Part shown: positions 1-64,000 of the stretch, in pieces | Numbering within the stretch: position 1 is the first letter of the stretch | Layout of the letters: each line of letters opens with the position of its first letter | Source of the DNA: Thermodesulfobacteriota bacterium | Lineage (GTDB): Bacteria; Desulfobacterota; Desulfobacteria; Desulfobacterales; Desulfosudaceae | DNA length: 64,000 bases | Reading direction: 5' to 3' | Assembly (NCBI GenBank): GCA_040753795.1 | Contig: JBFMDX010000010.1 | Location: 62,001-126,000, forward strand | The notes under the pieces: model-generated | Database searches by the model: none | The model's input: the letters and a program-made list of their open reading frames with translations, nothing else | What the model was told of the DNA's origin: nothing | Translations under genes and position numbers: made by a program

Positions 1-1470
1 GACGACCAGCATCGCAAAGGCAAACTCACCGCCCGGGAGAGGATCCATCTTCTCCTGGACGACGGTACCTTCGAGGAGTTCGACGCCTTGAAAACCGGTC
101 GGGGCAGCGCGATCGGAGACGAGAAAAACTATCCCGGGGACGGCGTGGTGACCGGCCACGGGTCCATTGACGGTCGTGAAGTGTTCGTGTTCAGCCAGGA
201 CTTCACTGTTATCGGCGGTTCTTTGGGTGAAGCCCATTCCCAGAAAATCTGCAAAGTCATGGACATGGCGGTCAAGGTCGGCGCTCCCATCATCGGCCTG
301 AAGGATTCGGGCGGGGCCCGGATTCAGGAGGGGGTGGATTCCCTGGCCGCTTACGGAGAAATATTTCACCGGAACGTTCATGCCAGCGGCGTGGTGCCTC
401 AGATTTCATGCATCATGGGGCCCTGCGCCGGGGGCGCTGTTTACAGCCCGTCCATGACCGATTTTGTTTTCATGGTGCAGGCGTCTTCCTATATGTTCGT
501 AACCGGACCCAACGTCGTCAAGACCGTCACCCACCAGGACATCACCTCCGATGACCTCGGCGGCGCCGACGTCCATGCGCAAAAGAGCGGCGTCGCCCAC
601 TTTACCGCCCCCAATGACGTGCTCTGCCTCCGGGAAGTCCGACGGCTCATCAGCTACCTGCCTTCCAACAACCGGCAGCGGTCCCCGCTTCTGGACTTGT
701 TGGACCCGCCGGACCGCATCGACCCGGTTCTGGACTATCTGGTTCCAGATGATCCCAACCAGACATACAATATGAACGTGCTGATATACAGCATCCTGGA
801 CGGAGCCGAATTCATGGAAGTTCATGAGCATTTTGCCCGGAACATCATCTGCGGCTTCGGCCGTCTCGGCGGTCAGACCATCGGGCTCGTGGCCAACCAG
901 CCGGCGGTGCTGGCGGGCGTTCTGGACAATGACGCCTCGGTCAAGGCCGGGCGTTTTGTCCGGTTTTGCGACACCTTCAACATTCCCATCATCGCCCTGG
1001 TGGACGTGCCGGGGTTTATGCCGGGACCGGATCAGGAACATGGCGGCATCATCCGTCACGGCGCCAAACTTCTTTACGCCTTCACCGAAGCTTCCGTCCC
1101 CCGGATCACGGTCATCGTTCGTAAGGCATACGGCGGGGCCTACCTGGTAATGAATTCCAAGCACATTCACTGTGACGTCAACTACGCCTGGCCGACGGCC
1201 GAAATCGCCGTCATGGGCGCCAGAGGGGCCGCTGAAATCATTTACCGCCGGGAGATCATGACGGCGGAAGACCCCCAGCGCCTGATCAACGAAAAGATGG
1301 AGCATTACCGGAAGCGTTTCATCAATCCTTTCCTGGCGGCCAAGCGGGGATACATCGATGACGTGATTTTCCCCCGCGAGACTCGCCACCGCTTGATTCG
1401 CACCCTGCAGGTGCTGGAAGGAAAGGAAAGCAGACTTCCGGATCGTAAACACGGCAACATCCCCTTATGA
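1..1470 (+). CDS. pccB: Acyl-CoA (propionyl-CoA type) carboxylase, carboxyltransferase beta subunit; 5' end missing
   Basis: The frame is open from base 1, so the first codons lie outside the window; about 489 residues remain of a family usually near 510. The protein transfers the carboxyl group from biotin to an acyl-CoA, most likely propionyl-CoA. Two crotonase-like halves are visible: the first has the glycine-rich GPCAGGAVYSPSMTDF oxyanion region, the second has RKAYGGAYLVMNSK and AWPTAEIAVMGARGA, both typical of PccB/MmdA. It is followed after 4 bases by the biotin carboxylase/biotin carrier gene, so the two form one enzyme and one transcript. Substrate specificity (propionyl- versus other acyl-CoA) is inferred from similarity, not proven. 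Confidence 0.93.
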   Translation, partial: DDQHRKGKLTARERIHLLLDDGTFEEFDALKTGRGSAIGDEKNYPGDGVVTGHGSIDGREVFVFSQDFTVIGGSLGEAHSQKICKVMDMAVKVGAPIIGLKDSGGARIQEGVDSLAAYGEIFHRNVHASGVVPQISCIMGPCAGGAVYSPSMTDFVFMVQASSYMFVTGPNVVKTVTHQDITSDDLGGADVHAQKSGVAHFTAPNDVLCLREVRRLISYLPSNNRQRSPLLDLLDPPDRIDPVLDYLVPDDPNQTYNMNVLIYSILDGAEFMEVHEHFARNIICGFGRLGGQTIGLVANQPAVLAGVLDNDASVKAGRFVRFCDTFNIPIIALVDVPGFMPGPDQEHGGIIRHGAKLLYAFTEASVPRITVIVRKAYGGAYLVMNSKHIHCDVNYAWPTAEIAVMGARGAAEIIYRREIMTAEDPQRLINEKMEHYRKRFINPFLAAKRGYIDDVIFPRETRHRLIRTLQVLEGKESRLPDRKHGNIPL

Positions 1471-1474
1471 GGTC

Positions 1475-3499
1475 ATGATGTTTAAAAAAGTATTGATCGC
1501 CAACCGCGGTGAAATCGCCGTTCGTGTCATCCGCACCCTCAAGCGCCTGGGGATTGCCTCCGCGGTCGTCTATTCCGACGCGGACCGGCGCAGCCTCCAT
1601 GTGCAATACGCGGATGAAGCGGTTTGTATCGGGCCCGCCCCCGCCCGGGAATCTTACCTGAATATCGACAAGGTCATCCAGGCCGCTCTGTTCGCCGGCT
1701 GCGAGGCCGTTCATCCCGGCTACGGCTTTCTTTCCGAGAATGCCGGCTTTGCCGACGCCGTATCGGCCGCCGGTCTGACCTTTATCGGGCCTCCGGCCGG
1801 GGCCATTGCCATGATGGGGGACAAGATCGCCGCCAAGGAACTGGCCGTCAGTGCAGGTGTCCCGGTGATACCCGGATATGACCGGGCCATAAAGGACCTG
1901 GATGAGGCGCTGGCGGCCGCCGCCGGCATCGGCTATCCGGTCCTGCTCAAACCCGCCGCCGGCGGGGGCGGGAAGGGCATGCGGATCGTCAGCGGCCCCG
2001 GAGAGATGGAAGCCGCCTTGTCCGTCAGCCGGAAGGAAGCCGGCAAGTCCTTCGGGGAAAGCACCGTCTTCCTGGAACGATATATCGAAAAACCCCGTCA
2101 CGTTGAAATCCAGATTCTGGCCGACGCCCATGGCCATATCGTTCACCTGGGCGAAAGGGAATGCTCCATTCAACGGCGATATCAGAAAGTGATTGAAGAG
2201 TCTCCCTCGCCGGCGGTTTCCGAAGCGTTGAGGCGGCGCATGGGAGAGGCGGCCCGCAGCCTGGCGAAAAAGGCCGGGTACATTAACGCCGGGACCCTTG
2301 AATTCATCCTGGACGCCGGCGGCGATTTCTATTTTCTGGAGATGAACACCCGGCTCCAGGTTGAGCATCCCGTGACCGAACTGGTCAACGGCATTGATCT
2401 GGTGGAGATGCAGGTGCGGATCGCATCCGGAGAAGCACTGCCCTTTAAACAGGAGGAAGTCCGGATGCAGGGCTGGGCCATGGAAGCCCGGATCTGCGCC
2501 GAGGACCCGGCCAGGGGCTTTATGCCGTCAACCGGCATGGTCACCCGCTATGCCGAGCCCCGGGGGAAGAAAATCCGGGTGGACAGCGGCGTCGACACCG
2601 GCAGTCACATCAGTATTTATTACGATTCGATGATGGCCAAGGTGATCTGCCACGGCCAGGATCGGGAAGAGGCGCGCACGGCGCTGATCGAAGCCCTGAA
2701 CGGCTATCATATTGAGGGGTTCGCCACCAACGTCGATTTTGTCAACAGCGTCCTGTGCCATCCGGAATTCGCCCAGGGTCATCTGCATACCGGCTTCATT
2801 GACGCGCATTTTGACGGCAGCACTCCGAAACGGCGGCCGGAGCCGGAGCATTTAAACCTCATGGCGCTGGCGGCCACCCTGATCTACCATGTCAGGAACG
2901 TCGCCGTCCGTGAGTCTCTGCGGCCCATGGTTTCAAGAATCGGCCGCCAGAAAGATCGTGGCCAAATTCATTCCTACCGGGTCAGGTCCCTGGATGACGC
3001 TTTCCGGATCGAGCTCAACGGCTCCCTTGAGGATCGGCACTGGGAGATTACCGTCAACGAAAAAACATACCTGGTTAAAACACCCGAGTTCCAGTTTTAT
3101 CGCCGGCGGCTGGCCCTTGAGATTGACGGCCAGATCCATCGGTTCAGACTGCGGGCCGAGCAGTCCTTTTTCTTCGCCTCTTTCAACGGCATCACCCGGC
3201 TGTTTGAGATGTATAATCCCAGGGAATGGGATTTGATCAGATACATGCCGAAACGGAGCGAGAAGATCGCCGATGACGCGCTTGTCTGCCCCATGCCGGG
3301 CCTGGTGGTGGATGTCCGGGCGGCTAAAGGCGACCGTGTCTTCAGAGGGCAGACGCTGGTCGTCCTGGAATCCATGAAAATGGAAAGCGGCGTGGCTTCT
3401 CCCATCGACGGCGTAATCGCCGAAATCCTGGTCGAGGCGGGCCAGGCCGTCGAGGCCCAGCAGGTCATGATCCGGTTCCAGAAAAACGGCCCGGCCTGA
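1475..3499 (+). CDS. Biotin carboxylase with C-terminal biotin carrier domain (acyl-CoA carboxylase alpha subunit)
   Basis: 674 residues. The N-terminal ~450 residues are a biotin carboxylase: KVLIANRGEIAVRVIRT at the start, the ATP-grasp glycine loop KPAAGGGGKGMRIV, and EMNTRLQVEHPVTE near residue 290-300. A linker resembling the BT domain follows, and residues ~600-674 are a biotinyl domain with ESMKMES; the lysine near residue 635 is the expected biotin site. It makes carboxybiotin from bicarbonate and ATP for the partner encoded just upstream. ATG at 1475 is followed at once by a second ATG; either may be used. Length and domain order fit PccA/AccA3-type alpha subunits. Confidence 0.93.
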   Translation: MMFKKVLIANRGEIAVRVIRTLKRLGIASAVVYSDADRRSLHVQYADEAVCIGPAPARESYLNIDKVIQAALFAGCEAVHPGYGFLSENAGFADAVSAAGLTFIGPPAGAIAMMGDKIAAKELAVSAGVPVIPGYDRAIKDLDEALAAAAGIGYPVLLKPAAGGGGKGMRIVSGPGEMEAALSVSRKEAGKSFGESTVFLERYIEKPRHVEIQILADAHGHIVHLGERECSIQRRYQKVIEESPSPAVSEALRRRMGEAARSLAKKAGYINAGTLEFILDAGGDFYFLEMNTRLQVEHPVTELVNGIDLVEMQVRIASGEALPFKQEEVRMQGWAMEARICAEDPARGFMPSTGMVTRYAEPRGKKIRVDSGVDTGSHISIYYDSMMAKVICHGQDREEARTALIEALNGYHIEGFATNVDFVNSVLCHPEFAQGHLHTGFIDAHFDGSTPKRRPEPEHLNLMALAATLIYHVRNVAVRESLRPMVSRIGRQKDRGQIHSYRVRSLDDAFRIELNGSLEDRHWEITVNEKTYLVKTPEFQFYRRRLALEIDGQIHRFRLRAEQSFFFASFNGITRLFEMYNPREWDLIRYMPKRSEKIADDALVCPMPGLVVDVRAAKGDRVFRGQTLVVLESMKMESGVASPIDGVIAEILVEAGQAVEAQQVMIRFQKNGPA

Positions 3500-3505
3500 T
3501 ATCCT

Positions 3506-3958
3506 TTATCCCTCGATTCCGCAGCCAACGTTTTTCTTTTGATGCGCGTCATCGGATTCCTGTAAACCGGTGCGGCATCTTTTAATAAGAAAATAGGACA
3601 CGGCGATTGCAAGAATTAGGGAAGCGGTTCCCAAAACGGCCAACGGTTCGTAATCTTTAACATCAAGAATGATCACTTTCCGGGCAATCGCGATCAAGGC
3701 AACCTCGAGGACGATTTCGGAATGGATGACATTTTCCGCCAGATAGGCTTTGATGGTTTCCAGGAGTTCCAGGCCGATCAGTATGATCAAAAAGAAACCG
3801 AAAATGTCAAACAACTGATCTATCCCAAGCCAGTATCGGGGGGGAGAAAAAATGTCCTTGATGATCAGCACGCCGAGTTCGACGGTTGATATCAGAATCA
3901 CCAGGGCCATCATGCCGATCAGGGGAAAAATGATGATCTTTTCAAAATTTTTTAACAT
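3506..3958 (-). CDS. PsiE-like family integral membrane protein
   Basis: 150 residues with four predicted transmembrane helices: IIIFPLIGMMALVILIS near the N-terminus, then FDIFGFFLIILIGLELLETI, EIVLEVALIAIARKVIIL and VLGTASLILAIAVSYFLI. The LIGLELLETIKAYL stretch followed by H-E-V-L-E-A-L-A-I-A-R-K is characteristic of the phosphate-starvation-inducible PsiE family, whose biochemical role is unknown. It is convergent with the carboxylase gene (6 bases apart) and divergent from the sulfur carrier genes. The last residues after the fourth helix are hydrophilic and cysteine-containing. Family assignment is good; no specific function is claimed. Confidence 0.75.
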   Translation of the reverse strand: MLKNFEKIIIFPLIGMMALVILISTVELGVLIIKDIFSPPRYWLGIDQLFDIFGFFLIILIGLELLETIKAYLAENVIHSEIVLEVALIAIARKVIILDVKDYEPLAVLGTASLILAIAVSYFLIKRCRTGLQESDDAHQKKNVGCGIEG

Positions 3959-4070
3959 GATAGGGGTTTCCTTTTCAGCGGAGGTTGCTAAAAATATATT
4001 TTAAATCATATATTTTTAAAATAGCATTTTCTAGATGGTGATAACTTTTTTTGGGAAAGGAGGAAGCCGG

Positions 4071-4613
4071 ATGAAATGGAAAACACAAGATGGTGGCTGG
4101 AGTCCATATTTAGCCGGGGCCCTGTTAGGTCTGCTGGCAATCGCCTCCGTTTATGCCACCACTCAACTGCTCGGGAAAACGAACTACCTGGGCGCGTCGA
4201 CCACCTTTGTCCGGGCGGCCGGCCTTTTGGAAAAAATGATCTCAGCCGAATATGTCCAGGCCAATGCGTACTTTATCAAGGAGAAGATCCGTGTGGACTG
4301 GCAATTCATGCTGGTGGCCGGTATTTTTATCGGCGCGCTGATTTCTTCTCTTACGGATAAAAGCTTTAAACTTGAGCCCGTGCCGCCGATGTGGGAGAAA
4401 CGATTCGGTCCGTCCGTGGGGAAGAGGGCGGTCGGCGCGTTTCTGGGCGGCGTCGTCGCCATGATTGGCGCCCGTCTGGCGGACGGGTGTCCCAGCGGAC
4501 ACGGCTTAAGCGGCATGATGCAGCTTTCGGTCAGCGCGTTTCCGGCACTGGCCCTGTTTTTCGGCGTCGGCGTTATCGCGGCCCATCTCGTATATAAAAG
4601 GAGGTCCTCATGA
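4071..4613 (+). CDS. YeeE/YedE (TsuA-like) sulfur transport family, N-terminal half protein
   Basis: 180 residues from the ATG at 4071, chosen because GAAAGGAGG lies 6-7 bases upstream; an ATG 36 bases earlier in frame lacks this. Four to five membrane helices. The motif ADGCPSGHGLSG, with a cysteine inside a membrane hairpin, is the conserved feature of YeeE/YedE proteins, which carry thiosulfate or other small sulfur compounds across the inner membrane. The family's full-length members have two such halves; here the second half is encoded by the next gene, which overlaps by 4 bases (ATGA). Cargo cannot be read from the sequence. Confidence 0.85.
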   Translation: MKWKTQDGGWSPYLAGALLGLLAIASVYATTQLLGKTNYLGASTTFVRAAGLLEKMISAEYVQANAYFIKEKIRVDWQFMLVAGIFIGALISSLTDKSFKLEPVPPMWEKRFGPSVGKRAVGAFLGGVVAMIGARLADGCPSGHGLSGMMQLSVSAFPALALFFGVGVIAAHLVYKRRSS

Positions 4614-5140
4614 CGAATGAACAATTGTTGGGTCTGGCCACCGGCATTGTCTTCGGATTTCTTCTGCAAAAAGGCCGTGTGCTTCGTTTTGATAAGCAGG
4701 TCGGGGCCATGCTGTTCCTGGACATGACCATATTCAAGTTCATGCTGTCATCGATCCTTGTGGGAATGGTCGGCATCAACCTGCTGTCGGATTTGGGTAT
4801 CATTACCCTGAGCCATAAGCCCATGAACGCGGGCGCCGTGATCATCGGGGGAGCGCTATTCGGCGCCGGGTGGGCCATCATGGGTTATTGTCCCGGCACC
4901 TCCATCGGGGCGCTGGGAGAAGGCCGCTGGCATGCGGTCTTCGCCATCATCGGCATGATTACCGGCGCGGCGGTCTATGCCGAGCTGTACCCGGTTTTCA
5001 AAACGACGGTACTGGCGTGGAAGGACTTCGGGAAAATCGGGCTGCCGGAAGTGACCGGGATCTCAAAGTGGGGCATTATTCCCCTGTTTTGGGTCGCGGT
5101 CTTCGGTCTGTTCGTCTTTTTTGAGAAGAAAAACGTATAG
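4610..5140 (+). CDS. YeeE/YedE (TsuA-like) sulfur transport family, C-terminal half protein
   Basis: 176 residues, starting in an ATGA overlap with the preceding half-protein. It is membrane-embedded with the motif MGYCPGTSIGALGEGR, the second conserved cysteine hairpin of the YeeE/YedE fold, and ends in a basic FFEKKN tail at the membrane edge. Together with the upstream gene it should make a heterodimeric equivalent of a single-chain thiosulfate carrier such as TsuA. A second such pair sits at 8950-10603 beside a persulfide dioxygenase-like protein, so these genes probably belong to sulfur-compound handling. Convergent with cls 18 bases downstream. Confidence 0.85.
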   Translation: MTNEQLLGLATGIVFGFLLQKGRVLRFDKQVGAMLFLDMTIFKFMLSSILVGMVGINLLSDLGIITLSHKPMNAGAVIIGGALFGAGWAIMGYCPGTSIGALGEGRWHAVFAIIGMITGAAVYAELYPVFKTTVLAWKDFGKIGLPEVTGISKWGIIPLFWVAVFGLFVFFEKKNV

Positions 5141-5158
5141 GCCGTGCTGGACTCCGGA

Positions 5159-6571
5159 TCACAGGAGCGGTGACAACAGACGGCATGTCCCTTGCCATAA
5201 ACGTTCCGCCAGACCCTGTTGATAGAGATGCCCGGCCCTGATTTCCCGGCTCAGGCTGAAATCCTGAGAAAACCTCTCCTCGAGGCGTTGCGTGAACATG
5301 GGGTCGGTCACGATGACCCCGAGCTCGAAGTTGAGCCGGAAACTCCTGATATCCGCATTGGCCGAGCCGACAACGCTCCAGGCGCCGTCAACGGCCAATG
5401 ACTTGGCATGAAGCATGGACGCCCGGTATTCGAATATGCGGACACCGGCGTGAACCAGTCTGGGGTAGTAGGAGCGGGTAGCCGGCCCGGCAATGGCGAC
5501 ATCGCTTTTTTCCGGAACGAGGATCCGGACATCGACTCCCCTTGCCGCGGCGCTGATGAGCGCCTGCATGGTCGGCTCGTCCGGTATGAAATAAGGGGTA
5601 GAAAGATAGCAGTGCTTTCGCGCCGAGGTGATGGCGGTAAAGTAAACCAGGCGGCTGGCATTGTATTTCTGGTCGGGGCCGCTTGGCACCACTGATACGA
5701 CGGATGTGCCGTGTTCGCTTAAAACCGGCGGCTCCGGGCAGGCCAGCGGCTCCCCGGTGGCAAAGGTCCAGTCTTCGGAAAAAATCCGGGCCAAGTCCGA
5801 CACCGCCGGCCCCCGCAATGCCAGATGCGTGTCACGGAAACGGGCGGCGGGTTTTTTTCGCCATTTTTGTCCCGAGTATTCGTTGCCGACATTCATTCCG
5901 CCGGTAAAACCGGTCTGCCCGTCCACAATGATGATCTTCCGGTGGTTTCTCAAATGTACCGACCACCTTTTTTTCAATGGGTTCACGGGAAGGAACGATT
6001 CGGCTTTTCCGCCGGCGGTTTTGATTGCGGACAGGCGCTCCGCATCGATGCGCAGCGAACCGACAGCGTCGTATAACAGCCGCACCTCGATACCCTTTCC
6101 CGCCTGGGCGGCGAGCAGCTCCAGAAAGTGGTGGCCGGTTTCATCATTGCTGATAAGGTAATATTCAGCCCAGATGGAGTGTTTCGCCTCCTCTATCACC
6201 TGTTCGATCTGTTCGAAGGCCTGTTCGTTCTCCGTGAGCAGGTCGACCGAATTTCCGACTGTGGGCAGCAGGCCGGTAAGCGATGAAGACAGGTGCAGAA
6301 CAGACCCCGGTTCTCCGGCAGCGGTTATGCCGATTCTTGTCATAATCGCTTTGCGCACCGTCTCCGCGGTCAGGCGTTTCCGTCGCGTCGTGGATTTGAT
6401 GCCGGGGTTCGCGAAAAGGAGGTATGAGAGGGCGCCGAATCCGGGAAAGGCAAATATCGCCAATATCCAGGCCAGCGTTCCCTCTACGCCATGGCCCCGT
6501 GAAATCGCGCGGAACACGGCATAAAGATCCAGTACGATGATAATAATGCCGATGTCTAAAAAGATATTCAA
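5159..6571 (-). CDS. cls: Cardiolipin synthase (phospholipase D family)
   Basis: 470 residues, the usual length for bacterial ClsA-type enzymes. Two N-terminal membrane helices with the PLDc_N signature (LAWILAIFAFPGFGALSYLLF) are followed by two PLD domains, each with an HxK(x)4D-type catalytic motif: HLRNHRKIIIVDG with GFTGGMN, and SMLHAKSLAVDG with SVVGSANAD. The enzyme joins two phosphatidylglycerol molecules into cardiolipin at the inner membrane. It stands alone, convergent with the sulfur carrier pair upstream. Nothing in the sequence suggests inactivation. Confidence 0.93.
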   Translation of the reverse strand: MNIFLDIGIIIIVLDLYAVFRAISRGHGVEGTLAWILAIFAFPGFGALSYLLFANPGIKSTTRRKRLTAETVRKAIMTRIGITAAGEPGSVLHLSSSLTGLLPTVGNSVDLLTENEQAFEQIEQVIEEAKHSIWAEYYLISNDETGHHFLELLAAQAGKGIEVRLLYDAVGSLRIDAERLSAIKTAGGKAESFLPVNPLKKRWSVHLRNHRKIIIVDGQTGFTGGMNVGNEYSGQKWRKKPAARFRDTHLALRGPAVSDLARIFSEDWTFATGEPLACPEPPVLSEHGTSVVSVVPSGPDQKYNASRLVYFTAITSARKHCYLSTPYFIPDEPTMQALISAAARGVDVRILVPEKSDVAIAGPATRSYYPRLVHAGVRIFEYRASMLHAKSLAVDGAWSVVGSANADIRSFRLNFELGVIVTDPMFTQRLEERFSQDFSLSREIRAGHLYQQGLAERLWQGTCRLLSPLL

Positions 6572-6928
6572 TGCCGAAGCTTCTCCAGTCGTTTTTTACG
6601 TATATCGAAACGAACAGTAGCGGAAATTATGCCCTTTCCCGCCTGATTTTAAAAGCGCAAACATCCTGTCATGGCCGCGCCTGGTCAGGCATTGGACGGT
6701 AGACGGGACCCGGACCATATCCGGACGGTATTCCTGGCGGGAGGGCAGCCAACAGTTCCGGCGACTTGACTCCCATTCAGATTTGCAGTAAATTTTTTTT
6801 TGTAGTTGTCTTTAGAAACGTTCCCTCAGCATTTCAGCCTGTTGCGGGACTCCGTCCCCATGCTGACCGGCCGGGGGCAGAAGAAGTCCTGGCAGGATAA
6901 TGACCCGTAAACCCAAGGAGAAGAGATC
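6572..6928. other. Intergenic region between divergent cls and sulfur operon
   Basis: About 350 bases without a plausible gene. It should hold the cls promoter on the minus strand and the promoter of the 6929-10603 operon on the plus strand; a good candidate for the latter is listed separately. A run of nine T residues follows the candidate -10 element. No repeats or RNA genes were recognised. Confidence 0.6.
6766..6794 (+). promoter_or_regulatory. Candidate sigma70 promoter for the MBL/rhodanese operon
   Basis: TTGACT, a 17-base spacer, then TAAATT. It lies about 135 bases upstream of the start codon at 6929, which itself has AAGGAG at a normal distance. Sequence match only. Confidence 0.5.
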
Positions 6929-8950
6929 ATGAAAAGGACCGTAATGATGACGCTCGCCGTGACACTGGTCCTGGCGTGTTCCCTGGCGTTCGCCGCCGGC
7001 CAGGCCAGGATCAAGGACACGGAGTCCGCCACCCACGGTGACGACGCGGCCAGGCACCAGGTCGTGGATACTTACAAGTTCCAGGGATTTGAGGTGGTTC
7101 AGGTCAACCTGCCGGTGCTCTCGCACTATTCCTATATCCTGGTCTCCGGCAAGGAAGCCCTGGTCGTGGACCCGGACCGGGACGTGGCCTTTTACCTGGA
7201 CTATGCCGCCAAGCAAGGCCTGACGATCAAGGGGGTGTACCTGACCCACTCCCATGCTGACTTTGTGGCGGGACACCTGGAGATCGTCAAGGCGGTGAAC
7301 TGTCCCGTCTACCAGAGCGCCCAGAGCGGCGCCGCCTACACCATCAATGCCATGAAAGAGGGCTCCAGCTTCAAGATCGGTACGGCCGTTGTAAAGGTGC
7401 TGGAAACACCCGGGCACACGCCGGATGGAACCTGCGGCCTTGTTTTCAGCGGCGATGAGGACAAGGTGGGCAAGGCCCTGTTTACGGGAGACACCCTGTT
7501 TGTGGGCAGCGTCGGCCGGCCGGACCTCCTGGAAGGAAAAATGACGGCCGCCACCCTGGCATCCATGGGTTTCGATACCTGGACGAACAAACTCTCCCGC
7601 CTGGATGACGCCGTCATGGTCCTTCCCGCCCACGGCGCCGGCAGCCTCTGCGGGGCCCATCTGAGCGACAGCCCCAAAAGCACCATCGGGGCCGAGCGGG
7701 TTTCCAACCCATACTTCACGCTCAAGGGCCGATCGGAGTTCATTACCGCCGTGCTCAAGGACCTGCCCGCGGCGCCCCAGTATTTCAAGCAAAATGCGGC
7801 CATGAACCGCCAGGGACCGCCCCTTGTCAACTGGTCCGCCCCGCTTCCCCCGGAGGTCAAGGCCGATCAGTCGCTGATGGATCCTGTCCGCTTCTACCTG
7901 GTCGATATCCGCGACGCTCCGGTCTACGCCGCCGAGCATATCCCTGCTTCCGTCAACATCGGCGTGCGCGGACGGTTCGAGACCTGGGCCGGGACCATGG
8001 TCCCCTGGTCCATGAACTCTCCGGATAAGCTGATCCTGGTGGGGGGCAAGGACGAACTCAGGGAGGCCATCCACCGGCTCCACCGCATTGGTTACGAAGC
8101 CGGGGTCCTCACCCTGGAAGCGTGGAAGGCCGCCAAACAGCCGACCAAGAGCGTACAGTTCATCAAGCCGTCCGATCTCTATGCGCAGATGAAGGCGGGG
8201 ACCGGGCCGATCGTCGTGGACGTGCGGCTGCCCAACGAGTGGATGGGGCTGAGGATCGGGGAGGTGGTGAACCTTCCGCTCACCCACCTGAGCGAACTGT
8301 CCGCGAAGCTCGATCCCTCCCAGCCCGTGGTGACGGTCTGCAACTCGGCCTACCGTTCGAGCATGGCCATCGGCCTCCTGGAGGCCAGGGGGTTTGAAAA
8401 GGTCACCTCCATGGACGGCGGATCTGAGGCCTGGATCAGCGCCGGGCTTCCGGTCTTCGGCGCCGAGACGGCTACGCCGGCCGCCGGGCCTTCCCCGCCG
8501 CAGCGGGAAATCAGGCTGGCGGACCGCATGTCCGCCGATGAACTGCGCCGGCTGGTCAAGGACCTGCCCGGCACCTTCGATCTGGTGGACATCCGTCCGG
8601 CCGACCAGTTCAGGGACTACCACATCCCCGGCTCCCGGAACGCGGATATCGCCGAGGTGATCGACAACCCGGCCTATCTGACCGGGGTTGGCCCCCTCAT
8701 CCTGGTTGACCGGGACGGCACCTTGGCCATGCAGGTCGCCGGCATCCTGTCCCAGAAAACCAAGCGGACCGTCAAGGCCCTCCACGGGGGACTGGAGGCG
8801 TACTGGAAGGACGGCGGCTGGAGAGAATCAGGTGGACCGGCGGTGGCGCCGGCCCCGCCGGCTGGTTTCGTGCCGGCTCCTCCAGTGACAAACCCGGCGC
8901 CGGCGGCGGAGCCGCCGAAGGCGCCCAAAAAGAAGTCAGCGGGGTGTTGA
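6929..8950 (+). CDS. Periplasmic metallo-beta-lactamase fold protein with three rhodanese domains (persulfide dioxygenase-like)
   Basis: 673 residues with a clear Sec signal peptide (hydrophobic core LAVTLVLACSLAFA, cleavage near residue 22). Residues ~45-270 are a metallo-beta-lactamase domain close to persulfide dioxygenases: THSHADFVAGH, ETPGHTPDGTC, FTGDTLFVGSVGRPDL. The usual DH of THxHxDH is DF here, while the ligands expected for the single iron of ETHE1-like enzymes (first His, the PGHT His, the TGD Asp) are kept. Three rhodanese domains follow; only the middle one (~420-515) has a catalytic cysteine (VCNSAYRSS). The third lacks it and the first is degenerate. A proline/alanine-rich tail ends the protein. 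First gene of an operon with two YeeE/YedE carriers; likely handles persulfide or thiosulfate sulfur in the periplasm. Confidence 0.85.
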   Translation: MKRTVMMTLAVTLVLACSLAFAAGQARIKDTESATHGDDAARHQVVDTYKFQGFEVVQVNLPVLSHYSYILVSGKEALVVDPDRDVAFYLDYAAKQGLTIKGVYLTHSHADFVAGHLEIVKAVNCPVYQSAQSGAAYTINAMKEGSSFKIGTAVVKVLETPGHTPDGTCGLVFSGDEDKVGKALFTGDTLFVGSVGRPDLLEGKMTAATLASMGFDTWTNKLSRLDDAVMVLPAHGAGSLCGAHLSDSPKSTIGAERVSNPYFTLKGRSEFITAVLKDLPAAPQYFKQNAAMNRQGPPLVNWSAPLPPEVKADQSLMDPVRFYLVDIRDAPVYAAEHIPASVNIGVRGRFETWAGTMVPWSMNSPDKLILVGGKDELREAIHRLHRIGYEAGVLTLEAWKAAKQPTKSVQFIKPSDLYAQMKAGTGPIVVDVRLPNEWMGLRIGEVVNLPLTHLSELSAKLDPSQPVVTVCNSAYRSSMAIGLLEARGFEKVTSMDGGSEAWISAGLPVFGAETATPAAGPSPPQREIRLADRMSADELRRLVKDLPGTFDLVDIRPADQFRDYHIPGSRNADIAEVIDNPAYLTGVGPLILVDRDGTLAMQVAGILSQKTKRTVKALHGGLEAYWKDGGWRESGGPAVAPAPPAGFVPAPPVTNPAPAAEPPKAPKKKSAGC

Positions 8951-9471
8951 TGATGAATGATGCCAACAAAACGAAACCGTACATGAATCCCTACCTGGCA
9001 GGGGTATGCCTCGGCCTGACCCTGCTGGTTTCCTATCTGGTGCTGGGAACGGGCCTGGGGGCTTCCGCCGGCATTGCCCGGATCGCCGCTTATCTCGAGA
9101 GTGCCCTGGCCTCCGATCATGTCGCCGGCAGCCAGTACTTCGGGGCCTGGGGCGACAAGCCGCTCAACTACTATCTCGTCTTCATGTTCTGCGGGGTTTT
9201 TGCGGGAGGGTTGGTGTCAGCGATTCTGGCGCGAAGGGTGGCATTGAAGGTGGAGCGCGGCCGGCAGGCATCGGTGAAACTGCGGCTGGGCCTGGCCCTG
9301 GCCGGGGGCATCCTGGCGGGGTTCGCCAGCCGCCTGGCCCAGGGCTGCACCTCGGGCCAGGCCCTGTCGGGAAGCGCCATGATGCTCTCGGGCAGCCTGG
9401 TGTTTCTGGTCTGCGTTTTTATCGGTGGCTACGGCGCGGCAAGGTTTGTGAGGAGGCAGTGGCATGATTAG
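8950..9471 (+). CDS. YeeE/YedE family sulfur carrier, N-terminal half protein
   Basis: Starts at the ATG at 8950, which overlaps the preceding stop codon (TGATG); a GTG two codons earlier is possible. About 173 residues with five hydrophobic helices. The conserved cysteine motif reads AQGCTSGQALSG, with threonine where the 4.1-kb paralogue has proline. It overlaps the next gene by 8 bases. Together with that gene it supplies both halves of a TsuA-like carrier, which would move thiosulfate or a related sulfur compound through the inner membrane in connection with the periplasmic sulfur enzyme encoded upstream. Confidence 0.85.
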   Translation: MMNDANKTKPYMNPYLAGVCLGLTLLVSYLVLGTGLGASAGIARIAAYLESALASDHVAGSQYFGAWGDKPLNYYLVFMFCGVFAGGLVSAILARRVALKVERGRQASVKLRLGLALAGGILAGFASRLAQGCTSGQALSGSAMMLSGSLVFLVCVFIGGYGAARFVRRQWHD

Positions 9472-10603
9472 CACTTTTTTCGGTCTGGACGCGTTGTCCA
9501 CGCCGGGGGCCATGTTCGTTGCCTTCGTGATCGGACTCGCCTTCGGATTTTCCCTGGAGCAGGCCGGTTTCGGCAGTTCCCGCCGGCTGGCCGGCATCTT
9601 CTATTTCCGCGACATGACCGTGCTGAAGGTCATGTTCACGGCGGTGATCGTGGCGATGTTCGGGCTTCAATATTCCCGGGAACTGGGCCTGATCCACGAT
9701 GACCAGTTGTTCTTGATGCCCAGCATCTACGGGGCGCAGATCGTGGGCGGCCTGATCTTCGGCGTCGGGTTCGTCATGGGCGCCTGGTGCCCGGGGACCG
9801 CCGCGGTGGGGCTTGCTTCCGGCCGGCTGGACGCCTTGGTCTTCCTGGGCGGCGCCGGCATCGGCAGCATCTTCTTTAACGAACTGTTCGGCCTGCTGAA
9901 GGGCCTCTACACCTGGGGGGACAGGGGGGTGCAGTTTGCCTGGCAGGCGCTGGGCCTTTCCCCCGGGGGATTCGCCTGCCTGCTGGTGGCGGTGGCCCTG
10001 CTGTGCTTCTGGGGGGCCGAATATCTGGAAAAACGCGTGTCCTCCGGAAGGAATTACTGGCGGTCCCCGTTCCTGTGGTCCTTTAGCTTTGTGCTGGTGG
10101 CCCTTGCCTCGGGCCTGTTGGCCGTGCAGGGAAGAGTGGCGGCGGGAACGACGGCCGCCGGCGATCCGGTGCAAACCCTGTCCATGCTGGCGGAGATCGA
10201 AGCGGCCGGAGACCACATGGAGCCCGAAGACCTGGCCGACCGCCTCATGCGGGGTGAACCAGGGCTGCTGCTGGTCGACATCCGGCCGTCCGAAGAGTAC
10301 GCGGCCTTTCACATCCGTGGCGCCGTGAACATCGCCCTGTCCGATCTGCCGGCCGCCCTGGCCGCAAAGGCGGACCGGGGTATCGTCGTGCTCTATTCGA
10401 ACGGCATGACCCACCCGGCCCAGGCCCGTGACGCCCTGGTCCGCCTGGGTCACGCGAATGTTTACATTCTCACCGACGGCCTTCAGGGTTTTATCGAGCG
10501 CGTCCTGAAACCCGTCTCTCTCCGTGCGGAGCCCTTGACCGGGGGTGAAGCGGCAAGAGTCAATGCCTGGCGGCATTACTTCTCAAACCGGGGAAAAGGA
10601 TAG
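9464..10603 (+). CDS. YeeE/YedE family sulfur carrier fused to a rhodanese domain
   Basis: 379 residues. Residues 1-~220 are membrane-embedded with the motif GAWCPGTAAVGLASGR, the second half of the YeeE/YedE fold. A further hydrophobic segment (~195-220) leads to a rhodanese-like domain at ~245-365 (DIRPSEEYAAFHIRGAVNI). The expected catalytic cysteine position reads VVLYSNGMTHPAQA, with serine-asparagine and no cysteine, so this rhodanese is probably a binding rather than a transferase domain. The fusion ties sulfur transport to rhodanese-type sulfur handling and supports the operon's role. A start at 9464 is supported by GAGG a few bases upstream and the overlap with the preceding gene. 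Confidence 0.85.
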   Translation: MISTFFGLDALSTPGAMFVAFVIGLAFGFSLEQAGFGSSRRLAGIFYFRDMTVLKVMFTAVIVAMFGLQYSRELGLIHDDQLFLMPSIYGAQIVGGLIFGVGFVMGAWCPGTAAVGLASGRLDALVFLGGAGIGSIFFNELFGLLKGLYTWGDRGVQFAWQALGLSPGGFACLLVAVALLCFWGAEYLEKRVSSGRNYWRSPFLWSFSFVLVALASGLLAVQGRVAAGTTAAGDPVQTLSMLAEIEAAGDHMEPEDLADRLMRGEPGLLLVDIRPSEEYAAFHIRGAVNIALSDLPAALAAKADRGIVVLYSNGMTHPAQARDALVRLGHANVYILTDGLQGFIERVLKPVSLRAEPLTGGEAARVNAWRHYFSNRGKG

Positions 10604-10767
10604 CCGGCACCCCCGCGGCACTGATAGCGACAGTCCCAAAGCCTTCTATATATAAACGGATTCGTCGGACCGAAGTTGATATAAATTATTCATGTAAAAA
10701 GTTGTTATCAAATACGGCTGTAAAGCGCCGGATATCGCGCACCTTACCGCCAACACACGGAAGCTTT

Positions 10768-11400
10768 ATGCCGATCTCACCCGCGAAAGAGTTCCAGAAA
10801 CTGCTGCTCAACTATTCACATACCGAAGATCCGGAAAAGCGCCGCCGGATCGAATCGGAACTCTGGGAAAAGTACGGCATGGAGCGGGCCGTCTTTGTGC
10901 TGGACATGTCCGGGTTCTCGCGCATCACGCGCAAATTCGGGATCGTCCACTATCTTTCCATGGTCAAGCGCATGCAGTTGACCACGGCGCCCATCGTCAA
11001 ATCATATGGCGGCAGCATGATCAAATACGAAGCGGACAACTGCTTCGCCGTTTTCCCTGAACCGCTGCCGGCCCTCAACGCGGCACTGGCCATACAGCAC
11101 GCCTTCGCGGCATCCAACCTGATCACCTCCGACGAGTTGGATATCCACATCTCATGTGGCATCGATTACGGGAAAATACTCGTGATAAAAGGGGAAGACT
11201 GCTTCGGGGACGCCGTCAACCGCGCTTCCAAACTCGGGGAAGACGTGGCCTCTTCCGGGGAAATCTTAATCACCCGGGAGGCCATGGCCATGGTTCCTCC
11301 CGGGGCCGGCTTCCGGGCCACGGAAAAAAACATCACCATATCCGGTCTTCATATCGCCGCCTGGTCGGTTGCGGTCGGGCAGGGGAAATCCCTGCCTTAA
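10768..11400 (+). CDS. Adenylate/guanylate cyclase catalytic domain protein
   Basis: 210 residues from the ATG at 10768; an upstream TTG in the same frame would add 22 residues that do not look like the family. A class III cyclase domain covers most of the protein: VFVLDMSGFSRITRKFG with the first metal-binding aspartate, KYEADNCFAVF with the second, and CFGDAVNRASKL for the dimer-interface residues. The usual arginine of VNxAxRL is lysine here, so activity is uncertain. There is no membrane or sensor domain, so it is a soluble stand-alone cyclase, perhaps making cAMP. It is monocistronic and convergent with era. Confidence 0.8.
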   Translation: MPISPAKEFQKLLLNYSHTEDPEKRRRIESELWEKYGMERAVFVLDMSGFSRITRKFGIVHYLSMVKRMQLTTAPIVKSYGGSMIKYEADNCFAVFPEPLPALNAALAIQHAFAASNLITSDELDIHISCGIDYGKILVIKGEDCFGDAVNRASKLGEDVASSGEILITREAMAMVPPGAGFRATEKNITISGLHIAAWSVAVGQGKSLP

Positions 11401-11433
11401 TGGTTTGTCGCGGAGATCAGGGGCCCGGGCAAT

Positions 11434-12360
11434 TCAGGGCAGGCCGAACTCGGTAAGCTTGGCGTCGTCGGAACGCCATTTGTCCTGCACCCGGACAAAC
11501 AACTCCAGGTAGACTTTGGCGCCGGTCATGCGCTGGATGTCCAGGCGGCTCCTCTCGCCGATTGTTTTTAACATCCGCCCCTGCTTGCCGATGATGATGC
11601 CTTTCTGGGAATCCTTTTCCACGTGAATGGTGGCCTGGATATAGATGACGGAACCGTTCTTTTTTTCCTGAAAGGTGTCGATGCTGACGGCCGTGGCATA
11701 GGGGATTTCCTGGCCGGTCAGGCGGATGACTTTTTCCCGGATCATTTCCGCGGCGATGAAACGCTCCGGCATGTCGGTCACCATGTCTTCCGGGAACAGG
11801 GGGGCACCCGGCGGAAGCAGTTTTTCAAGTTCCCGCAGCAGATCATCCGTCTGCTCGCCGTCTTTGGCGGAAACAGGGAAAATATGGGCAAAGGAATGGA
11901 CGGCCCGCCACTGGTCGATATGGTTCAGGATGGCCGGTTTTTTGACCAGGTCGATTTTGTTTAACGCCAGCACTACCGGCTTGCTCGTTTTCCCCAGGTG
12001 CCGGACGACCAGGGCTTCGTCGTCGCGGCGGGAACGGCTGGACACGTCGACCATCATCAGGATGACGTCCACCTCCGCCAGGGCCGCGATGGCGCTGTCC
12101 ACGATGCGGGTGTTAAGCCTGCCGGAGGCTTTGAAAATGCCGGGCGTGTCCATGAAGACCAATTGGGCCTTGTCCCGGTTGACGATGCCGAGGATGCGGT
12201 TGCGGGTGGTCTGGGGCTTGTCCGAGGTGATAGAGATTTTTTCTCCGGTCAGCCGGTTGATCAGGGTCGATTTGCCGGCGTTGGGAGGACCGCAGATGGC
12301 GATAAAGCCGGAGCGGAAAACACCGGCCGGTTCGTTGTCAGGGGATTTTTTCTTGGTCAT
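11434..12360 (-). CDS. era: GTPase Era
   Basis: 308 residues, normal for Era, the GTPase that assists 16S rRNA maturation and 30S assembly. The G domain shows GPPNAGKSTLINRL (G1), the DTPG motif (G3) and NKID (G4). The C-terminal KH domain has GIIIGKQGRMLKTIGERSR. It overlaps the 3' end of engB by 23 bases and is the last gene of hisI-hisG-engB-era. Confidence 0.96.
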   Translation of the reverse strand: MTKKKSPDNEPAGVFRSGFIAICGPPNAGKSTLINRLTGEKISITSDKPQTTRNRILGIVNRDKAQLVFMDTPGIFKASGRLNTRIVDSAIAALAEVDVILMMVDVSSRSRRDDEALVVRHLGKTSKPVVLALNKIDLVKKPAILNHIDQWRAVHSFAHIFPVSAKDGEQTDDLLRELEKLLPPGAPLFPEDMVTDMPERFIAAEMIREKVIRLTGQEIPYATAVSIDTFQEKKNGSVIYIQATIHVEKDSQKGIIIGKQGRMLKTIGERSRLDIQRMTGAKVYLELFVRVQDKWRSDDAKLTEFGLP

Positions 12361-12940
12361 TTTCGGTCAGTTCCTCGATGGCGGTCAGGATGTCTTCTTT
12401 CCCCAGGCCGGATTTGGCGGAAAAGAGAATCAGGTCGTTTTCATCCAGTCCGAAATCGGACGCGATGGCCCGGCGCTGCTCCTTCTGAGCGGCTTTCTTG
12501 AGCTTGTCGGCCTTGGTCAGGACAATGATATAGGGAATGGCGTGCCGGGAAAACAGATCCAGGAGCATGAACTCGTCTTCCCGCGGCTGGCGCCGCAAAT
12601 CCAGGAGCAGGGCCGCTCCCTTCAACACGGTCCGCCCGGTAAGATAGGTCTCGACCATCGGTCCCCAGGTTTTCTGTTCCGCATGGGAGACTTTGGCGTA
12701 TCCGTAGCCCGGGAGATCCACGAAAAGCATCCGGTCGTCGATATTGAAAAAATTGATCAGCCGGGTTTTCCCCGGGGTCGAGCTGGTCTTGACCAGGTTG
12801 CGGCGGTTGACCAGCCGGTTGATCAACGAGGACTTGCCGACGTTGGACCGCCCGGCAAAAGCGATCTCCGGCAGGTCCTGGCCGGGATACTGGGCCGGTT
12901 TGACCGCGCTGGTGACAAAAGTTGCGGACTTGATGATCAT
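12338..12940 (-). CDS. engB: Ribosome biogenesis GTP-binding protein EngB/YsxC
   Basis: 200 residues from the ATG at 12940 (MIIKSATFVTSA); a start seven codons upstream is possible but does not fit the family. GRSNVGKSSLINRLV is G1, the DLPGYGYAKV G3 region is diagnostic for EngB, and TKADKL is G4. It participates in 50S ribosome assembly. It sits between hisG (31 bases upstream) and era (overlapping), so the operon mixes histidine synthesis with ribosome-assembly GTPases. Confidence 0.95.
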   Translation of the reverse strand: MIIKSATFVTSAVKPAQYPGQDLPEIAFAGRSNVGKSSLINRLVNRRNLVKTSSTPGKTRLINFFNIDDRMLFVDLPGYGYAKVSHAEQKTWGPMVETYLTGRTVLKGAALLLDLRRQPREDEFMLLDLFSRHAIPYIIVLTKADKLKKAAQKEQRRAIASDFGLDENDLILFSAKSGLGKEDILTAIEELTENDQEKIP

Positions 12941-12971
12941 GGTCGATCCGTCCGGCCACACACGGGCGCGT

Positions 12972-13847
12972 TCATATCACCTTGTTGAGCGGGTATTCGA
13001 TGATTCCTTCGGCGCCGTGGGCCATAAGTCTCGGGATGAGGTCGCGGACCGCGTCCGAGGCGACGACGGTTTCAACAGCATACCAGTCCGAACGGTACAG
13101 GGAGGCCACTGTGGGCGCGTTCAGGCTGGGCAACAGCTCGATGACCTTGTCCAGCTTGTCGCCGGGGGCGTTCATCTTAAGGCCCACCATGCGGTCGCCC
13201 TTGAGGGCGCCGTTTAACAGCAGGGCGATCTGTTTCAACTTGGCTTTTTTAAACGGGTCCTTCCAGGCGTCGTGGTTGGCGATGAGCTGGGTGTGGGTCT
13301 GCATCAGTTCATGAATGACCCGCAGGTTGTGTGCCCGGATGGTGCTTTCCGTTTCGGTGATTTCCACGATGGCGTCGGCCAGGCCGGTCACGACCTTGGC
13401 CTCGGTGGCGCCCCAGGAGAACTCCACGTTGACGCGGATGTTCAGGTTGGCGAAAAACCGCTTGGTGAAATTGACCAGTTCGGTGGAAATGGTTTTGCCT
13501 TCCAGGTCTTCCAGGGATTTGATCGGGGAGTCATTGGCCACCGCCAGCACCCAGCGGGCGGGCCGGGCGCTGACCTTGGAATAGACCAGGTCGGCCACCA
13601 CCTGAACATTCGAGCCGTTTTCCGCGGTCCAGTCCAGGCCGGTCAGGCCGCCGTCCAGGGTGCCGTGCTCGACATTGCGGGACATCTCCTGGGCCCGGCA
13701 CAGGGAGCAGCTGATATGCTCGTCGTTGATTTCCGGAAAATAGCTTCGGTCGTTGACGTTGATCTTCCAGCCCGACTTCTTGAACAGTTCGATGGTGGCG
13801 TTCTGCAGGCTTCCCTTGGGGATTCCCAGCTTCAGTATCTTGCTCAT
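12972..13847 (-). CDS. hisG: ATP phosphoribosyltransferase, long form
   Basis: 291 residues, the long HisG form with a C-terminal ACT-like regulatory domain ([19 protein letters not shown]). It catalyses the first step of histidine synthesis, joining ATP and PRPP. The N-terminal [21 protein letters not shown] and the central [24 protein letters not shown] are family signatures. The start overlaps the stop of hisI (ATGA). Long-form HisG does not need HisZ, and no hisZ is present here. Feedback inhibition by histidine through the C-terminal domain is known for this form. Confidence 0.95.
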
Positions 13848-14221
13848 TTTTTGTAAACCTCCGACGGGTCGAAGACAAGTTCCTGGGTAATGACGGCTTC
13901 GCCGTTGTTTTTAACCTGTGTGAAAAAACAGCTTCGGTATCCCTTGTGGCAGGCGGCGCCGGTCTGCTCCACCCGGAAGAGCACGGTGTCAAGATCGCAG
14001 TCCACGCGGATCTCCCGGATCCGCTGGACATGGCCGGATGTCTCGCCTTTTACCCAGAGCGCGTCCCGGGACCGGCTGTAATAGGCGGCTTTTCCCGAAG
14101 TCAGGGAAAGTTCCCAGGCGGCCTGGTTGATATAGGCCAGCATCAGAACTTCTCCTGTCTGATAGTCCTGAACAATGGCGGGAATCAACCCGCCGGATTT
14201 TTTGAAATCAAGTTGGATCAT
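13844..14221 (-). CDS. hisI: Phosphoribosyl-AMP cyclohydrolase
   Basis: 125 residues, the single-domain form without the HisE pyrophosphohydrolase. It opens the adenine ring of phosphoribosyl-AMP in histidine synthesis. Visible are the magnesium-binding [10 protein letters not shown] and the zinc ligands in [11 protein letters not shown], plus [18 protein letters not shown]. It is the first gene of the hisI-hisG-engB-era operon and overlaps hisG by 4 bases. Confidence 0.95.
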
Positions 14222-14466
14222 TTTTTGTTTTTCTGGTCTTATTTATCTGAATCTTAAGGGTTTGTCTGGCCGACAGCGGCGCGTTCGCCGCTGTCATGGT
14301 GTGTTTAGTACCTTTATAAGACGGTGTTGTCAACCCTCATTCATCTTTTTCTTTCCCGTTTTCATGGCGTGGAGCCCAGAAAGGGATTCTTGATTGTGAT
14401 GCCTTCGATGACCTGCCCATGCTGCCACTAATTTCCCAAAAAAATTGTCTATGGTTGTGTTTCTTC

Positions 14467-14496
14467 TTGACATATCCCCTGGAGAAAGGATAATAA
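14467..14496 (+). promoter_or_regulatory. Promoter of sahR
   Basis: A perfect TTGACA, an 18-base spacer and TAATAA, 36 bases before the start codon of the ArsR-type regulator gene. Confidence 0.65.
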
Positions 14497-14504
14497 AATA
14501 AATA

Positions 14505-14522
14505 TATCAACATATATTGATA
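14505..14522. promoter_or_regulatory. Candidate SahR operator upstream of sahR
   Basis: Perfect inverted repeat TATCAA, six bases, TTGATA. It lies between the -10 element and the start codon, which suits autorepression by an ArsR-type dimer. Binding is inferred. Confidence 0.5.
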
Positions 14523-14531
14523 AAGTCATAA

Positions 14532-15446
14532 ATGAATATAGTCAATAAGTTAAAATCAATTTCCGATGAGACTCGGCTGCGACTGTTGCATCTGCTCCAG
14601 CACCACGAACTGAATGTCAACGAAGTGGTCACGGTCATGGAGATGATCCAGTCCCGCGTATCCCGCCACCTGAAGATTTTGGTGGCGTCCGGGCTCCTGC
14701 AATCCCGGCGGGACGGGGGGTTTGTCTATTATTCCGGGGCAGTCAACGATGAGAACGCCTTGCTGACGGCGCTGGTCAGGCAATCTCTGGAAAATGAACC
14801 CGTTTGCCGGAATGACCTGGATCGGGCCGCGGCACTGATCCGGGAGAGGCAGACCAGGACAAAGCGTTTTTTCGAGTCTGTGGCCGCAACCTGGGAGGAC
14901 CGAAAATCCGAGGTGCTGGGCGACCTGGACTTGAACCGGATTATTGCCGAAAAGATCGGGAAACCAGCGGTTGTCGCTGACCTTGGCTGCGGCACCGGCT
15001 CTTTGATGCTGGCGTTGAAACAACGGGCGGAAACCATCATCGGCGTGGACAGTTCGCCGGGCATGCTGGAGCAGGCCCGCCTTCGTACCGGCACCGTTCC
15101 CGGTATCAATCTGCGGCTGGGAGAACTGGAGTACCTGCCCATGCGAGACCGGGAAGCCGACGCCGCGGTCATGAATATGGTGCTGCACCACGTCTCCGAG
15201 CCGGTCAAGGTGCTGGCCGAAGCCAATCGTATTTTAAAGGAAGGCGGCTTGTTTATCGTCGCCGACTTTGACAAGCACGCCAAAGAGGCGGTGCGGGAAA
15301 AGATCGGCGGCGCCTGGTATGGTTTTTCCCGACGGGAGATGGAAGGCTGGCTTGCCGGCGCCGGCTTCTCGCCGGATGGGCTGGAACGGTTTTCCGTGAA
15401 TTACGGCCTGACGGTGAATGTGTTTCTGGCGGTTAAAAGGGCCTGA
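14532..15446 (+). CDS. sahR: ArsR-family regulator fused to a SAM-dependent methyltransferase domain (SahR type)
   Basis: 304 residues. Residues 1-~95 are a winged-helix ArsR domain (SDETRLRLLHLLQHHELNVNEV, MIQSRVSRHLKILVASGLL). Residues ~130-304 form a class I methyltransferase fold with VADLGCGTGSLMLAL as the SAM-binding loop and a DADAAVMNMVLHHV stretch. ArsR proteins of this architecture next to ahcY are known as SahR, which senses S-adenosylhomocysteine and controls the methionine/SAH cycle. The adjacent ahcY gene 80 bases downstream and the palindromes before both genes agree. No metal-binding cysteine motif of classical ArsR is present. The methyltransferase fold is probably a ligand sensor here; catalytic activity is not shown. 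Confidence 0.85.
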   Translation: MNIVNKLKSISDETRLRLLHLLQHHELNVNEVVTVMEMIQSRVSRHLKILVASGLLQSRRDGGFVYYSGAVNDENALLTALVRQSLENEPVCRNDLDRAAALIRERQTRTKRFFESVAATWEDRKSEVLGDLDLNRIIAEKIGKPAVVADLGCGTGSLMLALKQRAETIIGVDSSPGMLEQARLRTGTVPGINLRLGELEYLPMRDREADAAVMNMVLHHVSEPVKVLAEANRILKEGGLFIVADFDKHAKEAVREKIGGAWYGFSRREMEGWLAGAGFSPDGLERFSVNYGLTVNVFLAVKRA

Positions 15447-15464
15447 AAACCCTATTAGAGAGCT

Positions 15465-15482
15465 TTACATATTTATATGTAA
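15465..15482. promoter_or_regulatory. Candidate SahR operator upstream of ahcY
   Basis: Perfect 18-base palindrome: TTACATA, TTTA, TATGTAA. It is 45 bases before the ahcY start codon and resembles the sahR operator in size and AT-rich spacing, though the half-sites differ. Confidence 0.5.
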
Positions 15483-15526
15483 TGCCTTAATATAATTTAT
15501 TATAATTTTTATGAAAGGAAAATAAG

Positions 15527-16795
15527 ATGAGCATGGCGAAAGGTGATTATTATGAGGTAAAGGATCTGTCCCTGGCGGCCCAGGGTAAAAACAACCTGGA
15601 ACTGGCCGAGTTGAACATGGCCGCCCTGATGGAAGTGAAAAAACAATTCAAGAAGGAAAAACCCTTGAAGGACATCCGCATCGGCATGGCCCTCCACGTG
15701 ACCAAGGAAACCGGCATCCTGGTACGGGTGCTGATTGCCGGCGGCGCCGACGTGTACATCACCGGGTGCAACCCCCTGTCCACCCAGGATGACGTGGCCG
15801 CGGCCCTGGCCAGAGAAGGGGTCAAGGTCTGGGCATACAAAGGCGAGACTACCGAAGACTATTATCGCTATATCAATTACGTTATCGAAGCCAAACCTCA
15901 CATCACCATTGACGACGGCTGCGATCTGGTTTCCGAAATCCACAAGAACCATCCGAAACTGATCAGAAACATCATCTGCGGCTGCGAAGAGACCACCACC
16001 GGCATCATCCGGCTCCAGGCCATGGCCAAGGACAAGGCCCTCAAGTACCCCATGATCGCCGTCAACGATAACCAGACCAAGCACCTGGTGGACAACTTCT
16101 ACGGCACGGGCCAGTCCTCCATCGACGGCATCCTGCGGGCCACCAACCTGCTCTACGCCGGCAAGAACTTCGTGGTGTGCGGCTACGGCAGCTGCGGCAA
16201 GGGCGTGGCGGCCAGGGCCAAGGGCTTCGGGGCCAACGTGATTGTGACCGAGGTGGACAACTTCCGGGCGCTGCAGGCCCATTATGACGGCTACCGGGTC
16301 ATGAAGCTCGACGACGCGGTCAAGATCGGCGATGTTTTCTGCACCGTCACCGGCAACAAGCACGTCATCCGCCTGGAGCACATGAAAAAAATGAAGAACG
16401 GCGTCATTCTGGCCAACTCCGGCCACTTTGACGTGGAACTGGACCTGGCCCGTCTGGGCAAGGCGGCCGATTCCATGCGCCGGGTGCGTCCCTTCATGGA
16501 CGAGTATGTCCTGAAAGGAAAGAAAATTTTTGTCCTGGGAGAAGGTCGCCTGGTCAACCTGGCCGCGGCCGAAGGCCACCCCAGCGAGGTCATGTCCACC
16601 TCCTTCTGCGGCCAGGCCCTGGCCTGTGAATACGGCGTCAAGAACAAGGGCAAAATGAAAGCGGGCGTGATCCAACTGCCCCGTGAAATCGACGACGCCA
16701 TCGCCGGTTTGCAGCTCAAGGCCATGGGCATCGAGATCGACGAGATGACGGCGGAGCAGAAGGCGTACATGGATACCTGGGAAGAAGGCACCTAA
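15527..16795 (+). CDS. ahcY: Adenosylhomocysteinase
   Basis: 422 residues. The enzyme splits S-adenosylhomocysteine into adenosine and homocysteine, relieving inhibition of methyltransferases. The NAD-binding loop GYGSCGKGVAARAKGFGA and the substrate region AGGADVYITGCNPLSTQDDVAAAL are clear. The C-terminus ends at AEQKAYMDTWEEGT, without the KPxHYRY tail of the long bacterial/eukaryotic enzymes, so this is the short form seen in archaea and Thermotoga. AAAGGAAAAT precedes the ATG at 15527. Probably regulated by the upstream SahR. Confidence 0.95.
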   Translation: MSMAKGDYYEVKDLSLAAQGKNNLELAELNMAALMEVKKQFKKEKPLKDIRIGMALHVTKETGILVRVLIAGGADVYITGCNPLSTQDDVAAALAREGVKVWAYKGETTEDYYRYINYVIEAKPHITIDDGCDLVSEIHKNHPKLIRNIICGCEETTTGIIRLQAMAKDKALKYPMIAVNDNQTKHLVDNFYGTGQSSIDGILRATNLLYAGKNFVVCGYGSCGKGVAARAKGFGANVIVTEVDNFRALQAHYDGYRVMKLDDAVKIGDVFCTVTGNKHVIRLEHMKKMKNGVILANSGHFDVELDLARLGKAADSMRRVRPFMDEYVLKGKKIFVLGEGRLVNLAAAEGHPSEVMSTSFCGQALACEYGVKNKGKMKAGVIQLPREIDDAIAGLQLKAMGIEIDEMTAEQKAYMDTWEEGT

Positions 16796-16799
16796 TCCC

Positions 16800-16913
16800 G
16801 ATTCCAAATCAAAGCGCTCGCTGCGTTGGCTGCGTCGTCGGCTCCTCGGCGTATTACAATACGCCTTCGTCGCCTTCTCCTGGCCGCCTTGCGATCATCT
16901 TTGATTTGAAATC
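16800..16913. repeat. REP-like palindromic intergenic element
   Basis: A 114-base palindromic unit. Its ends, GATTCCAAATCAAAG and CTTTGATTTGAAATC, are inverted repeats with one mismatch. The centre, 16848-16865, is a perfect hairpin: GGCGTATT, AC, AATACGCC. Such long imperfect palindromes between genes are typical of dispersed REP/BIME-like elements; no other copy was noticed in this window. Confidence 0.6.
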
Positions 16914-16934
16914 AGGATGGTTCTATAGTAGAAT

Positions 16935-16971
16935 AAAAAAAGGGAACAGGTTGAAACCTGTTCCCTTTTTA
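16935..16971. terminator. Bidirectional intrinsic terminator
   Basis: Stem AGGGAACAGGTT / AACCTGTTCCCT with A-run before and T-run after, so it can act on both strands. It lies between ahcY and the convergent gene at 17008-17331. Confidence 0.85.
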
Positions 16972-17007
16972 TTTACTTCAAGGCGTGCGGACCGCCGGGC
17001 GACTTTA

Positions 17008-17331
17008 TTACCGCTGGGCCGAGCGGATGGCCTTGCCGGCCAGAGGGTTGTACAGCTTCATGATGGCCATTTTCATGACGTCGATGGTTTTCATGTTGCA
17101 GATGATATCAAACAGGGTATTCTCCGGGGTTTCGGGAAGGACGCAGGCGCTGGAAGCGTCAAACGTCAGATCCGGAAAGCCCTTGGTCAGCTTCTTATGC
17201 TCTTTTTCGCTGACTGGCACCCGAATGGCTTTCTTGCCGTCAACGTCCGTTATCTGGCCCGCCAGGCCGGCGTCGGTGAGTTTCTGCTGTCTGTCATCAT
17301 TCATGAAAATGTTGATGTAATAATCTGCCAT
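17008..17331 (-). CDS. Small protein of unknown function
   Basis: 107 residues, not recognised. Mixed alpha/beta composition, no signal peptide or membrane segment; it opens MADYYINIFMNDDRQQK and ends with a basic GKAIRSAQR. A GGGAGGA ribosome-binding site precedes the ATG at 17331 and a strong bidirectional terminator follows, which supports a real stand-alone gene. No function is proposed. Confidence 0.6.
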   Translation of the reverse strand: MADYYINIFMNDDRQQKLTDAGLAGQITDVDGKKAIRVPVSEKEHKKLTKGFPDLTFDASSACVLPETPENTLFDIICNMKTIDVMKMAIMKLYNPLAGKAIRSAQR

Positions 17332-17483
17332 GCTGTCCTCCCGTTTCTAAAAGTTTATTGATCCAAATAGTTACTCATAAATTGTCGGTCAGTCCGATCA
17401 AATTTCGTTTAATGGGGGATTTTTATATTATGGACAAAGGCTTCCTGTCAAGAAAAGTTGTTGATTTATGGTTGCCCGGAGTT

Positions 17484-19778
17484 TCAGGATTCCAGAACTT
17501 CCCGCACCTTTTCCGCCAGTTTGTTGATGGAAAAGGGTTTTTGAAGAAAATGCACGCCTTCATCCAGTACGCCGTGATGGGCGATGACATCGGCCGTATA
17601 CCCGGACATGAACAGGACTTTCAGGCCGGTGTGGCGGGACAGCAGAAGCAAGGCCAGATCCCGCCCGTTCATTTCGGGCATGATCACATCGGTTATGAGC
17701 AGGTGGATGATGCCGTTATGCTCCCGGGACAGGCGCAGGGCCTCTGCCGGCGTGCCGGCGGCCAGGACTTTGTAACCATGGAATTCAAGCATGGTGGTGG
17801 TCATGTTCAGCAGCATGGATTCATCTTCCACCAGCAGGATGGTTTCATTTCCCCGTTCGGATGATGTTGTCGTCTCTTCCCTGGCGGCGGAGATCGTTTC
17901 ATCCGTGTGCCGGGGCAGGTAGACCCGGAAGCTCGTACCCATGTCCAACCGGCTGAAGACATCGATAAAGCCCCGGTTCTGACGGACGATGCCGTAAATC
18001 GTGGCCAGCCCCAGACCGCTGCCCTTGCCCATCTCCTTGGTGGTAAAGAACGGTTCAAACAGACGGGCGACGGTTGCCGGGTCCATGCCGCTGCCGTTAT
18101 CGCTGACGGCCAGCAGAACATACGCACCGGGAGTGCAATCGGCGTGTTCGGCGCAGTAAGACTCGTCTATGTCAATGGAACCGGTCTCGATGGTGATGAT
18201 CCCCGTTCCCTTGATGGCGTCCCTGGCGTTGACGCACAGGTTGGCCAGAATCTGGTCGATCTGGGAAGGGTCCATTTCCACCAGGATGGGGTCCGGCCCC
18301 GGGCGCCAGGCCAGCTCGATGTCTTCACCGATCAGCCGGCCGAGCATCTCCCTCATGCCGGCCACGGTCCGATTCAGATCCAGTACCCGGGGTTCAACGG
18401 TCTGCTTGCGGGCAAACGCCAGCAGCTGCCGCGTGAGCCCGGCGGAACGGGCGGCGGCTTTCTGGATCTGCTCCAGGCTTTCGTAAAGCGGGTCGTCATC
18501 GGGCAAAGACCGGAGGGCCATGGCCGCGTGGCCGAGGATGACGTTGAGCATGTTGTTGAAATCGTGGGCCACGCCCCCGGCCAGCCGGCCCACCGATTCG
18601 ATCTTCTGGGCCTGGAGCAACTGGGCCTGGAGTTTTTCCCGCTCTTCCTCGGCCCGCTTCCGTTCGGTGATGTCGATGCCGATGCCGGTCAGATAGGGCT
18701 GGTTGTCGATGGTCAGCCGGGTGCCGGTGAAGTACATGGGGATCGTCGTGCCGTCTTTTTTTTGCAGATCGGCTTCCGCCTCCCCGGTGCCTTCCCGCAT
18801 GGTCGTCTGGATGCCGTCGATGATATTCTTCAGGCTTTTTTCATCACCAGCGAACCATTCCAGCACGTGCTTGTCGGTCAGTTCCTCGGCGCTGTATCCC
18901 GACATGGTTTCATGTTTTTTGTTCCAGCGGACCAGCCGTTCTTTGGCGTCATAGAGGTAGAGCATGCCGGGCACGCTGTTGAAGATGGCTTCCACAAACG
19001 TCTTTTCCCGGGCCAGCTCTTCTTCCATTCGTTTGCGGTCGGTGATGTCGCCGGATATACCCAGCACCGCCACCGGGCGGCCCCGGTCATCCAGCAGGGG
19101 CACCTTGGAGGTGTCGATCCACAACCGCTTTCCATCCGCCTGCTGCAGGGGTTCGATGATGTGAAAACGGGGCTGTCTGTTGTTCAGCACGGCCTGATCG
19201 TCCCGGCGGTAAGCCTCGGCTTCTTCCCGGGGCCAGGGCAGATCGAAGTCGGTCTTGCCGACGATTTGCTCCGGCTTATCCAGTCCCGCCGCCCGGGCAA
19301 AGGCCAGGTTGCAGCCCAGATAGAGGCCGTCCCGGTCCTTCCAGAAGATGGCCTGGGGCAACGTGTCCAGCACCCGGTTGAGCATATCCCGGCTTTCGCG
19401 GAGAAGGGATTCGGCCTGCCGGTGCTCGGTGATGTCCTGGATCAGGCCGTGACACCCGGGGCCGGCCTCTTTCCCGTAAAGGATAGGCGTGTTTCTGACC
19501 CACCGCGTCCGGCCTTCCTTGCGCACAAAGCGGTGTTCAATAGAAGGTGTCTGCCGGCCGGCGGCGGCCTGGCTCATCATGTCGACCACCCGGTCGCGGT
19601 CTTCGGCCGGCACCCGGCTCAGCCACAGCAGCGGGTCATTTTCAAATTCATCCGCGCGATAACCGGTAAGCGCCGCGCAGCCCGGACCGTGCTGCGCGGC
19701 CATGGCCACACCCTCTTTAATACGGATGGTATAGACATATTCGATGATCGTGTCAGCGAACCGCCGGTTTCCGTTCAT
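17484..19778 (-). CDS. PAS-domain hybrid sensor histidine kinase with C-terminal receiver
   Basis: 764 residues from the ATG at 19778 (AAAGGA upstream); an earlier in-frame ATG would add 18 unlikely residues. There are three PAS domains in the first ~390 residues, marked by [35 protein letters not shown] and [18 protein letters not shown] type ends. A HisKA H-box [17 protein letters not shown] follows, then an HATPase domain with [10 protein letters not shown] (N box), SDNGSGMD (G1) and [14 protein letters not shown] (G2). The last ~120 residues are a receiver with [14 protein letters not shown] (phospho-acceptor Asp). No membrane segment, so it is a cytoplasmic sensor; no dedicated response regulator gene is adjacent. 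Confidence 0.9.
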
Positions 19779-19879
19779 GGGAATCCTTTCGGAACAGGGT
19801 TGCCGGGATCGGGGGAGGGGAAGACAACCCACTTACCTGCTCGCAGGGAAGCCATCAACAGGCTGAAAAGATTAACCGT

Positions 19880-20425
19880 TTACGCCCGTTTATGGAGCGG
19901 AGGCAGAAGTTCGATTTTCAGCTGTTCAAACTCTTCCCGGGTAATCATTCCTTCGCCGTACAAACGGCTCAATTCGCCGAGATCATCAATCCGCGACCGG
20001 ATCGGCGTGTCCAGTAACGGTCTGGCTGAAGTTCCGACGGCTTTGATGTCCACGGCTTCTTCCCGCCGATGACCGACTTTGAAGGAGGCGGCGCCCCCGA
20101 ACAGGGAGATTTCCAGGGTTTTGCCCTGAAATTCGGGGAGCCGGAGGATTTGCCGGATGGCCTGCCGTTCATCCTTCATTTTTTTCAGGAAAAACCAGAT
20201 GCCGCCGTAAACCAGTCCCAGTCCGCCCAGCAGGAGCCAGATAAAATAATTCACCACTCCGCTTAACACCAGCACCAGCAGCCCGACCATGGCGATCAGG
20301 GACAGGTGCAGCACGACAATACCGTAAGCAAGAAAAATACTTTTCACCAGCCCGGGCGTCGGCTGAACTTCCGGATGGAGCGGCGGCTGGGCCGGATCCG
20401 CCTTTTTTTTCTTGGTAAAAAACAT
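19880..20425 (-). CDS. Membrane protein with C-terminal SHOCT-like domain
   Basis: 181 residues. Two adjacent membrane helices at ~35-85 (VVLHLSLIAMVGLLVLVLSGV and YFIWLLLGGLGLVYGGIWFFL) and a C-terminal segment, LGELSRLYGEGMITREEFEQLKIELL, that matches the short SHOCT motif often found at protein ends. The N-terminus is basic and proline-rich. It is a lone gene between the hybrid kinase and the DUF523 gene. The function of SHOCT proteins is unknown. Confidence 0.7.
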   Translation of the reverse strand: MFFTKKKKADPAQPPLHPEVQPTPGLVKSIFLAYGIVVLHLSLIAMVGLLVLVLSGVVNYFIWLLLGGLGLVYGGIWFFLKKMKDERQAIRQILRLPEFQGKTLEISLFGGAASFKVGHRREEAVDIKAVGTSARPLLDTPIRSRIDDLGELSRLYGEGMITREEFEQLKIELLPPLHKRA

Positions 20426-20510
20426 TGTTTCACACAGCGGTTAAAGGATTCAACACCAGTCAATTTTGATATTATTATCAATATACCGGCAACATGCAAG
20501 GTCTAATTGG

Positions 20511-21461
20511 TCAGGCGTGGTTTCTCAGTTTCAATTCGGCGGGATGGGGATGAAGGTAAAACTGTCCTTTTAAATATGGCTCATCGAACTTGCGGACGTA
20601 ATGCCGCAGCATGGCCACGGGCACGATCAGGGGCACCAGGCCGGTGTGATACTCTCCGATCAGGTCTTTCATCTCCTGCTTTTCATCGGCGGTCAGCTGT
20701 TTCTTGAAATAGCCCATGATGTGATCCAGCACGTTGGTGTTTTTCCGGACCGTGGCCTTACGGGCCAGGGCGGACATGAGCAGGCCAAGGTATTCGGCCT
20801 GGAGCCGTTCCTGTCTCGTCCGCCTGCCCTGTGCCACCAGACTGCCCAGGGGCCTGAGATCGGCGGGGCTGTGGGCCATGATCAGCAGTTTATGCCGGGT
20901 ATGAAAATCCACCAGTCCGGAATGGCTGCCGTCATTTTTTATATATTGTTTCCAGCGATGCATGACGAAAATGCGTTCAATGAAATTTTCCCGCAGCCCG
21001 GCATCGTTCAGGCGGCCCTCATCCTCCACCGGCAGCAGCGGAAACCGTTTCATGAAGGCCCCGGCAAACAGACCGGATCCACTGGCGGACGGCATCCCCT
21101 GCTCCGTGTAGATTTTGACGCCCTGCATGCCGGAACTGGGGGATTTGCTTTTAAACACAAAACCGCACAGATCCGCCTTCTCCAGTCCCGGCAGTTTTCC
21201 GTCAATCCAGGTCAGCATTTTTTCGGTGTGATCAACGCCGGAACGGGTGGTGATCAGACGGGAGGTTTCCGGAGTTCCGACCAGCCGCATGGTTTCGCGG
21301 GGAACCGGCAGGCCGCATTCCACTTCCGGGCAGACCGGAACCCACTCCACGTATTGCCCCAGTTGATCGGTCAGAAACCGGTCCAGCTGGTGCTGGCCGT
21401 CGTAGCGGACCGGGTTCCCCATCAGACAGGAGGAGACGCCCAGCTTAATCTTATCGTTCAT
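20511..21461 (-). CDS. DUF523 and DUF1722 domain-containing protein
   Basis: 316 residues. The N-terminal half is DUF523 (LGVSSCLMGNPVRYDGQH, then CPEVECGLPVPRETMRL and a C-G-F-V-F-K-S-K-S-P-S-S-G segment). The C-terminal half is DUF1722 (YbgA-like), with FHTRHKLLIMAHSP and a following helical region. This fused arrangement is common in Proteobacteria and often linked with photolyase or stress genes, but its activity is unknown. The conserved cysteines of DUF523 are present. Monocistronic. Confidence 0.85.
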   Translation of the reverse strand: MNDKIKLGVSSCLMGNPVRYDGQHQLDRFLTDQLGQYVEWVPVCPEVECGLPVPRETMRLVGTPETSRLITTRSGVDHTEKMLTWIDGKLPGLEKADLCGFVFKSKSPSSGMQGVKIYTEQGMPSASGSGLFAGAFMKRFPLLPVEDEGRLNDAGLRENFIERIFVMHRWKQYIKNDGSHSGLVDFHTRHKLLIMAHSPADLRPLGSLVAQGRRTRQERLQAEYLGLLMSALARKATVRKNTNVLDHIMGYFKKQLTADEKQEMKDLIGEYHTGLVPLIVPVAMLRHYVRKFDEPYLKGQFYLHPHPAELKLRNHA

Positions 21462-21858
21462 GACTGCCCTCCTTATTTTCCCCGTATTATATGACGAATT
21501 TCGGGAACCGCCTATCTTATTTTATGGCTCATTTCCCGACTAATTGGATCACCACAGCACAATCTTCTCGGTTGACTGTATGTGTTTCGGGAGGGTTCAA
21601 GGGGCCAAGTGAATAATCGCAGTAGAACCTGGCGAAGGCGTTAAATCACGAGGAGAATTGAATCCCGGCTATTATTCACTGGTGGTTCTGGCATCATTGA
21701 CTCAACGTGTCGCGCAGCGGCACTGTCACCCATTTTGTCCTTGACAAATTCCGATGGGCAATCAAAATATATTTATTTCCGGCATTAATTGTTTTTGACG
21801 ACGTTAATATGGGGGGCTTTTGCCAGCAGGTCAATCGATTAAAAGAGGAGAAGGGTTT
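21462..21858. other. Intergenic region upstream of the outer-membrane protein gene
   Basis: About 400 bases without a plausible gene. It contains a TTGACA at 21741-21746 with AT-rich sequence 17-18 bases downstream, a candidate promoter for the gene at 21859. It also contains a perfect 9-base inverted repeat, GTGAATAAT at 21609-21617 and ATTATTCAC at 21671-21679, whose role is unknown. Confidence 0.5.
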
Positions 21859-22830
21859 ATGAAGACGCATCGGATCGTATTGCTTTTATCTTGCTTCATG
21901 CTGTTGGTTGTTCCCGGCGCCGGGGTTCAGGCCTATGATCTGCCGGCGGTCAACCTGGGGTTCACGAGTTTTCTCGACGGCGGCCCGCCGGCCGGTCCCG
22001 GGTTCTATTTTTCGCAATATGTTCAGTACTGGACTGCGGATAAATTTACCGATAAGGACGGCCATTGCGCGCTGCCTTCATTCGCCGACGAGGAACTGGA
22101 TGCCTGGATCACCCTGACCCAGTTTCTTTATCAATCGGATCAACCGGTGTTGATGGGCGGCAAGTGGGGCCTTGATGTCATCATTCCCGTCGTGAATGCC
22201 GATATAACTTATGGCGCTTCCGTTCCCCCTTTCCCTCAAGAGAATGACACGGGCGTGGGAGATATTCTGATCGGTCCCTACCTGCAGTGGGATCCGGTCA
22301 TGGGTAAAAACGGACCGGTTTTCATGCACCGTGTCGAGTTCCAGATGATATTCCCGACGGGAAAGTACAGCGATCACAAGGAAATCAATCCCGGCAGCAA
22401 TTTCTTTTCATTCAACCCTTACTGGGCGGGCACCCTGTTTATCGCCCCGGGGCTGACGGCCAGTACGCGTATTCATTACCTCTATAACTTCGAAAACAAA
22501 GACCCCGGCAGAGCCTACCAGGCCCTGGACGCCGATGATGTTCAGGCGGGCGAGGCGGTTCACGCCAACTTCGCCATGGATTACGAAGTGCTGAAGAATC
22601 GGTTGCGGCTCGGCATCAACGGGTATTACCTCAAGCAGATCAGCAATACCGAGATGGACGGTCATGATATTTCCGGTACCAAGGAGCAGGTCCTGGGGAT
22701 CGGGCCCGGAATGGTCTACCATTTTTCCCAGCATGATCATCTTTTCTGCAACCTTTACTTTGAGTCCGACGCGGAAAATCGTCCCGAAGGCGACCGGCTG
22801 AACCTGCGCTGGGTCCATCATTTTCAATAA
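21859..22830 (+). CDS. Exported beta-barrel-type protein, phenol-degradation MetA-like family
   Basis: 323 residues from the ATG at 21859, preceded by AGAGGAGAAGGG. An N-terminal Sec signal peptide ([18 protein letters not shown]) leads to a mature protein with alternating beta strands rich in aromatic and acidic residues. [27 protein letters not shown] and a final LNLRWVHHF strand are typical of the SphA/MetA-like outer-membrane family (Phenol_MetA_deg). The last residue is glutamine after phenylalanine, so the C-terminal aromatic barrel signal is slightly offset. It is a single gene followed by a strong terminator. Likely an outer-membrane porin for hydrophobic compounds; the substrate is unknown. 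Confidence 0.75.
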
Positions 22831-22864
22831 GATTTCAGGTGTGCCTTTTATGAGGGGAAGGATT

Positions 22865-22912
22865 AAAAGGGGCGGGTCTTCAGGATGCCTGAAGGCTTGC
22901 CCCTTTTTTATT
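22865..22912. terminator. Intrinsic terminator between the outer-membrane protein gene and umuC
   Basis: A hairpin with GGGGC...CTTCAGG paired to CCTGAAG...GCCCC around an ATG loop, with G-U pairs in the middle of the stem. It is preceded by AAAA and followed by TTTTTT, so it can serve both convergent genes. Confidence 0.85.
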
Positions 22913-22948
22913 TTGTCCCCCCGCCTCCCCGCCTTTTTTGTCAGACTG

Positions 22949-24274
22949 TCAGGATACCACCGGCAGCTCATGCCAGCGCGACGTGAAGGCCGGCGAGGTG
23001 TGGCGGCGGCGCATCTCCCAGGAATGTTCCAGGCCGCTGGCGGCGAAATAGAGGGTGTCCCGGCCGAAACGCTCATTGACCCGGTCCAGGGCCGTCATCA
23101 GCCGTTGCCCGGCGTCGCTGCCGGGAGCGAGATACTCCTCGATAAAGGTCTGGCGGTTTAACGCCGATGCCAGGCCGGAGAGCATGACCCCGGCTTTCTT
23201 GTAGCCGTAACCGGGCCGGTAGATCCGCCGCAGCACGGCCAGGGCCGCGGACAGCAGGACGGGGGTGCGGTCCGAAGGCGGGCGAAGCGGAACAAAGTCG
23301 CTGGCCGCGTACTGGGGCAGGGGGCGGAACCGGTCGGTCAGGATAAAGACGTGCAGGCAGTGGGCGATCTGCCCGGCCTGCCGCAGCTTTTCCCCGGCCC
23401 GGTGAACATGGACGGACACGGCTTCCTCCAGCTCGGCCAGGTTCGTCACCGGCCGGCCGAAGGAGCGGGAGCGGACCAGACTCTTCGCTGGAGGCGCTTC
23501 CGTCTGCAATTCCGAGCAGGGGAGGCCGCCCAGTTCCCGGGCGATCCGCAGTCCCTGGATGGTCATCTGTTTTCTGATCCACGGCTCCGGCATGCGGACC
23601 AGATCGGCGGCGGTTTGTATGCCGTACCGGTGGAGAAGCTTCGTGTACTGGCGGCCCACGCCCCAGATATCGCCCACGGGAACGGCGGCCAGCAGGCCGG
23701 CCAGGTCGATGGTCCGGTCCACGCGGAAGACACCGTTGCATTCCGGACGGGTCTTGGCGATTTTATTGGCCACCTTGGCCAGGGTCTTGGTGGGCGCCAG
23801 ACCGATGGACACCGGGATGCCGGTCCATTGCCGGACCGTCGCCCGGATCATCCGGGCCTGCTCCTCCAGGGCCGCCGGCGTCGTCCCGGTCAGGGACAGA
23901 AAGGCTTCGTCCTGGGAGTAGATTTCCAGTTCCGGCTCCAGCAGTTCCAGCACGGTCATGACCCGGTCGGACATGTCGGCGTACAGGGCGTAGTTGGAGG
24001 AGAAGACCCGCACCCCGTGGCGGCGGAACAGGAGCTTCATCTTGAAGGCGGGGGCGCCCATGGCGATGCCCAGGGCCTTGGCTTCGTTGGAACGGGCGAT
24101 GACACAGCCGTCGTTGTTGGACAGCACCACCACCGGCCGGCCTTCCAGGCAGGGCTGAAAGACCCGCTCGCAGGAAACATAGAAGTTGTTGCAGTCCACC
24201 AGCGCGATCAGGGAACGGCCGCTATGGTCCGGGTGGCCGCCGTTCTCCGGCGTGCCGCAGGCAGTGAAGTACAT
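22949..24274 (-). CDS. umuC: Error-prone DNA polymerase V catalytic subunit UmuC (Y family)
   Basis: 441 residues. [18 protein letters not shown] near residue 25 carries the first catalytic aspartate, and [13 protein letters not shown] carries the other acidic pair of Y-family polymerases. [18 protein letters not shown] is diagnostic of UmuC. Helix-hairpin-helix and little-finger regions follow. It performs translesion synthesis together with UmuD'. The start overlaps umuD by about 50 bases, and the exact initiation codon is uncertain because the family usually begins close to the ALVDCNN motif. Last gene of the repressor-umuD-umuC operon. Confidence 0.93.
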
Positions 24275-24629
24275 AGGTGACGACTCCCCAGACGACCAGG
24301 TCCGTTTCCCGGCGGATGACCTCGGGGCCGAAGGCCCTGTTTTCCGGCATCAGGCGGATTTCGCCGCCGCGGCGCCAGAGCCGTCGGACCATCAACTCCC
24401 CGTCCATCACGGCCACGATCACGTCCCGGTGGACGGCCGTCAGGGCCCGGTCCACCACCAGGATGTCGCCGGCGTGAATGCCGGCTTCCCGCATGGCCTC
24501 ACCGGCCGCCCGCATGAAAAAGGTGGCCGCGGGATGGGTGATGATCAGCCGGTTCAGGTCCAGCCGGCCTTCGGCAAAGTCCTGGGCCGGCGACGGAAAG
24601 CCGGTGTGGGTTATCCCAGTTCCCGGCAT
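24222..24629 (-). CDS. umuD: UmuD homologue that begins at the cleavage site and lacks the protease dyad
   Basis: 135 residues, strongly similar to E. coli UmuD from GFPSPA onward. Only nine residues precede that motif, where E. coli UmuD has 24, so the product is nearly the already processed UmuD' form. The catalytic serine of GDSM is alanine here (AAGEAM, Ala45) and the catalytic lysine of TVKKL is arginine (LMVRRL, Arg82), so RecA-stimulated self-cleavage should be impossible. The residue before GFPSP is threonine rather than cysteine or alanine. The start codon overlaps the 3' end of the repressor gene by 19 bases. It should partner UmuC constitutively once expressed. Confidence 0.9.
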
Positions 24630-25261
24630 ATCCAGATCACTCTTCCGATGACGCGGACGCGGTTGATCTCTTCGCCCTGAAGGTAGACCGGCGCGTAGCG
24701 GCTGTTGGCGCTGATCAGCACCAGCCGGCCGGGATGCTTTTCCAGGCGTTTGACCATGACGGTGTCGTCGATGCCCAGGGCGTAGATGCCGCCGGCGTAG
24801 ATGTCCGTGCGGGACTGGTCCACCAGCACGGTGTCACCCTCCTCGATGGTCGGCGACATGCTGTCGCCGACCACGTCCATGAGCACCATCTTGTCCGGGT
24901 CACCCTTGCGGCGCAGCCAGGACCGGCGGAAGGCGAAAAACGACTCCACCTCCGGGCTGGTTTCAAAGGAGCCGCCGCCGGCGTGCAGCCGGGCCCGGAC
25001 GCGGGGCACGGCCGTCACGGCTTCCCGGGTGAAGGCCGCAAGAGGCGGGCCGCCGCCGGATTCCGTCCTCAACCAGGAGGGGTCGAGTTGAAAGTGCTCA
25101 ATGACTTTCAGCAGCCAGGCGTCCGGCACCGTGTTTTTGCGCTTGGCCTGGGTGATGGAGGACCGATGAACGCCCAGGACGGCGGCCAGGTCGGACTGGG
25201 AGCCGACACCGGGCAGGGCGGTCGCCTTCTTATAAAATGAAGCAAAGGAAAGAGTTGACAT
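24611..25261 (-). CDS. LexA/CI-like self-cleaving repressor (HTH plus S24 peptidase)
   Basis: 216 residues. Residues ~15-60 are a helix-turn-helix of the CI type (GSQSDLAAVLGVHRSSITQAKRKN). Residues ~90-216 are an S24 peptidase: HAGGG holds the Ala-Gly cleavage bond near residue 94, GDSMSPTI the serine (134), and VMVKRL the lysine (171). Unlike the adjacent UmuD, all elements for self-cleavage are intact. It heads the operon with umuD and umuC, so DNA damage would inactivate it and release expression of the polymerase. The upstream region holds repeated half-sites that may be its operator. It could also derive from a prophage repressor. Confidence 0.88.
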   Translation of the reverse strand: MSTLSFASFYKKATALPGVGSQSDLAAVLGVHRSSITQAKRKNTVPDAWLLKVIEHFQLDPSWLRTESGGGPPLAAFTREAVTAVPRVRARLHAGGGSFETSPEVESFFAFRRSWLRRKGDPDKMVLMDVVGDSMSPTIEEGDTVLVDQSRTDIYAGGIYALGIDDTVMVKRLEKHPGRLVLISANSRYAPVYLQGEEINRVRVIGRVIWICRELG

Positions 25262-25276
25262 GGTCGTCCCTTGTTG

Positions 25277-25314
25277 TTTGTTCGATATACGATTTGTTGA
25301 TATAAATAAACAAA
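25277..25314. promoter_or_regulatory. Candidate operator of the repressor-umuD-umuC operon
   Basis: Two direct copies of TTTGTT followed by GATATA (25277-25289 with one extra C, and 25293-25304). The second TTTGTT also forms a perfect inverted repeat with AACAAA at 25309-25314. The site lies 15-55 bases upstream of the repressor start codon. Confidence 0.5.
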
Positions 25315-25339
25315 AGGTATCTCAAAGTCAACCTTTTTT

Positions 25340-26743
25340 TCAACTTTGTTCATCTTTAGCTGCTTCCCGCGCGAAGTCTGTGCCGGGAAACCGGATCCGG
25401 GTCTCCGCAAAAAACTGCCGGGCTCGGTCTTTATTGCCCATATCATGAAATACTTTTCCCAGAAACAACGTGGCTTTGGCCTGCCATGGACCAGGTTTGT
25501 TTCTGGCCACTTCCAGGCAATTCCGTGATTTCTCCAGCTCACACTTGTTGTAATAGTACATGCCAAGTTTCAGAGCAGCGGCGCTGGTGATGAAACTGAT
25601 ATACCGGAGGTAGAAGTTGTCAAACAGGGCCACGGCCTGATTCATGTCTTTGCTGGTCAATTCCTTGATCAGCATGCTGTAAATATAAGGATGCTTTTGA
25701 GGGTTCTGCTTGTAATAATCAAGGAAAAATGTCAGGGCTTCGATGTTGCCCGGTTCTTTTTCAAGGATATCCATATACAAATCAGCCGCTTCTTTTTTTC
25801 CAAATTCGTTTTGCCGCAATCGGTCGGCCTTGACGCTGACCGATTCTTTCGCGGCCTGGAGGTGAAAGCCCAAGAAAAAAGAAAGAAAAAAACCGAACAG
25901 GTAACCGCCGACATGCGCCCAGTAGCCGACATTGGAAGCGGAGCCGTTGAATATATCCCGGCTGCCGGCTGTGTCCATGGCGAAGAAAAGGCTGATCAAA
26001 ACCAGCGCCTGGACGCGCAGAGGAACTGTCATCATCGGGAGGAAAAGAAACGGCAGCCCGATCGTTACGCGTGCAAAATAACAGCGCACGGCAAACACCC
26101 CCATGATCCCGGAAATCGCACCGGAAGCGCCGATGCCACTTCTGTGCGTCCCCGCGATGGCCGCCATCAAACAGCAAAAGATGGCGGCGCCGGCAATACA
26201 GGCAATATAAACTACCAGAAAACGGTAATGGCCGATGCGTGTTTCCAGTGTGTTACCGAAGATCCAAAGGAAAAGCATGTTGCCGATCAGGTGGGACCAG
26301 TTGGCGTGCATAAAGGCATGCATGAAAAATCCGATCGGGTATTGCCACCAGGAAGGGTGCCGGTGTGGTGGAAAAGCCAACAGAGGCTTAATGTCGTTCG
26401 ATACCACAATAAAAAGAATCGTGTTGATCGCTATGAGGGTAATGGTGATATAGGGTGTGGCCTTGTTCTTCAGGTCCGATCCCATGGGCAGACCGGCAGG
26501 AAGGGGCTTCAGGCAGGTCAGCAGTGTTCTGAAAAAAGAGTCTCCCATGACCCAGGCATACAGAGTCCGAAAAATGACATACCCCGGCAGCACGGACAAA
26601 ACAAGAAATAGAATGAACATGAAAAACGCGTCTATTAACTCCGGCTGAAACAGCCCGACTATGCCGGGAATCACAAAGGCCACTGCTACAGGCAGGATCA
26701 GGGCGACGCGATTCTCTTTCTGGTATGCGTTTTCTGAAGCCAT
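25340..26743 (-). CDS. Rhomboid-family intramembrane serine protease with TPR-like tail
   Basis: 467 residues from the ATG at 26743, chosen for the GGGAGGGG six bases upstream; an ATG 48 bases earlier in frame lies upstream of that site. After an N-terminal membrane pair, the rhomboid core shows HLIGNMLFLWIFGNTLE, the catalytic serine in GASGAISGIMGVF, and the catalytic histidine in GYWAHVGGYLFGF. Residues ~330-467 are soluble and helical with repeats such as AADLYMDILEKEPGNIEALTFF and ATLFLGKVFHDMGNKDRARQFF, typical of TPR. It cleaves membrane proteins within the bilayer; the substrate is unknown. Divergent from the kinase gene at 27107. Confidence 0.88.
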   Translation of the reverse strand: MASENAYQKENRVALILPVAVAFVIPGIVGLFQPELIDAFFMFILFLVLSVLPGYVIFRTLYAWVMGDSFFRTLLTCLKPLPAGLPMGSDLKNKATPYITITLIAINTILFIVVSNDIKPLLAFPPHRHPSWWQYPIGFFMHAFMHANWSHLIGNMLFLWIFGNTLETRIGHYRFLVVYIACIAGAAIFCCLMAAIAGTHRSGIGASGAISGIMGVFAVRCYFARVTIGLPFLFLPMMTVPLRVQALVLISLFFAMDTAGSRDIFNGSASNVGYWAHVGGYLFGFFLSFFLGFHLQAAKESVSVKADRLRQNEFGKKEAADLYMDILEKEPGNIEALTFFLDYYKQNPQKHPYIYSMLIKELTSKDMNQAVALFDNFYLRYISFITSAAALKLGMYYYNKCELEKSRNCLEVARNKPGPWQAKATLFLGKVFHDMGNKDRARQFFAETRIRFPGTDFAREAAKDEQS

Positions 26744-27106
26744 TTCCCCTCCCATTTTTAAATGATAGAAAGCAAACAAAATACCAAACATCGACTACTT
26801 TATCGTTAATGAGCCGCGACGATATAAAGTTGCTTTAATTCTAATAAGTTAAACTTATAAAAAACCGGATTGGGTATTTGCCTGGAGAAAGATGTCAGGC
26901 AATTTTGTTAGAAATGCGCACGGTTGTGATGTTTGATTATCACAATACATGGAACCCGGTTATATGAGAGAAAGATCTAACGGGGCTGGTATCTGCCAAT
27001 TACAATACCGGGGGCTGGATTTATATAAGAAGCTGTTATAAAATAAGAAAAAATCCGGCATGTGTTTTGCTAATTTCCTTTTAATATTTTGCCGGAGGGG
27101 GGGAGA
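26744..27106. other. AT-rich intergenic region between rhomboid and kinase genes
   Basis: About 360 bases with no plausible gene. It is clearly more AT-rich than its surroundings and must contain divergent promoters. No convincing sigma54 site, palindrome or RNA gene was recognised. Confidence 0.5.
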
Positions 27107-29407
27107 ATGGATGTGCCAATGGCTTGGCCCGAAGAACATATTAATTATATTATTAACGAAACCAAATCCCTCAAAAAACGACTGGCGCCGATTTTCAAGG
27201 ATGAACCGCAGGTTATCACCGATAATTGGGAGCCGGTTGCCCGATATCTTCTGGGTGATGACAACAATGCCATCGATAATTTGACCATTGAAGAAATCAA
27301 TATGATCCTTTCGGACATATTGGTTTCCCTGCGCTATCCCGCCTCGGCTCCGCCGATGAATCTTCCAACTCCAAATGTCGATATCAGCGAAGTCTTCAAC
27401 AGACCCGACCGTCTTTTCTTCCGGATAAATAATTTTTTTGATCAGTTCGATGGTTCATCCTCTTCTTCCATCCTGGGTCGTTTTTATTCCCTCCTGCAGA
27501 AAGAGCTCCTGAAACATTTTTGCGCTTCCGACAAATATACGACTTATTGCGCGCCTATCACTATTGGGGGGAACAGAATAGGCCTTCTGGCTTATTTTCC
27601 GGAGGCAATAGTTGATCTGAGTCGAACGAACGATTTTGACTCTTTCCACCCTTTTAAAAGCCACATCATGTCAGATAACGCCAGAGATTATTATCGTTCT
27701 TTTAATAATTCATTTATCCCCGGCGCGGTGATTCTCTATTTTTATTCTGCGGAAACCAACTCGTTTTTTCTTACCAGCGGCAAAGGGTTTTTAACCTTCA
27801 GTTGTTTTAAGCAGAAGGAGGACATTAAAACATTAAGAAATATTATCGCCAAAGGCCATACCGGTTCCTCACAAAAAAGAACCCCGGCAGCAGGCACGCA
27901 AGTCCAGCTGGAATCCGAGGAGATGAAAACGAACTTATATAAAGTGCTGCGGATGGCCCAATATTGCTGTTTACAGAGTTTTGAAACCAAAAAAAATTAC
28001 GCCAACGCGCACATTCAGGAAAAGATCGCCTGTCTGGAAGTGGATACGGTTCCCTTTCATTTGATCTTTGAGTTGCTATCCTGGTTTGTTCCGTTTTCAG
28101 CCGCCGTCTTGTGGGGTAGAGGAAAAAACAAGCAATGGACGATAAGGGAGAGGCAAATATATGCCGAGCGCCCTGAAGATAGGCTGGAGTGTCGCCTGAA
28201 GCTCATCAGCGATGACGGCCTTTCCGATTTTGAAAATAAATATAAGATGTTGATGGCGAGTTCCCTATCAGCCAATGACCATGACCTGACGACAATTTTT
28301 AATAACAGGAAACCGGTGATTCAGGACCTTGATGCCGATATCCGGTTACAACTGGCGGATCTGTTCGGCTACAGCGGAAAAATATGGGCATGGTCACTGG
28401 ATTGCGTAAGCCGATTCATTATTCCGGTGAATGATCCGGATGTGCCGGAGACTATCCTGGAAATATATTTCAACGAAGAGGCCAGGTGGCTTAATATCAT
28501 CATTCACGATATGGCCCGGATGATTGCCCGGCTTTATGCTATTTTGAAGGAAGAGTTCGGGCATAAGCGGCTGGCGCAGGAAGAGATGAGGCGCCGTTAC
28601 ATTGGCAAGTTGTCCCACGAGATCAGGAACTGGTTTCCACAGGTCAATCGCCGGGTCGAAGAACTGGAAAGAATTGTCGCTGCCGGCGCGCCTGCCGATC
28701 AGTTAGACCGGGCCAGGGAGAACATCGGCTTTGCCCGGGTCCGGCTGAAATATTTTTCAGATATATTTGACGTCGTTTTGTCTGAAGTCAGAAGCAAAAA
28801 ATATGGCCTCCACAAGGATATCATCGCGCTCGACAAGGTCATGACCGAAGTAAAAGAGGGGGTCATCGATCTTTGTATTCATGATATCAATTACCGTTAC
28901 CGGCTGGCCAAAGCGCTGGATATCCCGGATTCACAGGCAGGCAGCGATCAGCTGAAAAATCTGTTGAGACAGAACATACATGTCAGGCAAACCGGGCTGA
29001 TGGTTTATGAGAATGAGACGCTGATTTTCACATGCCTCCAGGAGATGCTGAAAAACGCCGTTTCGAAACAGGACTGGGCTAACACGGACGGGTTTATCAT
29101 GGAAGCCCGTAACATCGGCACAGACCGGTTGGGCCTGCGGGTGACCAATCTGCCCCGGCGGGAGCGGCAATACCTCACCAGCCTGGTCGATTACAGCCGG
29201 TCGCTGGTGGAAGGCGATGCTTTTGAAAACGAAGGATTCGGCAGCCTGTGGCTGAAAAGCATCAGAGATTTGCTTCATGGAGAATTTACGGTTCCGCCGG
29301 AATGGCTGGTAAGAGGCGCATTGTCATATCCGTCCGAATTCTGGCTGGAGATCATCATTTCCGGGAAGGCGGAGGCCGGTTCAATCTTGACATCAGACTT
29401 ATTATAA
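27107..29407 (+). CDS. Divergent sensor histidine kinase-like protein
   Basis: 766 residues from the ATG at 27107, preceded by GGAGGGGGGGAG. The first ~480 residues are soluble and without clear family match; residues ~310-480 look like a GAF-type sensory domain. A recognisable kinase core follows: H-box KLSHEIRNWF (HExRN) at ~500, N-box-like TCLQEMLKNAVSK at ~645, and a G2-like ENEGFGSLWLKSIRDL at ~705. The canonical G1 DxGxG is not evident. It lies upstream of a sigma54-activator response regulator with a BrnT/BrnA pair between them, and I infer it phosphorylates that regulator. The catalytic core is poorly conserved, so pseudo-kinase status is possible. Confidence 0.65.
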   Translation: MDVPMAWPEEHINYIINETKSLKKRLAPIFKDEPQVITDNWEPVARYLLGDDNNAIDNLTIEEINMILSDILVSLRYPASAPPMNLPTPNVDISEVFNRPDRLFFRINNFFDQFDGSSSSSILGRFYSLLQKELLKHFCASDKYTTYCAPITIGGNRIGLLAYFPEAIVDLSRTNDFDSFHPFKSHIMSDNARDYYRSFNNSFIPGAVILYFYSAETNSFFLTSGKGFLTFSCFKQKEDIKTLRNIIAKGHTGSSQKRTPAAGTQVQLESEEMKTNLYKVLRMAQYCCLQSFETKKNYANAHIQEKIACLEVDTVPFHLIFELLSWFVPFSAAVLWGRGKNKQWTIRERQIYAERPEDRLECRLKLISDDGLSDFENKYKMLMASSLSANDHDLTTIFNNRKPVIQDLDADIRLQLADLFGYSGKIWAWSLDCVSRFIIPVNDPDVPETILEIYFNEEARWLNIIIHDMARMIARLYAILKEEFGHKRLAQEEMRRRYIGKLSHEIRNWFPQVNRRVEELERIVAAGAPADQLDRARENIGFARVRLKYFSDIFDVVLSEVRSKKYGLHKDIIALDKVMTEVKEGVIDLCIHDINYRYRLAKALDIPDSQAGSDQLKNLLRQNIHVRQTGLMVYENETLIFTCLQEMLKNAVSKQDWANTDGFIMEARNIGTDRLGLRVTNLPRRERQYLTSLVDYSRSLVEGDAFENEGFGSLWLKSIRDLLHGEFTVPPEWLVRGALSYPSEFWLEIIISGKAEAGSILTSDLL

Positions 29408-29420
29408 GTACAATGTACAT

Positions 29421-29714
29421 ATGACAGAATTAAAATTTGAATGGGATATCCGCAAAGAACGGGCGAACATAAAAAAACACGGGGTTTCTTTTCAGGAAGC
29501 GCGCGCGGTCTTCTATGACGAGAATGCCATTCAATATTTTGATCCCGATCATTCGGATGAGGAAGACCGTTTTATTTTGCTTGGGATAAGTTATAAACTC
29601 AGGGTTCTCGTGGTTTGTCACTGTTTCAGGGAAAACGAGTCGGTTATAAGAATTATCTCTGCCAGAAAAGCGGACCAAAAAGAGGAAAATGAATATTGGA
29701 GAAACCGATCATGA
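29421..29714 (+). CDS. brnT: BrnT-family toxin
   Basis: 97 residues, normal for BrnT, a RelE-fold ribonuclease. FEWDIRKERANIKKHGVSFQEARAVFYD and the C-terminal VIRIISARKADQKEENEYW match the family (Hxx-K-N-x-x-KHGVSFEEA and R-x-x-SARxAxxxE). It starts 13 bases after the kinase gene and overlaps the antitoxin gene by 4 bases. In known systems the complex of BrnT with BrnA represses its own promoter. Confidence 0.9.
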   Translation: MTELKFEWDIRKERANIKKHGVSFQEARAVFYDENAIQYFDPDHSDEEDRFILLGISYKLRVLVVCHCFRENESVIRIISARKADQKEENEYWRNRS

Positions 29715-29947
29715 GAGATCATTATGATTTTTCCAAAATGAAAGGGCGTAAAAACCCTTATCTGAAGTATTTGAAACAGCCGGTCACCATGCGTCTGGAT
29801 CGGGATACGGTTCAATATTTCAGAAACATGTCTGAAGAAACAGGTATCCCCTACCAGAGCCTGATAAACCTTTACCTTCGTGACTGCGCGGCCAACAATA
29901 GAAAACTGCAGATGGAGTGGCATACGGAGAAGGCCCCGCAGGCATGA
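29711..29947 (+). CDS. brnA: BrnA-family antitoxin
   Basis: 78 residues from the ATG at 29711, in an ATGA overlap with brnT; a TTG 15 bases earlier is less likely. It has a C-terminal ribbon-helix-helix: QPVTMRLDRDTVQYFRNMSEETGIPYQSLINLYLRDCA. It should bind BrnT and the operator. It is followed after 15 bases by the response regulator gene, so the toxin-antitoxin pair lies inside a two-component operon. Confidence 0.85.
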   Translation: MRDHYDFSKMKGRKNPYLKYLKQPVTMRLDRDTVQYFRNMSEETGIPYQSLINLYLRDCAANNRKLQMEWHTEKAPQA

Positions 29948-29962
29948 CCGGGAAAAAACAAA

Positions 29963-31519
29963 ATGGGAAGAATTAAAATATTGCTGGCTGACGACCGGCC
30001 GGAGTGGATTAAGAACTGGCAGGAAGACCTGAACCACCTGGATATTTCCGACCTGAATATCCATACTCAGGTGGAGGCCGATGAGGTTTATGCCGCTCTG
30101 GAAAGCGACACCTTTGATATTCTCCTGCTGGACATGGACTGGACCGACGGCGGCGGCAGGAAAGAGGAAGGCATTGAAATGTTACGCCGGGCCAAACAGG
30201 CAAGCCCGGCTACGGATGTGATCATCATCACCGGCTATGGGGCCGGAGAAAATTATGAAAGAATCCGCAATGCCTATAAATACGGCGTTACCGATTTCCT
30301 GCAGAAAGGAGACAAGGAATATCACAAATCCGAATTTGAACGTATTATCCGCAATGCCTTGGAAAAAGCCCGCCTGAAGCGCAAGGCGGTATCACCGTTC
30401 TGGCGGTGGATTATCGATGAATCCGGCATCAGCATTGAAAACACCCTGGGAAACCTGCTCGGCCGGTCGGAAATGATGCGCGGTCTGTTTTCCGTTATCA
30501 AAAAAGTGGCTCAAACCGACTCCCGCCTGCTGCTGCTAGGCGAAACGGGCGTGGGAAAATCAGAAATAGCGCGCACCATTCATAAGCTGAGCAACAGGAA
30601 ATTCAGGGAAATGGTAGAATTCACCCCCGGCGAATTTCCGGAAACGCTTCAGGAATCGGAATTGTTCGGCCACGAAAAAGGTGCTTTTACGGGCGCCGCC
30701 GCTGAAAAGGCCGGGTTGATCAAACAGGCGCATGAAAGCACCCTGTTTATTGACGAGGTCGGCACCATGATGTCCTCCATGCAGGCTAAACTGCTGCGCT
30801 TTCTGGATACCAAAGAGTTCCGGAAGCTGGGAGGGAAAGCAGACGAATCATCCGATATCCGGTTAATCTGCGCCACCAACAGAAATATCCATAAAGACGC
30901 CCTGGAAGAAAAATTCCGGCCTGATCTGCTCATGCGGATCAGCGGTTTCCCGTTGCACATTCCACCCCTGCGGGATCATCTGGAAGATATCCCCCTGCTG
31001 GCCGAAAAATTTTTAAAGAAGCATTCGGCCGCCGGCAGGGAAAACAGGACCTTTGAACTCACCGAAGACGGGCTGAATAAACTCTTGCGCTATGACTGGC
31101 CGGGCAATATCCGAGAACTGGACAATGTGTTTGAACGGGCCGTTCCCCTGGCCGTCATTTCCGGTTCAGACCGGATCACCGCCGCCCATGTCCGATTTGA
31201 CAGGGAAATTTACATAGACAATGATGCCGGCATTACCGCCCTGGTCAACCTGGACAGGCTTTATTCCCTGATAAAAAACAGGGAGAACCGGTACGATGAC
31301 GCGCCGTCCCTGGCAAAAGCCTGGGGCGAGTTGATTGCCCGGCAGATCATCGACCGGGCCATGAAAGAGGCCCGGGGGCACATGAAACAGTCCGGCATTC
31401 TGCTCAATTTTTATGAAGGCCTGGACAAAGAAGAATCCCCGGCGGATCACAAAAAATACGAGGCCTACCGCCAATACCTCACCACCCAGCTTAAAATCAA
31501 GGCCAGGGATTATAAGTAA
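29963..31519 (+). CDS. Response regulator with sigma54-interacting AAA+ domain
   Basis: 518 residues. Receiver domain at 1-~130 with LLADDR, the phospho-acceptor in LLLDMDW, and FLQKGD for the conserved lysine. The AAA+ domain at ~160-400 has GETGVGKS (Walker A), HEKGAFTGA, the loop that contacts sigma54, and STLFIDEVG (Walker B). The C-terminal ~110 residues (IIDRAMKEARGHMKQSGILLN) may be a divergent Fis-type helix-turn-helix but are not clear. It should activate sigma54 promoters in response to the kinase encoded upstream. It converges on the 31.5-52.4 kb protease/DGR cluster with only 6 bases between, so control of that cluster is plausible. Confidence 0.88.
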   Translation: MGRIKILLADDRPEWIKNWQEDLNHLDISDLNIHTQVEADEVYAALESDTFDILLLDMDWTDGGGRKEEGIEMLRRAKQASPATDVIIITGYGAGENYERIRNAYKYGVTDFLQKGDKEYHKSEFERIIRNALEKARLKRKAVSPFWRWIIDESGISIENTLGNLLGRSEMMRGLFSVIKKVAQTDSRLLLLGETGVGKSEIARTIHKLSNRKFREMVEFTPGEFPETLQESELFGHEKGAFTGAAAEKAGLIKQAHESTLFIDEVGTMMSSMQAKLLRFLDTKEFRKLGGKADESSDIRLICATNRNIHKDALEEKFRPDLLMRISGFPLHIPPLRDHLEDIPLLAEKFLKKHSAAGRENRTFELTEDGLNKLLRYDWPGNIRELDNVFERAVPLAVISGSDRITAAHVRFDREIYIDNDAGITALVNLDRLYSLIKNRENRYDDAPSLAKAWGELIARQIIDRAMKEARGHMKQSGILLNFYEGLDKEESPADHKKYEAYRQYLTTQLKIKARDYK

Positions 31520-31525
31520 TTCGAT

Positions 31526-33184
31526 TTATTTCCCCTCGACCAGGAATGACAATACGCCCGCGGTCCAGCTTTCCGCTGGTAACTCTTCCAGGCTGGTGAA
31601 TAGCCCTTCCATTTCTTCGGGGGTCAGCCGGACAATGGGTGATTCCGGCGTCGACCGGGCCACAATTTCATCCGGGATGACCGGCTCATCCGAAACAATG
31701 GCAACCATGTGCTCCCAGCCGGCAGGGCCTTCTTCCCGGTAGTCCCACTTCCAGGGGAAAAGCTCCTCTCCGGGCACAAAGTAGGGCTTATCCTCAACCA
31801 CTTGAAGATGTTGCCCGCCGGTCAGGGCGCTGGGAACCTGGAGATAAACCGCTCCGCTGGTGCCCAGGTTGAGTATCGCCACGTATCCGGCCCGCCGGGA
31901 TACCACCTTGAATTGCAGCGACCGTCTTATCGGTAGAGCCTTGACCCTGGCGGTGCCGATGTCCCGGGTCGTCAAGTCCGCCTTTGAGAGCTGGACGGAT
32001 TGGCTGTCCTTGGTTTGCTTGCCGTTTAAAGTTTCTACAAGTGACTGGTTGGCCACGCCGAATCCCAATGCGGCCAGGGCCGCGGCTGACACGCCGAACT
32101 CAGGCGAAACCAGCCGCTCTGCCGCCTGATGCGCATCTCCGGAATCCCGGCTGACAAGCTGCTGCAGAAGCGGCTCGCTGATCCGCCCCAGCTGATCCAA
32201 AACAGCCGTGGCTTTCTCCAGCGTCGTCGCAAGCGCGGCATGCTGTTCGTGCGCTTCGGCCAGGCGGGTCTCACCTTCGCCAACGGATTTTAAATCATGG
32301 CGGAGACGGGCAACGGTAACTTCATGTTCCAGGGCCGCCTGCTCCACGGCCCGGCGGGCGTTTTCCATCTCGGCTTCGGCGGCCAGCAGTTCCTTGCGAT
32401 GCTTTAGTTCCAGAACCTGGAGCTGGTGCGCTTGCTCCTTTTGGGATAACTTTCTGTCCGCTTCAATGCGGGCCTTCTCTTTTGCGTAATCCGCCCTGGC
32501 TTTGGCCTCCCGGTTTTCCGCCTGCAACTGCCGTTCCCGTTCGCGCGCGATCCGCTCCATGTCCTGCTGGCGGATACGCTCCGCTTCCGCGCGCGCGGCT
32601 TCGGCGCTTTCCCATCGCGCTGTCGTAATCCGGCAGATAAGCCCGGCGCCTGCCAGCCATTTGTTGAGCTGAGATTCCCACCAACTTGTCGGCAGGGCAT
32701 CTTTTTCCAGAATATCGGAGATGGAGGTGTCGCGGACAGCGTCCTTGATCTTATGCCGGACCGCTTCAGCCAGCCACGATTCCAGCATTGTGTCCGAAAG
32801 CGGGGCTTCGGGCGTGACGCTGTTAAAGCCGAATTTCCCCAGTAAATTACGGATATCCGACACGGAGCAGGAACCGTTTAACTGCAAGTCCCAGGCATGC
32901 CCCTGACTGTCTTTTAAGATACCGGAAAAAGACAGCGCCATTTCGCAGGAGGATTTCTTCAGGACAAGAATGGCGGAATTTTCGTCGCGCCCCAGCGCCT
33001 TTTCGGCATCATCGCGTGACACCCGGTTGAGTTCCCGATCTTCCCCGGATAAGGCGGTAACCGTGTAAAAATCCACGTCAGGACCGGCCTCGGGCAGTTT
33101 CTCTTTTGATCCGCCCCCAAAACGCCACAAGCCGCGTTTTTTTTCCCGGAATACTTGAATGATGTCCTGCTTCGAGTCGCTCAT
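31526..33184 (-). CDS. Coiled-coil protein with C-terminal DUF4384-like domain
   Basis: 552 residues. The N-terminal ~170 residues are soluble, perhaps related to SPFH/band-7 domains but not securely. Residues ~190-330 form a long charged coiled coil rich in Ala, Glu, Arg and Gln (AEAERIRQQDMERIARERE and similar heptads). The C-terminal ~130 residues (LQFKVVSRRAGYVAILNLGTSG, then VVEDKPYFVPG) match DUF4384, a beta domain often attached to bacterial caspase-like proteins. It is the last gene of the minus-strand cluster, 3 bases after a small membrane protein gene. Probably a scaffold; the function is unknown. Confidence 0.65.
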   Translation of the reverse strand: MSDSKQDIIQVFREKKRGLWRFGGGSKEKLPEAGPDVDFYTVTALSGEDRELNRVSRDDAEKALGRDENSAILVLKKSSCEMALSFSGILKDSQGHAWDLQLNGSCSVSDIRNLLGKFGFNSVTPEAPLSDTMLESWLAEAVRHKIKDAVRDTSISDILEKDALPTSWWESQLNKWLAGAGLICRITTARWESAEAARAEAERIRQQDMERIARERERQLQAENREAKARADYAKEKARIEADRKLSQKEQAHQLQVLELKHRKELLAAEAEMENARRAVEQAALEHEVTVARLRHDLKSVGEGETRLAEAHEQHAALATTLEKATAVLDQLGRISEPLLQQLVSRDSGDAHQAAERLVSPEFGVSAAALAALGFGVANQSLVETLNGKQTKDSQSVQLSKADLTTRDIGTARVKALPIRRSLQFKVVSRRAGYVAILNLGTSGAVYLQVPSALTGGQHLQVVEDKPYFVPGEELFPWKWDYREEGPAGWEHMVAIVSDEPVIPDEIVARSTPESPIVRLTPEEMEGLFTSLEELPAESWTAGVLSFLVEGK

Positions 33185-33187
33185 GTT

Positions 33188-33505
33188 TCACCTTAACCGG
33201 TTTTTTCTATGTGTTTTAACCAACAACCCGATCCACACAGACAATAACATAACAGCTAAACTAACAAGCATGGCAATGCCCATGGCCGTATAGTTGAGAA
33301 GGAGAGGCCGGATGAGCGCCTGATCCATGCCCCATATGGCAAGCAAGGATACGCAAAGAGAAACGGCCACTTTCTGCACGCTGCCCTCGATCAACGACAT
33401 TTCCTTCATGCTCCGCAGGATGATGGCGAAGACGATGACGAACATGGCGACCGTTGGAATTAATACACGCAAGTCGCTTGTATAGATGGCCATTGCGTCG
33501 TTCAT
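33188..33505 (-). CDS. Small membrane protein
   Basis: 105 residues with three hydrophobic helices (LIPTVAMFVIVFAIILR, VAVSLCVSLLAIWGM, MGIAMLVSLAVMLLSVWIGLLV) and a basic C-terminus. Its ATG overlaps the stop of the caspase gene upstream (ATGA), so the two are translated together. No family recognised. It may anchor or partner the membrane caspase. Confidence 0.7.
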   Translation of the reverse strand: MNDAMAIYTSDLRVLIPTVAMFVIVFAIILRSMKEMSLIEGSVQKVAVSLCVSLLAIWGMDQALIRPLLLNYTAMGIAMLVSLAVMLLSVWIGLLVKTHRKNRLR

Positions 33506-35037
33506 GGATCAATCTCCATTCTAAACAGTTCCCAGGTTGACGACCAGATGATGGCACTATCCTGTTCGCGCATTAAATTCAGATCGATCTTTTTAATCCG
33601 GGCTACGTCAGGCCAGGGAAAATCAAAATACAGAGTGCCCGCAAGAAGCATGCCCTTTGCCGGTTGTCTTTGATCATCTGTATATGCTATGGAAAACCCT
33701 CTGGCTGCGAGATTGTCAGTCAACCTGCCTGCGACATACCTGCGGACAGCATCGGCTTTATCTTTTGCTCCCCGATAATTTTCATCCTTCTCCTTTGCGA
33801 ACTTGAGGGGCAGGATTGTGATCGTTTTTACCGTCTGGTCATTTTCCAGTACATCACACAGTCTTTTGATGCTTTCTGAAATTGTCGCTTCAGCGGTGCC
33901 GCGTTCGAAATACCCTTTGATCGTTATTCCAAATGGAATAGCAAGTAGTAAAAAAATAGCCCAGGCCACAAAAGCATTAGCGGAATCAAACGGATTTATT
34001 GCATTTAAAAGATGACGGAATCGTCTCCTTGGTCTGTCATTCGTATTGATGCCTTTCCGGACCGGACTCTGCGGTGGCTTTGCGCACTGCTTGCAGCATT
34101 CATATTCATCAACAAAATGCCTCCGGCAAAGATAGTCTCGCCCACATTCGCGGCACTTGAATGTTTCACCTTCAGGGTTGCGCATGCCACAAATCGGGCA
34201 TTCAACACTCATCTGAGAGTTGTTTTGCTGCATGCCGGCGATCTGTTGCTGCATAGACAGGGCCGATAACTTCCAATCCGGCTCACCCTCCCGTACCGTC
34301 ACAATCCCGGTCCCTTCCGCAAACCGTTTCGGGGTCTGAGAGCAGCGTTTCTGTGCGGCCCAGGAGCGGACACGGTCATAGACCCACTCGTAGAGGGATT
34401 CGGCGGTGACGCGGCCCTGCGCATCCGGCGGGCAGGCGCCGGACAGAGCCTCGGCGAGGTAGTAGGAGAAGACGCCCTGTTTCTTCTCGTCCCACTCGTG
34501 GGAAAGTTCGTCCGCGTCACAGGAGGTGATGGTGTAAATGCCTTTACCAGCGGCGATCTGCTCCATAATGGAGCCGGGCATGGCGGCCACGTCTTTGCCC
34601 GCGCCGGAATGGCAGGCATCCAGGATCAGGATCTTCTGACGGGCCGCGCACCGGGCAAGGATGTCCTGGACATGGGCGACAGGGATGCCGGTCACGTGCA
34701 TGGTATGCAGGGTGGCATCCCCTGGGGCCAGGTAGCACTTGCCACCCAGGTCGCGGCCATGCCCGGAAAAATAGACCAGCACGGTATCGTCTTCCTTTGG
34801 CTGGGAAAGCCAGGAGGCCAGCCAGGAATGAATGTTGGCGTAGGTTGGGCGGCGGTCTTCCGGCTGATCGTCGGTCAGCAGCAGGACATGATCCGCCGAG
34901 AACCCGTCCTGCCCCTGCTTAAGAATTTCTGCTATGCGGCGGCAGTCGTTGACGGCATACTTGAGCGGGCCGAGGCTCTCATGATAACGATTGACTCCGA
35001 TCAGGATGGCCCATTTATCTGATGGTTTGTTTTTCAT
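33502..35037 (-). CDS. Caspase-like (C14) peptidase with zinc ribbon, membrane helix and periplasmic FlgO-like domain
   Basis: 511 residues. The N-terminal ~240 residues are a caspase-like p20 domain with the catalytic pair in YFSGHGRDL (His93) and LILDACHSGAGKD (Cys142). A zinc-ribbon region follows at ~275-320 (CPICGMRNPEGETFKCRECG and RRHFVDEYECCKQC). A single membrane helix, FVAWAIFLLLAIPFGITI, is near residue 365. The C-terminal ~130 residues resemble the periplasmic FlgO/CsgG-like fold (VRRYVAGRLTDNLAARGFSIAYT). The protease would face the cytoplasm and the last domain the periplasm, a layout suited to sensing envelope state. It is the third caspase gene of the cluster. Confidence 0.85.
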   Translation of the reverse strand: MKNKPSDKWAILIGVNRYHESLGPLKYAVNDCRRIAEILKQGQDGFSADHVLLLTDDQPEDRRPTYANIHSWLASWLSQPKEDDTVLVYFSGHGRDLGGKCYLAPGDATLHTMHVTGIPVAHVQDILARCAARQKILILDACHSGAGKDVAAMPGSIMEQIAAGKGIYTITSCDADELSHEWDEKKQGVFSYYLAEALSGACPPDAQGRVTAESLYEWVYDRVRSWAAQKRCSQTPKRFAEGTGIVTVREGEPDWKLSALSMQQQIAGMQQNNSQMSVECPICGMRNPEGETFKCRECGRDYLCRRHFVDEYECCKQCAKPPQSPVRKGINTNDRPRRRFRHLLNAINPFDSANAFVAWAIFLLLAIPFGITIKGYFERGTAEATISESIKRLCDVLENDQTVKTITILPLKFAKEKDENYRGAKDKADAVRRYVAGRLTDNLAARGFSIAYTDDQRQPAKGMLLAGTLYFDFPWPDVARIKKIDLNLMREQDSAIIWSSTWELFRMEIDP

Positions 35038-35049
35038 ATTTTTGAGCTT

Positions 35050-35463
35050 TTATTGCTGAGCCGGAGCTTCTTTTGCCCCGGTGTCCGGCTGCTGGGTAGC
35101 AGCCGGCGGCGTTTCGCCGAGCCAGATGTCTATGGTTTTCTGGACCTTGGCCGCGAATTCATCCGCCACATCCGAAACCTTGCCCCGCATTTCATCCATC
35201 TTGGCCCGGATTTCCCGCTCCTTGATTTCCGCCAGCATGTCCCGGTAGCCCTGTTCAATCATGGCGCGCTTGAGTTCCGGGTGCGCGTCAAAATCGGCCG
35301 AGGACCACTTCCGGACATCGACATGGGTGTCGGCATAGGTCAGGTAACGCTTAACAAGAACGATAACGCCCTTGTTCGTCTTGACAACGTGATGATCAGC
35401 CGCCCAGTAGGCGCCGATGCCAATAATCGCGACAAACACCAGCAAAGTGATAAGTTTGTTCAT
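35050..35463 (-). CDS. Small membrane-anchored protein
   Basis: 137 residues from the ATG at 35463; an in-frame start 20 codons earlier is possible but places polar residues before the signal anchor. One N-terminal membrane helix (LITLLVFVAIIGIGAYWAA), then a helical periplasmic region (AEIKEREIRAKMDEMRGKV) and a Gln/Pro/Ala-rich tail. No family recognised. It sits between the membrane caspase and a CsgG/FlgO-like membrane protein gene and may belong to the same envelope complex. Confidence 0.65.
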   Translation of the reverse strand: MNKLITLLVFVAIIGIGAYWAADHHVVKTNKGVIVLVKRYLTYADTHVDVRKWSSADFDAHPELKRAMIEQGYRDMLAEIKEREIRAKMDEMRGKVSDVADEFAAKVQKTIDIWLGETPPAATQQPDTGAKEAPAQQ

Positions 35464-35605
35464 TTCCGTCTGATCCTCCTCCGCAATAATCCTTCTGTTA
35501 TTGTGTCCCGGCCTGAACCTCATTGCCAGTGGTAACGAATCGAGGCAAGCCTGCCCGTATGGAATCGTGTCTAATCGACCGTCCCGGCAACCTGTCGGGG
35601 AAGCC

Positions 35606-36454
35606 TCATGTCTCCAGCTTCAGCGCAAAATTCATGATGTAGTAGTTATACGCCAGGGCCGCGCCCACGGCGATAATAAAAAGGATCACGGTAAACCAAC
35701 CTGTCAGGGCCGCGCCCAGAAGCAGATAGGCGATCAGCGCGTCGGCCGCCGTGTAGACGGCCAGGGTGAAGGCGTTTACCTTGTTGGATTCTTTTCTGAC
35801 CATGCCCCGGATAAAGGATATGGAGAAGACCGGCAGCAGCAGCACAACAACCATCCAGCTTAAGAACCGCCTGGCGGGCCGGATGCCATGTATCTGCTCC
35901 TGTACCGCGGCGCCGCTCAACAGCCCGGAGGCGATTTCGTTATGGTATTTCCGGCTCAGGAGGACCTGGCCGCTTTCCACGGAGGCGATTAGAAGATCGC
36001 AGTCGATCCTGGCTCCTCCTGAAACCGACTCAAAGGCGTTAATCCTGCCGAAGATGACGTTCTGCGCCCCCAGGGCTTTGCCCCGGCTGACGGCAGGGCT
36101 GATATCGGCAAAAACCGGCTGCCGCAGGTTTAAAAGCGCGCGCGCCTTTTCCATAAAGGTCCGGTCACGAAGATCAACAACCCCGGACAGTTCGATGCCG
36201 GAGCGAAGTTGATCGGTCACGTAATCGGAAGGGTCATTGGCCAGGTGCAGCAGAGCGGTTACCCCGGCAGCGAGCTGCGCTTCGTGTAAATCCCTGATTA
36301 CCTGGGGCACGATCTGGTCGGCCGCCTGCCTGCGGAGCGGGCTGACTTCCGGCTTGTGCGGCCCGAGATAAGTCCAGCCAAGCCAGGCCAGGTAACACGC
36401 GAACGCCATTGTCCCGGCCTGCATGAACGCTCTATATTGCCAGCGGTTGAACAT
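35606..36454 (-). CDS. Membrane protein with FlgO/CsgG-like domain
   Basis: 282 residues. An N-terminal membrane segment (AFMQAGTMAFACYLAWLGWTYL) is followed by an extracytoplasmic alpha/beta domain (~45-185) containing AVSRGKALGAQNVIFGRINAFE and LLIASVESGQVLLSRKY, features of CsgG/FlgO-like proteins. Three to four membrane helices end the protein (WMVVVLLLPVFSISFI and GWFTVILFIIAVGAALAYNYYI). The same periplasmic fold seems to occur in the caspase at 33502-35037, so the two may act together. Function unknown. Confidence 0.65.
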   Translation of the reverse strand: MFNRWQYRAFMQAGTMAFACYLAWLGWTYLGPHKPEVSPLRRQAADQIVPQVIRDLHEAQLAAGVTALLHLANDPSDYVTDQLRSGIELSGVVDLRDRTFMEKARALLNLRQPVFADISPAVSRGKALGAQNVIFGRINAFESVSGGARIDCDLLIASVESGQVLLSRKYHNEIASGLLSGAAVQEQIHGIRPARRFLSWMVVVLLLPVFSISFIRGMVRKESNKVNAFTLAVYTAADALIAYLLLGAALTGWFTVILFIIAVGAALAYNYYIMNFALKLET

Positions 36455-36521
36455 TATGCCAAACTCCTTTCCGTGTAGACTTCAAAGCACATCCCTGTCT
36501 TTATAACGGCCGTGCCAGGGT

Positions 36522-37139
36522 TCATTCCACTATCGCACCATGGCTTAAGAGAAAATCCTTAACTTTACCTTTCGTCCATTTTATGGCTCTTCTGCCCTCT
36601 TTTTCTATAGCGTTCACATCAGCTCCGGCTTCGATCAGAAGTTTCATGATTGCGATACAAGGTTCTGCAATTTCTGGGCGAGAACTTGAAGCAAGTGCTA
36701 CTGCTATCAGAGGGGTAAATGAATAGGGAGGAGAATTGGGATTCGCCCCATGATCAAGCAACCATTTTACTGACTGGTAATCGTAGCCCAAACAAACGTC
36801 CTTTAGAATAGGCCCTCCTTCATCTCCCCCATTGATATTCGCCCCTTCTTCCAGCAATTCCTCCGCTGTTTCAAAGTCATGTTTACGTACCGCGTCACAA
36901 AAGGCGTGTTGAACAGCGCCTCTTTTCTCTTTCGTTAGTAACTTTCGTGGTGGTTGTCCTCCCGTGACTCTCGCTTCGCCCTCAGTGGTCGCTTTTCCGC
37001 AGGAAGGGCAGAACTGAAAAGACAGGTCGATTTCTTTGCCGCAGCCCTGACAGACATGTTTTTTGGCTATTTTTTGTCCGCAGGCCGGGCAGGCATTCCA
37101 GCCGCTCTGTATCTCCTGGTTGCATCTGGTGCATTTCAT
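36522..37139 (-). CDS. Double zinc-ribbon protein with ankyrin repeats
   Basis: 205 residues. The first ~55 residues hold two zinc ribbons (CTRCNQEIQSGWNACPACG and CQGCGKEIDLSFQFCPSCG), nearly identical to the N-termini of three other proteins of the cluster. Residues ~75-205 form ankyrin repeats: FCDAVRKHDFETAEELLEEGANING, SVKWLLDHGANPN, IMKLLIEAGADVNAIEKEGR. It probably mediates protein binding. It lies between the zinc-ribbon helical protein and the membrane protein genes. Confidence 0.85.
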   Translation of the reverse strand: MKCTRCNQEIQSGWNACPACGQKIAKKHVCQGCGKEIDLSFQFCPSCGKATTEGEARVTGGQPPRKLLTKEKRGAVQHAFCDAVRKHDFETAEELLEEGANINGGDEGGPILKDVCLGYDYQSVKWLLDHGANPNSPPYSFTPLIAVALASSSRPEIAEPCIAIMKLLIEAGADVNAIEKEGRRAIKWTKGKVKDFLLSHGAIVE

Positions 37140-37241
37140 CGCGTATGTCTTTCTCTATTGTTGATTTTGCGGCTTTCTTTATTAAGCATGATGTTACTCG
37201 TCTCTTTAGCTAAAAATGCGCTGTCAATCAGACAATAAACA

Positions 37242-38141
37242 TCAAATCCCAATTCTTTTTCGGGCATAGGCCAACGCGTCTTCAGGTTCTTTTTCCAGAT
37301 CATCTACGGCCTTCGAATAACTTTGTTTGAGTTTCTCAAAAATGTTTGGCGTCATTCGAGGTATAAGTTCTTTTGCAAGGGCGAGGCTATCATTAATAAA
37401 TTCATATGCTGATCCATGGACCTCATCATAAACCCAATCATAGATTTCCTTGAACTGCTCCAGCCGGGCTTCATCAAAAGCAGGTATCTGTATAAGTTCT
37501 TTTGCAAAATTTAGACTATCATCGATAAATTCATAAGCTGAGCCATGAACTTCATCATAAAACCAATCATAAACAGCTTTGAACAGCTCCAGCCGGGTCT
37601 CATCAAATGCAGGTATCTGCAAGAGTTCAATCGTAAGTTCCAATGCTTCATCATTTAAATCACTATCGTTAGCCCAGACAGAATCCATTGCCCACTCGAA
37701 AATTGTCTGCGCCAGGGGAAACTGTTCAGGCGCGATGGCGATTGATAATTGTTCGGCCTTCTGCAATGCCTCAAGGCAATAGTCCGTGTCTTCACCATAA
37801 AAGGTCTCGAAAACCCACTGGTAAGCATCCTTTAAAAACGTAAACTCCTCTTCCGTCAGCTTCGCGACCAACCTTGAAGCCTTCTTGTCGGCTTCATCCG
37901 CATCCAGGCCGCATTCGTAAAAAAAATCATAAATATCGACCCGGTCAACCTGGCGTTCGGTTTTTGCGGTTGTTGTCTTTTGGACAGTGGTCGCTTTCCC
38001 ACAGAAAGGACAAAATCGAAAGGACAGGTCGACTTCCCGGCCGCAGTTCGGGCAGATATGGTTCTGGGCTATTTTTTGTCCGCAGGCCGGGCAGGCGTTC
38101 CAGCCGCTTTGTAACTCCTGGTTACATCTGGTGCATTTCAT
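37242..38141 (-). CDS. Double zinc-ribbon protein with tandem helical repeats
   Basis: 299 residues. N-terminal zinc ribbons as in its neighbours (CTRCNQELQSGWNACPACG and CPNCGREVDLSFRFCPFCG). The rest is a highly acidic alpha-helical solenoid with four or more degenerate ~43-residue units. The last two, each beginning IPAFDE and containing YDEVHGSAYEFI, are almost identical, pointing to recent tandem duplication. No enzymatic motif is seen. It is probably a binding protein attached to the cluster through the shared zinc-ribbon module. Confidence 0.75.
   Translation of the reverse strand: MKCTRCNQELQSGWNACPACGQKIAQNHICPNCGREVDLSFRFCPFCGKATTVQKTTTAKTERQVDRVDIYDFFYECGLDADEADKKASRLVAKLTEEEFTFLKDAYQWVFETFYGEDTDYCLEALQKAEQLSIAIAPEQFPLAQTIFEWAMDSVWANDSDLNDEALELTIELLQIPAFDETRLELFKAVYDWFYDEVHGSAYEFIDDSLNFAKELIQIPAFDEARLEQFKEIYDWVYDEVHGSAYEFINDSLALAKELIPRMTPNIFEKLKQSYSKAVDDLEKEPEDALAYARKRIGI
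37364..37622 (-). repeat. Tandem ~129-base duplication inside the helical-repeat gene
   Basis: Two adjacent in-frame copies encoding IPAFDE...YDEVHGSAYEFI units, highly similar at the DNA level (for example both contain the stretch for DEVHGSAYEFI and KELI). Boundaries are approximate. Confidence 0.7.
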
Positions 38142-38253
38142 CGCGTATGCCTTTCTGCTGTTGATTTTGCGGCTTGCTTGTTCATGGCGTTAACGGTCAG
38201 CGTCATAAACACGAGCTTGTGAGCGTCTTGCGCACGCTGTGGTTAGGCCTGTT

Positions 38254-38976
38254 TTATATTTTTTCGAACACATATTTTTTGTTTTTCACTAAAACATTCG
38301 GCGGTATTTTTTGAGCCTCAAAGATATCGTATCCTTCTTTGAGATTTTCCCAGAAGTTAAACCATTCTGATTGTTTGTGTATGTTCATATTTATTTCAGT
38401 CATTCGAAATGGGAATATGTGTACTCTAAAAAAGGGTTGCTCGTTTCGGAGGGCTGCATCCGCCATGGCGTATATCTCTTCGATTTTTTTGTTTGTCATT
38501 GCATAACAACCAATTGACACGCAATTGCCATGAACCATAAGAGCGCTGCCGGTTCTTCCATGTACTCTATCGTAGGCATTTGGATAGCCTATATTAAAAG
38601 ATAAATGGAACTGGCTATTCGGATTTAACTGGGTGGCTTTGACAAAATAGAATCCTTCAGGGCTTTGCTGATCACCAGACATTAGTTTGGGGCCAAGCCC
38701 ACCTGAATAAAAACAAATTTCGTAGGTTTTAAACAATTCGAACCTTTCTGAATTTTTAACCCACAGTTCCAGTTCACCGGTTTCCTTAAAAATTCGAATA
38801 TAAATTGGCGACCCGAAATTAAGCCCCTTGTCCTTGAGTTCCTGTTCAAGAACCGGTTTAACCTTTGCAATCGCATCTTCTGATCTCCTGCTTGAAGGCA
38901 AATCAGCAGAGAAGGCTATGTTTTGGAAATAGGAGCCAACAATAAAAACGATGACAAAAAATACGAATTTTCTCAT
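38254..38976 (-). CDS. L,D-transpeptidase (YkuD-fold) catalytic domain protein
   Basis: 240 residues with an N-terminal signal peptide (FFVIVFIVGSYFQNIAFSA). The YkuD signature is present: RVHGRTGSALMVHGNC and SIGCYAM, with the catalytic cysteine in SxGC; the usual arginine after GCxR is methionine. Such exported enzymes make 3-3 peptidoglycan cross-links or attach proteins to peptidoglycan. It is encoded on the same strand inside the protease/DGR cluster. Base composition is lower in GC than its neighbours, suggesting separate acquisition. Confidence 0.85.
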   Translation of the reverse strand: MRKFVFFVIVFIVGSYFQNIAFSADLPSSRRSEDAIAKVKPVLEQELKDKGLNFGSPIYIRIFKETGELELWVKNSERFELFKTYEICFYSGGLGPKLMSGDQQSPEGFYFVKATQLNPNSQFHLSFNIGYPNAYDRVHGRTGSALMVHGNCVSIGCYAMTNKKIEEIYAMADAALRNEQPFFRVHIFPFRMTEINMNIHKQSEWFNFWENLKEGYDIFEAQKIPPNVLVKNKKYVFEKI

Positions 38977-39057
38977 ATCGGTAGATTTACCTGTTATTTG
39001 TTTGTTGGCTTATGTTCATCGTCACTACATTCTGCAGTGTACCAATTTTTTGGCGGC

Positions 39058-39074
39058 CAGGGGCCTTCGCCCTG
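39058..39074. other. Hairpin downstream of VR2
   Basis: CAGGG, seven bases, CCCTG, in a ~65-base stretch that is clearly homologous to the sequence following VR1. Hairpins just past the variable repeat are known to help target recognition in DGRs. Confidence 0.5.
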
Positions 39075-39115
39075 AGACCCCGGAAACAAAGTATAAAAAT
39101 TTGAAGTCCAAAATG

Positions 39116-40117
39116 TTATTTTAAATCCAGCACGACCCGAAACCCGACATTGTTGCTCCGGTTGTCTTGCTGGTGCCTGCCACGGTACGCCGATCGACAG
39201 AACCTGGCGTAGTCATACCAACTGCCACCGCGCAGAATGCGATAACCAGAGTCACCAGCCCATGGGCTGCCGTCTGACGGTGCGCCTTTATAATCTTCAT
39301 GCCAGGGGTCCTCACACCATTCCCAGACATTGCCAATCATGTCATAAAGGCCCCAGGCATTTGGCCGCTGTTCACCCACTGGATGTGTCCCGCCGCCGCT
39401 GTTGTCGTTAGACCAGCCGATGCCCAAAGTACTGTAACGCGAATCAGTCGAACCGGCACGGCAGGCATATTCCCACTCGGCTTCAGTCGGCAGTCGTATC
39501 TCGCCTAATTCCAAATCCAGCCGATCATGAAGGCAATTTAAAAAAATGTCGCCCTCATTCCACGACACACTTTCAACGGGAAGTTTTTCTGTGTTGTTCT
39601 TCTGGAAATGCGAAGGATTATGGCCTATGACAACCTGCCACTGCTGCTGGGTAACAGGAAATTTGGCCACATAGAGAGGCGAGGAGATGGTCACTTTATG
39701 TTGTGGTTTTTCGTTCTCGGGAGCGTCTCCTTCATCGGGGGAGCCCATGAGGAACTCTCCCGGCGGAACCAGCCGCAGGACGATCCCCGTTTCTTTCAGC
39801 CTGACTTCCAGGGGATATCCTTTCTCCACCCACTCCTTCTGGCGCTTCTGGGCTGCTTCGCTGCCGGCATTTAAGCCACCCAGCCGCGCATATGCGGCGT
39901 CGGCAATTGGTTCCAGCCAGTCCGGCAGAAGGGGTTTTCCGTTTGCCGCCCCTTGAGCAGTGGTCGCTTGTCCGCAGGAAGGGCAGAACTTAAAAGCGCT
40001 GTCGATTTCATTGCCGCAGCCCTGACAGACATGCTTTTTGGCTATCTTCTGTCCGCAGGCCGGGCAGGCATTCCAGCCGTTCTGTATCTCCTGGTCACAC
40101 CTGGTGCATTTCATCAA
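39116..40117 (-). CDS. DGR target protein 2: zinc ribbons plus FGE-sulfatase-fold (C-type-lectin-like) domain
   Basis: 333 residues. Residues 1-~55 are two zinc ribbons (CTRCDQEIQNGWNACPACG, CQGCGNEIDSAFKFCPSCG). Residues ~100-333 are a formylglycine-generating-enzyme/sulfatase-modifying fold: LRLVPPGEFLMGSPDEG, PVTQQQWQVVIGHNPS, RLPTEAEWEYACRAGS, MIGNVWEWCEDPW. The end, LRGGSW...CRSAYRGR...GFRVVLDLK, is the variable region VR2. This fold is the classic DGR-diversified ligand-binding scaffold. It closely resembles the protein at 48054-49073. VR2 has silent drift relative to the TR, so its current retargeting is uncertain. Start is at one of two adjacent ATGs. Confidence 0.9.
   Translation of the reverse strand: MMKCTRCDQEIQNGWNACPACGQKIAKKHVCQGCGNEIDSAFKFCPSCGQATTAQGAANGKPLLPDWLEPIADAAYARLGGLNAGSEAAQKRQKEWVEKGYPLEVRLKETGIVLRLVPPGEFLMGSPDEGDAPENEKPQHKVTISSPLYVAKFPVTQQQWQVVIGHNPSHFQKNNTEKLPVESVSWNEGDIFLNCLHDRLDLELGEIRLPTEAEWEYACRAGSTDSRYSTLGIGWSNDNSGGGTHPVGEQRPNAWGLYDMIGNVWEWCEDPWHEDYKGAPSDGSPWAGDSGYRILRGGSWYDYARFCRSAYRGRHQQDNRSNNVGFRVVLDLK
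39124..39246 (-). repeat. DGR variable repeat VR2
   Basis: Homologous to the template repeat at 46425-46550. Over the core, about 13 differences fall at template adenines, mainly first and second codon positions, and about 10 at other bases, almost all at third positions. This fits past adenine mutagenesis followed by neutral drift. Confidence 0.8.
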
Positions 40118-40130
40118 AGGTTCCTTTTTG

Positions 40131-41372
40131 CTATGAAAGAGTTTTTTCGCAGTTGGGGCAGAACTTCCAGGACCTGTCTACCGCGCATCCGCATGCAAGG
40201 CATTTTCTCTCCGGCAGAAGCGATTTTTCGCAGTTGGGGCAGAACTTCCAGGACTTGTCTACCGCGCAACCGCAGGCGGTGCATTTTCTTTCCGACAAAT
40301 TCCTGCCGCATGTCGTGCAAAAAGCATAGGAAGCAGCAACCGGGCTTTGGCAGTAGGGGCACTGGTCGGTTTCTGCTTGGGCGGCGTTTTCCTCAATATT
40401 CCGGGGTTCGTCAGTTGTTGTATCGGTTTGTATGACGACTTGATTTTCTTCCGTCGGCGGGGGGGGGGGCTCCAGAGGAGGTGTCCCGGTCAAGGGTGGC
40501 GTTTCAGCACGTGGAAGGTCTTCTTCTGACTGTGCCTTCGGAATTTTTTCGTCCCCGACTGGAAGTACCAGCGCCACGGGTGGCGTTTCAGCAATCGGTT
40601 CGCTGGGAATTTTTAACGGCCGGGCCGACGGCACGACAAGGGAGGGGAGGACGCCGCTTTTCTGGATCCAGGGCCGCTGGTCGATGGTAAAGCCGTAATT
40701 TCGCGCCAGGGCAGCCATTTTTTGAGAGAGGATCTCTTCGACCTGGTCGGTGAGCGTGACGGCGTCGCCGGTCTCCAGACGTTCCTGCAGGGTCTGCAAG
40801 AGGGCCAGAGAGAAAACGCCCTGACGGCACTGAGCGATCTCACGGGACTGTTGGCCTTCGTCGCAGGAGCAGATGATGGCCAGCGAACCCGCCCCGGCCG
40901 GTTCGGCCGAGACCATTTCCCGCAGGCACTTGACGTCCCGCAAGCCGGCACCTGTACTGCGTTCGCCGCGAAGCAGGTCGGTGCGGCAGGCATCCAGGAT
41001 CAGGACCCGGTGAAGGCCGTTTCGGGTGGTTTCCTGCTTGATAAGGTCCAGGGGCACGGCGTGCTGGTGATACTTTAACCGGGAATAGCGGGCCCTGGGG
41101 CAGAGCAGCAGGTGGCGGCCCTCATATTCCACGCCATGGCCGGCAAAAAAAAGCAGAAAAAGGTCGTTCGGGGCAAGGCCGGCAGCCATGTCATGGGCCG
41201 TGTCCAGGAGCAGGTCGCTGTCCGGGCTGAGCAGGTTGCGGACATCGTCGTACCCGGCCCGGTGCTTGAAAAAGGCGTAAAGCTCGGTGGCATCGGACTC
41301 GGCGCAGTCCAGATTGTTGATCTCCGGGTCCTCGTACCGGTTGACACCGATAAACAACGCCGCGCGCTTCAT
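40131..41372 (-). CDS. Caspase-like (C14) peptidase with C-terminal zinc ribbons
   Basis: 413 residues. The caspase domain (1-~230) has the catalytic histidine in FFAGHGVE (His79) and cysteine in LILDACRTD (Cys129). A proline-rich linker (~270-330) leads to three zinc-ribbon motifs at the C-terminus (CPYCQSPVAASYAFCTTCG, CTACGCAVDKSWKFCPNCE and CLACGCAVDRSWKFCPNCE). The first ~290 codons are nearly identical in DNA to the caspase at 42285-44339, so one arose by recent duplication or gene conversion. It is encoded 14 bases upstream of DGR target 2 and probably cleaves proteins on a signal from the diversified sensors. Confidence 0.9.
   Translation of the reverse strand: MKRAALFIGVNRYEDPEINNLDCAESDATELYAFFKHRAGYDDVRNLLSPDSDLLLDTAHDMAAGLAPNDLFLLFFAGHGVEYEGRHLLLCPRARYSRLKYHQHAVPLDLIKQETTRNGLHRVLILDACRTDLLRGERSTGAGLRDVKCLREMVSAEPAGAGSLAIICSCDEGQQSREIAQCRQGVFSLALLQTLQERLETGDAVTLTDQVEEILSQKMAALARNYGFTIDQRPWIQKSGVLPSLVVPSARPLKIPSEPIAETPPVALVLPVGDEKIPKAQSEEDLPRAETPPLTGTPPLEPPPPPTEENQVVIQTDTTTDEPRNIEENAAQAETDQCPYCQSPVAASYAFCTTCGRNLSERKCTACGCAVDKSWKFCPNCEKSLLPERKCLACGCAVDRSWKFCPNCEKTLS
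40594..41370 (-). repeat. Duplicated caspase-domain segment, copy A
   Basis: This stretch is almost identical to 43558-44338 (copy B), covering the caspase catalytic domain of both genes; similarity fades in the downstream linkers. End points approximate. Confidence 0.85.
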
Positions 41373-41520
41373 GATTATCTGCCTTTCGTTAACTCGGTAT
41401 CCAGTTCACGCTCCGTTAATTTTGTTCCAGCGGCGAAATATGCCGCTTCCCTCTTGCGTCTGCCCGACGAGTCCTGTGCTACAAACCGGGCAGGGCCGCT
41501 TGGTGAACTTTTTGAAAAGA

Positions 41521-42270
41521 TCAATCCTCCAGGGCAGAGCGGCACACCGGGCAATTCCAATGTCCCCACCCGTCCGTTTTTCTGCACTCTTCATGAACAA
41601 ACTGGTTGCATGTCGGACAACGGCTGCCGTCCTTTGCCGTCGCCCGTTCACCACAGCCGGGGCAAATAAACTTATCGGCCTCTTCGTCCTTTTGAATACC
41701 ACTCCCTGAAGACAGCCCCAGTTCCCGTTTTATGTATTGAACCTCTCTGCGAAGGGTAGCGACAATATCCAGATCCTTCTTGTCTCTATTGCAAAGCATG
41801 TCCCAAAAAGGTCCTGCATATGTTGCGTCTCTGTCCTCTACCGCCTCATAAATTTGATTTCGAAGAGAAAAACACAACTCCGGATCAGCAGGTTTGGCCA
41901 TGCCAAAAAGCATGGCAAATCCTTTACCAAACTGGGGCCTTAACTCCCTTTCATAATCGTCTATGGCCTGCCTGAATTCATCAAGGAGCCTTTGCGCGCG
42001 CCTCTTCTGCTCCGGTGTGGCCTCCTTTGCCTTTTCAAACACATCATCGTCCGGCAAATCAGGAACATCATCTGGCACATCATCGTCCGGCAATTCAGGG
42101 ATATCAGAACTATCATCTCGCCAGCCACATACCGGACATGCGACCCACTCCGGTTCCATTTCTTTGCCGCATTGTCCACAGACAGTGGATTGCATACTTG
42201 TCGCGCAACTGGGGCAGACAGCCCAGTCGTTTTCTACCTTGCGGCCGCACTTCGGACATTTTTTGCTCAT
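41521..42270 (-). CDS. Zinc-ribbon protein with C-terminal PHD/RING-like treble clef
   Basis: 249 residues. N-terminal zinc ribbons (CPKCGRKVENDWAVCPSC and CGQCGKEMEPEWVACPVCG), then an acidic repeat (LPDDDVPDDVPDLPDDD), a helical middle (~85-190), and a C-terminal cysteine/histidine array. That array reads C-x2-C, 11 residues, C-x2-C, 4 residues, H-x2-C, 10 residues, C-x2-C, the order of a PHD finger and close to a RING. Such fingers are rare in bacteria. It lies between two caspase genes in the same direction. A role as an adaptor or ubiquitin-ligase-like factor is speculation. Confidence 0.75.
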   Translation of the reverse strand: MSKKCPKCGRKVENDWAVCPSCATSMQSTVCGQCGKEMEPEWVACPVCGWRDDSSDIPELPDDDVPDDVPDLPDDDVFEKAKEATPEQKRRAQRLLDEFRQAIDDYERELRPQFGKGFAMLFGMAKPADPELCFSLRNQIYEAVEDRDATYAGPFWDMLCNRDKKDLDIVATLRREVQYIKRELGLSSGSGIQKDEEADKFICPGCGERATAKDGSRCPTCNQFVHEECRKTDGWGHWNCPVCRSALED

Positions 42271-42284
42271 AGAAACCTACCTTT

Positions 42285-44339
42285 TTAGCGAATATATTCT
42301 TCCGGATCCTCGCGGCAGGACCGCAATTTTTTTTCTAACGTTTTCCGCTCTATATCTGATGTTATTCTGGATGCGACATAACGAAATAATTCCCGCCCCT
42401 TCTTTTGTTCTCCCATAAAAAAATATGCTTGGCCTAAATAACCCCATGAAATATCATCAAATATTCCCTTGTTGTTGCCTTCTGCCCGTTTTATGAAATC
42501 TTCAGCCTTGCGAAGAACAGAGACGGCACGGTTGGTATTATCAAGATTATCAAACCAGAGAAGAGCAAGTTGCATAGCATGAAATCCAGGTAAAGTATCA
42601 GGAAATCCGATCGACTCGAACTTCTCAATAACTGATGTTGCAAACTGAAAATCACCAGCGTCATAAAAATTCTTAATTAGATCAGCCATGAAGATTAGAT
42701 CGCCTGTTTCCAGCCGAGTAATTGCCTTTTCCAACATCCGTTTGCTGGCGGCAACGTCACCGGTTATCCTAAAATATCCTTCTGCTACATCAATGAAATC
42801 GCTCTTTGCTTTAGCCAAACGCTCTGCCTTTTTCAGTAGATCGTCAGGATCAATCTTGTCGGAAGGCAGCACACAGGTATATTGGGCCAGTGTCACGTAT
42901 TCCGAAGCAGATGCAGCTTTGGCATAGGCATCTTGCCACAGCCGTGCCGCCTTATTGCCATCACCAAGCAGGTCGTAAAAAGCCAGCGCTATGTTTGTCG
43001 CATCATAGACGCTGTCGGCTGATCTGCTGGCACGCTCCAATGCTTCGGCTGTCTTGTTGCGTTCTTTAAAAATCAGGGCATAAATATAAGCGGCGCGCAG
43101 GAAAAAGCTTGTTTTATCTTCTACTGAACCGTAGCTATACTTGACAGGTCCTCTTTGGATTTCCTTTGCCCCATCCATCCGGCTGAACCGGCCTTCAACA
43201 GCATCCGGCAACTGTTTGAACAGATGAATCCTCACGATGCGATTTAAATCAAGAAATACACAAAAATGCCAATTGGGGGAAAGCGCCATGGCTTTTGTAG
43301 AATGTTCAAGTAAGCTGACAGCCTGATCCTTGTCCGTTGGTTTTTCCAGATTATCCAGACAGAAAAGCGCATCAAACGCCAATCGCTTTATCCTTTGTAT
43401 CCGGTTGCCAAGGACTCGCTCCCTGAATTCCAGGAGGGCCGGGGAAAGATGAGCGGACTTTTCTTTGTCAGCGGTTGGTATGGAAGTGTCTTCTGATGGC
43501 TGCTTCGGAATCTTTTTATTCTTGACTGGAATAATCTGCGTCACGGGTGGTGTCTCAGCAATCGGCTCGCTGGTGATTTCTCCCAGCCGGGACGATGGGG
43601 CGACAAGGGCGGGTGTGGCGCCGCTTTTCTGGATCCAGGGCCGCTGGTCGATGGTAAAGCCGTAATTTCGCGCCAGGGCCGCCATTTTTTGAGAGAGGAT
43701 CTCTTCGACCTGATCGGAGAGCGTGACGGCATCGCCGTTCTCCAGGCGTTCCTGCAGGGTCTGCAAGAGGGCCAGAGAGAAAACGCCTTGACGGCACTGG
43801 GCGATTTCGCGGGACTGCTGGCCTTCATCGCAGGAACAGATGATGGCCAGCGAACCGCCCCCGGCCGGTTCGGCCGAGACCATCTCCCGCAGGCACTTGA
43901 CGTCCCTCAAGCCGGCACCGCCGCCCCGTTCGCCGCGAAGCAGGTCGGTGCGGCAGGCGTCCAGGATCAGGATTCGGTGAAGGCCTTTTCGGGTGGTCTC
44001 CTGCTTGATAAGGTCCAGGGGCACGGCGTGCTGGTGATACTTTAGCCGGGAATAGCGGGCTTTCGGGCAGAGCAGCAGGTGGCGGCCCTCGTATTCCACG
44101 CCGTGGCCGGCAAAGAAGAGCAGAAAGAGGTCATCCGGGGCAAGGCCGGCGGCCATGTCATGGGCCGTGTCCAGCAGCAGATCACTGTCCGGGCTGAGCA
44201 GGTTGCGGACATCGTCGTACCCGGCCCGGTGCTTGAAAAAGCCGTAAAGCTCGGTGGCATCATACTCGGCGCAGTCCAGGTTGTTGATCTCCGGGTCATC
44301 GTAGCGATTTACACCGATAAACAACGCCGCGCGTTTCAT
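42285..44339 (-). CDS. Caspase-like (C14) peptidase with C-terminal TPR-like helical repeats
   Basis: 684 residues from the ATG at 44339 (MKRAALFIGVNRY, the same start as its paralogue). The caspase domain (1-~230) has FFAGHGVE (His79) and LILDACRTD (Cys129). After a variable linker, residues ~310-684 form alpha-helical repeats resembling TPRs (TAEALERASRSADSVYD, NKAARLWQDAYAKAASA, ISWGYLGQAYFFMGEQKKG). The repeats would recruit partners or substrates. It follows the Vps4-like ATPase gene by 19 bases and precedes the zinc-ribbon/PHD-like gene by 14. Confidence 0.9.
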   Translation of the reverse strand: MKRAALFIGVNRYDDPEINNLDCAEYDATELYGFFKHRAGYDDVRNLLSPDSDLLLDTAHDMAAGLAPDDLFLLFFAGHGVEYEGRHLLLCPKARYSRLKYHQHAVPLDLIKQETTRKGLHRILILDACRTDLLRGERGGGAGLRDVKCLREMVSAEPAGGGSLAIICSCDEGQQSREIAQCRQGVFSLALLQTLQERLENGDAVTLSDQVEEILSQKMAALARNYGFTIDQRPWIQKSGATPALVAPSSRLGEITSEPIAETPPVTQIIPVKNKKIPKQPSEDTSIPTADKEKSAHLSPALLEFRERVLGNRIQRIKRLAFDALFCLDNLEKPTDKDQAVSLLEHSTKAMALSPNWHFCVFLDLNRIVRIHLFKQLPDAVEGRFSRMDGAKEIQRGPVKYSYGSVEDKTSFFLRAAYIYALIFKERNKTAEALERASRSADSVYDATNIALAFYDLLGDGNKAARLWQDAYAKAASASEYVTLAQYTCVLPSDKIDPDDLLKKAERLAKAKSDFIDVAEGYFRITGDVAASKRMLEKAITRLETGDLIFMADLIKNFYDAGDFQFATSVIEKFESIGFPDTLPGFHAMQLALLWFDNLDNTNRAVSVLRKAEDFIKRAEGNNKGIFDDISWGYLGQAYFFMGEQKKGRELFRYVASRITSDIERKTLEKKLRSCREDPEEYIR
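43558..44338 (-). repeat. Duplicated caspase-domain segment, copy B
   Basis: Near-identical partner of 40594-41370; see copy A. The flanking coding sequence (TPR-like here, zinc ribbons there) is unrelated, so only the protease module was duplicated or homogenised. Confidence 0.85.
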
Positions 44340-44358
44340 AATCGCTTGCCCCCCTGTC

Positions 44359-45495
44359 CTATTCGTCGTCTTCCCCCGCGTCATTCGGGCCGGTGCGCTT
44401 TTCGCGCCAGGCATCAAACTCCTTCATCATGGCGGCAGTGACGGAAGGCCGGACACGCGCCAGGGCGTCCTTGAAATCCTGCGAGCCGACCATGGCTTCG
44501 GTTTCACCGGCCAGTTGCCGCTTCAGCGCCGAGCGCTTGGCCCGGTCGCAGACTTCGGCAATGTCCGCCCCGCTGTAACCTTCGGTCTGCGAGACGATTT
44601 CATCGTAAGCCAGGTCGGTAGCCACCGGCACGCCCTTGAGGTTGTATTCCAGCATGGCCTTGCGGGCGGGCGCGTCGGGCGGGCCGACGTAGATGTGCGT
44701 TCCCATTCGGCCGGGACGGATGACCGCCTCATCGAGCACCCAGGGTTTATTGGTCGCGCCCAGCACCAGCAGGCAGTTGGTGTTCTTCACCAGCCCGTCC
44801 ATCTGCGTGAGGAACTGCGCGACGGTGCCGATTTTGCGGTTGCCGCGCTTGGCCAGCAGATGATCCACCTCGTCGAGGAAGAGCACGGCCTTGGGATGCT
44901 TACGGGCCTCGTCAAAGAGCCGCTGAATGTTCTTCTCGGTCTCGCCGACGTACTTGTCCTTGATCTGGGAGGCGTTGACGTTGAAGAAGGCTGCGTCCAG
45001 CTCGCCGGCGATGGCCTTGGCGACAAAGGTCTTGCCGTTGCCCGGCGGGCCATACATGAGGATGCCGCCGCCGATCTTGACCTTGAATTTTTCATAGGCC
45101 TCCGGATGCTGAAACGGCTCGATGACCTTATCGCGGAGTTCCTGCTTGACGTCTTGCAGGCCGGCCACATCGTCCAGCTTCTCCGTGGGTTTTTCCTTGA
45201 GTTGCCACTGGGACTGGGCCGCGTCCTCTTCGCCGGCGGATTCCCTGACCTGCTTGCGACCGGGGGCCGGGGCCTGTTTGACCGCCTTGGCCTTGAGTTC
45301 CTCGGCGATGTCCAGCAGTTCGAAGGCGTCGTCCACATAGCTTTGAGCGATCTTGCCGTCAACCTGCTCGGCCAGCGCAAAACCGAACTCGGCGGCCTTG
45401 GCCGTGTGAAAGAAAGCTTTGGCATAATCCTTCTCGCTCAGCGCCTTTTCGGCGGCGTTTTCGTGTTCTCGTTTCTTATCGGCGATGAAACTCAT
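44359..45495 (-). CDS. Vps4-like AAA ATPase with MIT-like N-terminal domain
   Basis: 378 residues. Residues 1-~75 are a three-helix bundle with the pattern of MIT domains (EKALSEKDYAKAFFHTAKAA, then SYVDDAFELLDIAEELKAKA). After a linker, the AAA domain has DDVAGLQDVKQELRDKVI, Walker A GPPGNGKT (149-156), Walker B VLFLDEVD (~204-211), sensor 1 LVLGATNKPW, the arginine finger region RPGRMGTHIYVGPPD, and EGYSGADIAEVCDRAKRSAL. This is the meiotic/Vps4-katanin-spastin type rather than FtsH or ClpX. Its start overlaps the stop of the ESCRT-III-like gene (ATGA). I infer that it remodels polymers of that protein. Confidence 0.85.
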   Translation of the reverse strand: MSFIADKKREHENAAEKALSEKDYAKAFFHTAKAAEFGFALAEQVDGKIAQSYVDDAFELLDIAEELKAKAVKQAPAPGRKQVRESAGEEDAAQSQWQLKEKPTEKLDDVAGLQDVKQELRDKVIEPFQHPEAYEKFKVKIGGGILMYGPPGNGKTFVAKAIAGELDAAFFNVNASQIKDKYVGETEKNIQRLFDEARKHPKAVLFLDEVDHLLAKRGNRKIGTVAQFLTQMDGLVKNTNCLLVLGATNKPWVLDEAVIRPGRMGTHIYVGPPDAPARKAMLEYNLKGVPVATDLAYDEIVSQTEGYSGADIAEVCDRAKRSALKRQLAGETEAMVGSQDFKDALARVRPSVTAAMMKEFDAWREKRTGPNDAGEDDE

Positions 45496-46139
45496 TTGTC
45501 GCCCTCCATCAGATTCTTAAGCCGCCGTCTCCCTTCGCCTATGCGCTGCTTGAGGCTGGGCTCGGTTTCGCCGCTTTCCGCGGTCTTGGCCGTCCGGGGA
45601 CCGCCCAGGTCGGCGGCGACCTCGTCGGACAGTTGCTTCATCATGTCATCCGTGGAGGGGATGGCATCGGCCATCTGGGTTTCGGCGCCTTCCATCTCCT
45701 TGCCGTACATCTTCTCCCAGATCTTGTCGGTATCCACCTGCTCGCCGAGTTTATCCTGAACCTCGTCGAGAACATCGGCCACCGCTTCGGGGTCGATCTT
45801 GACCACGGTGTTGATGGCGGAAAGCGCCTGGGTAAAATCCTGATCGGTCTTGGCCAGTTCCAGCTTGGTGAGCAACTGCTCGAAGACCCAGCGCTTCATC
45901 TCCAGCTTGCCCATCATTACCTCGCTGGCGCGCACCGTTTGCAGGTTACGCTGGGCGGCGGCCTTCTGGCCGTCCTTGAGATACTGCCGCGCCTCGGTCC
46001 AGGCCTTGTCGCGGTCCTTCTTCAGCTTGGTGAGGCGGTCCTTGACGACATCCACCGCGCTCTCGGCTTCTCGAAAGGCCTTGCGCCGCTTTTTGGCCTC
46101 CTCCCGCTCCCGTTCCTGTTTTGACTTGAATAGGCTCAT
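45492..46139 (-). CDS. ESCRT-III/Snf7-like coiled-coil protein with MIM1-like tail
   Basis: 215 residues. A basic N-terminus (MSLFKSKQEREREEAKKRRK) leads to a long charged helical hairpin (DRLTKLKKDRDKAWTEARQ, LKDGQKAAAQRNLQTVRAS), then shorter helices and an acidic linker, the charge layout of Snf7/CHMP and PspA-type proteins. The C-terminus has EPSLKQRIGEGRRR (193-206), matching the MIT-interacting MIM1 pattern [DE]xxLxxR[LI]xx-x-[KR] except that the final leucine is glycine. The next gene encodes a MIT-like Vps4-type ATPase and is translationally coupled. A distant PspA-like assignment is the main alternative. Confidence 0.7.
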   Translation of the reverse strand: MSLFKSKQEREREEAKKRRKAFREAESAVDVVKDRLTKLKKDRDKAWTEARQYLKDGQKAAAQRNLQTVRASEVMMGKLEMKRWVFEQLLTKLELAKTDQDFTQALSAINTVVKIDPEAVADVLDEVQDKLGEQVDTDKIWEKMYGKEMEGAETQMADAIPSTDDMMKQLSDEVAADLGGPRTAKTAESGETEPSLKQRIGEGRRRLKNLMEGDK

Positions 46140-46163
46140 GATTTTTGTCCTTTCTGTTGACTG

Positions 46164-47615
46164 TTAAGCCGCTCGTAAATATTCAATTATCCCGGAATTT
46201 TTCTTTAAACAAACAAAAGAGATCATCTTTCCTGATCCGGTTTTAGAGATGAGAACCGGGCGGGGCGTTCTCCACGGAGGATACCAGTCCCGCCCGGCCT
46301 CGCCGTACGGATTTGGCCAGCCGCCTTGAAAACCGGATGACGCAGGAGCAAGGCCAGGACTTTCACCGCCACACTCGACGGATCCATGAATCCGTCGATT
46401 CCGGGCGGGCCACAGGGGCCGGGAAAGTGCAGCACGACCCGAAAGCCGTTGTTGTTGTTCCGGTTGTCCGGCTGGTTCCTGTTGCGGTTGGCCGACCGGC
46501 AGTTCCTGTCGTTGTTGTTCCAACTGCCGCCGCGCAGGACGTGGGCCGTTAACGGTCTTGCCCCTTTGGAAGGTCCACTCCCGCGAAAGCCGCCGGAGCA
46601 GACAAACGCTGTTTGCCTGTCGCGCATGGCCGATCCAGCCGTCCAGGCGCGGCTTGATGTCTTCCCAATCCATATCGCCGGCGGCATAGGCCTGGCGCAT
46701 GTTTCGCACGCGACGACGAAAATCCCGGATATTATTCTTGCGAATTTCCCGATGGGTCGGCCATATGCGGAATCCCACAAAAGTAGCGCCTTCCCGCACG
46801 GGCCGGATGGAAAGCCGTTCTTCGTGCAGGCGCAAACGAAGCCCGGCGGCAAAGTCCCGGACGCCGTCAACAGCCTCGGCCAAGTCGGGCCGATGGCGGG
46901 AAAGCAGAACAAAATCGTCGCCATAACGCACATAGGCCCCGACGCCGAGGCGACTGGTGATAAAATGATCCAGGCCCGTCAAGTACCAGTTGGCAAACCA
47001 CTGGCTGGTGAGATTGCCGATGGGAAGCCCCCGTCGGCGACAATGGGGTTCCAGCAGATCATCTCCCGGGAAATATTCCAGAACCGCTTCCTGCTCGTTG
47101 CTGCCATCCACGATCAGATCCTGCAAGCGGAGAACCGGCCGGTCTTTTATGATGCGTCGGAACAGGGCTTTGAGAATTTCGTGGTCGATGCTGGGGAAAA
47201 ATTTGCGGATATCGCCTTGAACAAAGTAGGCGTGCCGCCGCATCAGCGCCTGGAGCCGATTTGCCGCCGCAAGAGTGCCTTTGCCTTTTCTGCAAGCAAA
47301 GCAGGCCGGATGCATGTGCCGATCCAGGATCGGCTCCAGCACGTTTATCAGGGCGTGGTGGACAACCCGGTCCCGGTAGGGAGCGGCCGATATCAGGCGC
47401 GGCTTCGGGCGGCTGATCCAGTGCGTCGAGAAAGCCCCCGGCCGATAGGAACCGTCCAGCAGTTGATCCCGCAAAGAGAGCAATTCCGTTTCCAGGCGGA
47501 ACTCGAATTGCTGCGTGGCCGAGCGGTTTCGTTTTCTTCGCCGCGCTTTGCAGGCCGCCAGGAGCAGGTTGTCCCAGGAGATCACGGAGTCCCAGAGGTT
47601 TCCGTACCGCTTCAT
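46164..47615 (-). CDS. DGR reverse transcriptase with C-terminal extension over the template repeat
   Basis: 483 residues from the ATG at 47615, in an ATGA overlap with avd. Residues 1-~345 are a reverse transcriptase: [15 protein letters not shown], motif [14 protein letters not shown] (Asp135), the DGR-type signature [16 protein letters not shown] (others have QGxxxSP), and [14 protein letters not shown] (YxDD at 231-234). The usual family length is 320-380. Here the frame continues about 130 residues, rich in Gln, Pro and Arg, across the template repeat (about residues 356-397) before stopping. The extension may not be functional protein. With Avd it copies TR RNA into cDNA with errors at adenines. 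Confidence 0.93.
46375..46398. other. Hairpin just past the template repeat
   Basis: TCGACGGAT, six bases, ATCCGTCGA: a perfect 9-bp stem about 27 bases beyond the 3' end of TR. It may shape or end the DGR RNA. Confidence 0.55.
46425..46550 (-). repeat. DGR template repeat (TR)
   Basis: Read on the minus strand, the repeat parallels the last ~40 codons of the target genes and has 12 AAC codons in that frame ([10 protein letters not shown], then [21 protein letters not shown]). AAC enrichment is characteristic of DGR templates, since mutated AAC yields many residues but no stop. It lies inside the 3' part of the reverse transcriptase frame but in a different phase. Confidence 0.95.
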
Positions 47616-47956
47616 GATGCGACTCCCTTGCTGGCCAGCCATCCGCCGATCTGCGCGCCGATACTTTGCATTCTTTCGGCCGCATGTCCGTGACTTTTCT
47701 GCGGCAGGGCCTTCAAATCCTTGGACAGCCTGACCTGAAAGCGAAGCACCTCCAGTTCAATGTTCGCATCGTTGAGAAAATCCGTTTTGCGGCGCGAATA
47801 TTTGGCCCGCAGAAGCAGTTCCAGAATCCGCTGAAGGCGATTCTCCATGGCCAGCCCCAGACTGTAGCGATGATGGCGCGGGAACTTCTCCGTATGACTG
47901 ATGAGCCACAGGGTGAAGTCATAGAAGTCCTGAATGACTTTCAACTCTTGCGCCAT
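47612..47956 (-). CDS. avd: DGR accessory variability determinant Avd
   Basis: 114 residues from the ATG at 47956, normal for Avd. A basic four-helix bundle related to the S23/23S rRNA intervening-sequence family: VIQDFYDFTLWLISHTEKFPR, RYSLGLAMENRLQRILELLL, RRKTDFLNDANIELEVLRFQVRL and a final GGWLASKG. In the Bordetella phage DGR the Avd pentamer binds the reverse transcriptase and template RNA and is required for diversification. It lies between target 1 (about 100 bases upstream, with the hairpin in between) and the reverse transcriptase gene, which it overlaps. Confidence 0.9.
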   Translation of the reverse strand: MAQELKVIQDFYDFTLWLISHTEKFPRHHRYSLGLAMENRLQRILELLLRAKYSRRKTDFLNDANIELEVLRFQVRLSKDLKALPQKSHGHAAERMQSIGAQIGGWLASKGVAS

Positions 47957-47995
47957 ATTCTTCTCTCCATGCCGAGCGGCCATTTTTGCCGTCGA

Positions 47996-48014
47996 CCAGG
48001 GGCTTCGCCCCTGG
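47996..48014. other. Hairpin downstream of VR1
   Basis: CCAGGGGC, TTC, GCCCCTGG: a perfect 8-bp stem about 40 bases past the stop of DGR target 1. A homologous segment with hairpin follows VR2. Confidence 0.65.
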
Positions 48015-48053
48015 ACCCCAAAAACAAAGGGTAAAAGGGCAAAATCCAAAGGG

Positions 48054-49073
48054 TTATTTTAAGTCCAGCACGACCCGAAAGCCGCTGCTGACGTCCCGGT
48101 TGCCCGGCCGGCTCCTGCCGCGGTAGGCCGACCGGCAGTTCCTGCCGCTGCTGTTCCAACTGCCGCCGCGCAGGACGCGGGCCGCTCCGACGTACGCCCA
48201 AGCCGTCCAAACGCTGCCGTCCTGCGGTGCGCCTTTATAATCTTCATGCCAGGGGTCCTCACACCATTCCCAGACATTGCCGATCATGTCATGCAATCCC
48301 CAGGCATTGGCTTTCTTTTCTCCCACCGGGTGCGTCGTTTCGCCGCTGTTATCCTCAAACCAGCCGATATCATCAAGTTTGCCATAACGAGAAGCTACGG
48401 CTCCGGCACGGCAGGCATATTCCCACTCAGCTTCGGTAGGCAGGCGCACCTTGCTTGATCCCAGGCCCAATAGATCATATAAATTATTCAGACGACTTAA
48501 ATAAGCCTGGCAGTCATCCCAAGACACGCTTTCAACAGGATTATTATCCGTATCACCTTCCTGGAAGGCAGAAGGGTTCTGACCCATCACTACCTGCCAC
48601 TGCTGCTGGGTAACAGGAAACTTAGCCACATAGAGGGGCGAGGCGATCGTCACTTTATGCTGCGGCTTCTCGTCAGCTTGGGCTTCCGGATCATCGGAAG
48701 AACCCATGAGGAACTCTCCCGGCGGAACCAGCCGCAGGACGATCCCCGTTTCTTTCAGCCTGATTTCCAGGGGATATCCTTTCTCCACCCACTCCTTCTG
48801 GCGCTTTTGGGCTGCCTCGCTGCCGGCATTCAAACCGCCCAGCCGCGCATAGGTGGCGTCGGCGATTGGTTCCAGGAAGTCCGGCAGAAGGGATTTTCCA
48901 TTTGCTGCCCCTTGGGCGGATGCTGCTTTTCCGCAGAAAGGACAGAATTGAAAAGACAGGTCGAGTTCTTTGCCGCAGCCCTGACAGATATGTTTTTTGG
49001 CTATCTTCTGTCCGCAGGCCGGGCAGGCATTCCAGCCGCTCTGTATTTCCTGGTTACACTTGGTGCATTTCAT
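48054..49073 (-). CDS. DGR target protein 1: zinc ribbons plus FGE-sulfatase-fold (C-type-lectin-like) domain
   Basis: 339 residues. Two N-terminal zinc ribbons (CTKCNQEIQSGWNACPACG, CQGCGKELDLSFQFCPFCG), a linker, then an FGE-sulfatase fold at ~100-339 (LRLVPPGEFLMGSSDD, PVTQQQWQVVMGQNPS, RLPTEAEWEYACRAGA, MIGNVWEWCEDPW). The C-terminal LRGGSWNSSGRNCRSAYRG ... GFRVVLDLK is variable region VR1. The diversified residues should line the ligand-binding face. The start codon overlaps the stop of the coiled-coil gene upstream (TGATG). No signal peptide, so the sensor is cytoplasmic, unlike phage or surface DGR targets. Confidence 0.93.
   Translation of the reverse strand: MKCTKCNQEIQSGWNACPACGQKIAKKHICQGCGKELDLSFQFCPFCGKAASAQGAANGKSLLPDFLEPIADATYARLGGLNAGSEAAQKRQKEWVEKGYPLEIRLKETGIVLRLVPPGEFLMGSSDDPEAQADEKPQHKVTIASPLYVAKFPVTQQQWQVVMGQNPSAFQEGDTDNNPVESVSWDDCQAYLSRLNNLYDLLGLGSSKVRLPTEAEWEYACRAGAVASRYGKLDDIGWFEDNSGETTHPVGEKKANAWGLHDMIGNVWEWCEDPWHEDYKGAPQDGSVWTAWAYVGAARVLRGGSWNSSGRNCRSAYRGRSRPGNRDVSSGFRVVLDLK
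48061..48186 (-). repeat. DGR variable repeat VR1
   Basis: Aligned with TR over about 125 bases, VR1 shows 15 substitutions, every one at an adenine of the template sense strand (13 to G, 2 to T) and none elsewhere. This is direct evidence of recent adenine-specific mutagenic homing from this TR. Confidence 0.95.
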
Positions 49074-49678
49074 CAGCGATCTGTCTCCAGTTCTTTTAAG
49101 CGTTGAAGCGTTGATTCGGAAAGCTCGGCTGAAGTCTCTTTGGTCCCCTCCAGTTCGCCGACCCGTTGGGACACATCCATGGCGGCGCGCTCCGGCCCTT
49201 CATAGCTTTCCCGCTCAAGGTCGCGAGCTTCGCGGTCGGAAGCCTTGAGCTGTCCGAACATACCCTGAAGATCCAGGGCGATGTCATCCAACTGCCCTTC
49301 CTGGATGCCGCTGGACTGGGCCGCGACAAGCTCGTGAACCTTGGCGAGCGCCAGGGAGATGCGGTCCACGTTGGCGGTGATGATGGTCTCCCGCCCCTTC
49401 AGGCGGTCAAGGTCGCGGAAGGTCTGCTCGATTTCGCGGATCAGCATCCGCTTGATATCGCCGCGGGCCGCATCCGACTCCTTTTTTTTCTGAACGGCGC
49501 GGTTTTCCAGCCTGCGGATTTCATCCTTCAACGTTTCCAGCTGGTCCATGTTGCCGGCGCGGGCGGCCGACAGTTTCTGTTCCATCAGCTCCAAATGTTT
49601 GGCCTGGGACGGTTTCATGCCGAGCGATGCGGCGATTTTTGCCAGTACAGCAGACAGGTTTTCATTCAACTTGCCCAT
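49073..49678 (-). CDS. Coiled-coil protein, possible second ESCRT-III/PspA-like subunit
   Basis: 201 residues, almost entirely charged helix. A central long hairpin (LETLKDEIRRLENRAVQKKK, IKRMLIREIEQTFRDLDRLKG, ANVDRISLALAKVHELV) is followed by acidic shorter helices, and the end STLQRLKELETDR contains RLxxL as in MIT-interacting tails, though spacing to the upstream leucine is one residue short. No membrane segment. Layout and context suggest a partner of the ESCRT-III-like protein at 45492-46139. It lies between the papain-like peptidase (7 bases) and DGR target 1 (overlap). Confidence 0.55.
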   Translation of the reverse strand: MGKLNENLSAVLAKIAASLGMKPSQAKHLELMEQKLSAARAGNMDQLETLKDEIRRLENRAVQKKKESDAARGDIKRMLIREIEQTFRDLDRLKGRETIITANVDRISLALAKVHELVAAQSSGIQEGQLDDIALDLQGMFGQLKASDREARDLERESYEGPERAAMDVSQRVGELEGTKETSAELSESTLQRLKELETDR

Positions 49679-49684
49679 GGTCTA

Positions 49685-52066
49685 TCACTCCTTTTCTTCC
49701 GATGCACGTCGGTTTATCTGCGCTTGAACAAGCCCAGTTCCATATACCAAAAAGACGATAAGCAGGAAGCCGGTAACGCCGCCGATGTTTATCATGCTTT
49801 TTAACGCCAGGCCGCTGACGCCGACGCCGGCGCTGACAAACAGCAGGAAGTGCCGGCGCAGGAAACCCCGATGAAATGAGGCAGGCGTCAGTTTTGACTG
49901 ATCACCCGGGCGACGGCGGCGAATGGCAATGGCCCCCCCCTTCAACTGTTCGACCAGGTAAGTGTCCCGGCTGACCTCCTGCATGGCCAGGAAGGCGTCA
50001 CGGACCGTTGTTTTTCGATAGTGCGTCTCCCCGGCGATTTTTTCAACGGTGATGTTGGCCTCATATCCGTCGGCGATACGGCGGTCCACCACGGTTTTAA
50101 CTGTTGATACCCGTTCCTGCCAGGTAAGGGGCGCCATGCGGTCAAGAAAGTTGCGGAACGACACGCGCGTGGCAAAGAAGGGCGGGGTGGTTGTCTGCCA
50201 CAGGTCATCGTTATTGAAACAACTCAAAAGGATGCAATGGTCGCCCGCTGCCATGCCTTTTATGTCTTCCGGCCAGGGCAAGGCGGAACCCAGGGTAAAA
50301 AAGCTATAGACCGGCTTGCGGCCGGCGGCGGTGTCAGCTTGTCGCGCGACGAGGTCGCGCACGGCTTGAATGGTTGCGGCATCAGGCCTGGCAAAGGAGG
50401 GCGGCTGGTCCGGCTGCAATTTAACCGGGGTAATAAACGCGGCCACGATCCGGATATCCGCGGGAATAGACTTTATTCGATAGATGCGGAGGGAATTAAC
50501 CGCCGACAGGGCCGCCATCCACTCCCGGGGCGGTTTCATGTCCGGCGGGCACCCGGTTTGTGCCAGGAGCGCATGCCGGAGGCCGTCGGTCAGGTCGGAT
50601 TCCTGAGTGAAACGGCGGATATGGGACTGCCATGGCAGCAGGGACGCGGCCGTGGGCAGGTTGATGTCGGGGAAGGCCGCGCCCACGGCGGTCTTGAGGT
50701 TTTCCTCGATTGCGGCAAAAAATTTCTGGCTGGCGGATTGTTTGCGGGCCAGATCGCCGACAAACCTGTCGGGCCAGTCGGCTCTGGCAGGAAACCAGAG
50801 GCTCGCCCTGAGTTCCGGGGTCCAGGCCCGATTCAGTCGCAGAAATTCCTGGCGGTTTTCGGGGGTGTCTTCCCGTAAAACATCCGGCTGTCGGGGATGA
50901 TACAGGACCCGTGTGCCGGGCTTGAGCAGGCGGCGATCCAGGTCGCGGCCCTCCCTTTCGAGTACGCGAACAAATTCACGCCATTCCGGCTCCGGCGATT
51001 CCATTTTTACTTCCTTTACAGGAGCGCTGGGCGGACCCGTGAACGCTTCCACGGCGAAACGTTCAATATAGTCGTATGGCAGCAGCGCATGGCCGGGAGC
51101 TTCCGGGCTGTCCGGCGCCCAGCCGAGTCCCCAGCTGTTGCGGACGATAAAGTAGCCGCCGCCGGGAACCGTATCATCATCGACGTAACCCACCGCGCAC
51201 ATGGCGTGTCCGCCCACGATCTCTTCGCCGGGAAGGGGCAGCGTAATCTTGCCGGTGCGATTTGTTTCTGCCGAACAATACCAGCTGTCGAAGACCAGCG
51301 TCCCGAATGTTACCGGCATTCCGCCCTGACCGTTCTCGCCGGCAAGGACGTACTTGTAATTCTGAACGAGCCCCGGCTCCACGGTACGGGCCGAAGGCAG
51401 GCGATAGCGTTTGGCCTTTTCCTGTGGATCAGACCGGGGCGGCCCCTGGCCTTCGGTGGCCGATTGCATGGGGTTATATGGCCAGGCCGAGGCCTGACAT
51501 ACCCCGTATTCCTGGAGAACCGTCATGGCGGTGTGAAGGGCGGTTCCGGGATCCGGGCTGCCGTCCAGCTCCTTGCATCCCCAGTAAAGGAATTGCTCAG
51601 ACAGGGGCTCCGGCGGCGTGAGCAGGAATTCGCGCAAGGCAACGGTGGCGAAAGCAACGCAAGTGCCGCGCTCCCCCTGGTCGCGGGCCGGCGGCAGGCG
51701 ATCCATCAGGCGGACGGCCGGCGGCAGGCGATCATCAAAGGCGCCGGCAGGCAACGGACGGGATGGTCGCAGGCGTCCTTCCGCGCGATAGATATCAACC
51801 ATTTGCGGGTCAAGGAGGCAACCCAGAAGGCCCCCCCGTTGCGGCCGGCGAAGCAGGGCCAGACGATTTGATGGGACAGCGGCGGCAAAGTTATTGGTTG
51901 AGAGGGCGCGCAGCGCGATTGCCTCGCTGCTTTGATGCTTGTCCGACAGGGCGGCGATAAGGGCGATGGCCTCTTCAACCGATTCAATCCACAAGGACTG
52001 GAGCAAACGGACCTGGTCCGGTGATATCGCAAGAGATGAAAGAGGTGTCTGACCGGGTATCCTCAT
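49685..52066 (-). CDS. Papain-like (C1A) cysteine peptidase with helical N-terminal domain and C-terminal membrane segments
   Basis: 793 residues. The first ~60 residues are a helical module (SPDQVRLLQSLWIESVEEAIALI) that resembles the small protein encoded next. The peptidase domain (~110-350) has the papain residues RDQGERGTCVAF (Gln130, Cys136), GGHAMCAVGY (His287) and FIVRNSWGLGW (Asn310). A large middle region is unassigned. Near residue 735-780 two membrane helices occur (FLLFVSAGVGVSGLALK and TGFLLIVFLVYGTGLV), leaving both ends probably cytoplasmic. Its start overlaps the preceding gene (ATGA). It may be an effector of the cluster. Confidence 0.85.
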   Translation of the reverse strand: MRIPGQTPLSSLAISPDQVRLLQSLWIESVEEAIALIAALSDKHQSSEAIALRALSTNNFAAAVPSNRLALLRRPQRGGLLGCLLDPQMVDIYRAEGRLRPSRPLPAGAFDDRLPPAVRLMDRLPPARDQGERGTCVAFATVALREFLLTPPEPLSEQFLYWGCKELDGSPDPGTALHTAMTVLQEYGVCQASAWPYNPMQSATEGQGPPRSDPQEKAKRYRLPSARTVEPGLVQNYKYVLAGENGQGGMPVTFGTLVFDSWYCSAETNRTGKITLPLPGEEIVGGHAMCAVGYVDDDTVPGGGYFIVRNSWGLGWAPDSPEAPGHALLPYDYIERFAVEAFTGPPSAPVKEVKMESPEPEWREFVRVLEREGRDLDRRLLKPGTRVLYHPRQPDVLREDTPENRQEFLRLNRAWTPELRASLWFPARADWPDRFVGDLARKQSASQKFFAAIEENLKTAVGAAFPDINLPTAASLLPWQSHIRRFTQESDLTDGLRHALLAQTGCPPDMKPPREWMAALSAVNSLRIYRIKSIPADIRIVAAFITPVKLQPDQPPSFARPDAATIQAVRDLVARQADTAAGRKPVYSFFTLGSALPWPEDIKGMAAGDHCILLSCFNNDDLWQTTTPPFFATRVSFRNFLDRMAPLTWQERVSTVKTVVDRRIADGYEANITVEKIAGETHYRKTTVRDAFLAMQEVSRDTYLVEQLKGGAIAIRRRRPGDQSKLTPASFHRGFLRRHFLLFVSAGVGVSGLALKSMINIGGVTGFLLIVFLVYGTGLVQAQINRRASEEKE

Positions 52067-52407
52067 GCCGCCCCTCCGTTGCCGTTGTCTGAATCCGTAT
52101 TGAATTGCGTCTCATCAAACCGGGCGCCAAGGGGACCTCCCGGACGGGCCTGGATTAGCGCTTCGTAACGCTGAGATCCCAGAATTTTTTGCGATTCCTG
52201 AAGCAGTTCATCAAGGGAAGCGGGATTGCCGGCAAGGAGCTTGTTCAGGCCCCTTCGGCCCTGGTCCGTGGCGGCCGAGGCGACAAACTGCTCAACGCTG
52301 GTGATCCAGTATGACCGGAGGGCTTGGGCGGAATGCGATTCAAGCGATTCAAGGCAAGCGATATCGTGGCCCTGTTCCTGTGTGCATTCCTCGTTCGGTC
52401 CGGTCAT
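52063..52407 (-). CDS. Small helical protein, first gene of the protease/DGR cluster
   Basis: 114 residues. LRSYWITSVEQFVASAA near residue 30-46 parallels LLQSLWIESVEEAIALIA at the N-terminus of the downstream peptidase, so both carry the same small helical module, perhaps an adaptor through which they associate. The remainder is helical with an acidic, Asn/Gly-rich tail. A candidate sigma70 promoter lies about 100 bases upstream. Its frame overlaps the peptidase start. No known family recognised. Confidence 0.7.
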   Translation of the reverse strand: MTGPNEECTQEQGHDIACLESLESHSAQALRSYWITSVEQFVASAATDQGRRGLNKLLAGNPASLDELLQESQKILGSQRYEALIQARPGGPLGARFDETQFNTDSDNGNGGAA

Positions 52408-52502
52408 GGCACGTACTCTTACTGATTATCCGGGGAGGCCGTTTCAGGCAAGCCGTATCCTCGTGTCGTTAAATATACGCGATCCCCCTGATCCGCAGAC
52501 GG

Positions 52503-52531
52503 CTAATAGTAAAGGATTACAAGCTTTTCAA
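52503..52531 (-). promoter_or_regulatory. Candidate promoter of the protease/DGR cluster
   Basis: On the minus strand: TTGAAA, a 17-base spacer, TATTAG, ending about 95 bases before the start codon of the first cluster gene. The region is AT-rich relative to its neighbours. No sigma54 -24/-12 pattern was found here. Confidence 0.45.
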
Positions 52532-52583
52532 TTAGTTATACCCATAACAAAACCTTTTTTGTGTGTCAACATGATTTTTGTGC

Positions 52584-53315
52584 CTATTGCCTTGCAATTT
52601 TTGCCAATTTTTCTTTTCCCTCCTCATATTCCGGCGCATAATCCCGGTAGTATTGGATGACTTTGGGGATATAGTTTTGAGTTTCGGCGGGCAACTTGGC
52701 GTAGGGTTGATGAATGTACTTCTCTCCGGCATTATAGGCGATCAGCGCTTTGTCTAATGCCTGATATTTGGTCAGATATTTTTTTAAAAGACGGGTTCCG
52801 CAGTGAATATTTTCTTTCGGATCAAACGGATCGGTCAGGCCGTTTTCACTACCGGTGCTGTCCATGATCTGCATCAGGCCTTTGGCGCCGGCATGTGATA
52901 CAGCCGAGGGGTCAAAGCCGCTTTCCGCCCGTATGACGGCTTTAATTAAAGCCGGGTTAACCCCGTATTCTTTTGAGGCGTTTTCAATGTGTTGGTCTAT
53001 TCCTGTCCGGGGCTGTTGTGCCGATGCGATTGTTTGATCAGACGAATCATCTTCACAGTCTTTCTGGCTTTTTGAATAAAACCATTCTGGAATTGCCATG
53101 CCGGCCGTTCTTGCCTCTGCTGCCAAGGTGGCTTTTAATGATTCGGCGGCAGGCTCGTGGTTAAGCTCCTGAATCTTGGCGATCATCATCTGCTGGGTTA
53201 GAAAACGCATATAAAGCGTATCCGCATCCTCGGCAATAGCCGAGGCGGTTATTGACGACATGAGCATCCCGATGGCAAGACCCGGCCCTGCTATTCTGAA
53301 TAGCGTGTTAATCAT
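52584..53315 (-). CDS. Lytic transglycosylase (SLT domain)
   Basis: 243 residues with a signal peptide (LAIGMLMSSITASAIAEDA). The catalytic domain at ~120-235 has INPALIKAVIRAESGFDP-type SLT signatures: ALIKAVIRAESGFDPSAVS with the catalytic glutamate, GAKGLMQIM, and ALIAYNAGEKYI. It cleaves peptidoglycan in the periplasm. It is encoded at the end of an operon with ExbD- and ExbB-like genes, 12 bases after the TonB-like gene, which suggests a trans-envelope machine needing local wall opening. Confidence 0.9.
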   Translation of the reverse strand: MINTLFRIAGPGLAIGMLMSSITASAIAEDADTLYMRFLTQQMMIAKIQELNHEPAAESLKATLAAEARTAGMAIPEWFYSKSQKDCEDDSSDQTIASAQQPRTGIDQHIENASKEYGVNPALIKAVIRAESGFDPSAVSHAGAKGLMQIMDSTGSENGLTDPFDPKENIHCGTRLLKKYLTKYQALDKALIAYNAGEKYIHQPYAKLPAETQNYIPKVIQYYRDYAPEYEEGKEKLAKIARQ

Positions 53316-53327
53316 TCTTTCTCTCCT

Positions 53328-54335
53328 TTAGATAAGCACCTTCAGTCCCAGGCTAACGACTTGATTCGTTGTCCGGTTGACGGCTGTCTTAATATTCAGG
53401 CCGAGATCGTCGCCGGATATGAAATATTCTCCCCTGACAATATCGAAGCTTTCCATGCCGTAATCATTTGATTCCAGGTATTGTTTCAAACTGCCCAGAA
53501 AACCGGTTTCGATGCGGGATGGCAGCAGCACCACCAGGGCCAGATTGGGACTGTCCGGCCATTTTTCAAATGCTGTGCTCAGGATTTCGGTGACCAGTGG
53601 TTCATCCGCTATTTCACGGGGGCGGAACAGGGCCAGTTGACTGAGTTCCCCCGGTTCCTGGAACTTGAGGAAGCGGTAATGGCTGTTATAATAATGAAGT
53701 TCGACTTCCGCCAGAATACTCTGGTTCATCGTATCACCGACAAACAGATGACCGCCGATCTGCTTTATCATCTTCAGGTATTCGTCAAACCCGATGCTGC
53801 TCCAGTTGGCTTCAATGATCGGCAGCTTTTTTCCCTCTTTTTGCAGGCGGCTGCCGATGGCGCTCTGCTCCTGGTTTATACTGATAGTTTTTGGCGCCAG
53901 ATTCGCGGGCTTGGGTTGTTGTTCCATCTGCATAGCCGAATTGTTTTGGACGGCCAATTTTTTTTTGGATTGTGACACAGGCGGTTCAGGGGTGGAGGAA
54001 TGGGGCACAGGTTTAGGCATGGGAGGAGTAGAAACTGCTTTTGGAGGGACGGGTGGTTCCTGTAGCGGTGGGGCAGCCTTGATCTTGGGAGCTTTTTCGG
54101 AAACGGCGATGGCGGCAGCAAGAGCGGCCGGTAAGGTCTGTACTACCACCATTTGTTCCGGTTTGCTGGCATCTGGAGAGAGGTGAGACAGGGACGGTTT
54201 CTCTATTTTTTGCTCTGTGTTCAATATCTTATGCGCATCTTCGTTTTTATCCGGTGTGATCCGGTGCGATGTCCCGGTGAGTATATACAGGGTCACGAGA
54301 AAGGACAATACGCATACAATGGATTTGGTTTTCAT
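53328..54335 (-). CDS. TonB/TolA-like membrane-anchored protein with proline-rich spacer
   Basis: 335 residues. An N-terminal membrane anchor (SIVCVLSFLVTLYILTG), then a long proline-, lysine- and alanine-rich periplasmic spacer (~65-150; PPLQEPPVPPKAVSTPPMP), then a globular C-terminal domain of ~180 residues that is not the standard TonB domain. Its position next to ExbD/TolR and ExbB/TolQ homologues, overlapping the former by 4 bases, gives the layout of a TonB-type energy-transducing system. The target in the outer membrane or wall is unknown. Confidence 0.65.
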   Translation of the reverse strand: MKTKSIVCVLSFLVTLYILTGTSHRITPDKNEDAHKILNTEQKIEKPSLSHLSPDASKPEQMVVVQTLPAALAAAIAVSEKAPKIKAAPPLQEPPVPPKAVSTPPMPKPVPHSSTPEPPVSQSKKKLAVQNNSAMQMEQQPKPANLAPKTISINQEQSAIGSRLQKEGKKLPIIEANWSSIGFDEYLKMIKQIGGHLFVGDTMNQSILAEVELHYYNSHYRFLKFQEPGELSQLALFRPREIADEPLVTEILSTAFEKWPDSPNLALVVLLPSRIETGFLGSLKQYLESNDYGMESFDIVRGEYFISGDDLGLNIKTAVNRTTNQVVSLGLKVLI

Positions 54336-54748
54336 GGCGTTTTGGCCTTTTCGTATGTATCGTAAATAGCTTGGATTCCAGCTTGTTTGGCGGCATCCAG
54401 TATGGCGACATATTCACCATGGGAAAGGGCCTTATCAAACCGGGTGATCAGTACGGTTTTTCCTTTTTGGCGATATGTCGTCAGGGCTTGTTTCAAATGA
54501 TCGAATGATATAGGTTTGTTCTCAATATAAAGCTGGCCGCCTTTATCTGTTTTCCGCGCCGAAAGGATGACGTATTCAGGTACTCCGGCGGCCTTGTCAC
54601 CTTCAGAGTCGCCCTGGGAGAGTTGGATACGTACCAACTCGGTCTTGACGCTTTCGGTTTGAATATTGATCATCAGGACGCCCGTGGTAACGAGGAAAAC
54701 CATGAGCGACAGGGCAAAAATATCCATGCCAAGATCTTTGTTAATCAT
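54332..54748 (-). CDS. ExbD/TolR-family proton-channel subunit
   Basis: 138 residues. One N-terminal membrane helix (DIFALSLMVFLVTTGVLMINI) with the aspartate typical of ExbD/TolR at its start, then a periplasmic alpha/beta domain (GQLYIENKPISFDHLKQAL, GKTVLITRFDKALSHGEYVAILDAAKQAGI). It should pair with the ExbB/TolQ-like protein encoded just upstream, with which it overlaps by 8 bases, and use the proton gradient. Confidence 0.85.
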   Translation of the reverse strand: MINKDLGMDIFALSLMVFLVTTGVLMINIQTESVKTELVRIQLSQGDSEGDKAAGVPEYVILSARKTDKGGQLYIENKPISFDHLKQALTTYRQKGKTVLITRFDKALSHGEYVAILDAAKQAGIQAIYDTYEKAKTP

Positions 54749-55664
54749 TGATGATTTCCTTTTGTGTCATGTGCTGTTGTGTTGAGAACTTCTGCGCCAC
54801 CAGCGCGTCAAGGAGCATCTGCTCCTCAATACCCGGTTTATTGTCCGATTCCTGCGGAAAAAAGCGCCTGAAAATTTTTGAGGCAATATAGGCGGGTACG
54901 GATATAAAAATCCCTACGGCCGTGCTGCCAAAGGCGGCGGAAGACTTTTGAAGAAGCACGTTGATCATCTCCGCCTGGCTCATGTCCACAGACATGCTGC
55001 CCATGGTGGCCATCAGGGACAGCACTGTTCCCGCAAAGCCGAAGGTGCCAGCGAGATTCTGGATAATATCCAGAAGATAAAAATAGAGAGCGGATGGAGG
55101 CTTCGGATCTATTGAGATGCGCAGGACAAAATCCTTGTAAGCCAGCGATGGTCCGTTGGGAACGGCAACCATGGCTTTTTCCCAGTGGGGCTTATGAAGA
55201 CCGGATCGCTTGAATAACCTGTCGACGATTTCCCGGCGGTTGTTTGAAAACCTGGACAGCATCTGACAAAGCCTTTTTTCCGACTTAAAGGAGTTGATTC
55301 CGTTGAACTGCCCGTAATACAACTGTTGAAAATTGTCGCCAAAGCACTCCCGGGCTTTACGTAAAATCCGATCATCCGACATCCGCAATTCAGCGATCAG
55401 TTTCCAGACTGACCACAGGCACACGCAGGCCATGGGGAAGAGAGCGAATAGGGTCGGCCCGACCATGATGTAGATCCATTGCCAGGCGGCAGTGATGCCG
55501 GGAAATATCTCCGGCGGCGCATTAAATATCGATTCGCCTCCTGTCCAAAATTTGTATGCGCAAATCTCGGCAATACCGATACCGATTAAAATATATAACA
55601 TGTGGGAATAAATGCTTTCTTTGAATCGGGGCCATGAAAAACCAATTGAGTGAAATAATTTCAT
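54741..55664 (-). CDS. ExbB/TolQ/MotA-family proton-channel subunit
   Basis: 307 residues. One membrane helix near the N-terminus, another near residue 65-85 (WIYIMVGPTLFALFPMACVCLW), and a C-terminal pair in the family region: IIQNLAGTFGFAGTVLSLMATM and STAVGIFISVPAYIASKIF. The N-terminal part is larger than in ExbB (about 230-245 residues). With the ExbD-like protein it should form a proton-driven motor in the inner membrane. Confidence 0.85.
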   Translation of the reverse strand: MKLFHSIGFSWPRFKESIYSHMLYILIGIGIAEICAYKFWTGGESIFNAPPEIFPGITAAWQWIYIMVGPTLFALFPMACVCLWSVWKLIAELRMSDDRILRKARECFGDNFQQLYYGQFNGINSFKSEKRLCQMLSRFSNNRREIVDRLFKRSGLHKPHWEKAMVAVPNGPSLAYKDFVLRISIDPKPPSALYFYLLDIIQNLAGTFGFAGTVLSLMATMGSMSVDMSQAEMINVLLQKSSAAFGSTAVGIFISVPAYIASKIFRRFFPQESDNKPGIEEQMLLDALVAQKFSTQQHMTQKEIIND

Positions 55665-55675
55665 GCTTTTCTCCG

Positions 55676-56062
55676 TTATTTCTTGCTTTCAAAAAGGGGG
55701 ATGGGGGAAAAGAATTCCTGCCCGGTCATCTTTTCAATAATCAAGGCCGGCAACAATTCGAGACCGCCCTGCCTGCTTGCCCCATTACCCAGAAAGAGGT
55801 TGTTTTCCAGAAAGCTTTCGTTGTCCTTACATTTTGCCAGTATATAAATTTGGTGGCTCAAGATGATGGCCCCGGCGGGGGCCAGTTCGCTCATTGGGGC
55901 ATTATGCGCCCAGGCCTTGACCATTTTCATGGCAGCGCCGTTTTTTTCTTGGACCCATCGTTGAACCAGCGGATCGGAGTCACAATCGCAGCCGCAGAAA
56001 CCAGGAAACGATGCCATCAACATCATGACTAACCAGGTTGTGATTACGGTGATTCTTTTCAT
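55676..56062 (-). CDS. Small exported protein of unknown function
   Basis: 128 residues with a signal peptide (TTWLVMMLMASFPGFCGCDCD); a lipoprotein is possible because cysteines cluster at the cleavage region. The mature part has no recognised domain. It lies 11 bases upstream of the ExbB-like gene and belongs to the same operon. Confidence 0.65.
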   Translation of the reverse strand: MKRITVITTWLVMMLMASFPGFCGCDCDSDPLVQRWVQEKNGAAMKMVKAWAHNAPMSELAPAGAIILSHQIYILAKCKDNESFLENNLFLGNGASRQGGLELLPALIIEKMTGQEFFSPIPLFESKK

Positions 56063-56077
56063 TTTTTCACCTCGCCC

Positions 56078-57034
56078 TTAATAGTTATTGTCCGCCGGCC
56101 ATGAGTTGGGAAAGCTGGGCCGGCTTCCGAGGCTGCGGCTGGTGCCCTGGTCCGGTTGACTGACGGAGTTGCTGATGAACATTATATTTTCCCGGATATC
56201 TTCAATGTTTTCCTTAATGGGGCCAAGCGTGTTCGTCGTCATATCCCCTGCGAACTCGCTGCCGCCGGAAAAGGCGCTTTGAATCAATTCATATGAAGCA
56301 ATCTGGCTGACCAGTTGAAGGGTGGTGGCTTCTTCGGTGACAATAGCCTTCAGTATGTCGGACTCGCAGGCAATGGCGTTAAATCTTTCCGTCAGATCTT
56401 GTATCTTTAAGATGAGCTTTTTTCTGGAAAAAGAGGTATCGCTGCTGTTGTTTTTTTGCAGCAGGGAGTTATATGTCTCAATTTCCCGTGCCAGTCGGCC
56501 GGCATGTTGTAGTTCGTTTAGAATAACCGGATCTTTGATGGTGTCCTGGTATGGCGCCAGCGTTAAATAAAGATCACGGGAATTCTGCAAAACCGGTTTG
56601 GATCTGTTGATCATTTCATTTACGGCTTGTTCGTTAATTGCGCCTCCTTCCTGTTCCAGGCTGTCGAGCAATGAATAGAGAGTTGTGGCGTGGATGCTTG
56701 CATATTTGCCGGTAATCTCAAGCTCTTTGGAAATATCTTTGATATATACGGCAAGATTTTTGGCAAATTGCGCTTCCAGGTTTTTCCTGTCAAACATCGA
56801 TGTGTCCGAAGCCAAGTCCAGTATCTGCGATTTCAACTGGGCCATCTTGTTTTGAATGACTTCTCGATGCTGTTTTAACGGGGTGATTTCTTCAAGATAG
56901 CTGCCCTGGTTTTCACCCATTTCCCGAACGGTCATAAAAACCAGATCGCCGGATATTTCCATGGCCAGAGCCGAACTGGCAGTAAGGATGAGCAGTGTCA
57001 ATATCGTGATGGTATCTATTGGTTTGGTTTTCAT
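56078..57034 (-). CDS. Exported helical protein of unknown function
   Basis: 318 residues from the ATG at 57034, chosen because CGGAG lies upstream and the signal peptide (TITILTLLILTASSALA) then starts the protein; the frame is open for 37 more codons upstream, overlapping the neighbouring gene. The mature part is largely alpha-helical and possibly coiled (KMAQ..LK, EIETYNSLLQKN, LILKIQDLTERFNAIA), ending in a Ser/Pro/Asn-rich tail. It probably acts in the periplasm with the ExbB/ExbD-like system. No family recognised. Confidence 0.65.
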   Translation of the reverse strand: MKTKPIDTITILTLLILTASSALAMEISGDLVFMTVREMGENQGSYLEEITPLKQHREVIQNKMAQLKSQILDLASDTSMFDRKNLEAQFAKNLAVYIKDISKELEITGKYASIHATTLYSLLDSLEQEGGAINEQAVNEMINRSKPVLQNSRDLYLTLAPYQDTIKDPVILNELQHAGRLAREIETYNSLLQKNNSSDTSFSRKKLILKIQDLTERFNAIACESDILKAIVTEEATTLQLVSQIASYELIQSAFSGGSEFAGDMTTNTLGPIKENIEDIRENIMFISNSVSQPDQGTSRSLGSRPSFPNSWPADNNY

Positions 57035-57051
57035 GGAGTTTGTCTCCGAAT

Positions 57052-57513
57052 TTATTGGATTAGAATTTCCTGCCACACTCCGTCCTTGACAGGATAGGGC
57101 AGTGGCAGGCCCTGCATGGTTGCCGCCAGGTTCAGCAGAGTGCATTCATCGCCTGAAGGCATCTGCCGATGCCCAATTATTTTATCCAGATGATAAGCGC
57201 ATTTTACAAAATGGTCTCTTTGCGAACATCTTAAGTATGTTTTTGCAGCAGCTACCATGCAGCGCCGTTCGGCATCCTTGTTGTCGTCTTTGTGATATAA
57301 AGATGCAGCCTTCTCAAAATATTCGGCGCTTTTCTGATAAAATCCTTCCCGGTAATAGGTCAACGCGAGTTCAAAGGGCAGTTCCGGTCTGTCAGCAACC
57401 TCAACGGTTGCAGCCATGCGCGACTGGTTGTGCAGGGTGTTCCTGGGTGCGCACCCGAATAAAACGATGCATACCGCCAGAAACGATAAAATGGTCAGTG
57501 TTGCTTTTTTCAT
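57052..57513 (-). CDS. Lipoprotein with TPR-like helices
   Basis: 153 residues. A lipobox ends the signal peptide (FLAVCIVLFGCAPRN), so the mature protein begins with a lipidated cysteine. ELALTYYREGFYQKSAEYFEKAASLYH and a following helix resemble TPR repeats. It is the first gene of the envelope operon running down to the lytic transglycosylase and has GGGAGG before its ATG. Its likely role is as an outer-membrane assembly or scaffold lipoprotein. Confidence 0.7.
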   Translation of the reverse strand: MKKATLTILSFLAVCIVLFGCAPRNTLHNQSRMAATVEVADRPELPFELALTYYREGFYQKSAEYFEKAASLYHKDDNKDAERRCMVAAAKTYLRCSQRDHFVKCAYHLDKIIGHRQMPSGDECTLLNLAATMQGLPLPYPVKDGVWQEILIQ

Positions 57514-57771
57514 GGTGTCCTCCCTTTTTTAAGCACTGTAATCGTGTTACCCGGTTTGCCTATTGGGAGAGCATCCAATATGCCAGAATGATGAGTTGAT
57601 GAATTATGGAAGCCGTAACTCTTTGCAATAGAAGAAAATAAAGTTGGCGAGAATATTTGCGGGAAAAAACAATGTGGATTTTGTTAGTAGTTTCTGCCGC
57701 TGATGGTTTAACGATCTAACATCTAAAAGAATTTTAGATAGGAAGCTCTTTAAGATTTTATCTTTATCCAC

Positions 57772-58296
57772 TCACGGCAGCGTAGCCAGCCATTGAAAAA
57801 CCGGGGCCACCAGGATACGGTGAATGTCGTTGGGTATTATTTTAAAGCCGTCTCCGTTTTCAACCAATTGCACGGCCGGGATTTCCAGGGCGGCCTGAAA
57901 TTTTTTTAACGCAGCCGAGGGCTGCGTGTCGGACAGTTTGGCCTCGACCATCAGTAATGGTTTGTTCCCTTCGGCGATCAGAAAGTCGACTTCCTGCCGC
58001 TCTTTGTTTTTAATGAAATGAAGCGTGAAGTCCCCGTGCCCCAGGTCATTCCAGCAGGAAACGGCCCGGAAGAGTTCCAGCGCCACCATATTTTCGAAAC
58101 GTGCCGCCGGGTCCTTGATGCGCGGGGCATCCCACAGATAAACCTTTTTTTCTTTCTGGATGGCCCGGGAAATTTTCGCCGTCCAGGGTGAAATGGAAAA
58201 CGTCAGAAAAAAAGTTTCAAATACGGACAGCCAGGACTGAATCGAGTTATAGGAAACCTTCAGGTCTCCTGCCAGGGAGGAGGCGGAAATCGGGCT
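57772..58296 (-). pseudogene. 5'-truncated DUF4143 ATPase gene
   Basis: About 175 codons of open frame, back to a TAG at 58297-58299, encode the C-terminal part of an AAA+/DUF4143 protein: SSLAGDLKVSYNSIQSWLSVF, KKVYLWDAPRIKDPAARFENMVALELF, RQEVDFLIAEGNKPLLMVEAKLSD. The whole N-terminal ATPase domain (some 200-250 residues) is absent upstream, where AT-rich unrelated sequence begins. A 105-residue product could start at the ATG at 58089 but would lack any ATP-binding site. I regard it as a remnant. Confidence 0.75.
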
Positions 58297-58443
58297 CTAA
58301 TGAAAAATAGTCAAGATGATTTTTAATTATAATGAAATATAGTCAGATCCGGCCCCCTGGAGATTTTTCCCGATCCTGTCTCCGATTCTGACACGATTCT
58401 TACGGGAGCGGCACCCGATGACGCGGCATTTCGGTAAGAGCAG

Positions 58444-59265
58444 CTAAACGGTGACCCCGTGGCGCTGGGCCAGTTTGGTGAACATCTGGGCCAGCCCCAC
58501 GCCGATGGCAAAGGCCGAGCCGATGGAGAGATTCTCTTCAGCGCTTTTATCGAAGAAGAGGTTGAGGGTCGATTCCATGCCTTCTTCGGGAAACCAGTAG
58601 CAGATCATGATCGGCACTTTGGGCAGGGGATGAAGGACAACGGAGATATCGGATTGAAACTGCTGCTCTACCTGCCGGCCGCTGAAAAGATGAACCATGT
58701 CGTCAAACAGGTCGGGATAGACGTCGGCTACCCGCTTCATGGCATCCTCGCATCGTTTCTTAAACAGCGGGTAGCCTTCGCGGCCTTTTTTCAGTTCCCG
58801 GTAGGACAGCCATTGCCCTGTCGGCGGAACGCCTTTGCCGAACAGCACGTAATCCAGAAAAGGGCCGGCCACCCAGGGGTTAACATGGATATCGGCGTAG
58901 AGCGCCCCCTGGTTGTCGACGCCGAAATCCTTGCCCAGAATTCTGACAGTCAGTTTGCCGCCGGCGAACTGTCCGCCGGTCCGTCGGGCCGCTTCTTCCA
59001 GATCGAGACCGGCCATGGCTTTTTTCAGGTCGTCGATGGCGTTTTCCCGCTCGTCGGTCGGGGTCGCGGCCGGCGCCTGCCGGAGGCCGTGGGCTTCGGC
59101 GAACTGCCGGATGGTTTCCCGGTCCAGCCGGGGACACTCCTCCAGCCGGCGGGTGCCCTTGAAGACGCCGGCGGCAAAGGCAAAACAGGTCTTCTCGCCG
59201 CACTCACGGCAGTTGGAATGGTCCAGCAGCTTGAATATATCTAATGTAGTGGCCGGCTTGGTCAT
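58444..59265 (-). CDS. DUF3786 protein with N-terminal 4Fe-4S domain
   Basis: 273 residues from the ATG at 59265, with AAGGAG eight bases upstream. Residues ~8-45 match the iron-sulfur domain of corrinoid/CODH-type proteins: SNCRECGEKTCFAFAAGVFKG and a later cysteine in EECPRL. The remainder is DUF3786 (YADIHVNPWVAGPFLDYVLFGKG, PIMICYWFPEEGMESTLNLFFD). Such proteins are common in strict anaerobes, including sulfate reducers and acetogens, and may serve in corrinoid or C1 chemistry, but no activity is known. Divergent from the ferredoxin gene. Confidence 0.82.
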   Translation of the reverse strand: MTKPATTLDIFKLLDHSNCRECGEKTCFAFAAGVFKGTRRLEECPRLDRETIRQFAEAHGLRQAPAATPTDERENAIDDLKKAMAGLDLEEAARRTGGQFAGGKLTVRILGKDFGVDNQGALYADIHVNPWVAGPFLDYVLFGKGVPPTGQWLSYRELKKGREGYPLFKKRCEDAMKRVADVYPDLFDDMVHLFSGRQVEQQFQSDISVVLHPLPKVPIMICYWFPEEGMESTLNLFFDKSAEENLSIGSAFAIGVGLAQMFTKLAQRHGVTV

Positions 59266-59502
59266 GAAGAGCACTCCTTTATTTTGAATCTTTATGGTAC
59301 GCTTAACCTAAACAGTCGGTTCGTCCCTGTCAAGACGTCGCCCGGATTTCCGGTACCTTCGCCGCCCATATCCGTCGGCCATTTTCTGTCTGCCGGCTGG
59401 GGCGCCCCAGGTACACGTTGACTTTTTGTTTTTCCCTTACCATAATGAAATAAAAAAAAATTATTCATATCAATTTATTGTCACCGTGATCAGGCGGGCA
59501 TC

Positions 59503-59745
59503 ATGAGTCACTGGCCAATTCAAATCAACCCGGATCTGTGCGCGGGGTGCCTGCGCTGCCTGCTGGCCTGCTCCCGGCTTTATGACGGCCGGTTTTCACT
59601 GGCCGCGGCCGGACTGAAGGTGACCCTGTCCGGAACGGGATGCACGGTTGTTTTTCTGAACACCTGCGTGCAGTGCGGCGTCTGCGCCGATAATTGTTTT
59701 TACGGCGCCCTGGTCAGGCAGGGTCGGAAGGAGGGGCCGCCATGA
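59503..59745 (+). CDS. 4Fe-4S ferredoxin-type protein
   Basis: 80 residues with two cysteine groups: CAGCLRCLLACS and CVQCGVCADNC. The pattern is that of a two-cluster ferredoxin, somewhat irregular in spacing. It overlaps the aldehyde:ferredoxin oxidoreductase gene by 4 bases (ATGA), so it is probably that enzyme's electron acceptor or small subunit. Confidence 0.85.
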   Translation: MSHWPIQINPDLCAGCLRCLLACSRLYDGRFSLAAAGLKVTLSGTGCTVVFLNTCVQCGVCADNCFYGALVRQGRKEGPP

Positions 59746-61598
59746 CCCTGGCGGGCGGTTTTGCCGGAACCATACTGCATGTGGATCTGACCCGGCGCCG
59801 GATCCACCGGGAACCCCTGGACGCTCGTCTGGCGCGGGACTTTATCGGCGGCCTGGGCCTGTGCTTCCGCCTGGCTCTTGACGCCATCAAGCCGGGCACC
59901 GATCCGTTCTCGCCGGATAATCCCATTATTCTGGGCGCCGGGCCACTGGTCGGAACCGACGTGCCCTCTTCATCCCGGGTGTACGGGGTCACGAAGTTTC
60001 CCGCCACCGGAGCCGTCGGCTGGTGCGGAGCCGGCGGTATGACCTTCGGCTGCCGCCTGAAACAGGCCGGTTACGACCACATCATCATCACCGGCCAAAG
60101 CGATCACCCGGTCTATCTGGAGATCATTGACGATACCGTTCAGTTAAAGGACGCCGCCGGTCTGTGGGGAAAAGGCATAGCCGAAACCGGCCGGCTGATC
60201 AGTCAGTGGACGGAAGGTCAAAGCGGTATTATCGCCATCGGTCAGGCCGGAGAAAACCGTTCGACCTTTTCCATGGCCTATGTGGATGGGGTGTCCACCC
60301 TGGGCCGTGGCGGGTTCGGCGCGGTCATGGGGGCAAAGAACCTGAAGGCTGTTACCGTCCAGGGGGCGGGCGGCATTGGCGTCGCGGATGATAAACCGTA
60401 CCAACGGTTGAGAAACGAACTGACGGAAGAGATCCGGCGTTACCGGCACCTGAAGGATTGGCAGCGCCTGGGCATGCTCAAGACGTTTCCGGTGGTGCCG
60501 CCGGAATTATATGAGAAGATCCGGAAGCGCCGGCTGGCCTGCGTCTCCTGCCCGATCGGCTGCAAGGACCTGGTCGAAATACCCGACGGCCCGCTGGCCG
60601 GAAAAATTATCCGCTCCAGTTCCGCCGTCAATCTGTTCACGCCGCTTATGTACGGGTTTACGGATTACCGCGAAGCGGCCGGACTGATCGCCGCGCTGGA
60701 TGATTTCGGGCTGGACATGTTCGAATTTTTCGGGGTCATGCGCTTTGCCGCGGCCCTGTTTGAACAAGGCATCCTGCCCGCGGCGGCAAACGATCCGCCG
60801 GTCGTCATCAATTCCCTGCCGTCCATGCTGGCCTGGGCGGCCAGGATCGCCGGCCGTGAGGGCGTGGGGGACGTTCTGGCCCGGGGCTTTGCCGGAATGC
60901 TGGCGGCATACGGTGACGCGGCCGCTGCCTGCGCGCCGGCCCTGATCAAAAACGTTCATCCCTATACCGGTCCGGATTCGGCTCTGCCCTGGGACCTGTT
61001 CGGTACCATGGAACTGGGGCAGGTCCTCGAGCCCCGGGGGCCTCATGTCGGCTCCGGCGGTTCCCCGACCTATTTTGCCAAACGTCCCCTGGATATGTTC
61101 CCGAAACATTTGCAGCGGATGGGCGTTCCCGATCCGGCGATTGATGACATCCTGGCAAAAAAACCTGACGGCCGGCCCGGCCTGAAAGTCGGCGCGCTTC
61201 TGGCGTATTCCCACCGCTGGTTTGCCATGCTGGGATCGCTGGGCATCTGCGCCCGGGGTCAGATCAACCGGTTTTACAATGCCGGGCGATGCGCCGCCCT
61301 TTACCAGGCGGTGACCGGCATTCCCACCGATCTTGAGCAATTGCGGCATCGGGCCGAGCGGGTCTGGACGTTATATAAAATGTTAAACCTCCGGGAAGGC
61401 ATCGGCCGGACAGCCGATACGGCGCCGGAACGGTGGACAGCGGACCCGGGATTCAAGGAATATGTGTCGGAAACGCCGCTGACCAGCGAGATGATCGAAG
61501 AAATGATCGCCGATTATTACCGGGAGCAGGGCTGGAACCGGGAAACAGGAGTCCCTGAGACAGAAACCCTGAAGCGGCTCGGGCTTGACGGCCTTTAA
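59742..61598 (+). CDS. Aldehyde:ferredoxin oxidoreductase family protein
   Basis: 618 residues from the ATG at 59742; an upstream frame extension of 16 residues lies within the ferredoxin gene and is unlikely to be used. AOR family signs: GGLGLCFRLALD, AGPLVGTDVPSSSRVYGVTKFPATG, WCGAGGMTFGCRLKQAGYDHIIITG, and Fe-S cysteines in RLACVSCPIGCKDL with a further one in LGICARG. These tungsten-pterin enzymes oxidise aldehydes (or reduce acids) with ferredoxin in strict anaerobes. The exact substrate is not readable. Coupled with the ferredoxin gene just upstream. Confidence 0.93.
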   Translation: MTLAGGFAGTILHVDLTRRRIHREPLDARLARDFIGGLGLCFRLALDAIKPGTDPFSPDNPIILGAGPLVGTDVPSSSRVYGVTKFPATGAVGWCGAGGMTFGCRLKQAGYDHIIITGQSDHPVYLEIIDDTVQLKDAAGLWGKGIAETGRLISQWTEGQSGIIAIGQAGENRSTFSMAYVDGVSTLGRGGFGAVMGAKNLKAVTVQGAGGIGVADDKPYQRLRNELTEEIRRYRHLKDWQRLGMLKTFPVVPPELYEKIRKRRLACVSCPIGCKDLVEIPDGPLAGKIIRSSSAVNLFTPLMYGFTDYREAAGLIAALDDFGLDMFEFFGVMRFAAALFEQGILPAAANDPPVVINSLPSMLAWAARIAGREGVGDVLARGFAGMLAAYGDAAAACAPALIKNVHPYTGPDSALPWDLFGTMELGQVLEPRGPHVGSGGSPTYFAKRPLDMFPKHLQRMGVPDPAIDDILAKKPDGRPGLKVGALLAYSHRWFAMLGSLGICARGQINRFYNAGRCAALYQAVTGIPTDLEQLRHRAERVWTLYKMLNLREGIGRTADTAPERWTADPGFKEYVSETPLTSEMIEEMIADYYREQGWNRETGVPETETLKRLGLDGL

Positions 61599-61669
61599 AG
61601 GGGCATGGCCCGATACCCTGATGGACGATACCGGTCGGGCAGCGTCATTACAACAGTGGGATTGCGTCA

Positions 61670-63742
61670 ATGGACAGTAAAAAAGCGGTAGACGCGCTGC
61701 AGCGGCAACTGCGGTATGAGGAAACCATCGCCCTGGCCTCCGCCTGCCTGCTCAAACCCGATGCCGGTTATGAAACCCTCAACGAAGCCATTACTCATCT
61801 CCGTCTGGCAACGGACGCGTCAAGAGTCTATATTTTCGAGAATGTTGATGATCCGGCCGATGGACTGTGCGCGCGCCAGACCCATGAATCCTGCGCCCCG
61901 GGTGTGCGGCCGGAAATCGATAACCTCCTTCTGCGGCAGGCGCCATATGCCCGGGGCATGGAGCGCTGGCGGGAGCAGCTCTCCCGGGGGATCCCTGTCT
62001 GCGGGCATGTCCGCGATTTCCCCGAAGGCGAAAGGAATCTTCTGGAATCGCAGGGCGTTCTCTCCATACTGGTCCTGCCGCTTATTGTCGACGGTCGCTG
62101 GTACGGATTCATCGGTTTTGACGAAATTCATTCCCGGCGCGAATGGCGCCAGGAGGAAATCTCGCTGCTGAAGACCGCGGCGGATATACTGGGCGGTTTT
62201 CTTACCCGCCTTCGCATCCAGCAGATCCTGCGTGAAAAAAACACGCTTTTGCAGAACATCAATGACCATCTGGTGGACCTTGTGTCCATGGCAACCCTTG
62301 AGGGGGTTCTCACCTACGTCAGCCGTTCCCATGACGTTCTTGGTTATACGCCGGAACAAATGCTGGGAAAGACCGCCACCGATCTTGTTCATCCCGAAGA
62401 CCATGATTCGGTGATACGGGAACTGGCCACGATTCTTGACAACCCGATGCCCGGGAAACAGGCATCCGTCGAATATCGCTACCGTTGCGCGGATGGCTCC
62501 TACCGATGGCTGGAGACCCTGGGCAAATGCCTTTTTACGGACAGGGGAGAACCTTATGCTCTGTTTTTCAGCGGCCGTGACATTACCGAACGCAGGCGGG
62601 CGGAAGGGGCGCGGCAGCGAATCCGGACGCTCGAGGGCCTGGGAACGGTCGCCGGCGGTCTTGCCCACGATTTTAACAATCTGCTGACGGGCGTATTCGG
62701 CAATATCGAACTGGCCCAGATTCGTCTGCCACCGGACCACCCGGCTCTGGCCGCGCTGCAGACCGCCCATCAGGCCCTGGAGCAGGCCCGTCATCTTACC
62801 AGCCGGCTGCTGACCTTTGCCAAGGGAGGCCAGCCCGTTCTCGAAAAAGTAGATCTGCGACAGCATATCCGTGACACGGTGACCTTCCATCTGGCCGGCG
62901 GAAACGTGGCCGCCCGTTTCGATCTGCCCGCGGATTTATGGCCGGCAATAGCCGACAAGGGGCAACTGGAGGAGGTCATCGCCAACCTGACCATCAACGC
63001 CAGGGAGTCCATGCCTGCCGGCGGGACGCTTCATGTTCAGGCCCGGAATGTCGCTGATGTCCGTCAGCCCGAGGCCCCGGACTTAAGCGGTGATTGCGTC
63101 AAATTGACCTTCCGGGATGAAGGGACCGGAATCCCGGCCAGTATCATTGGCCGGATATTCGATCCCTATTTCACCACCAAGCGCGCCGGCAGCGGACTCG
63201 GGCTGGCCATTGTTCACGGCATTATCCGCAAGCACAAGGGACATATCACCATCGAGTCCGTTCCGGATAAAGGCACGGTGTTTACCCTTTTTCTTCCCGC
63301 CGATATGGCCGGACACGCCGGCCGGACGGCAACCCCGTCGCCGGCGGTAGAAAGTTACCGCGCTTCCGGCCGCATTTTATTCATGGACGATGAGGTGCTG
63401 GTGCGAAAGACCGCGACCCACATGCTGGAAAGCCTCGGGTATGCCGTGGAAACCGCCGCCGACGGAAGAGAAGCGTTGGAAACATACGCAACGGCCATGG
63501 AAAACGGAAAGCCCTTTGACCTGGCGATCATGGATTTGACGATTCCCGGGGGAATGGGGGGGAAGGAAGCGATCGGCAAACTGCTGGCGCTTGATCCATC
63601 GGCCAGGGTGATCGTTACCACCGGTTATTTTTCCGATCCCGTGCTGGCCAGTTATGCTGATTACGGCTTTTGCGGTAGCCTGCCCAAACCGTTCAGCCTG
63701 AAGGATTTGAAAGAAATCATCTCCCTGGCGCTGAACACCTGA
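61670..63742 (+). CDS. GAF-PAS hybrid sensor histidine kinase with C-terminal receiver
   Basis: 690 residues. A GAF domain at ~20-180 (ESQGVLSILVLPLIVDGRWYGFIGFD), a PAS domain at ~195-310 (VSRSHDVLGYTPEQMLGKTATDLVHPED, FSGRDITERRRAE), the H-box VAGGLAHDFNNLLTG, HATPase motifs NLTINARESM, FRDEGTGIPASI and GSGLGLAIVHGI, and a receiver with DLAIMDLTIPGGMGG (phospho-Asp). No membrane helix is seen, so it is cytoplasmic. It is closely related in layout to the kinase at 17484-19778. No separate response regulator is adjacent. Convergent with the last gene. Confidence 0.92.
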   Translation: MDSKKAVDALQRQLRYEETIALASACLLKPDAGYETLNEAITHLRLATDASRVYIFENVDDPADGLCARQTHESCAPGVRPEIDNLLLRQAPYARGMERWREQLSRGIPVCGHVRDFPEGERNLLESQGVLSILVLPLIVDGRWYGFIGFDEIHSRREWRQEEISLLKTAADILGGFLTRLRIQQILREKNTLLQNINDHLVDLVSMATLEGVLTYVSRSHDVLGYTPEQMLGKTATDLVHPEDHDSVIRELATILDNPMPGKQASVEYRYRCADGSYRWLETLGKCLFTDRGEPYALFFSGRDITERRRAEGARQRIRTLEGLGTVAGGLAHDFNNLLTGVFGNIELAQIRLPPDHPALAALQTAHQALEQARHLTSRLLTFAKGGQPVLEKVDLRQHIRDTVTFHLAGGNVAARFDLPADLWPAIADKGQLEEVIANLTINARESMPAGGTLHVQARNVADVRQPEAPDLSGDCVKLTFRDEGTGIPASIIGRIFDPYFTTKRAGSGLGLAIVHGIIRKHKGHITIESVPDKGTVFTLFLPADMAGHAGRTATPSPAVESYRASGRILFMDDEVLVRKTATHMLESLGYAVETAADGREALETYATAMENGKPFDLAIMDLTIPGGMGGKEAIGKLLALDPSARVIVTTGYFSDPVLASYADYGFCGSLPKPFSLKDLKEIISLALNT

Positions 63743-63757
63743 ACCCGCGACCTCGCT

Positions 63758-64000
63758 TTATATCTTCCCGGTCAGCCACGCCGCCGCCTGCCGGAGAAAC
63801 TCCTCCTGGTGGCCCGGGTCGGTGATGCGGTGATCGCCGTTTTTATGGCGGAGAAGCTTTTTGGGCCGGTCGCAGGCCGCGAAAAGCCGCTCGGCGTTTT
63901 CGTAAGGCACTACCTGATCGGCGTCGCCGTGAACGATGAGAATGTCGTGCAGCCCTTTCACCTCCCGGCTGATATCAAACTGCAGGGCGGTTTCAAAGAA
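63758..64000 (-). CDS. Alpha/beta hydrolase, C-terminal part (gene continues past the window)
   Basis: The frame is open from the right edge to the stop at 63758, giving the last 80 residues. LIVHGDADQVVPYENAERLFAA carries the catalytic aspartate and the following HKNGDHRITD the catalytic histidine of the alpha/beta hydrolase fold; the nucleophile lies outside the window. Probably a serine esterase or dienelactone-hydrolase-like enzyme. Confidence 0.8.
   Translation of the reverse strand, partial: FFETALQFDISREVKGLHDILIVHGDADQVVPYENAERLFAACDRPKKLLRHKNGDHRITDPGHQEEFLRQAAAWLTGKI

Follow-up and report, generated by a model that had tools for sequence, protein, structure and literature searches.

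A probable ESCRT-III/Vps4-like gene pair in a bacterial operon with caspases and a diversity-generating retroelement

According to earlier descriptions, only archaea and eukaryotes have complete ESCRT-III/Vps4 pairs, which makes a bacterial pair notable. Bacteria do have a known branch of the ESCRT-III superfamily, PspA/Vipp1. Ravi et al. 2024 (PMC11237479) mention Snf7 members in bacteria, with AAA+ ATPases, and describe Vps4-like ATPases as having been transferred to bacteria, where snf7 was displaced by another gene; the names Planctomycetes, Verrucomicrobia and Lentisphaerae have no occurrence in its main text, and its supplementary tables may list some members of the family described here. 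Among the matches listed in a search of the open-access literature, there was no bacterial report of an ESCRT-III gene paired with a MIT-AAA gene. Here, we describe such a candidate pair in a 64,000-nucleotide stretch of a Thermodesulfobacteriota genome (the window). The host assembly has a completeness of 99.76% and a contamination of 1.61%, and the contig bearing the pair is 142,686 bases long.

Two minus-strand ORFs occupy positions 44359–46139, where the first-pass annotation had placed its gene pair. The upstream one encodes an ESCRT-III (Snf7)-like protein of 215 aa (45492..46139), recognized by a family profile, Foldseek and a sub-cut-off Pfam Snf7 match, and the downstream one a Vps4-like AAA ATPase of 378 aa (44359..45495), recognized by the Pfam models AAA and AAA_lid_3. 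The ATG of the ATPase overlaps the stop codon of the ESCRT-III-like gene in the sequence ATGA (45492–45495). The central idea of that annotation, a bacterial ESCRT-III/Vps4 pair in which a MIT-like domain is matched to a C-terminal helix, is supported by profiles, predicted folds and the pairing found elsewhere, while its MIM1 match did not hold as written. We consider it probable that the pair is a bacterial ESCRT-III/Vps4 module that remodels membranes.

The 215-aa protein is a relative of ESCRT-III (Snf7). Taken alone, it matches Pfam Snf7 (PF03357) with an E-value of 4.3e-5 and 23.7 bits, under the curated cut-off of 27.3, and its three nearest relatives likewise fall under that cut-off. 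Its matches among PDB sequences, up to an E-value of 10, were four Snf7 sequences only, the best at 0.0047. With a profile of 23 homologues, the top four PDB sequences were all Snf7 (E 1.8e-8 to 8.4e-8), followed by two engineered proteins of the kinesin-light-chain/TPR-like kind (9.2e-7 and 2.5e-4, over 33 residues) and, ranked below these, an Asgard ESCRT-IIIB (0.0056). Pfam Snf7 was matched by 20 of the 23 family members at E≤1 (best 8.7e-9), and the second Pfam family, DUF2852, by 7 of 23 (best 0.0014). The comparison with Snf7 profiles proposed in the first-pass annotation is thus positive for the family, with the window protein alone below the cut-off. A second coiled-coil family of the same operons (seven sequences), put through the same search as a control, yielded no Snf7 among 43 matches. 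Pfam Snf7 was also calibrated on 14 control genomes: at E≤0.001 only Sulfolobus matched, and at E≤0.1 there were sub-cut-off matches in 6 of the 14, including Escherichia coli and Bacillus subtilis. Sulfolobus, a true ESCRT bearer, itself falls under the Pfam Snf7 cut-off.

The AlphaFold model of the 215-aa protein was built from a four-row alignment and has a middling mean pLDDT of 69.3. Helices are predicted at residues 7–55, 59–94, 99–113, 117–130, 137–149, 152–159 and 163–178, and then at 196–213. Helices 7–55 and 59–94, with pLDDT of about 77–91, form the ESCRT-III helical hairpin that structure prediction was expected to reveal; residues 116–137 fall below 50, and the linker at 180–194 has low confidence. 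The alpha1-alpha2 hairpin core, the further helices and the linker are all present, and the helix order of the model is that of ESCRT-III. In a Foldseek search with this model, ranks 1–8 were taken by CdvB (top), CHMP1B/IST1, Snf7, Asgard ESCRT-IIIB and IST1, and ranks 9–11 by Vipp1 (9 and 10) and Ist1, all chains of the ESCRT-III superfamily and none reaching E≤0.001; PspA followed at rank 13. VIA-align gave Z-scores of up to 9.3 for arfaptin/F-BAR domains and 9.2 for CdvB2. Given that BAR domains rank beside CdvB2, the fold score alone cannot separate ESCRT-III from BAR.

The partner protein matches Pfam AAA (E 1.6e-37) and AAA_lid_3 (3.6e-11), and Vps4_C with 20.6 bits against a cut-off of 21.3; across the family, 4 of 19 ATPases match Vps4_C at E≤0.01. 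Its Walker A (GPPGNGKT) and Walker B (LFLDEVD) motifs read as intact, and it is predicted to be an active ATPase with a single AAA domain of the classical clade, while three homologous ATPases have a second AAA domain. The N-terminal 77 residues are modelled by AlphaFold with a pLDDT of 89.9 as helices 3–20, 24–44 and 51–74, a MIT-like three-helix domain spanning residues 3–74 (45274..45489, minus strand). Among the 50 PDB chains listed for this domain, the best TM-scores were to the MIT domains of VPS4A (0.79/0.79) and SKD1/VPS4B (0.76–0.79), and the MIT domain of Sulfolobus Vps4 also appeared (0.62–0.63). Ordered by Foldseek E-value, two designed chains lead and none has E<0.001. VIA-align aligned 74 residues with the VPS4A MIT (Z 11.3, rmsd 2.3) and gave the same Z of 11.3 for the NRBF2 MIT, 11.0 for a histone chaperone and 9–11 for other helical bundles, values to be read knowing that helical bundles may reach Z 13 by chance. 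The helical hairpin and the MIT bundle, whose absence the first-pass annotation had named as grounds for abandoning its proposal, are thus both present in the predicted structures.

No MIT sequence model recognizes the MIT-like domain. Pfam MIT (PF04212) had no match in the host genome, in a search that detects the Sulfolobus control, and MIT was absent from the Pfam families matched by 18 MIT-like domains of the family. When a profile of these domains was compared with PDB sequences, it retrieved designed three-helix proteins and TPRs but no MIT, so it is the predicted fold that carries the MIT assignment. The AAA domain of the window ATPase scores 217.8 bits with NCBIfam CdvC (cut-off 650) and 217.0 bits with CDC48, and in 10 other family ATPases scanned, CDC48 or FtsH scored above CdvC. 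The best 60 of its 265 matches among PDB sequences were p97/Cdc48, AFG2, NVL, Rix7 and relatives, none named Vps4. Since these scores do not bring the AAA part nearer to CdvC than to CDC48, 'Vps4-like' describes the architecture and the partner, not descent. Of the Vps4-type ATPase with a MIT-like start proposed originally, the AAA domain and the three-helix fold (TM 0.79 to the VPS4A MIT) therefore stand, whereas the PF04212 profile finds no match and the AAA domain leans to CDC48. PADLOC IetA also matches the AAA part (5.9e-37), but many AAA families do likewise, and an IetA-like defence ATPase was rejected as a candidate.

The MIM1 consensus was used as the comparison pattern for the C-terminal tails. 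The first-pass annotation took EPSLKQRIGEGRRR as the end of the 215-aa protein and read it as MIM1 with a glycine at a leucine position; this stretch corresponds to residues 193–206, with nine residues remaining after it, and even a loose MIM1 pattern fits none of the 23 homologues and none of five fetched later. The model places a C-terminal helix at residues 196–213 (45501..45554, minus strand; pLDDT about 50–70), after the low-confidence linker. Within it, seven residues beyond the register first proposed, lies the element conserved among homologues, I200-x-x-G203-x-x-R206-L207-x-x-L210-M211 (IxxGxxRLxxLM, residues 200–211, 45507–45542, minus strand), which reads IGEGRRRLKNLM in the window. 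Compared with MIM1, this element keeps an RLxxL core and has Gly for the first Leu and Ile for the acid. The conserved motif is family-specific and not MIM1. MIM1 is absent from some ESCRT-III subunits as well, and the Vps20-like ones are described as carrying MIM2 (PMC11188069).

The tail pattern tested, [ILV]xx[GA]xxx[LVI]xx[LIM], was defined only once the 23 tails, which come from 18 loci, had been inspected. This IxxGxxxLxxL-type motif occurs in 13 of the 23 homologues and has no match in the other 10; shuffled tails gave an average of 0.36 and at most 4. It was also found in all five homologues fetched after the pattern had been chosen, which came from a profile that includes the tail region and represent fewer than five independent cases, given that L064 and L067 have near-identical tails and that L065 and L066 resemble L034 and L039. 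When the presence of a tail was labelled by eye, which is looser than the pattern and counts L030, L032 and L042 as present, four loci were tail-less: L035, L038, L040 and L031. L031 also lacks a MIT match. The lowest scores of any matched MIT domains belong to L035 (32 bits) and L038 (23 bits), versus 56 to 131 in tailed loci, and the AAA domains of these two score mid-range despite the degenerate MIT domains. The MIT domain of L040 has 51.6 bits, the lowest of the rest, and is not degenerate for its AAA score. A test of the MIT/AAA ratio between tail-less and tailed loci, with L031 omitted for want of a MIT match, gave a p of 0.016 with kinship ignored, a weak value because only three loci remain on one side.

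The first relatives of the 215-aa protein, found in a contig search, came from MAGs of Phycisphaeraceae (75% identity), Planctomycetota (69%) and Lentisphaerae (45%). Of 387 genomes in the phylum to which the Lentisphaerae MAG belongs, 15 (the MAG among them) then matched a four-sequence profile of the gene. Fourteen new regions were fetched, and the resulting alignment contains 23 homologues from 18 loci. In the host phylum, the single protein found the window only (1 of 395 genomes; 1 of 96 relatives), and the family profile gave, besides the host, at most one marginal match in 394 genomes. That match covers 79 profile positions within a 708-aa frame and was not counted. No member of the family was found in the phages, plasmids and viral contigs searched.

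The pairing of the ESCRT-III-like gene with a MIT-AAA gene is conserved in related bacteria. A MIT-AAA gene is present in 17 of the 18 loci, directly adjoining the ESCRT-III gene in 13 and less than 4 kb away in four; in the remaining locus, L031, the only candidate is a neighbouring gene with a weak AAA match and no MIT. Among the five regions fetched later, the MIT-AAA gene follows the ESCRT-III gene in all four with continuing sequence, and in the fifth the contig stops 32 bases past the ESCRT-III gene. Some loci encode several ESCRT-III paralogues: two in L032, two in L042 and four in L039. We ran the two profiles separately on 197 genomes of one class (ESCRT-III at E≤1e-4, MIT at E≤1e-3), and each matched 14 genomes, 13 of them shared, a co-occurrence with a hypergeometric probability of 2.7e-18, kinship ignored. 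The exceptions are G881, whose contig is cut after the ESCRT-III gene, and G595, with a 30-position MIT match (E 6e-4).

In the window, the pair belongs to a row of minus-strand genes that begins with a 793-aa papain-like (C1) peptidase protein (49685..52066; Pfam Peptidase_C1, 5e-8) and a second coiled-coil protein of 201 aa (49073..49678). These are followed by a double zinc ribbon and FGE-sulfatase protein (48054..49073; Pfam FGE-sulfatase, 4.1e-49), the accessory protein Avd (47612..48049; NCBIfam DivGenRetAVD, 96.1 bits, cut-off 80), a reverse transcriptase (46164..47642; Pfam RVT_1, 7.8e-17) and then the ESCRT-III and MIT-AAA genes. Downstream lie, on the same strand, a caspase-domain protein (42285..44339; Pfam Peptidase_C14, 3.4e-18), a zinc-ribbon protein, a second caspase protein, with a zinc ribbon (40131..41372; Peptidase_C14, 1.4e-19), and a second FGE protein. 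A template repeat inside the reverse transcriptase ORF (46425–46548) and a variable repeat in the FGE gene (48061–48184) differ by 16 mismatches, 15 of them at template A. With the reverse transcriptase, Avd and adenine-biased repeats all present, the set is a diversity-generating retroelement (DGR), and the first FGE protein is its target.

Partner genes were counted across 23 loci, as lower bounds since several loci are incomplete, with identities from Pfam on representatives. The most common was the second coiled coil, with relatives in at least 17 loci, followed by the c3 family (at least 14) and the papain-like peptidase (at least 10). A sigma factor, the gene neighbouring it and DUF4384 each occur in at least 7, Band_7/zinc-ribbon, FHA and FGE proteins each in at least 6, caspases in at least 5 and the retroelement reverse transcriptase in at least 2. 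The second coiled coil was considered as another Snf7 and rejected, as the profile search gave no Snf7 match. A Pfam scan of 30 operon and neighbour proteins recognized no clear winged-helix, ubiquitin or ESCRT-I/II domain.

Could the 215-aa protein be a divergent PspA/Vipp1, with an unrelated AAA partner? Both proteins belong to the ESCRT-III superfamily, and the Foldseek positions of Vipp1 (9 and 10) and PspA (13) agree with such a reading, which we nevertheless judge very unlikely. The comparison with PspA/IM30 suggested in the first-pass annotation came out negative: the PspA_IM30 profile has no match in the host genome or in any of 18 carriers, whereas it matches 9 of 14 control genomes. 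This carrier search and the one for FtsZ covered 18 of 24 known carriers, namely all except G479, G480, G881, G888, G889 and G890. Moreover, the sequence matches of the family are to Snf7 and Asgard ESCRT-III, and the AAA partner has a MIT-like domain. PspA is not known to need a MIT-AAA partner, nor are MIT-like domains known from its partners. The module may stand in for PspA, a replacement that is only a suggestion, with the PspA figure coming from carriers and controls only. A more sceptical reading takes the protein for a generic coiled coil whose likeness to Snf7 is a compositional artefact and the ATPase for a chaperone-like partner. It can draw on the Snf7 score under the curated cut-off, the weak matches of control bacteria at E≤0.1, the BAR domains that equal ESCRT-III in VIA-align and the engineered TPR proteins retrieved by the profile (9.2e-7 and 2.5e-4). 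It is nonetheless highly improbable, considering that the second coiled-coil family (seven sequences) returned no Snf7 among its 43 matches in the same search, that Foldseek ranks 1–11 belong to the ESCRT-III superfamily and that a separate profile finds the MIT-like gene in the same genomes.

The presence of FtsZ bears on a different possibility, a Cdv-like cell-division ESCRT acquired from archaea. A tubulin/FtsZ-family gene was detected in 17 of the 18 carriers, 16 of them above the cut-off (the miss is G930), and a role in cell division was therefore set aside as very improbable, even though CdvB heads the Foldseek list and, among NCBIfam models, CdvC scores best with the window ATPase, by a narrow margin and far under the cut-off (217.8 of 650 bits). 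A division role also sits poorly with the distribution of the module, which is missing from all but 14 of the 197 genomes of one class and, besides the host, occurs in at most one marginal case among 394 genomes of the host phylum. The same is true of its gene neighbourhoods, with a sigma factor in at least 7 and a papain-like peptidase in at least 10 of 23 loci and no division gene recognized among the 30 proteins scanned with Pfam.

As the ESCRT-III/Vps4 module that we favour, the pair would work in the following way. The subunit is built like ESCRT-III: its N-terminus is short and conserved, a long alpha1-alpha2 hairpin and smaller helices come next, and a flexible linker leads to the C-terminal helix. 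The 215-aa protein would form a polymer on the cytoplasmic membrane, and the ATPase, translated together with it, would use its MIT-like domain to recognize the C-terminal helix that each subunit exposes. By pulling subunits through its pore, the ATPase would then remodel or disassemble the polymer. Beyond the homology, predicted folds, conserved pairing and conserved tail that the computations provide, we infer membrane binding, polymerization, the contact between tail and MIT-like domain and extraction. In this operon, the module may handle membrane damage tied to infection or programmed cell death, with the retroelement diversifying the FGE protein as a candidate sensor. This physiological role, suggested by the neighbour genes and by what ESCRT does elsewhere, is the least certain part of the proposal, and we put it forward tentatively. 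More speculative still, and on balance doubtful, is a general picture in which some Planctomycetes/Lentisphaerae-type bacteria possess a complete ESCRT-III/Vps4 machine, in which MIT domain and tail recognize each other by a code of their own, wired into caspase/papain cell-death or anti-infection operons. If true, bacteria of this kind would have their own equivalent of eukaryotic ESCRT-III, one that acts where programmed cell death injures membranes.

If bacteria maintain such a pair, MIT-like domain and conserved tail included, the machine would reach the third domain of life, and a small system would be at hand for studying how a motor recognizes its filament. The pair would also be relevant to the question of whether ESCRT was passed on by transfer or is of older origin. 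The caspases, papain-like peptidases and sensor-diversifying retroelement nearby make it directly testable whether membrane repair is linked to programmed death in bacteria.

Among the described systems, PspA/Vipp1 shares the superfamily and the hairpin fold with the family, on which the PspA_IM30 profile fails. The DGR-diversified conflict systems of multicellular bacteria (Kaur 2020, PMC7159879; PMC10907252) share a DGR that targets an FGE/C-lectin protein near caspases, and the words ESCRT and Snf7 do not occur in the main texts of these two papers. In contrast to the archaeal and eukaryotic ESCRT-III/Vps4 systems (Cdv, Asgard and Snf7/Vps4), the family is bacterial, its tail is not MIM1, the profile scores of its AAA domain do not set CdvC clearly ahead of CDC48, and it is encoded in bacterial operons with a papain-like peptidase, caspase, sigma factor or retroelement. 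With those systems, it has in common one or more Snf7-related subunits, a MIT-like domain joined to an AAA ATPase, a conserved C-terminal helix, gene adjacency and, in some loci, several ESCRT-III paralogues. The Band_7/zinc-ribbon and FHA proteins, each in at least 6 of the 23 bacterial loci, add a further likeness, as such partners are described for some archaea (PMC11188069).

Several genes recur near the ESCRT pair among 23 homologous bacterial loci. Members of the c3 family, which are uncharacterised, roughly 300 aa long and conserved at the C-terminal end, are present in at least 14 of these loci, the window encoding one at 35606-36454; their best similarity is to LpoB and is weak (E 0.081). 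A sigma-factor gene lies close to the pair in at least 7 of the 23 (L030, L034, L039, L040, L042, L065 and L066), and its identity is indicated by the L039 copy, which matches region 4. In the same loci, at least seven, it is adjoined by an uncharacterised gene. Near the pair in L034 (16116-18110) and L065 (15199-16752), a caspase domain is fused to BspA-type leucine-rich repeats; L034 contains four caspase genes, one of which has an FGE domain.

The window also carries the repeats of a diversity-generating retroelement. The template repeat (46425-46548) lies within the RT reading frame, and repeat comparison places variable repeats at 48061-48184, in the FGE gene closer to the RT, and at 39123-39235, in the far FGE copy (gene 39116-40117). 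In the near repeat, 15 of 16 mismatches fall at template A. Those of the far repeat fall at A (13), C (10) and G (2), and this copy looks like an older or unlinked one.

Carrier genome G890 contains a second MIT-like match (contig C15, 4466-4663; E 4e-8), in a 467-aa frame apart from the ESCRT locus. Three MIT-AAA proteins, in L039 (5372-7762), L042 (8074-11094) and L040 (941-3166), each carry two AAA domains within one polypeptide, a tandem arrangement different from that of Vps4.
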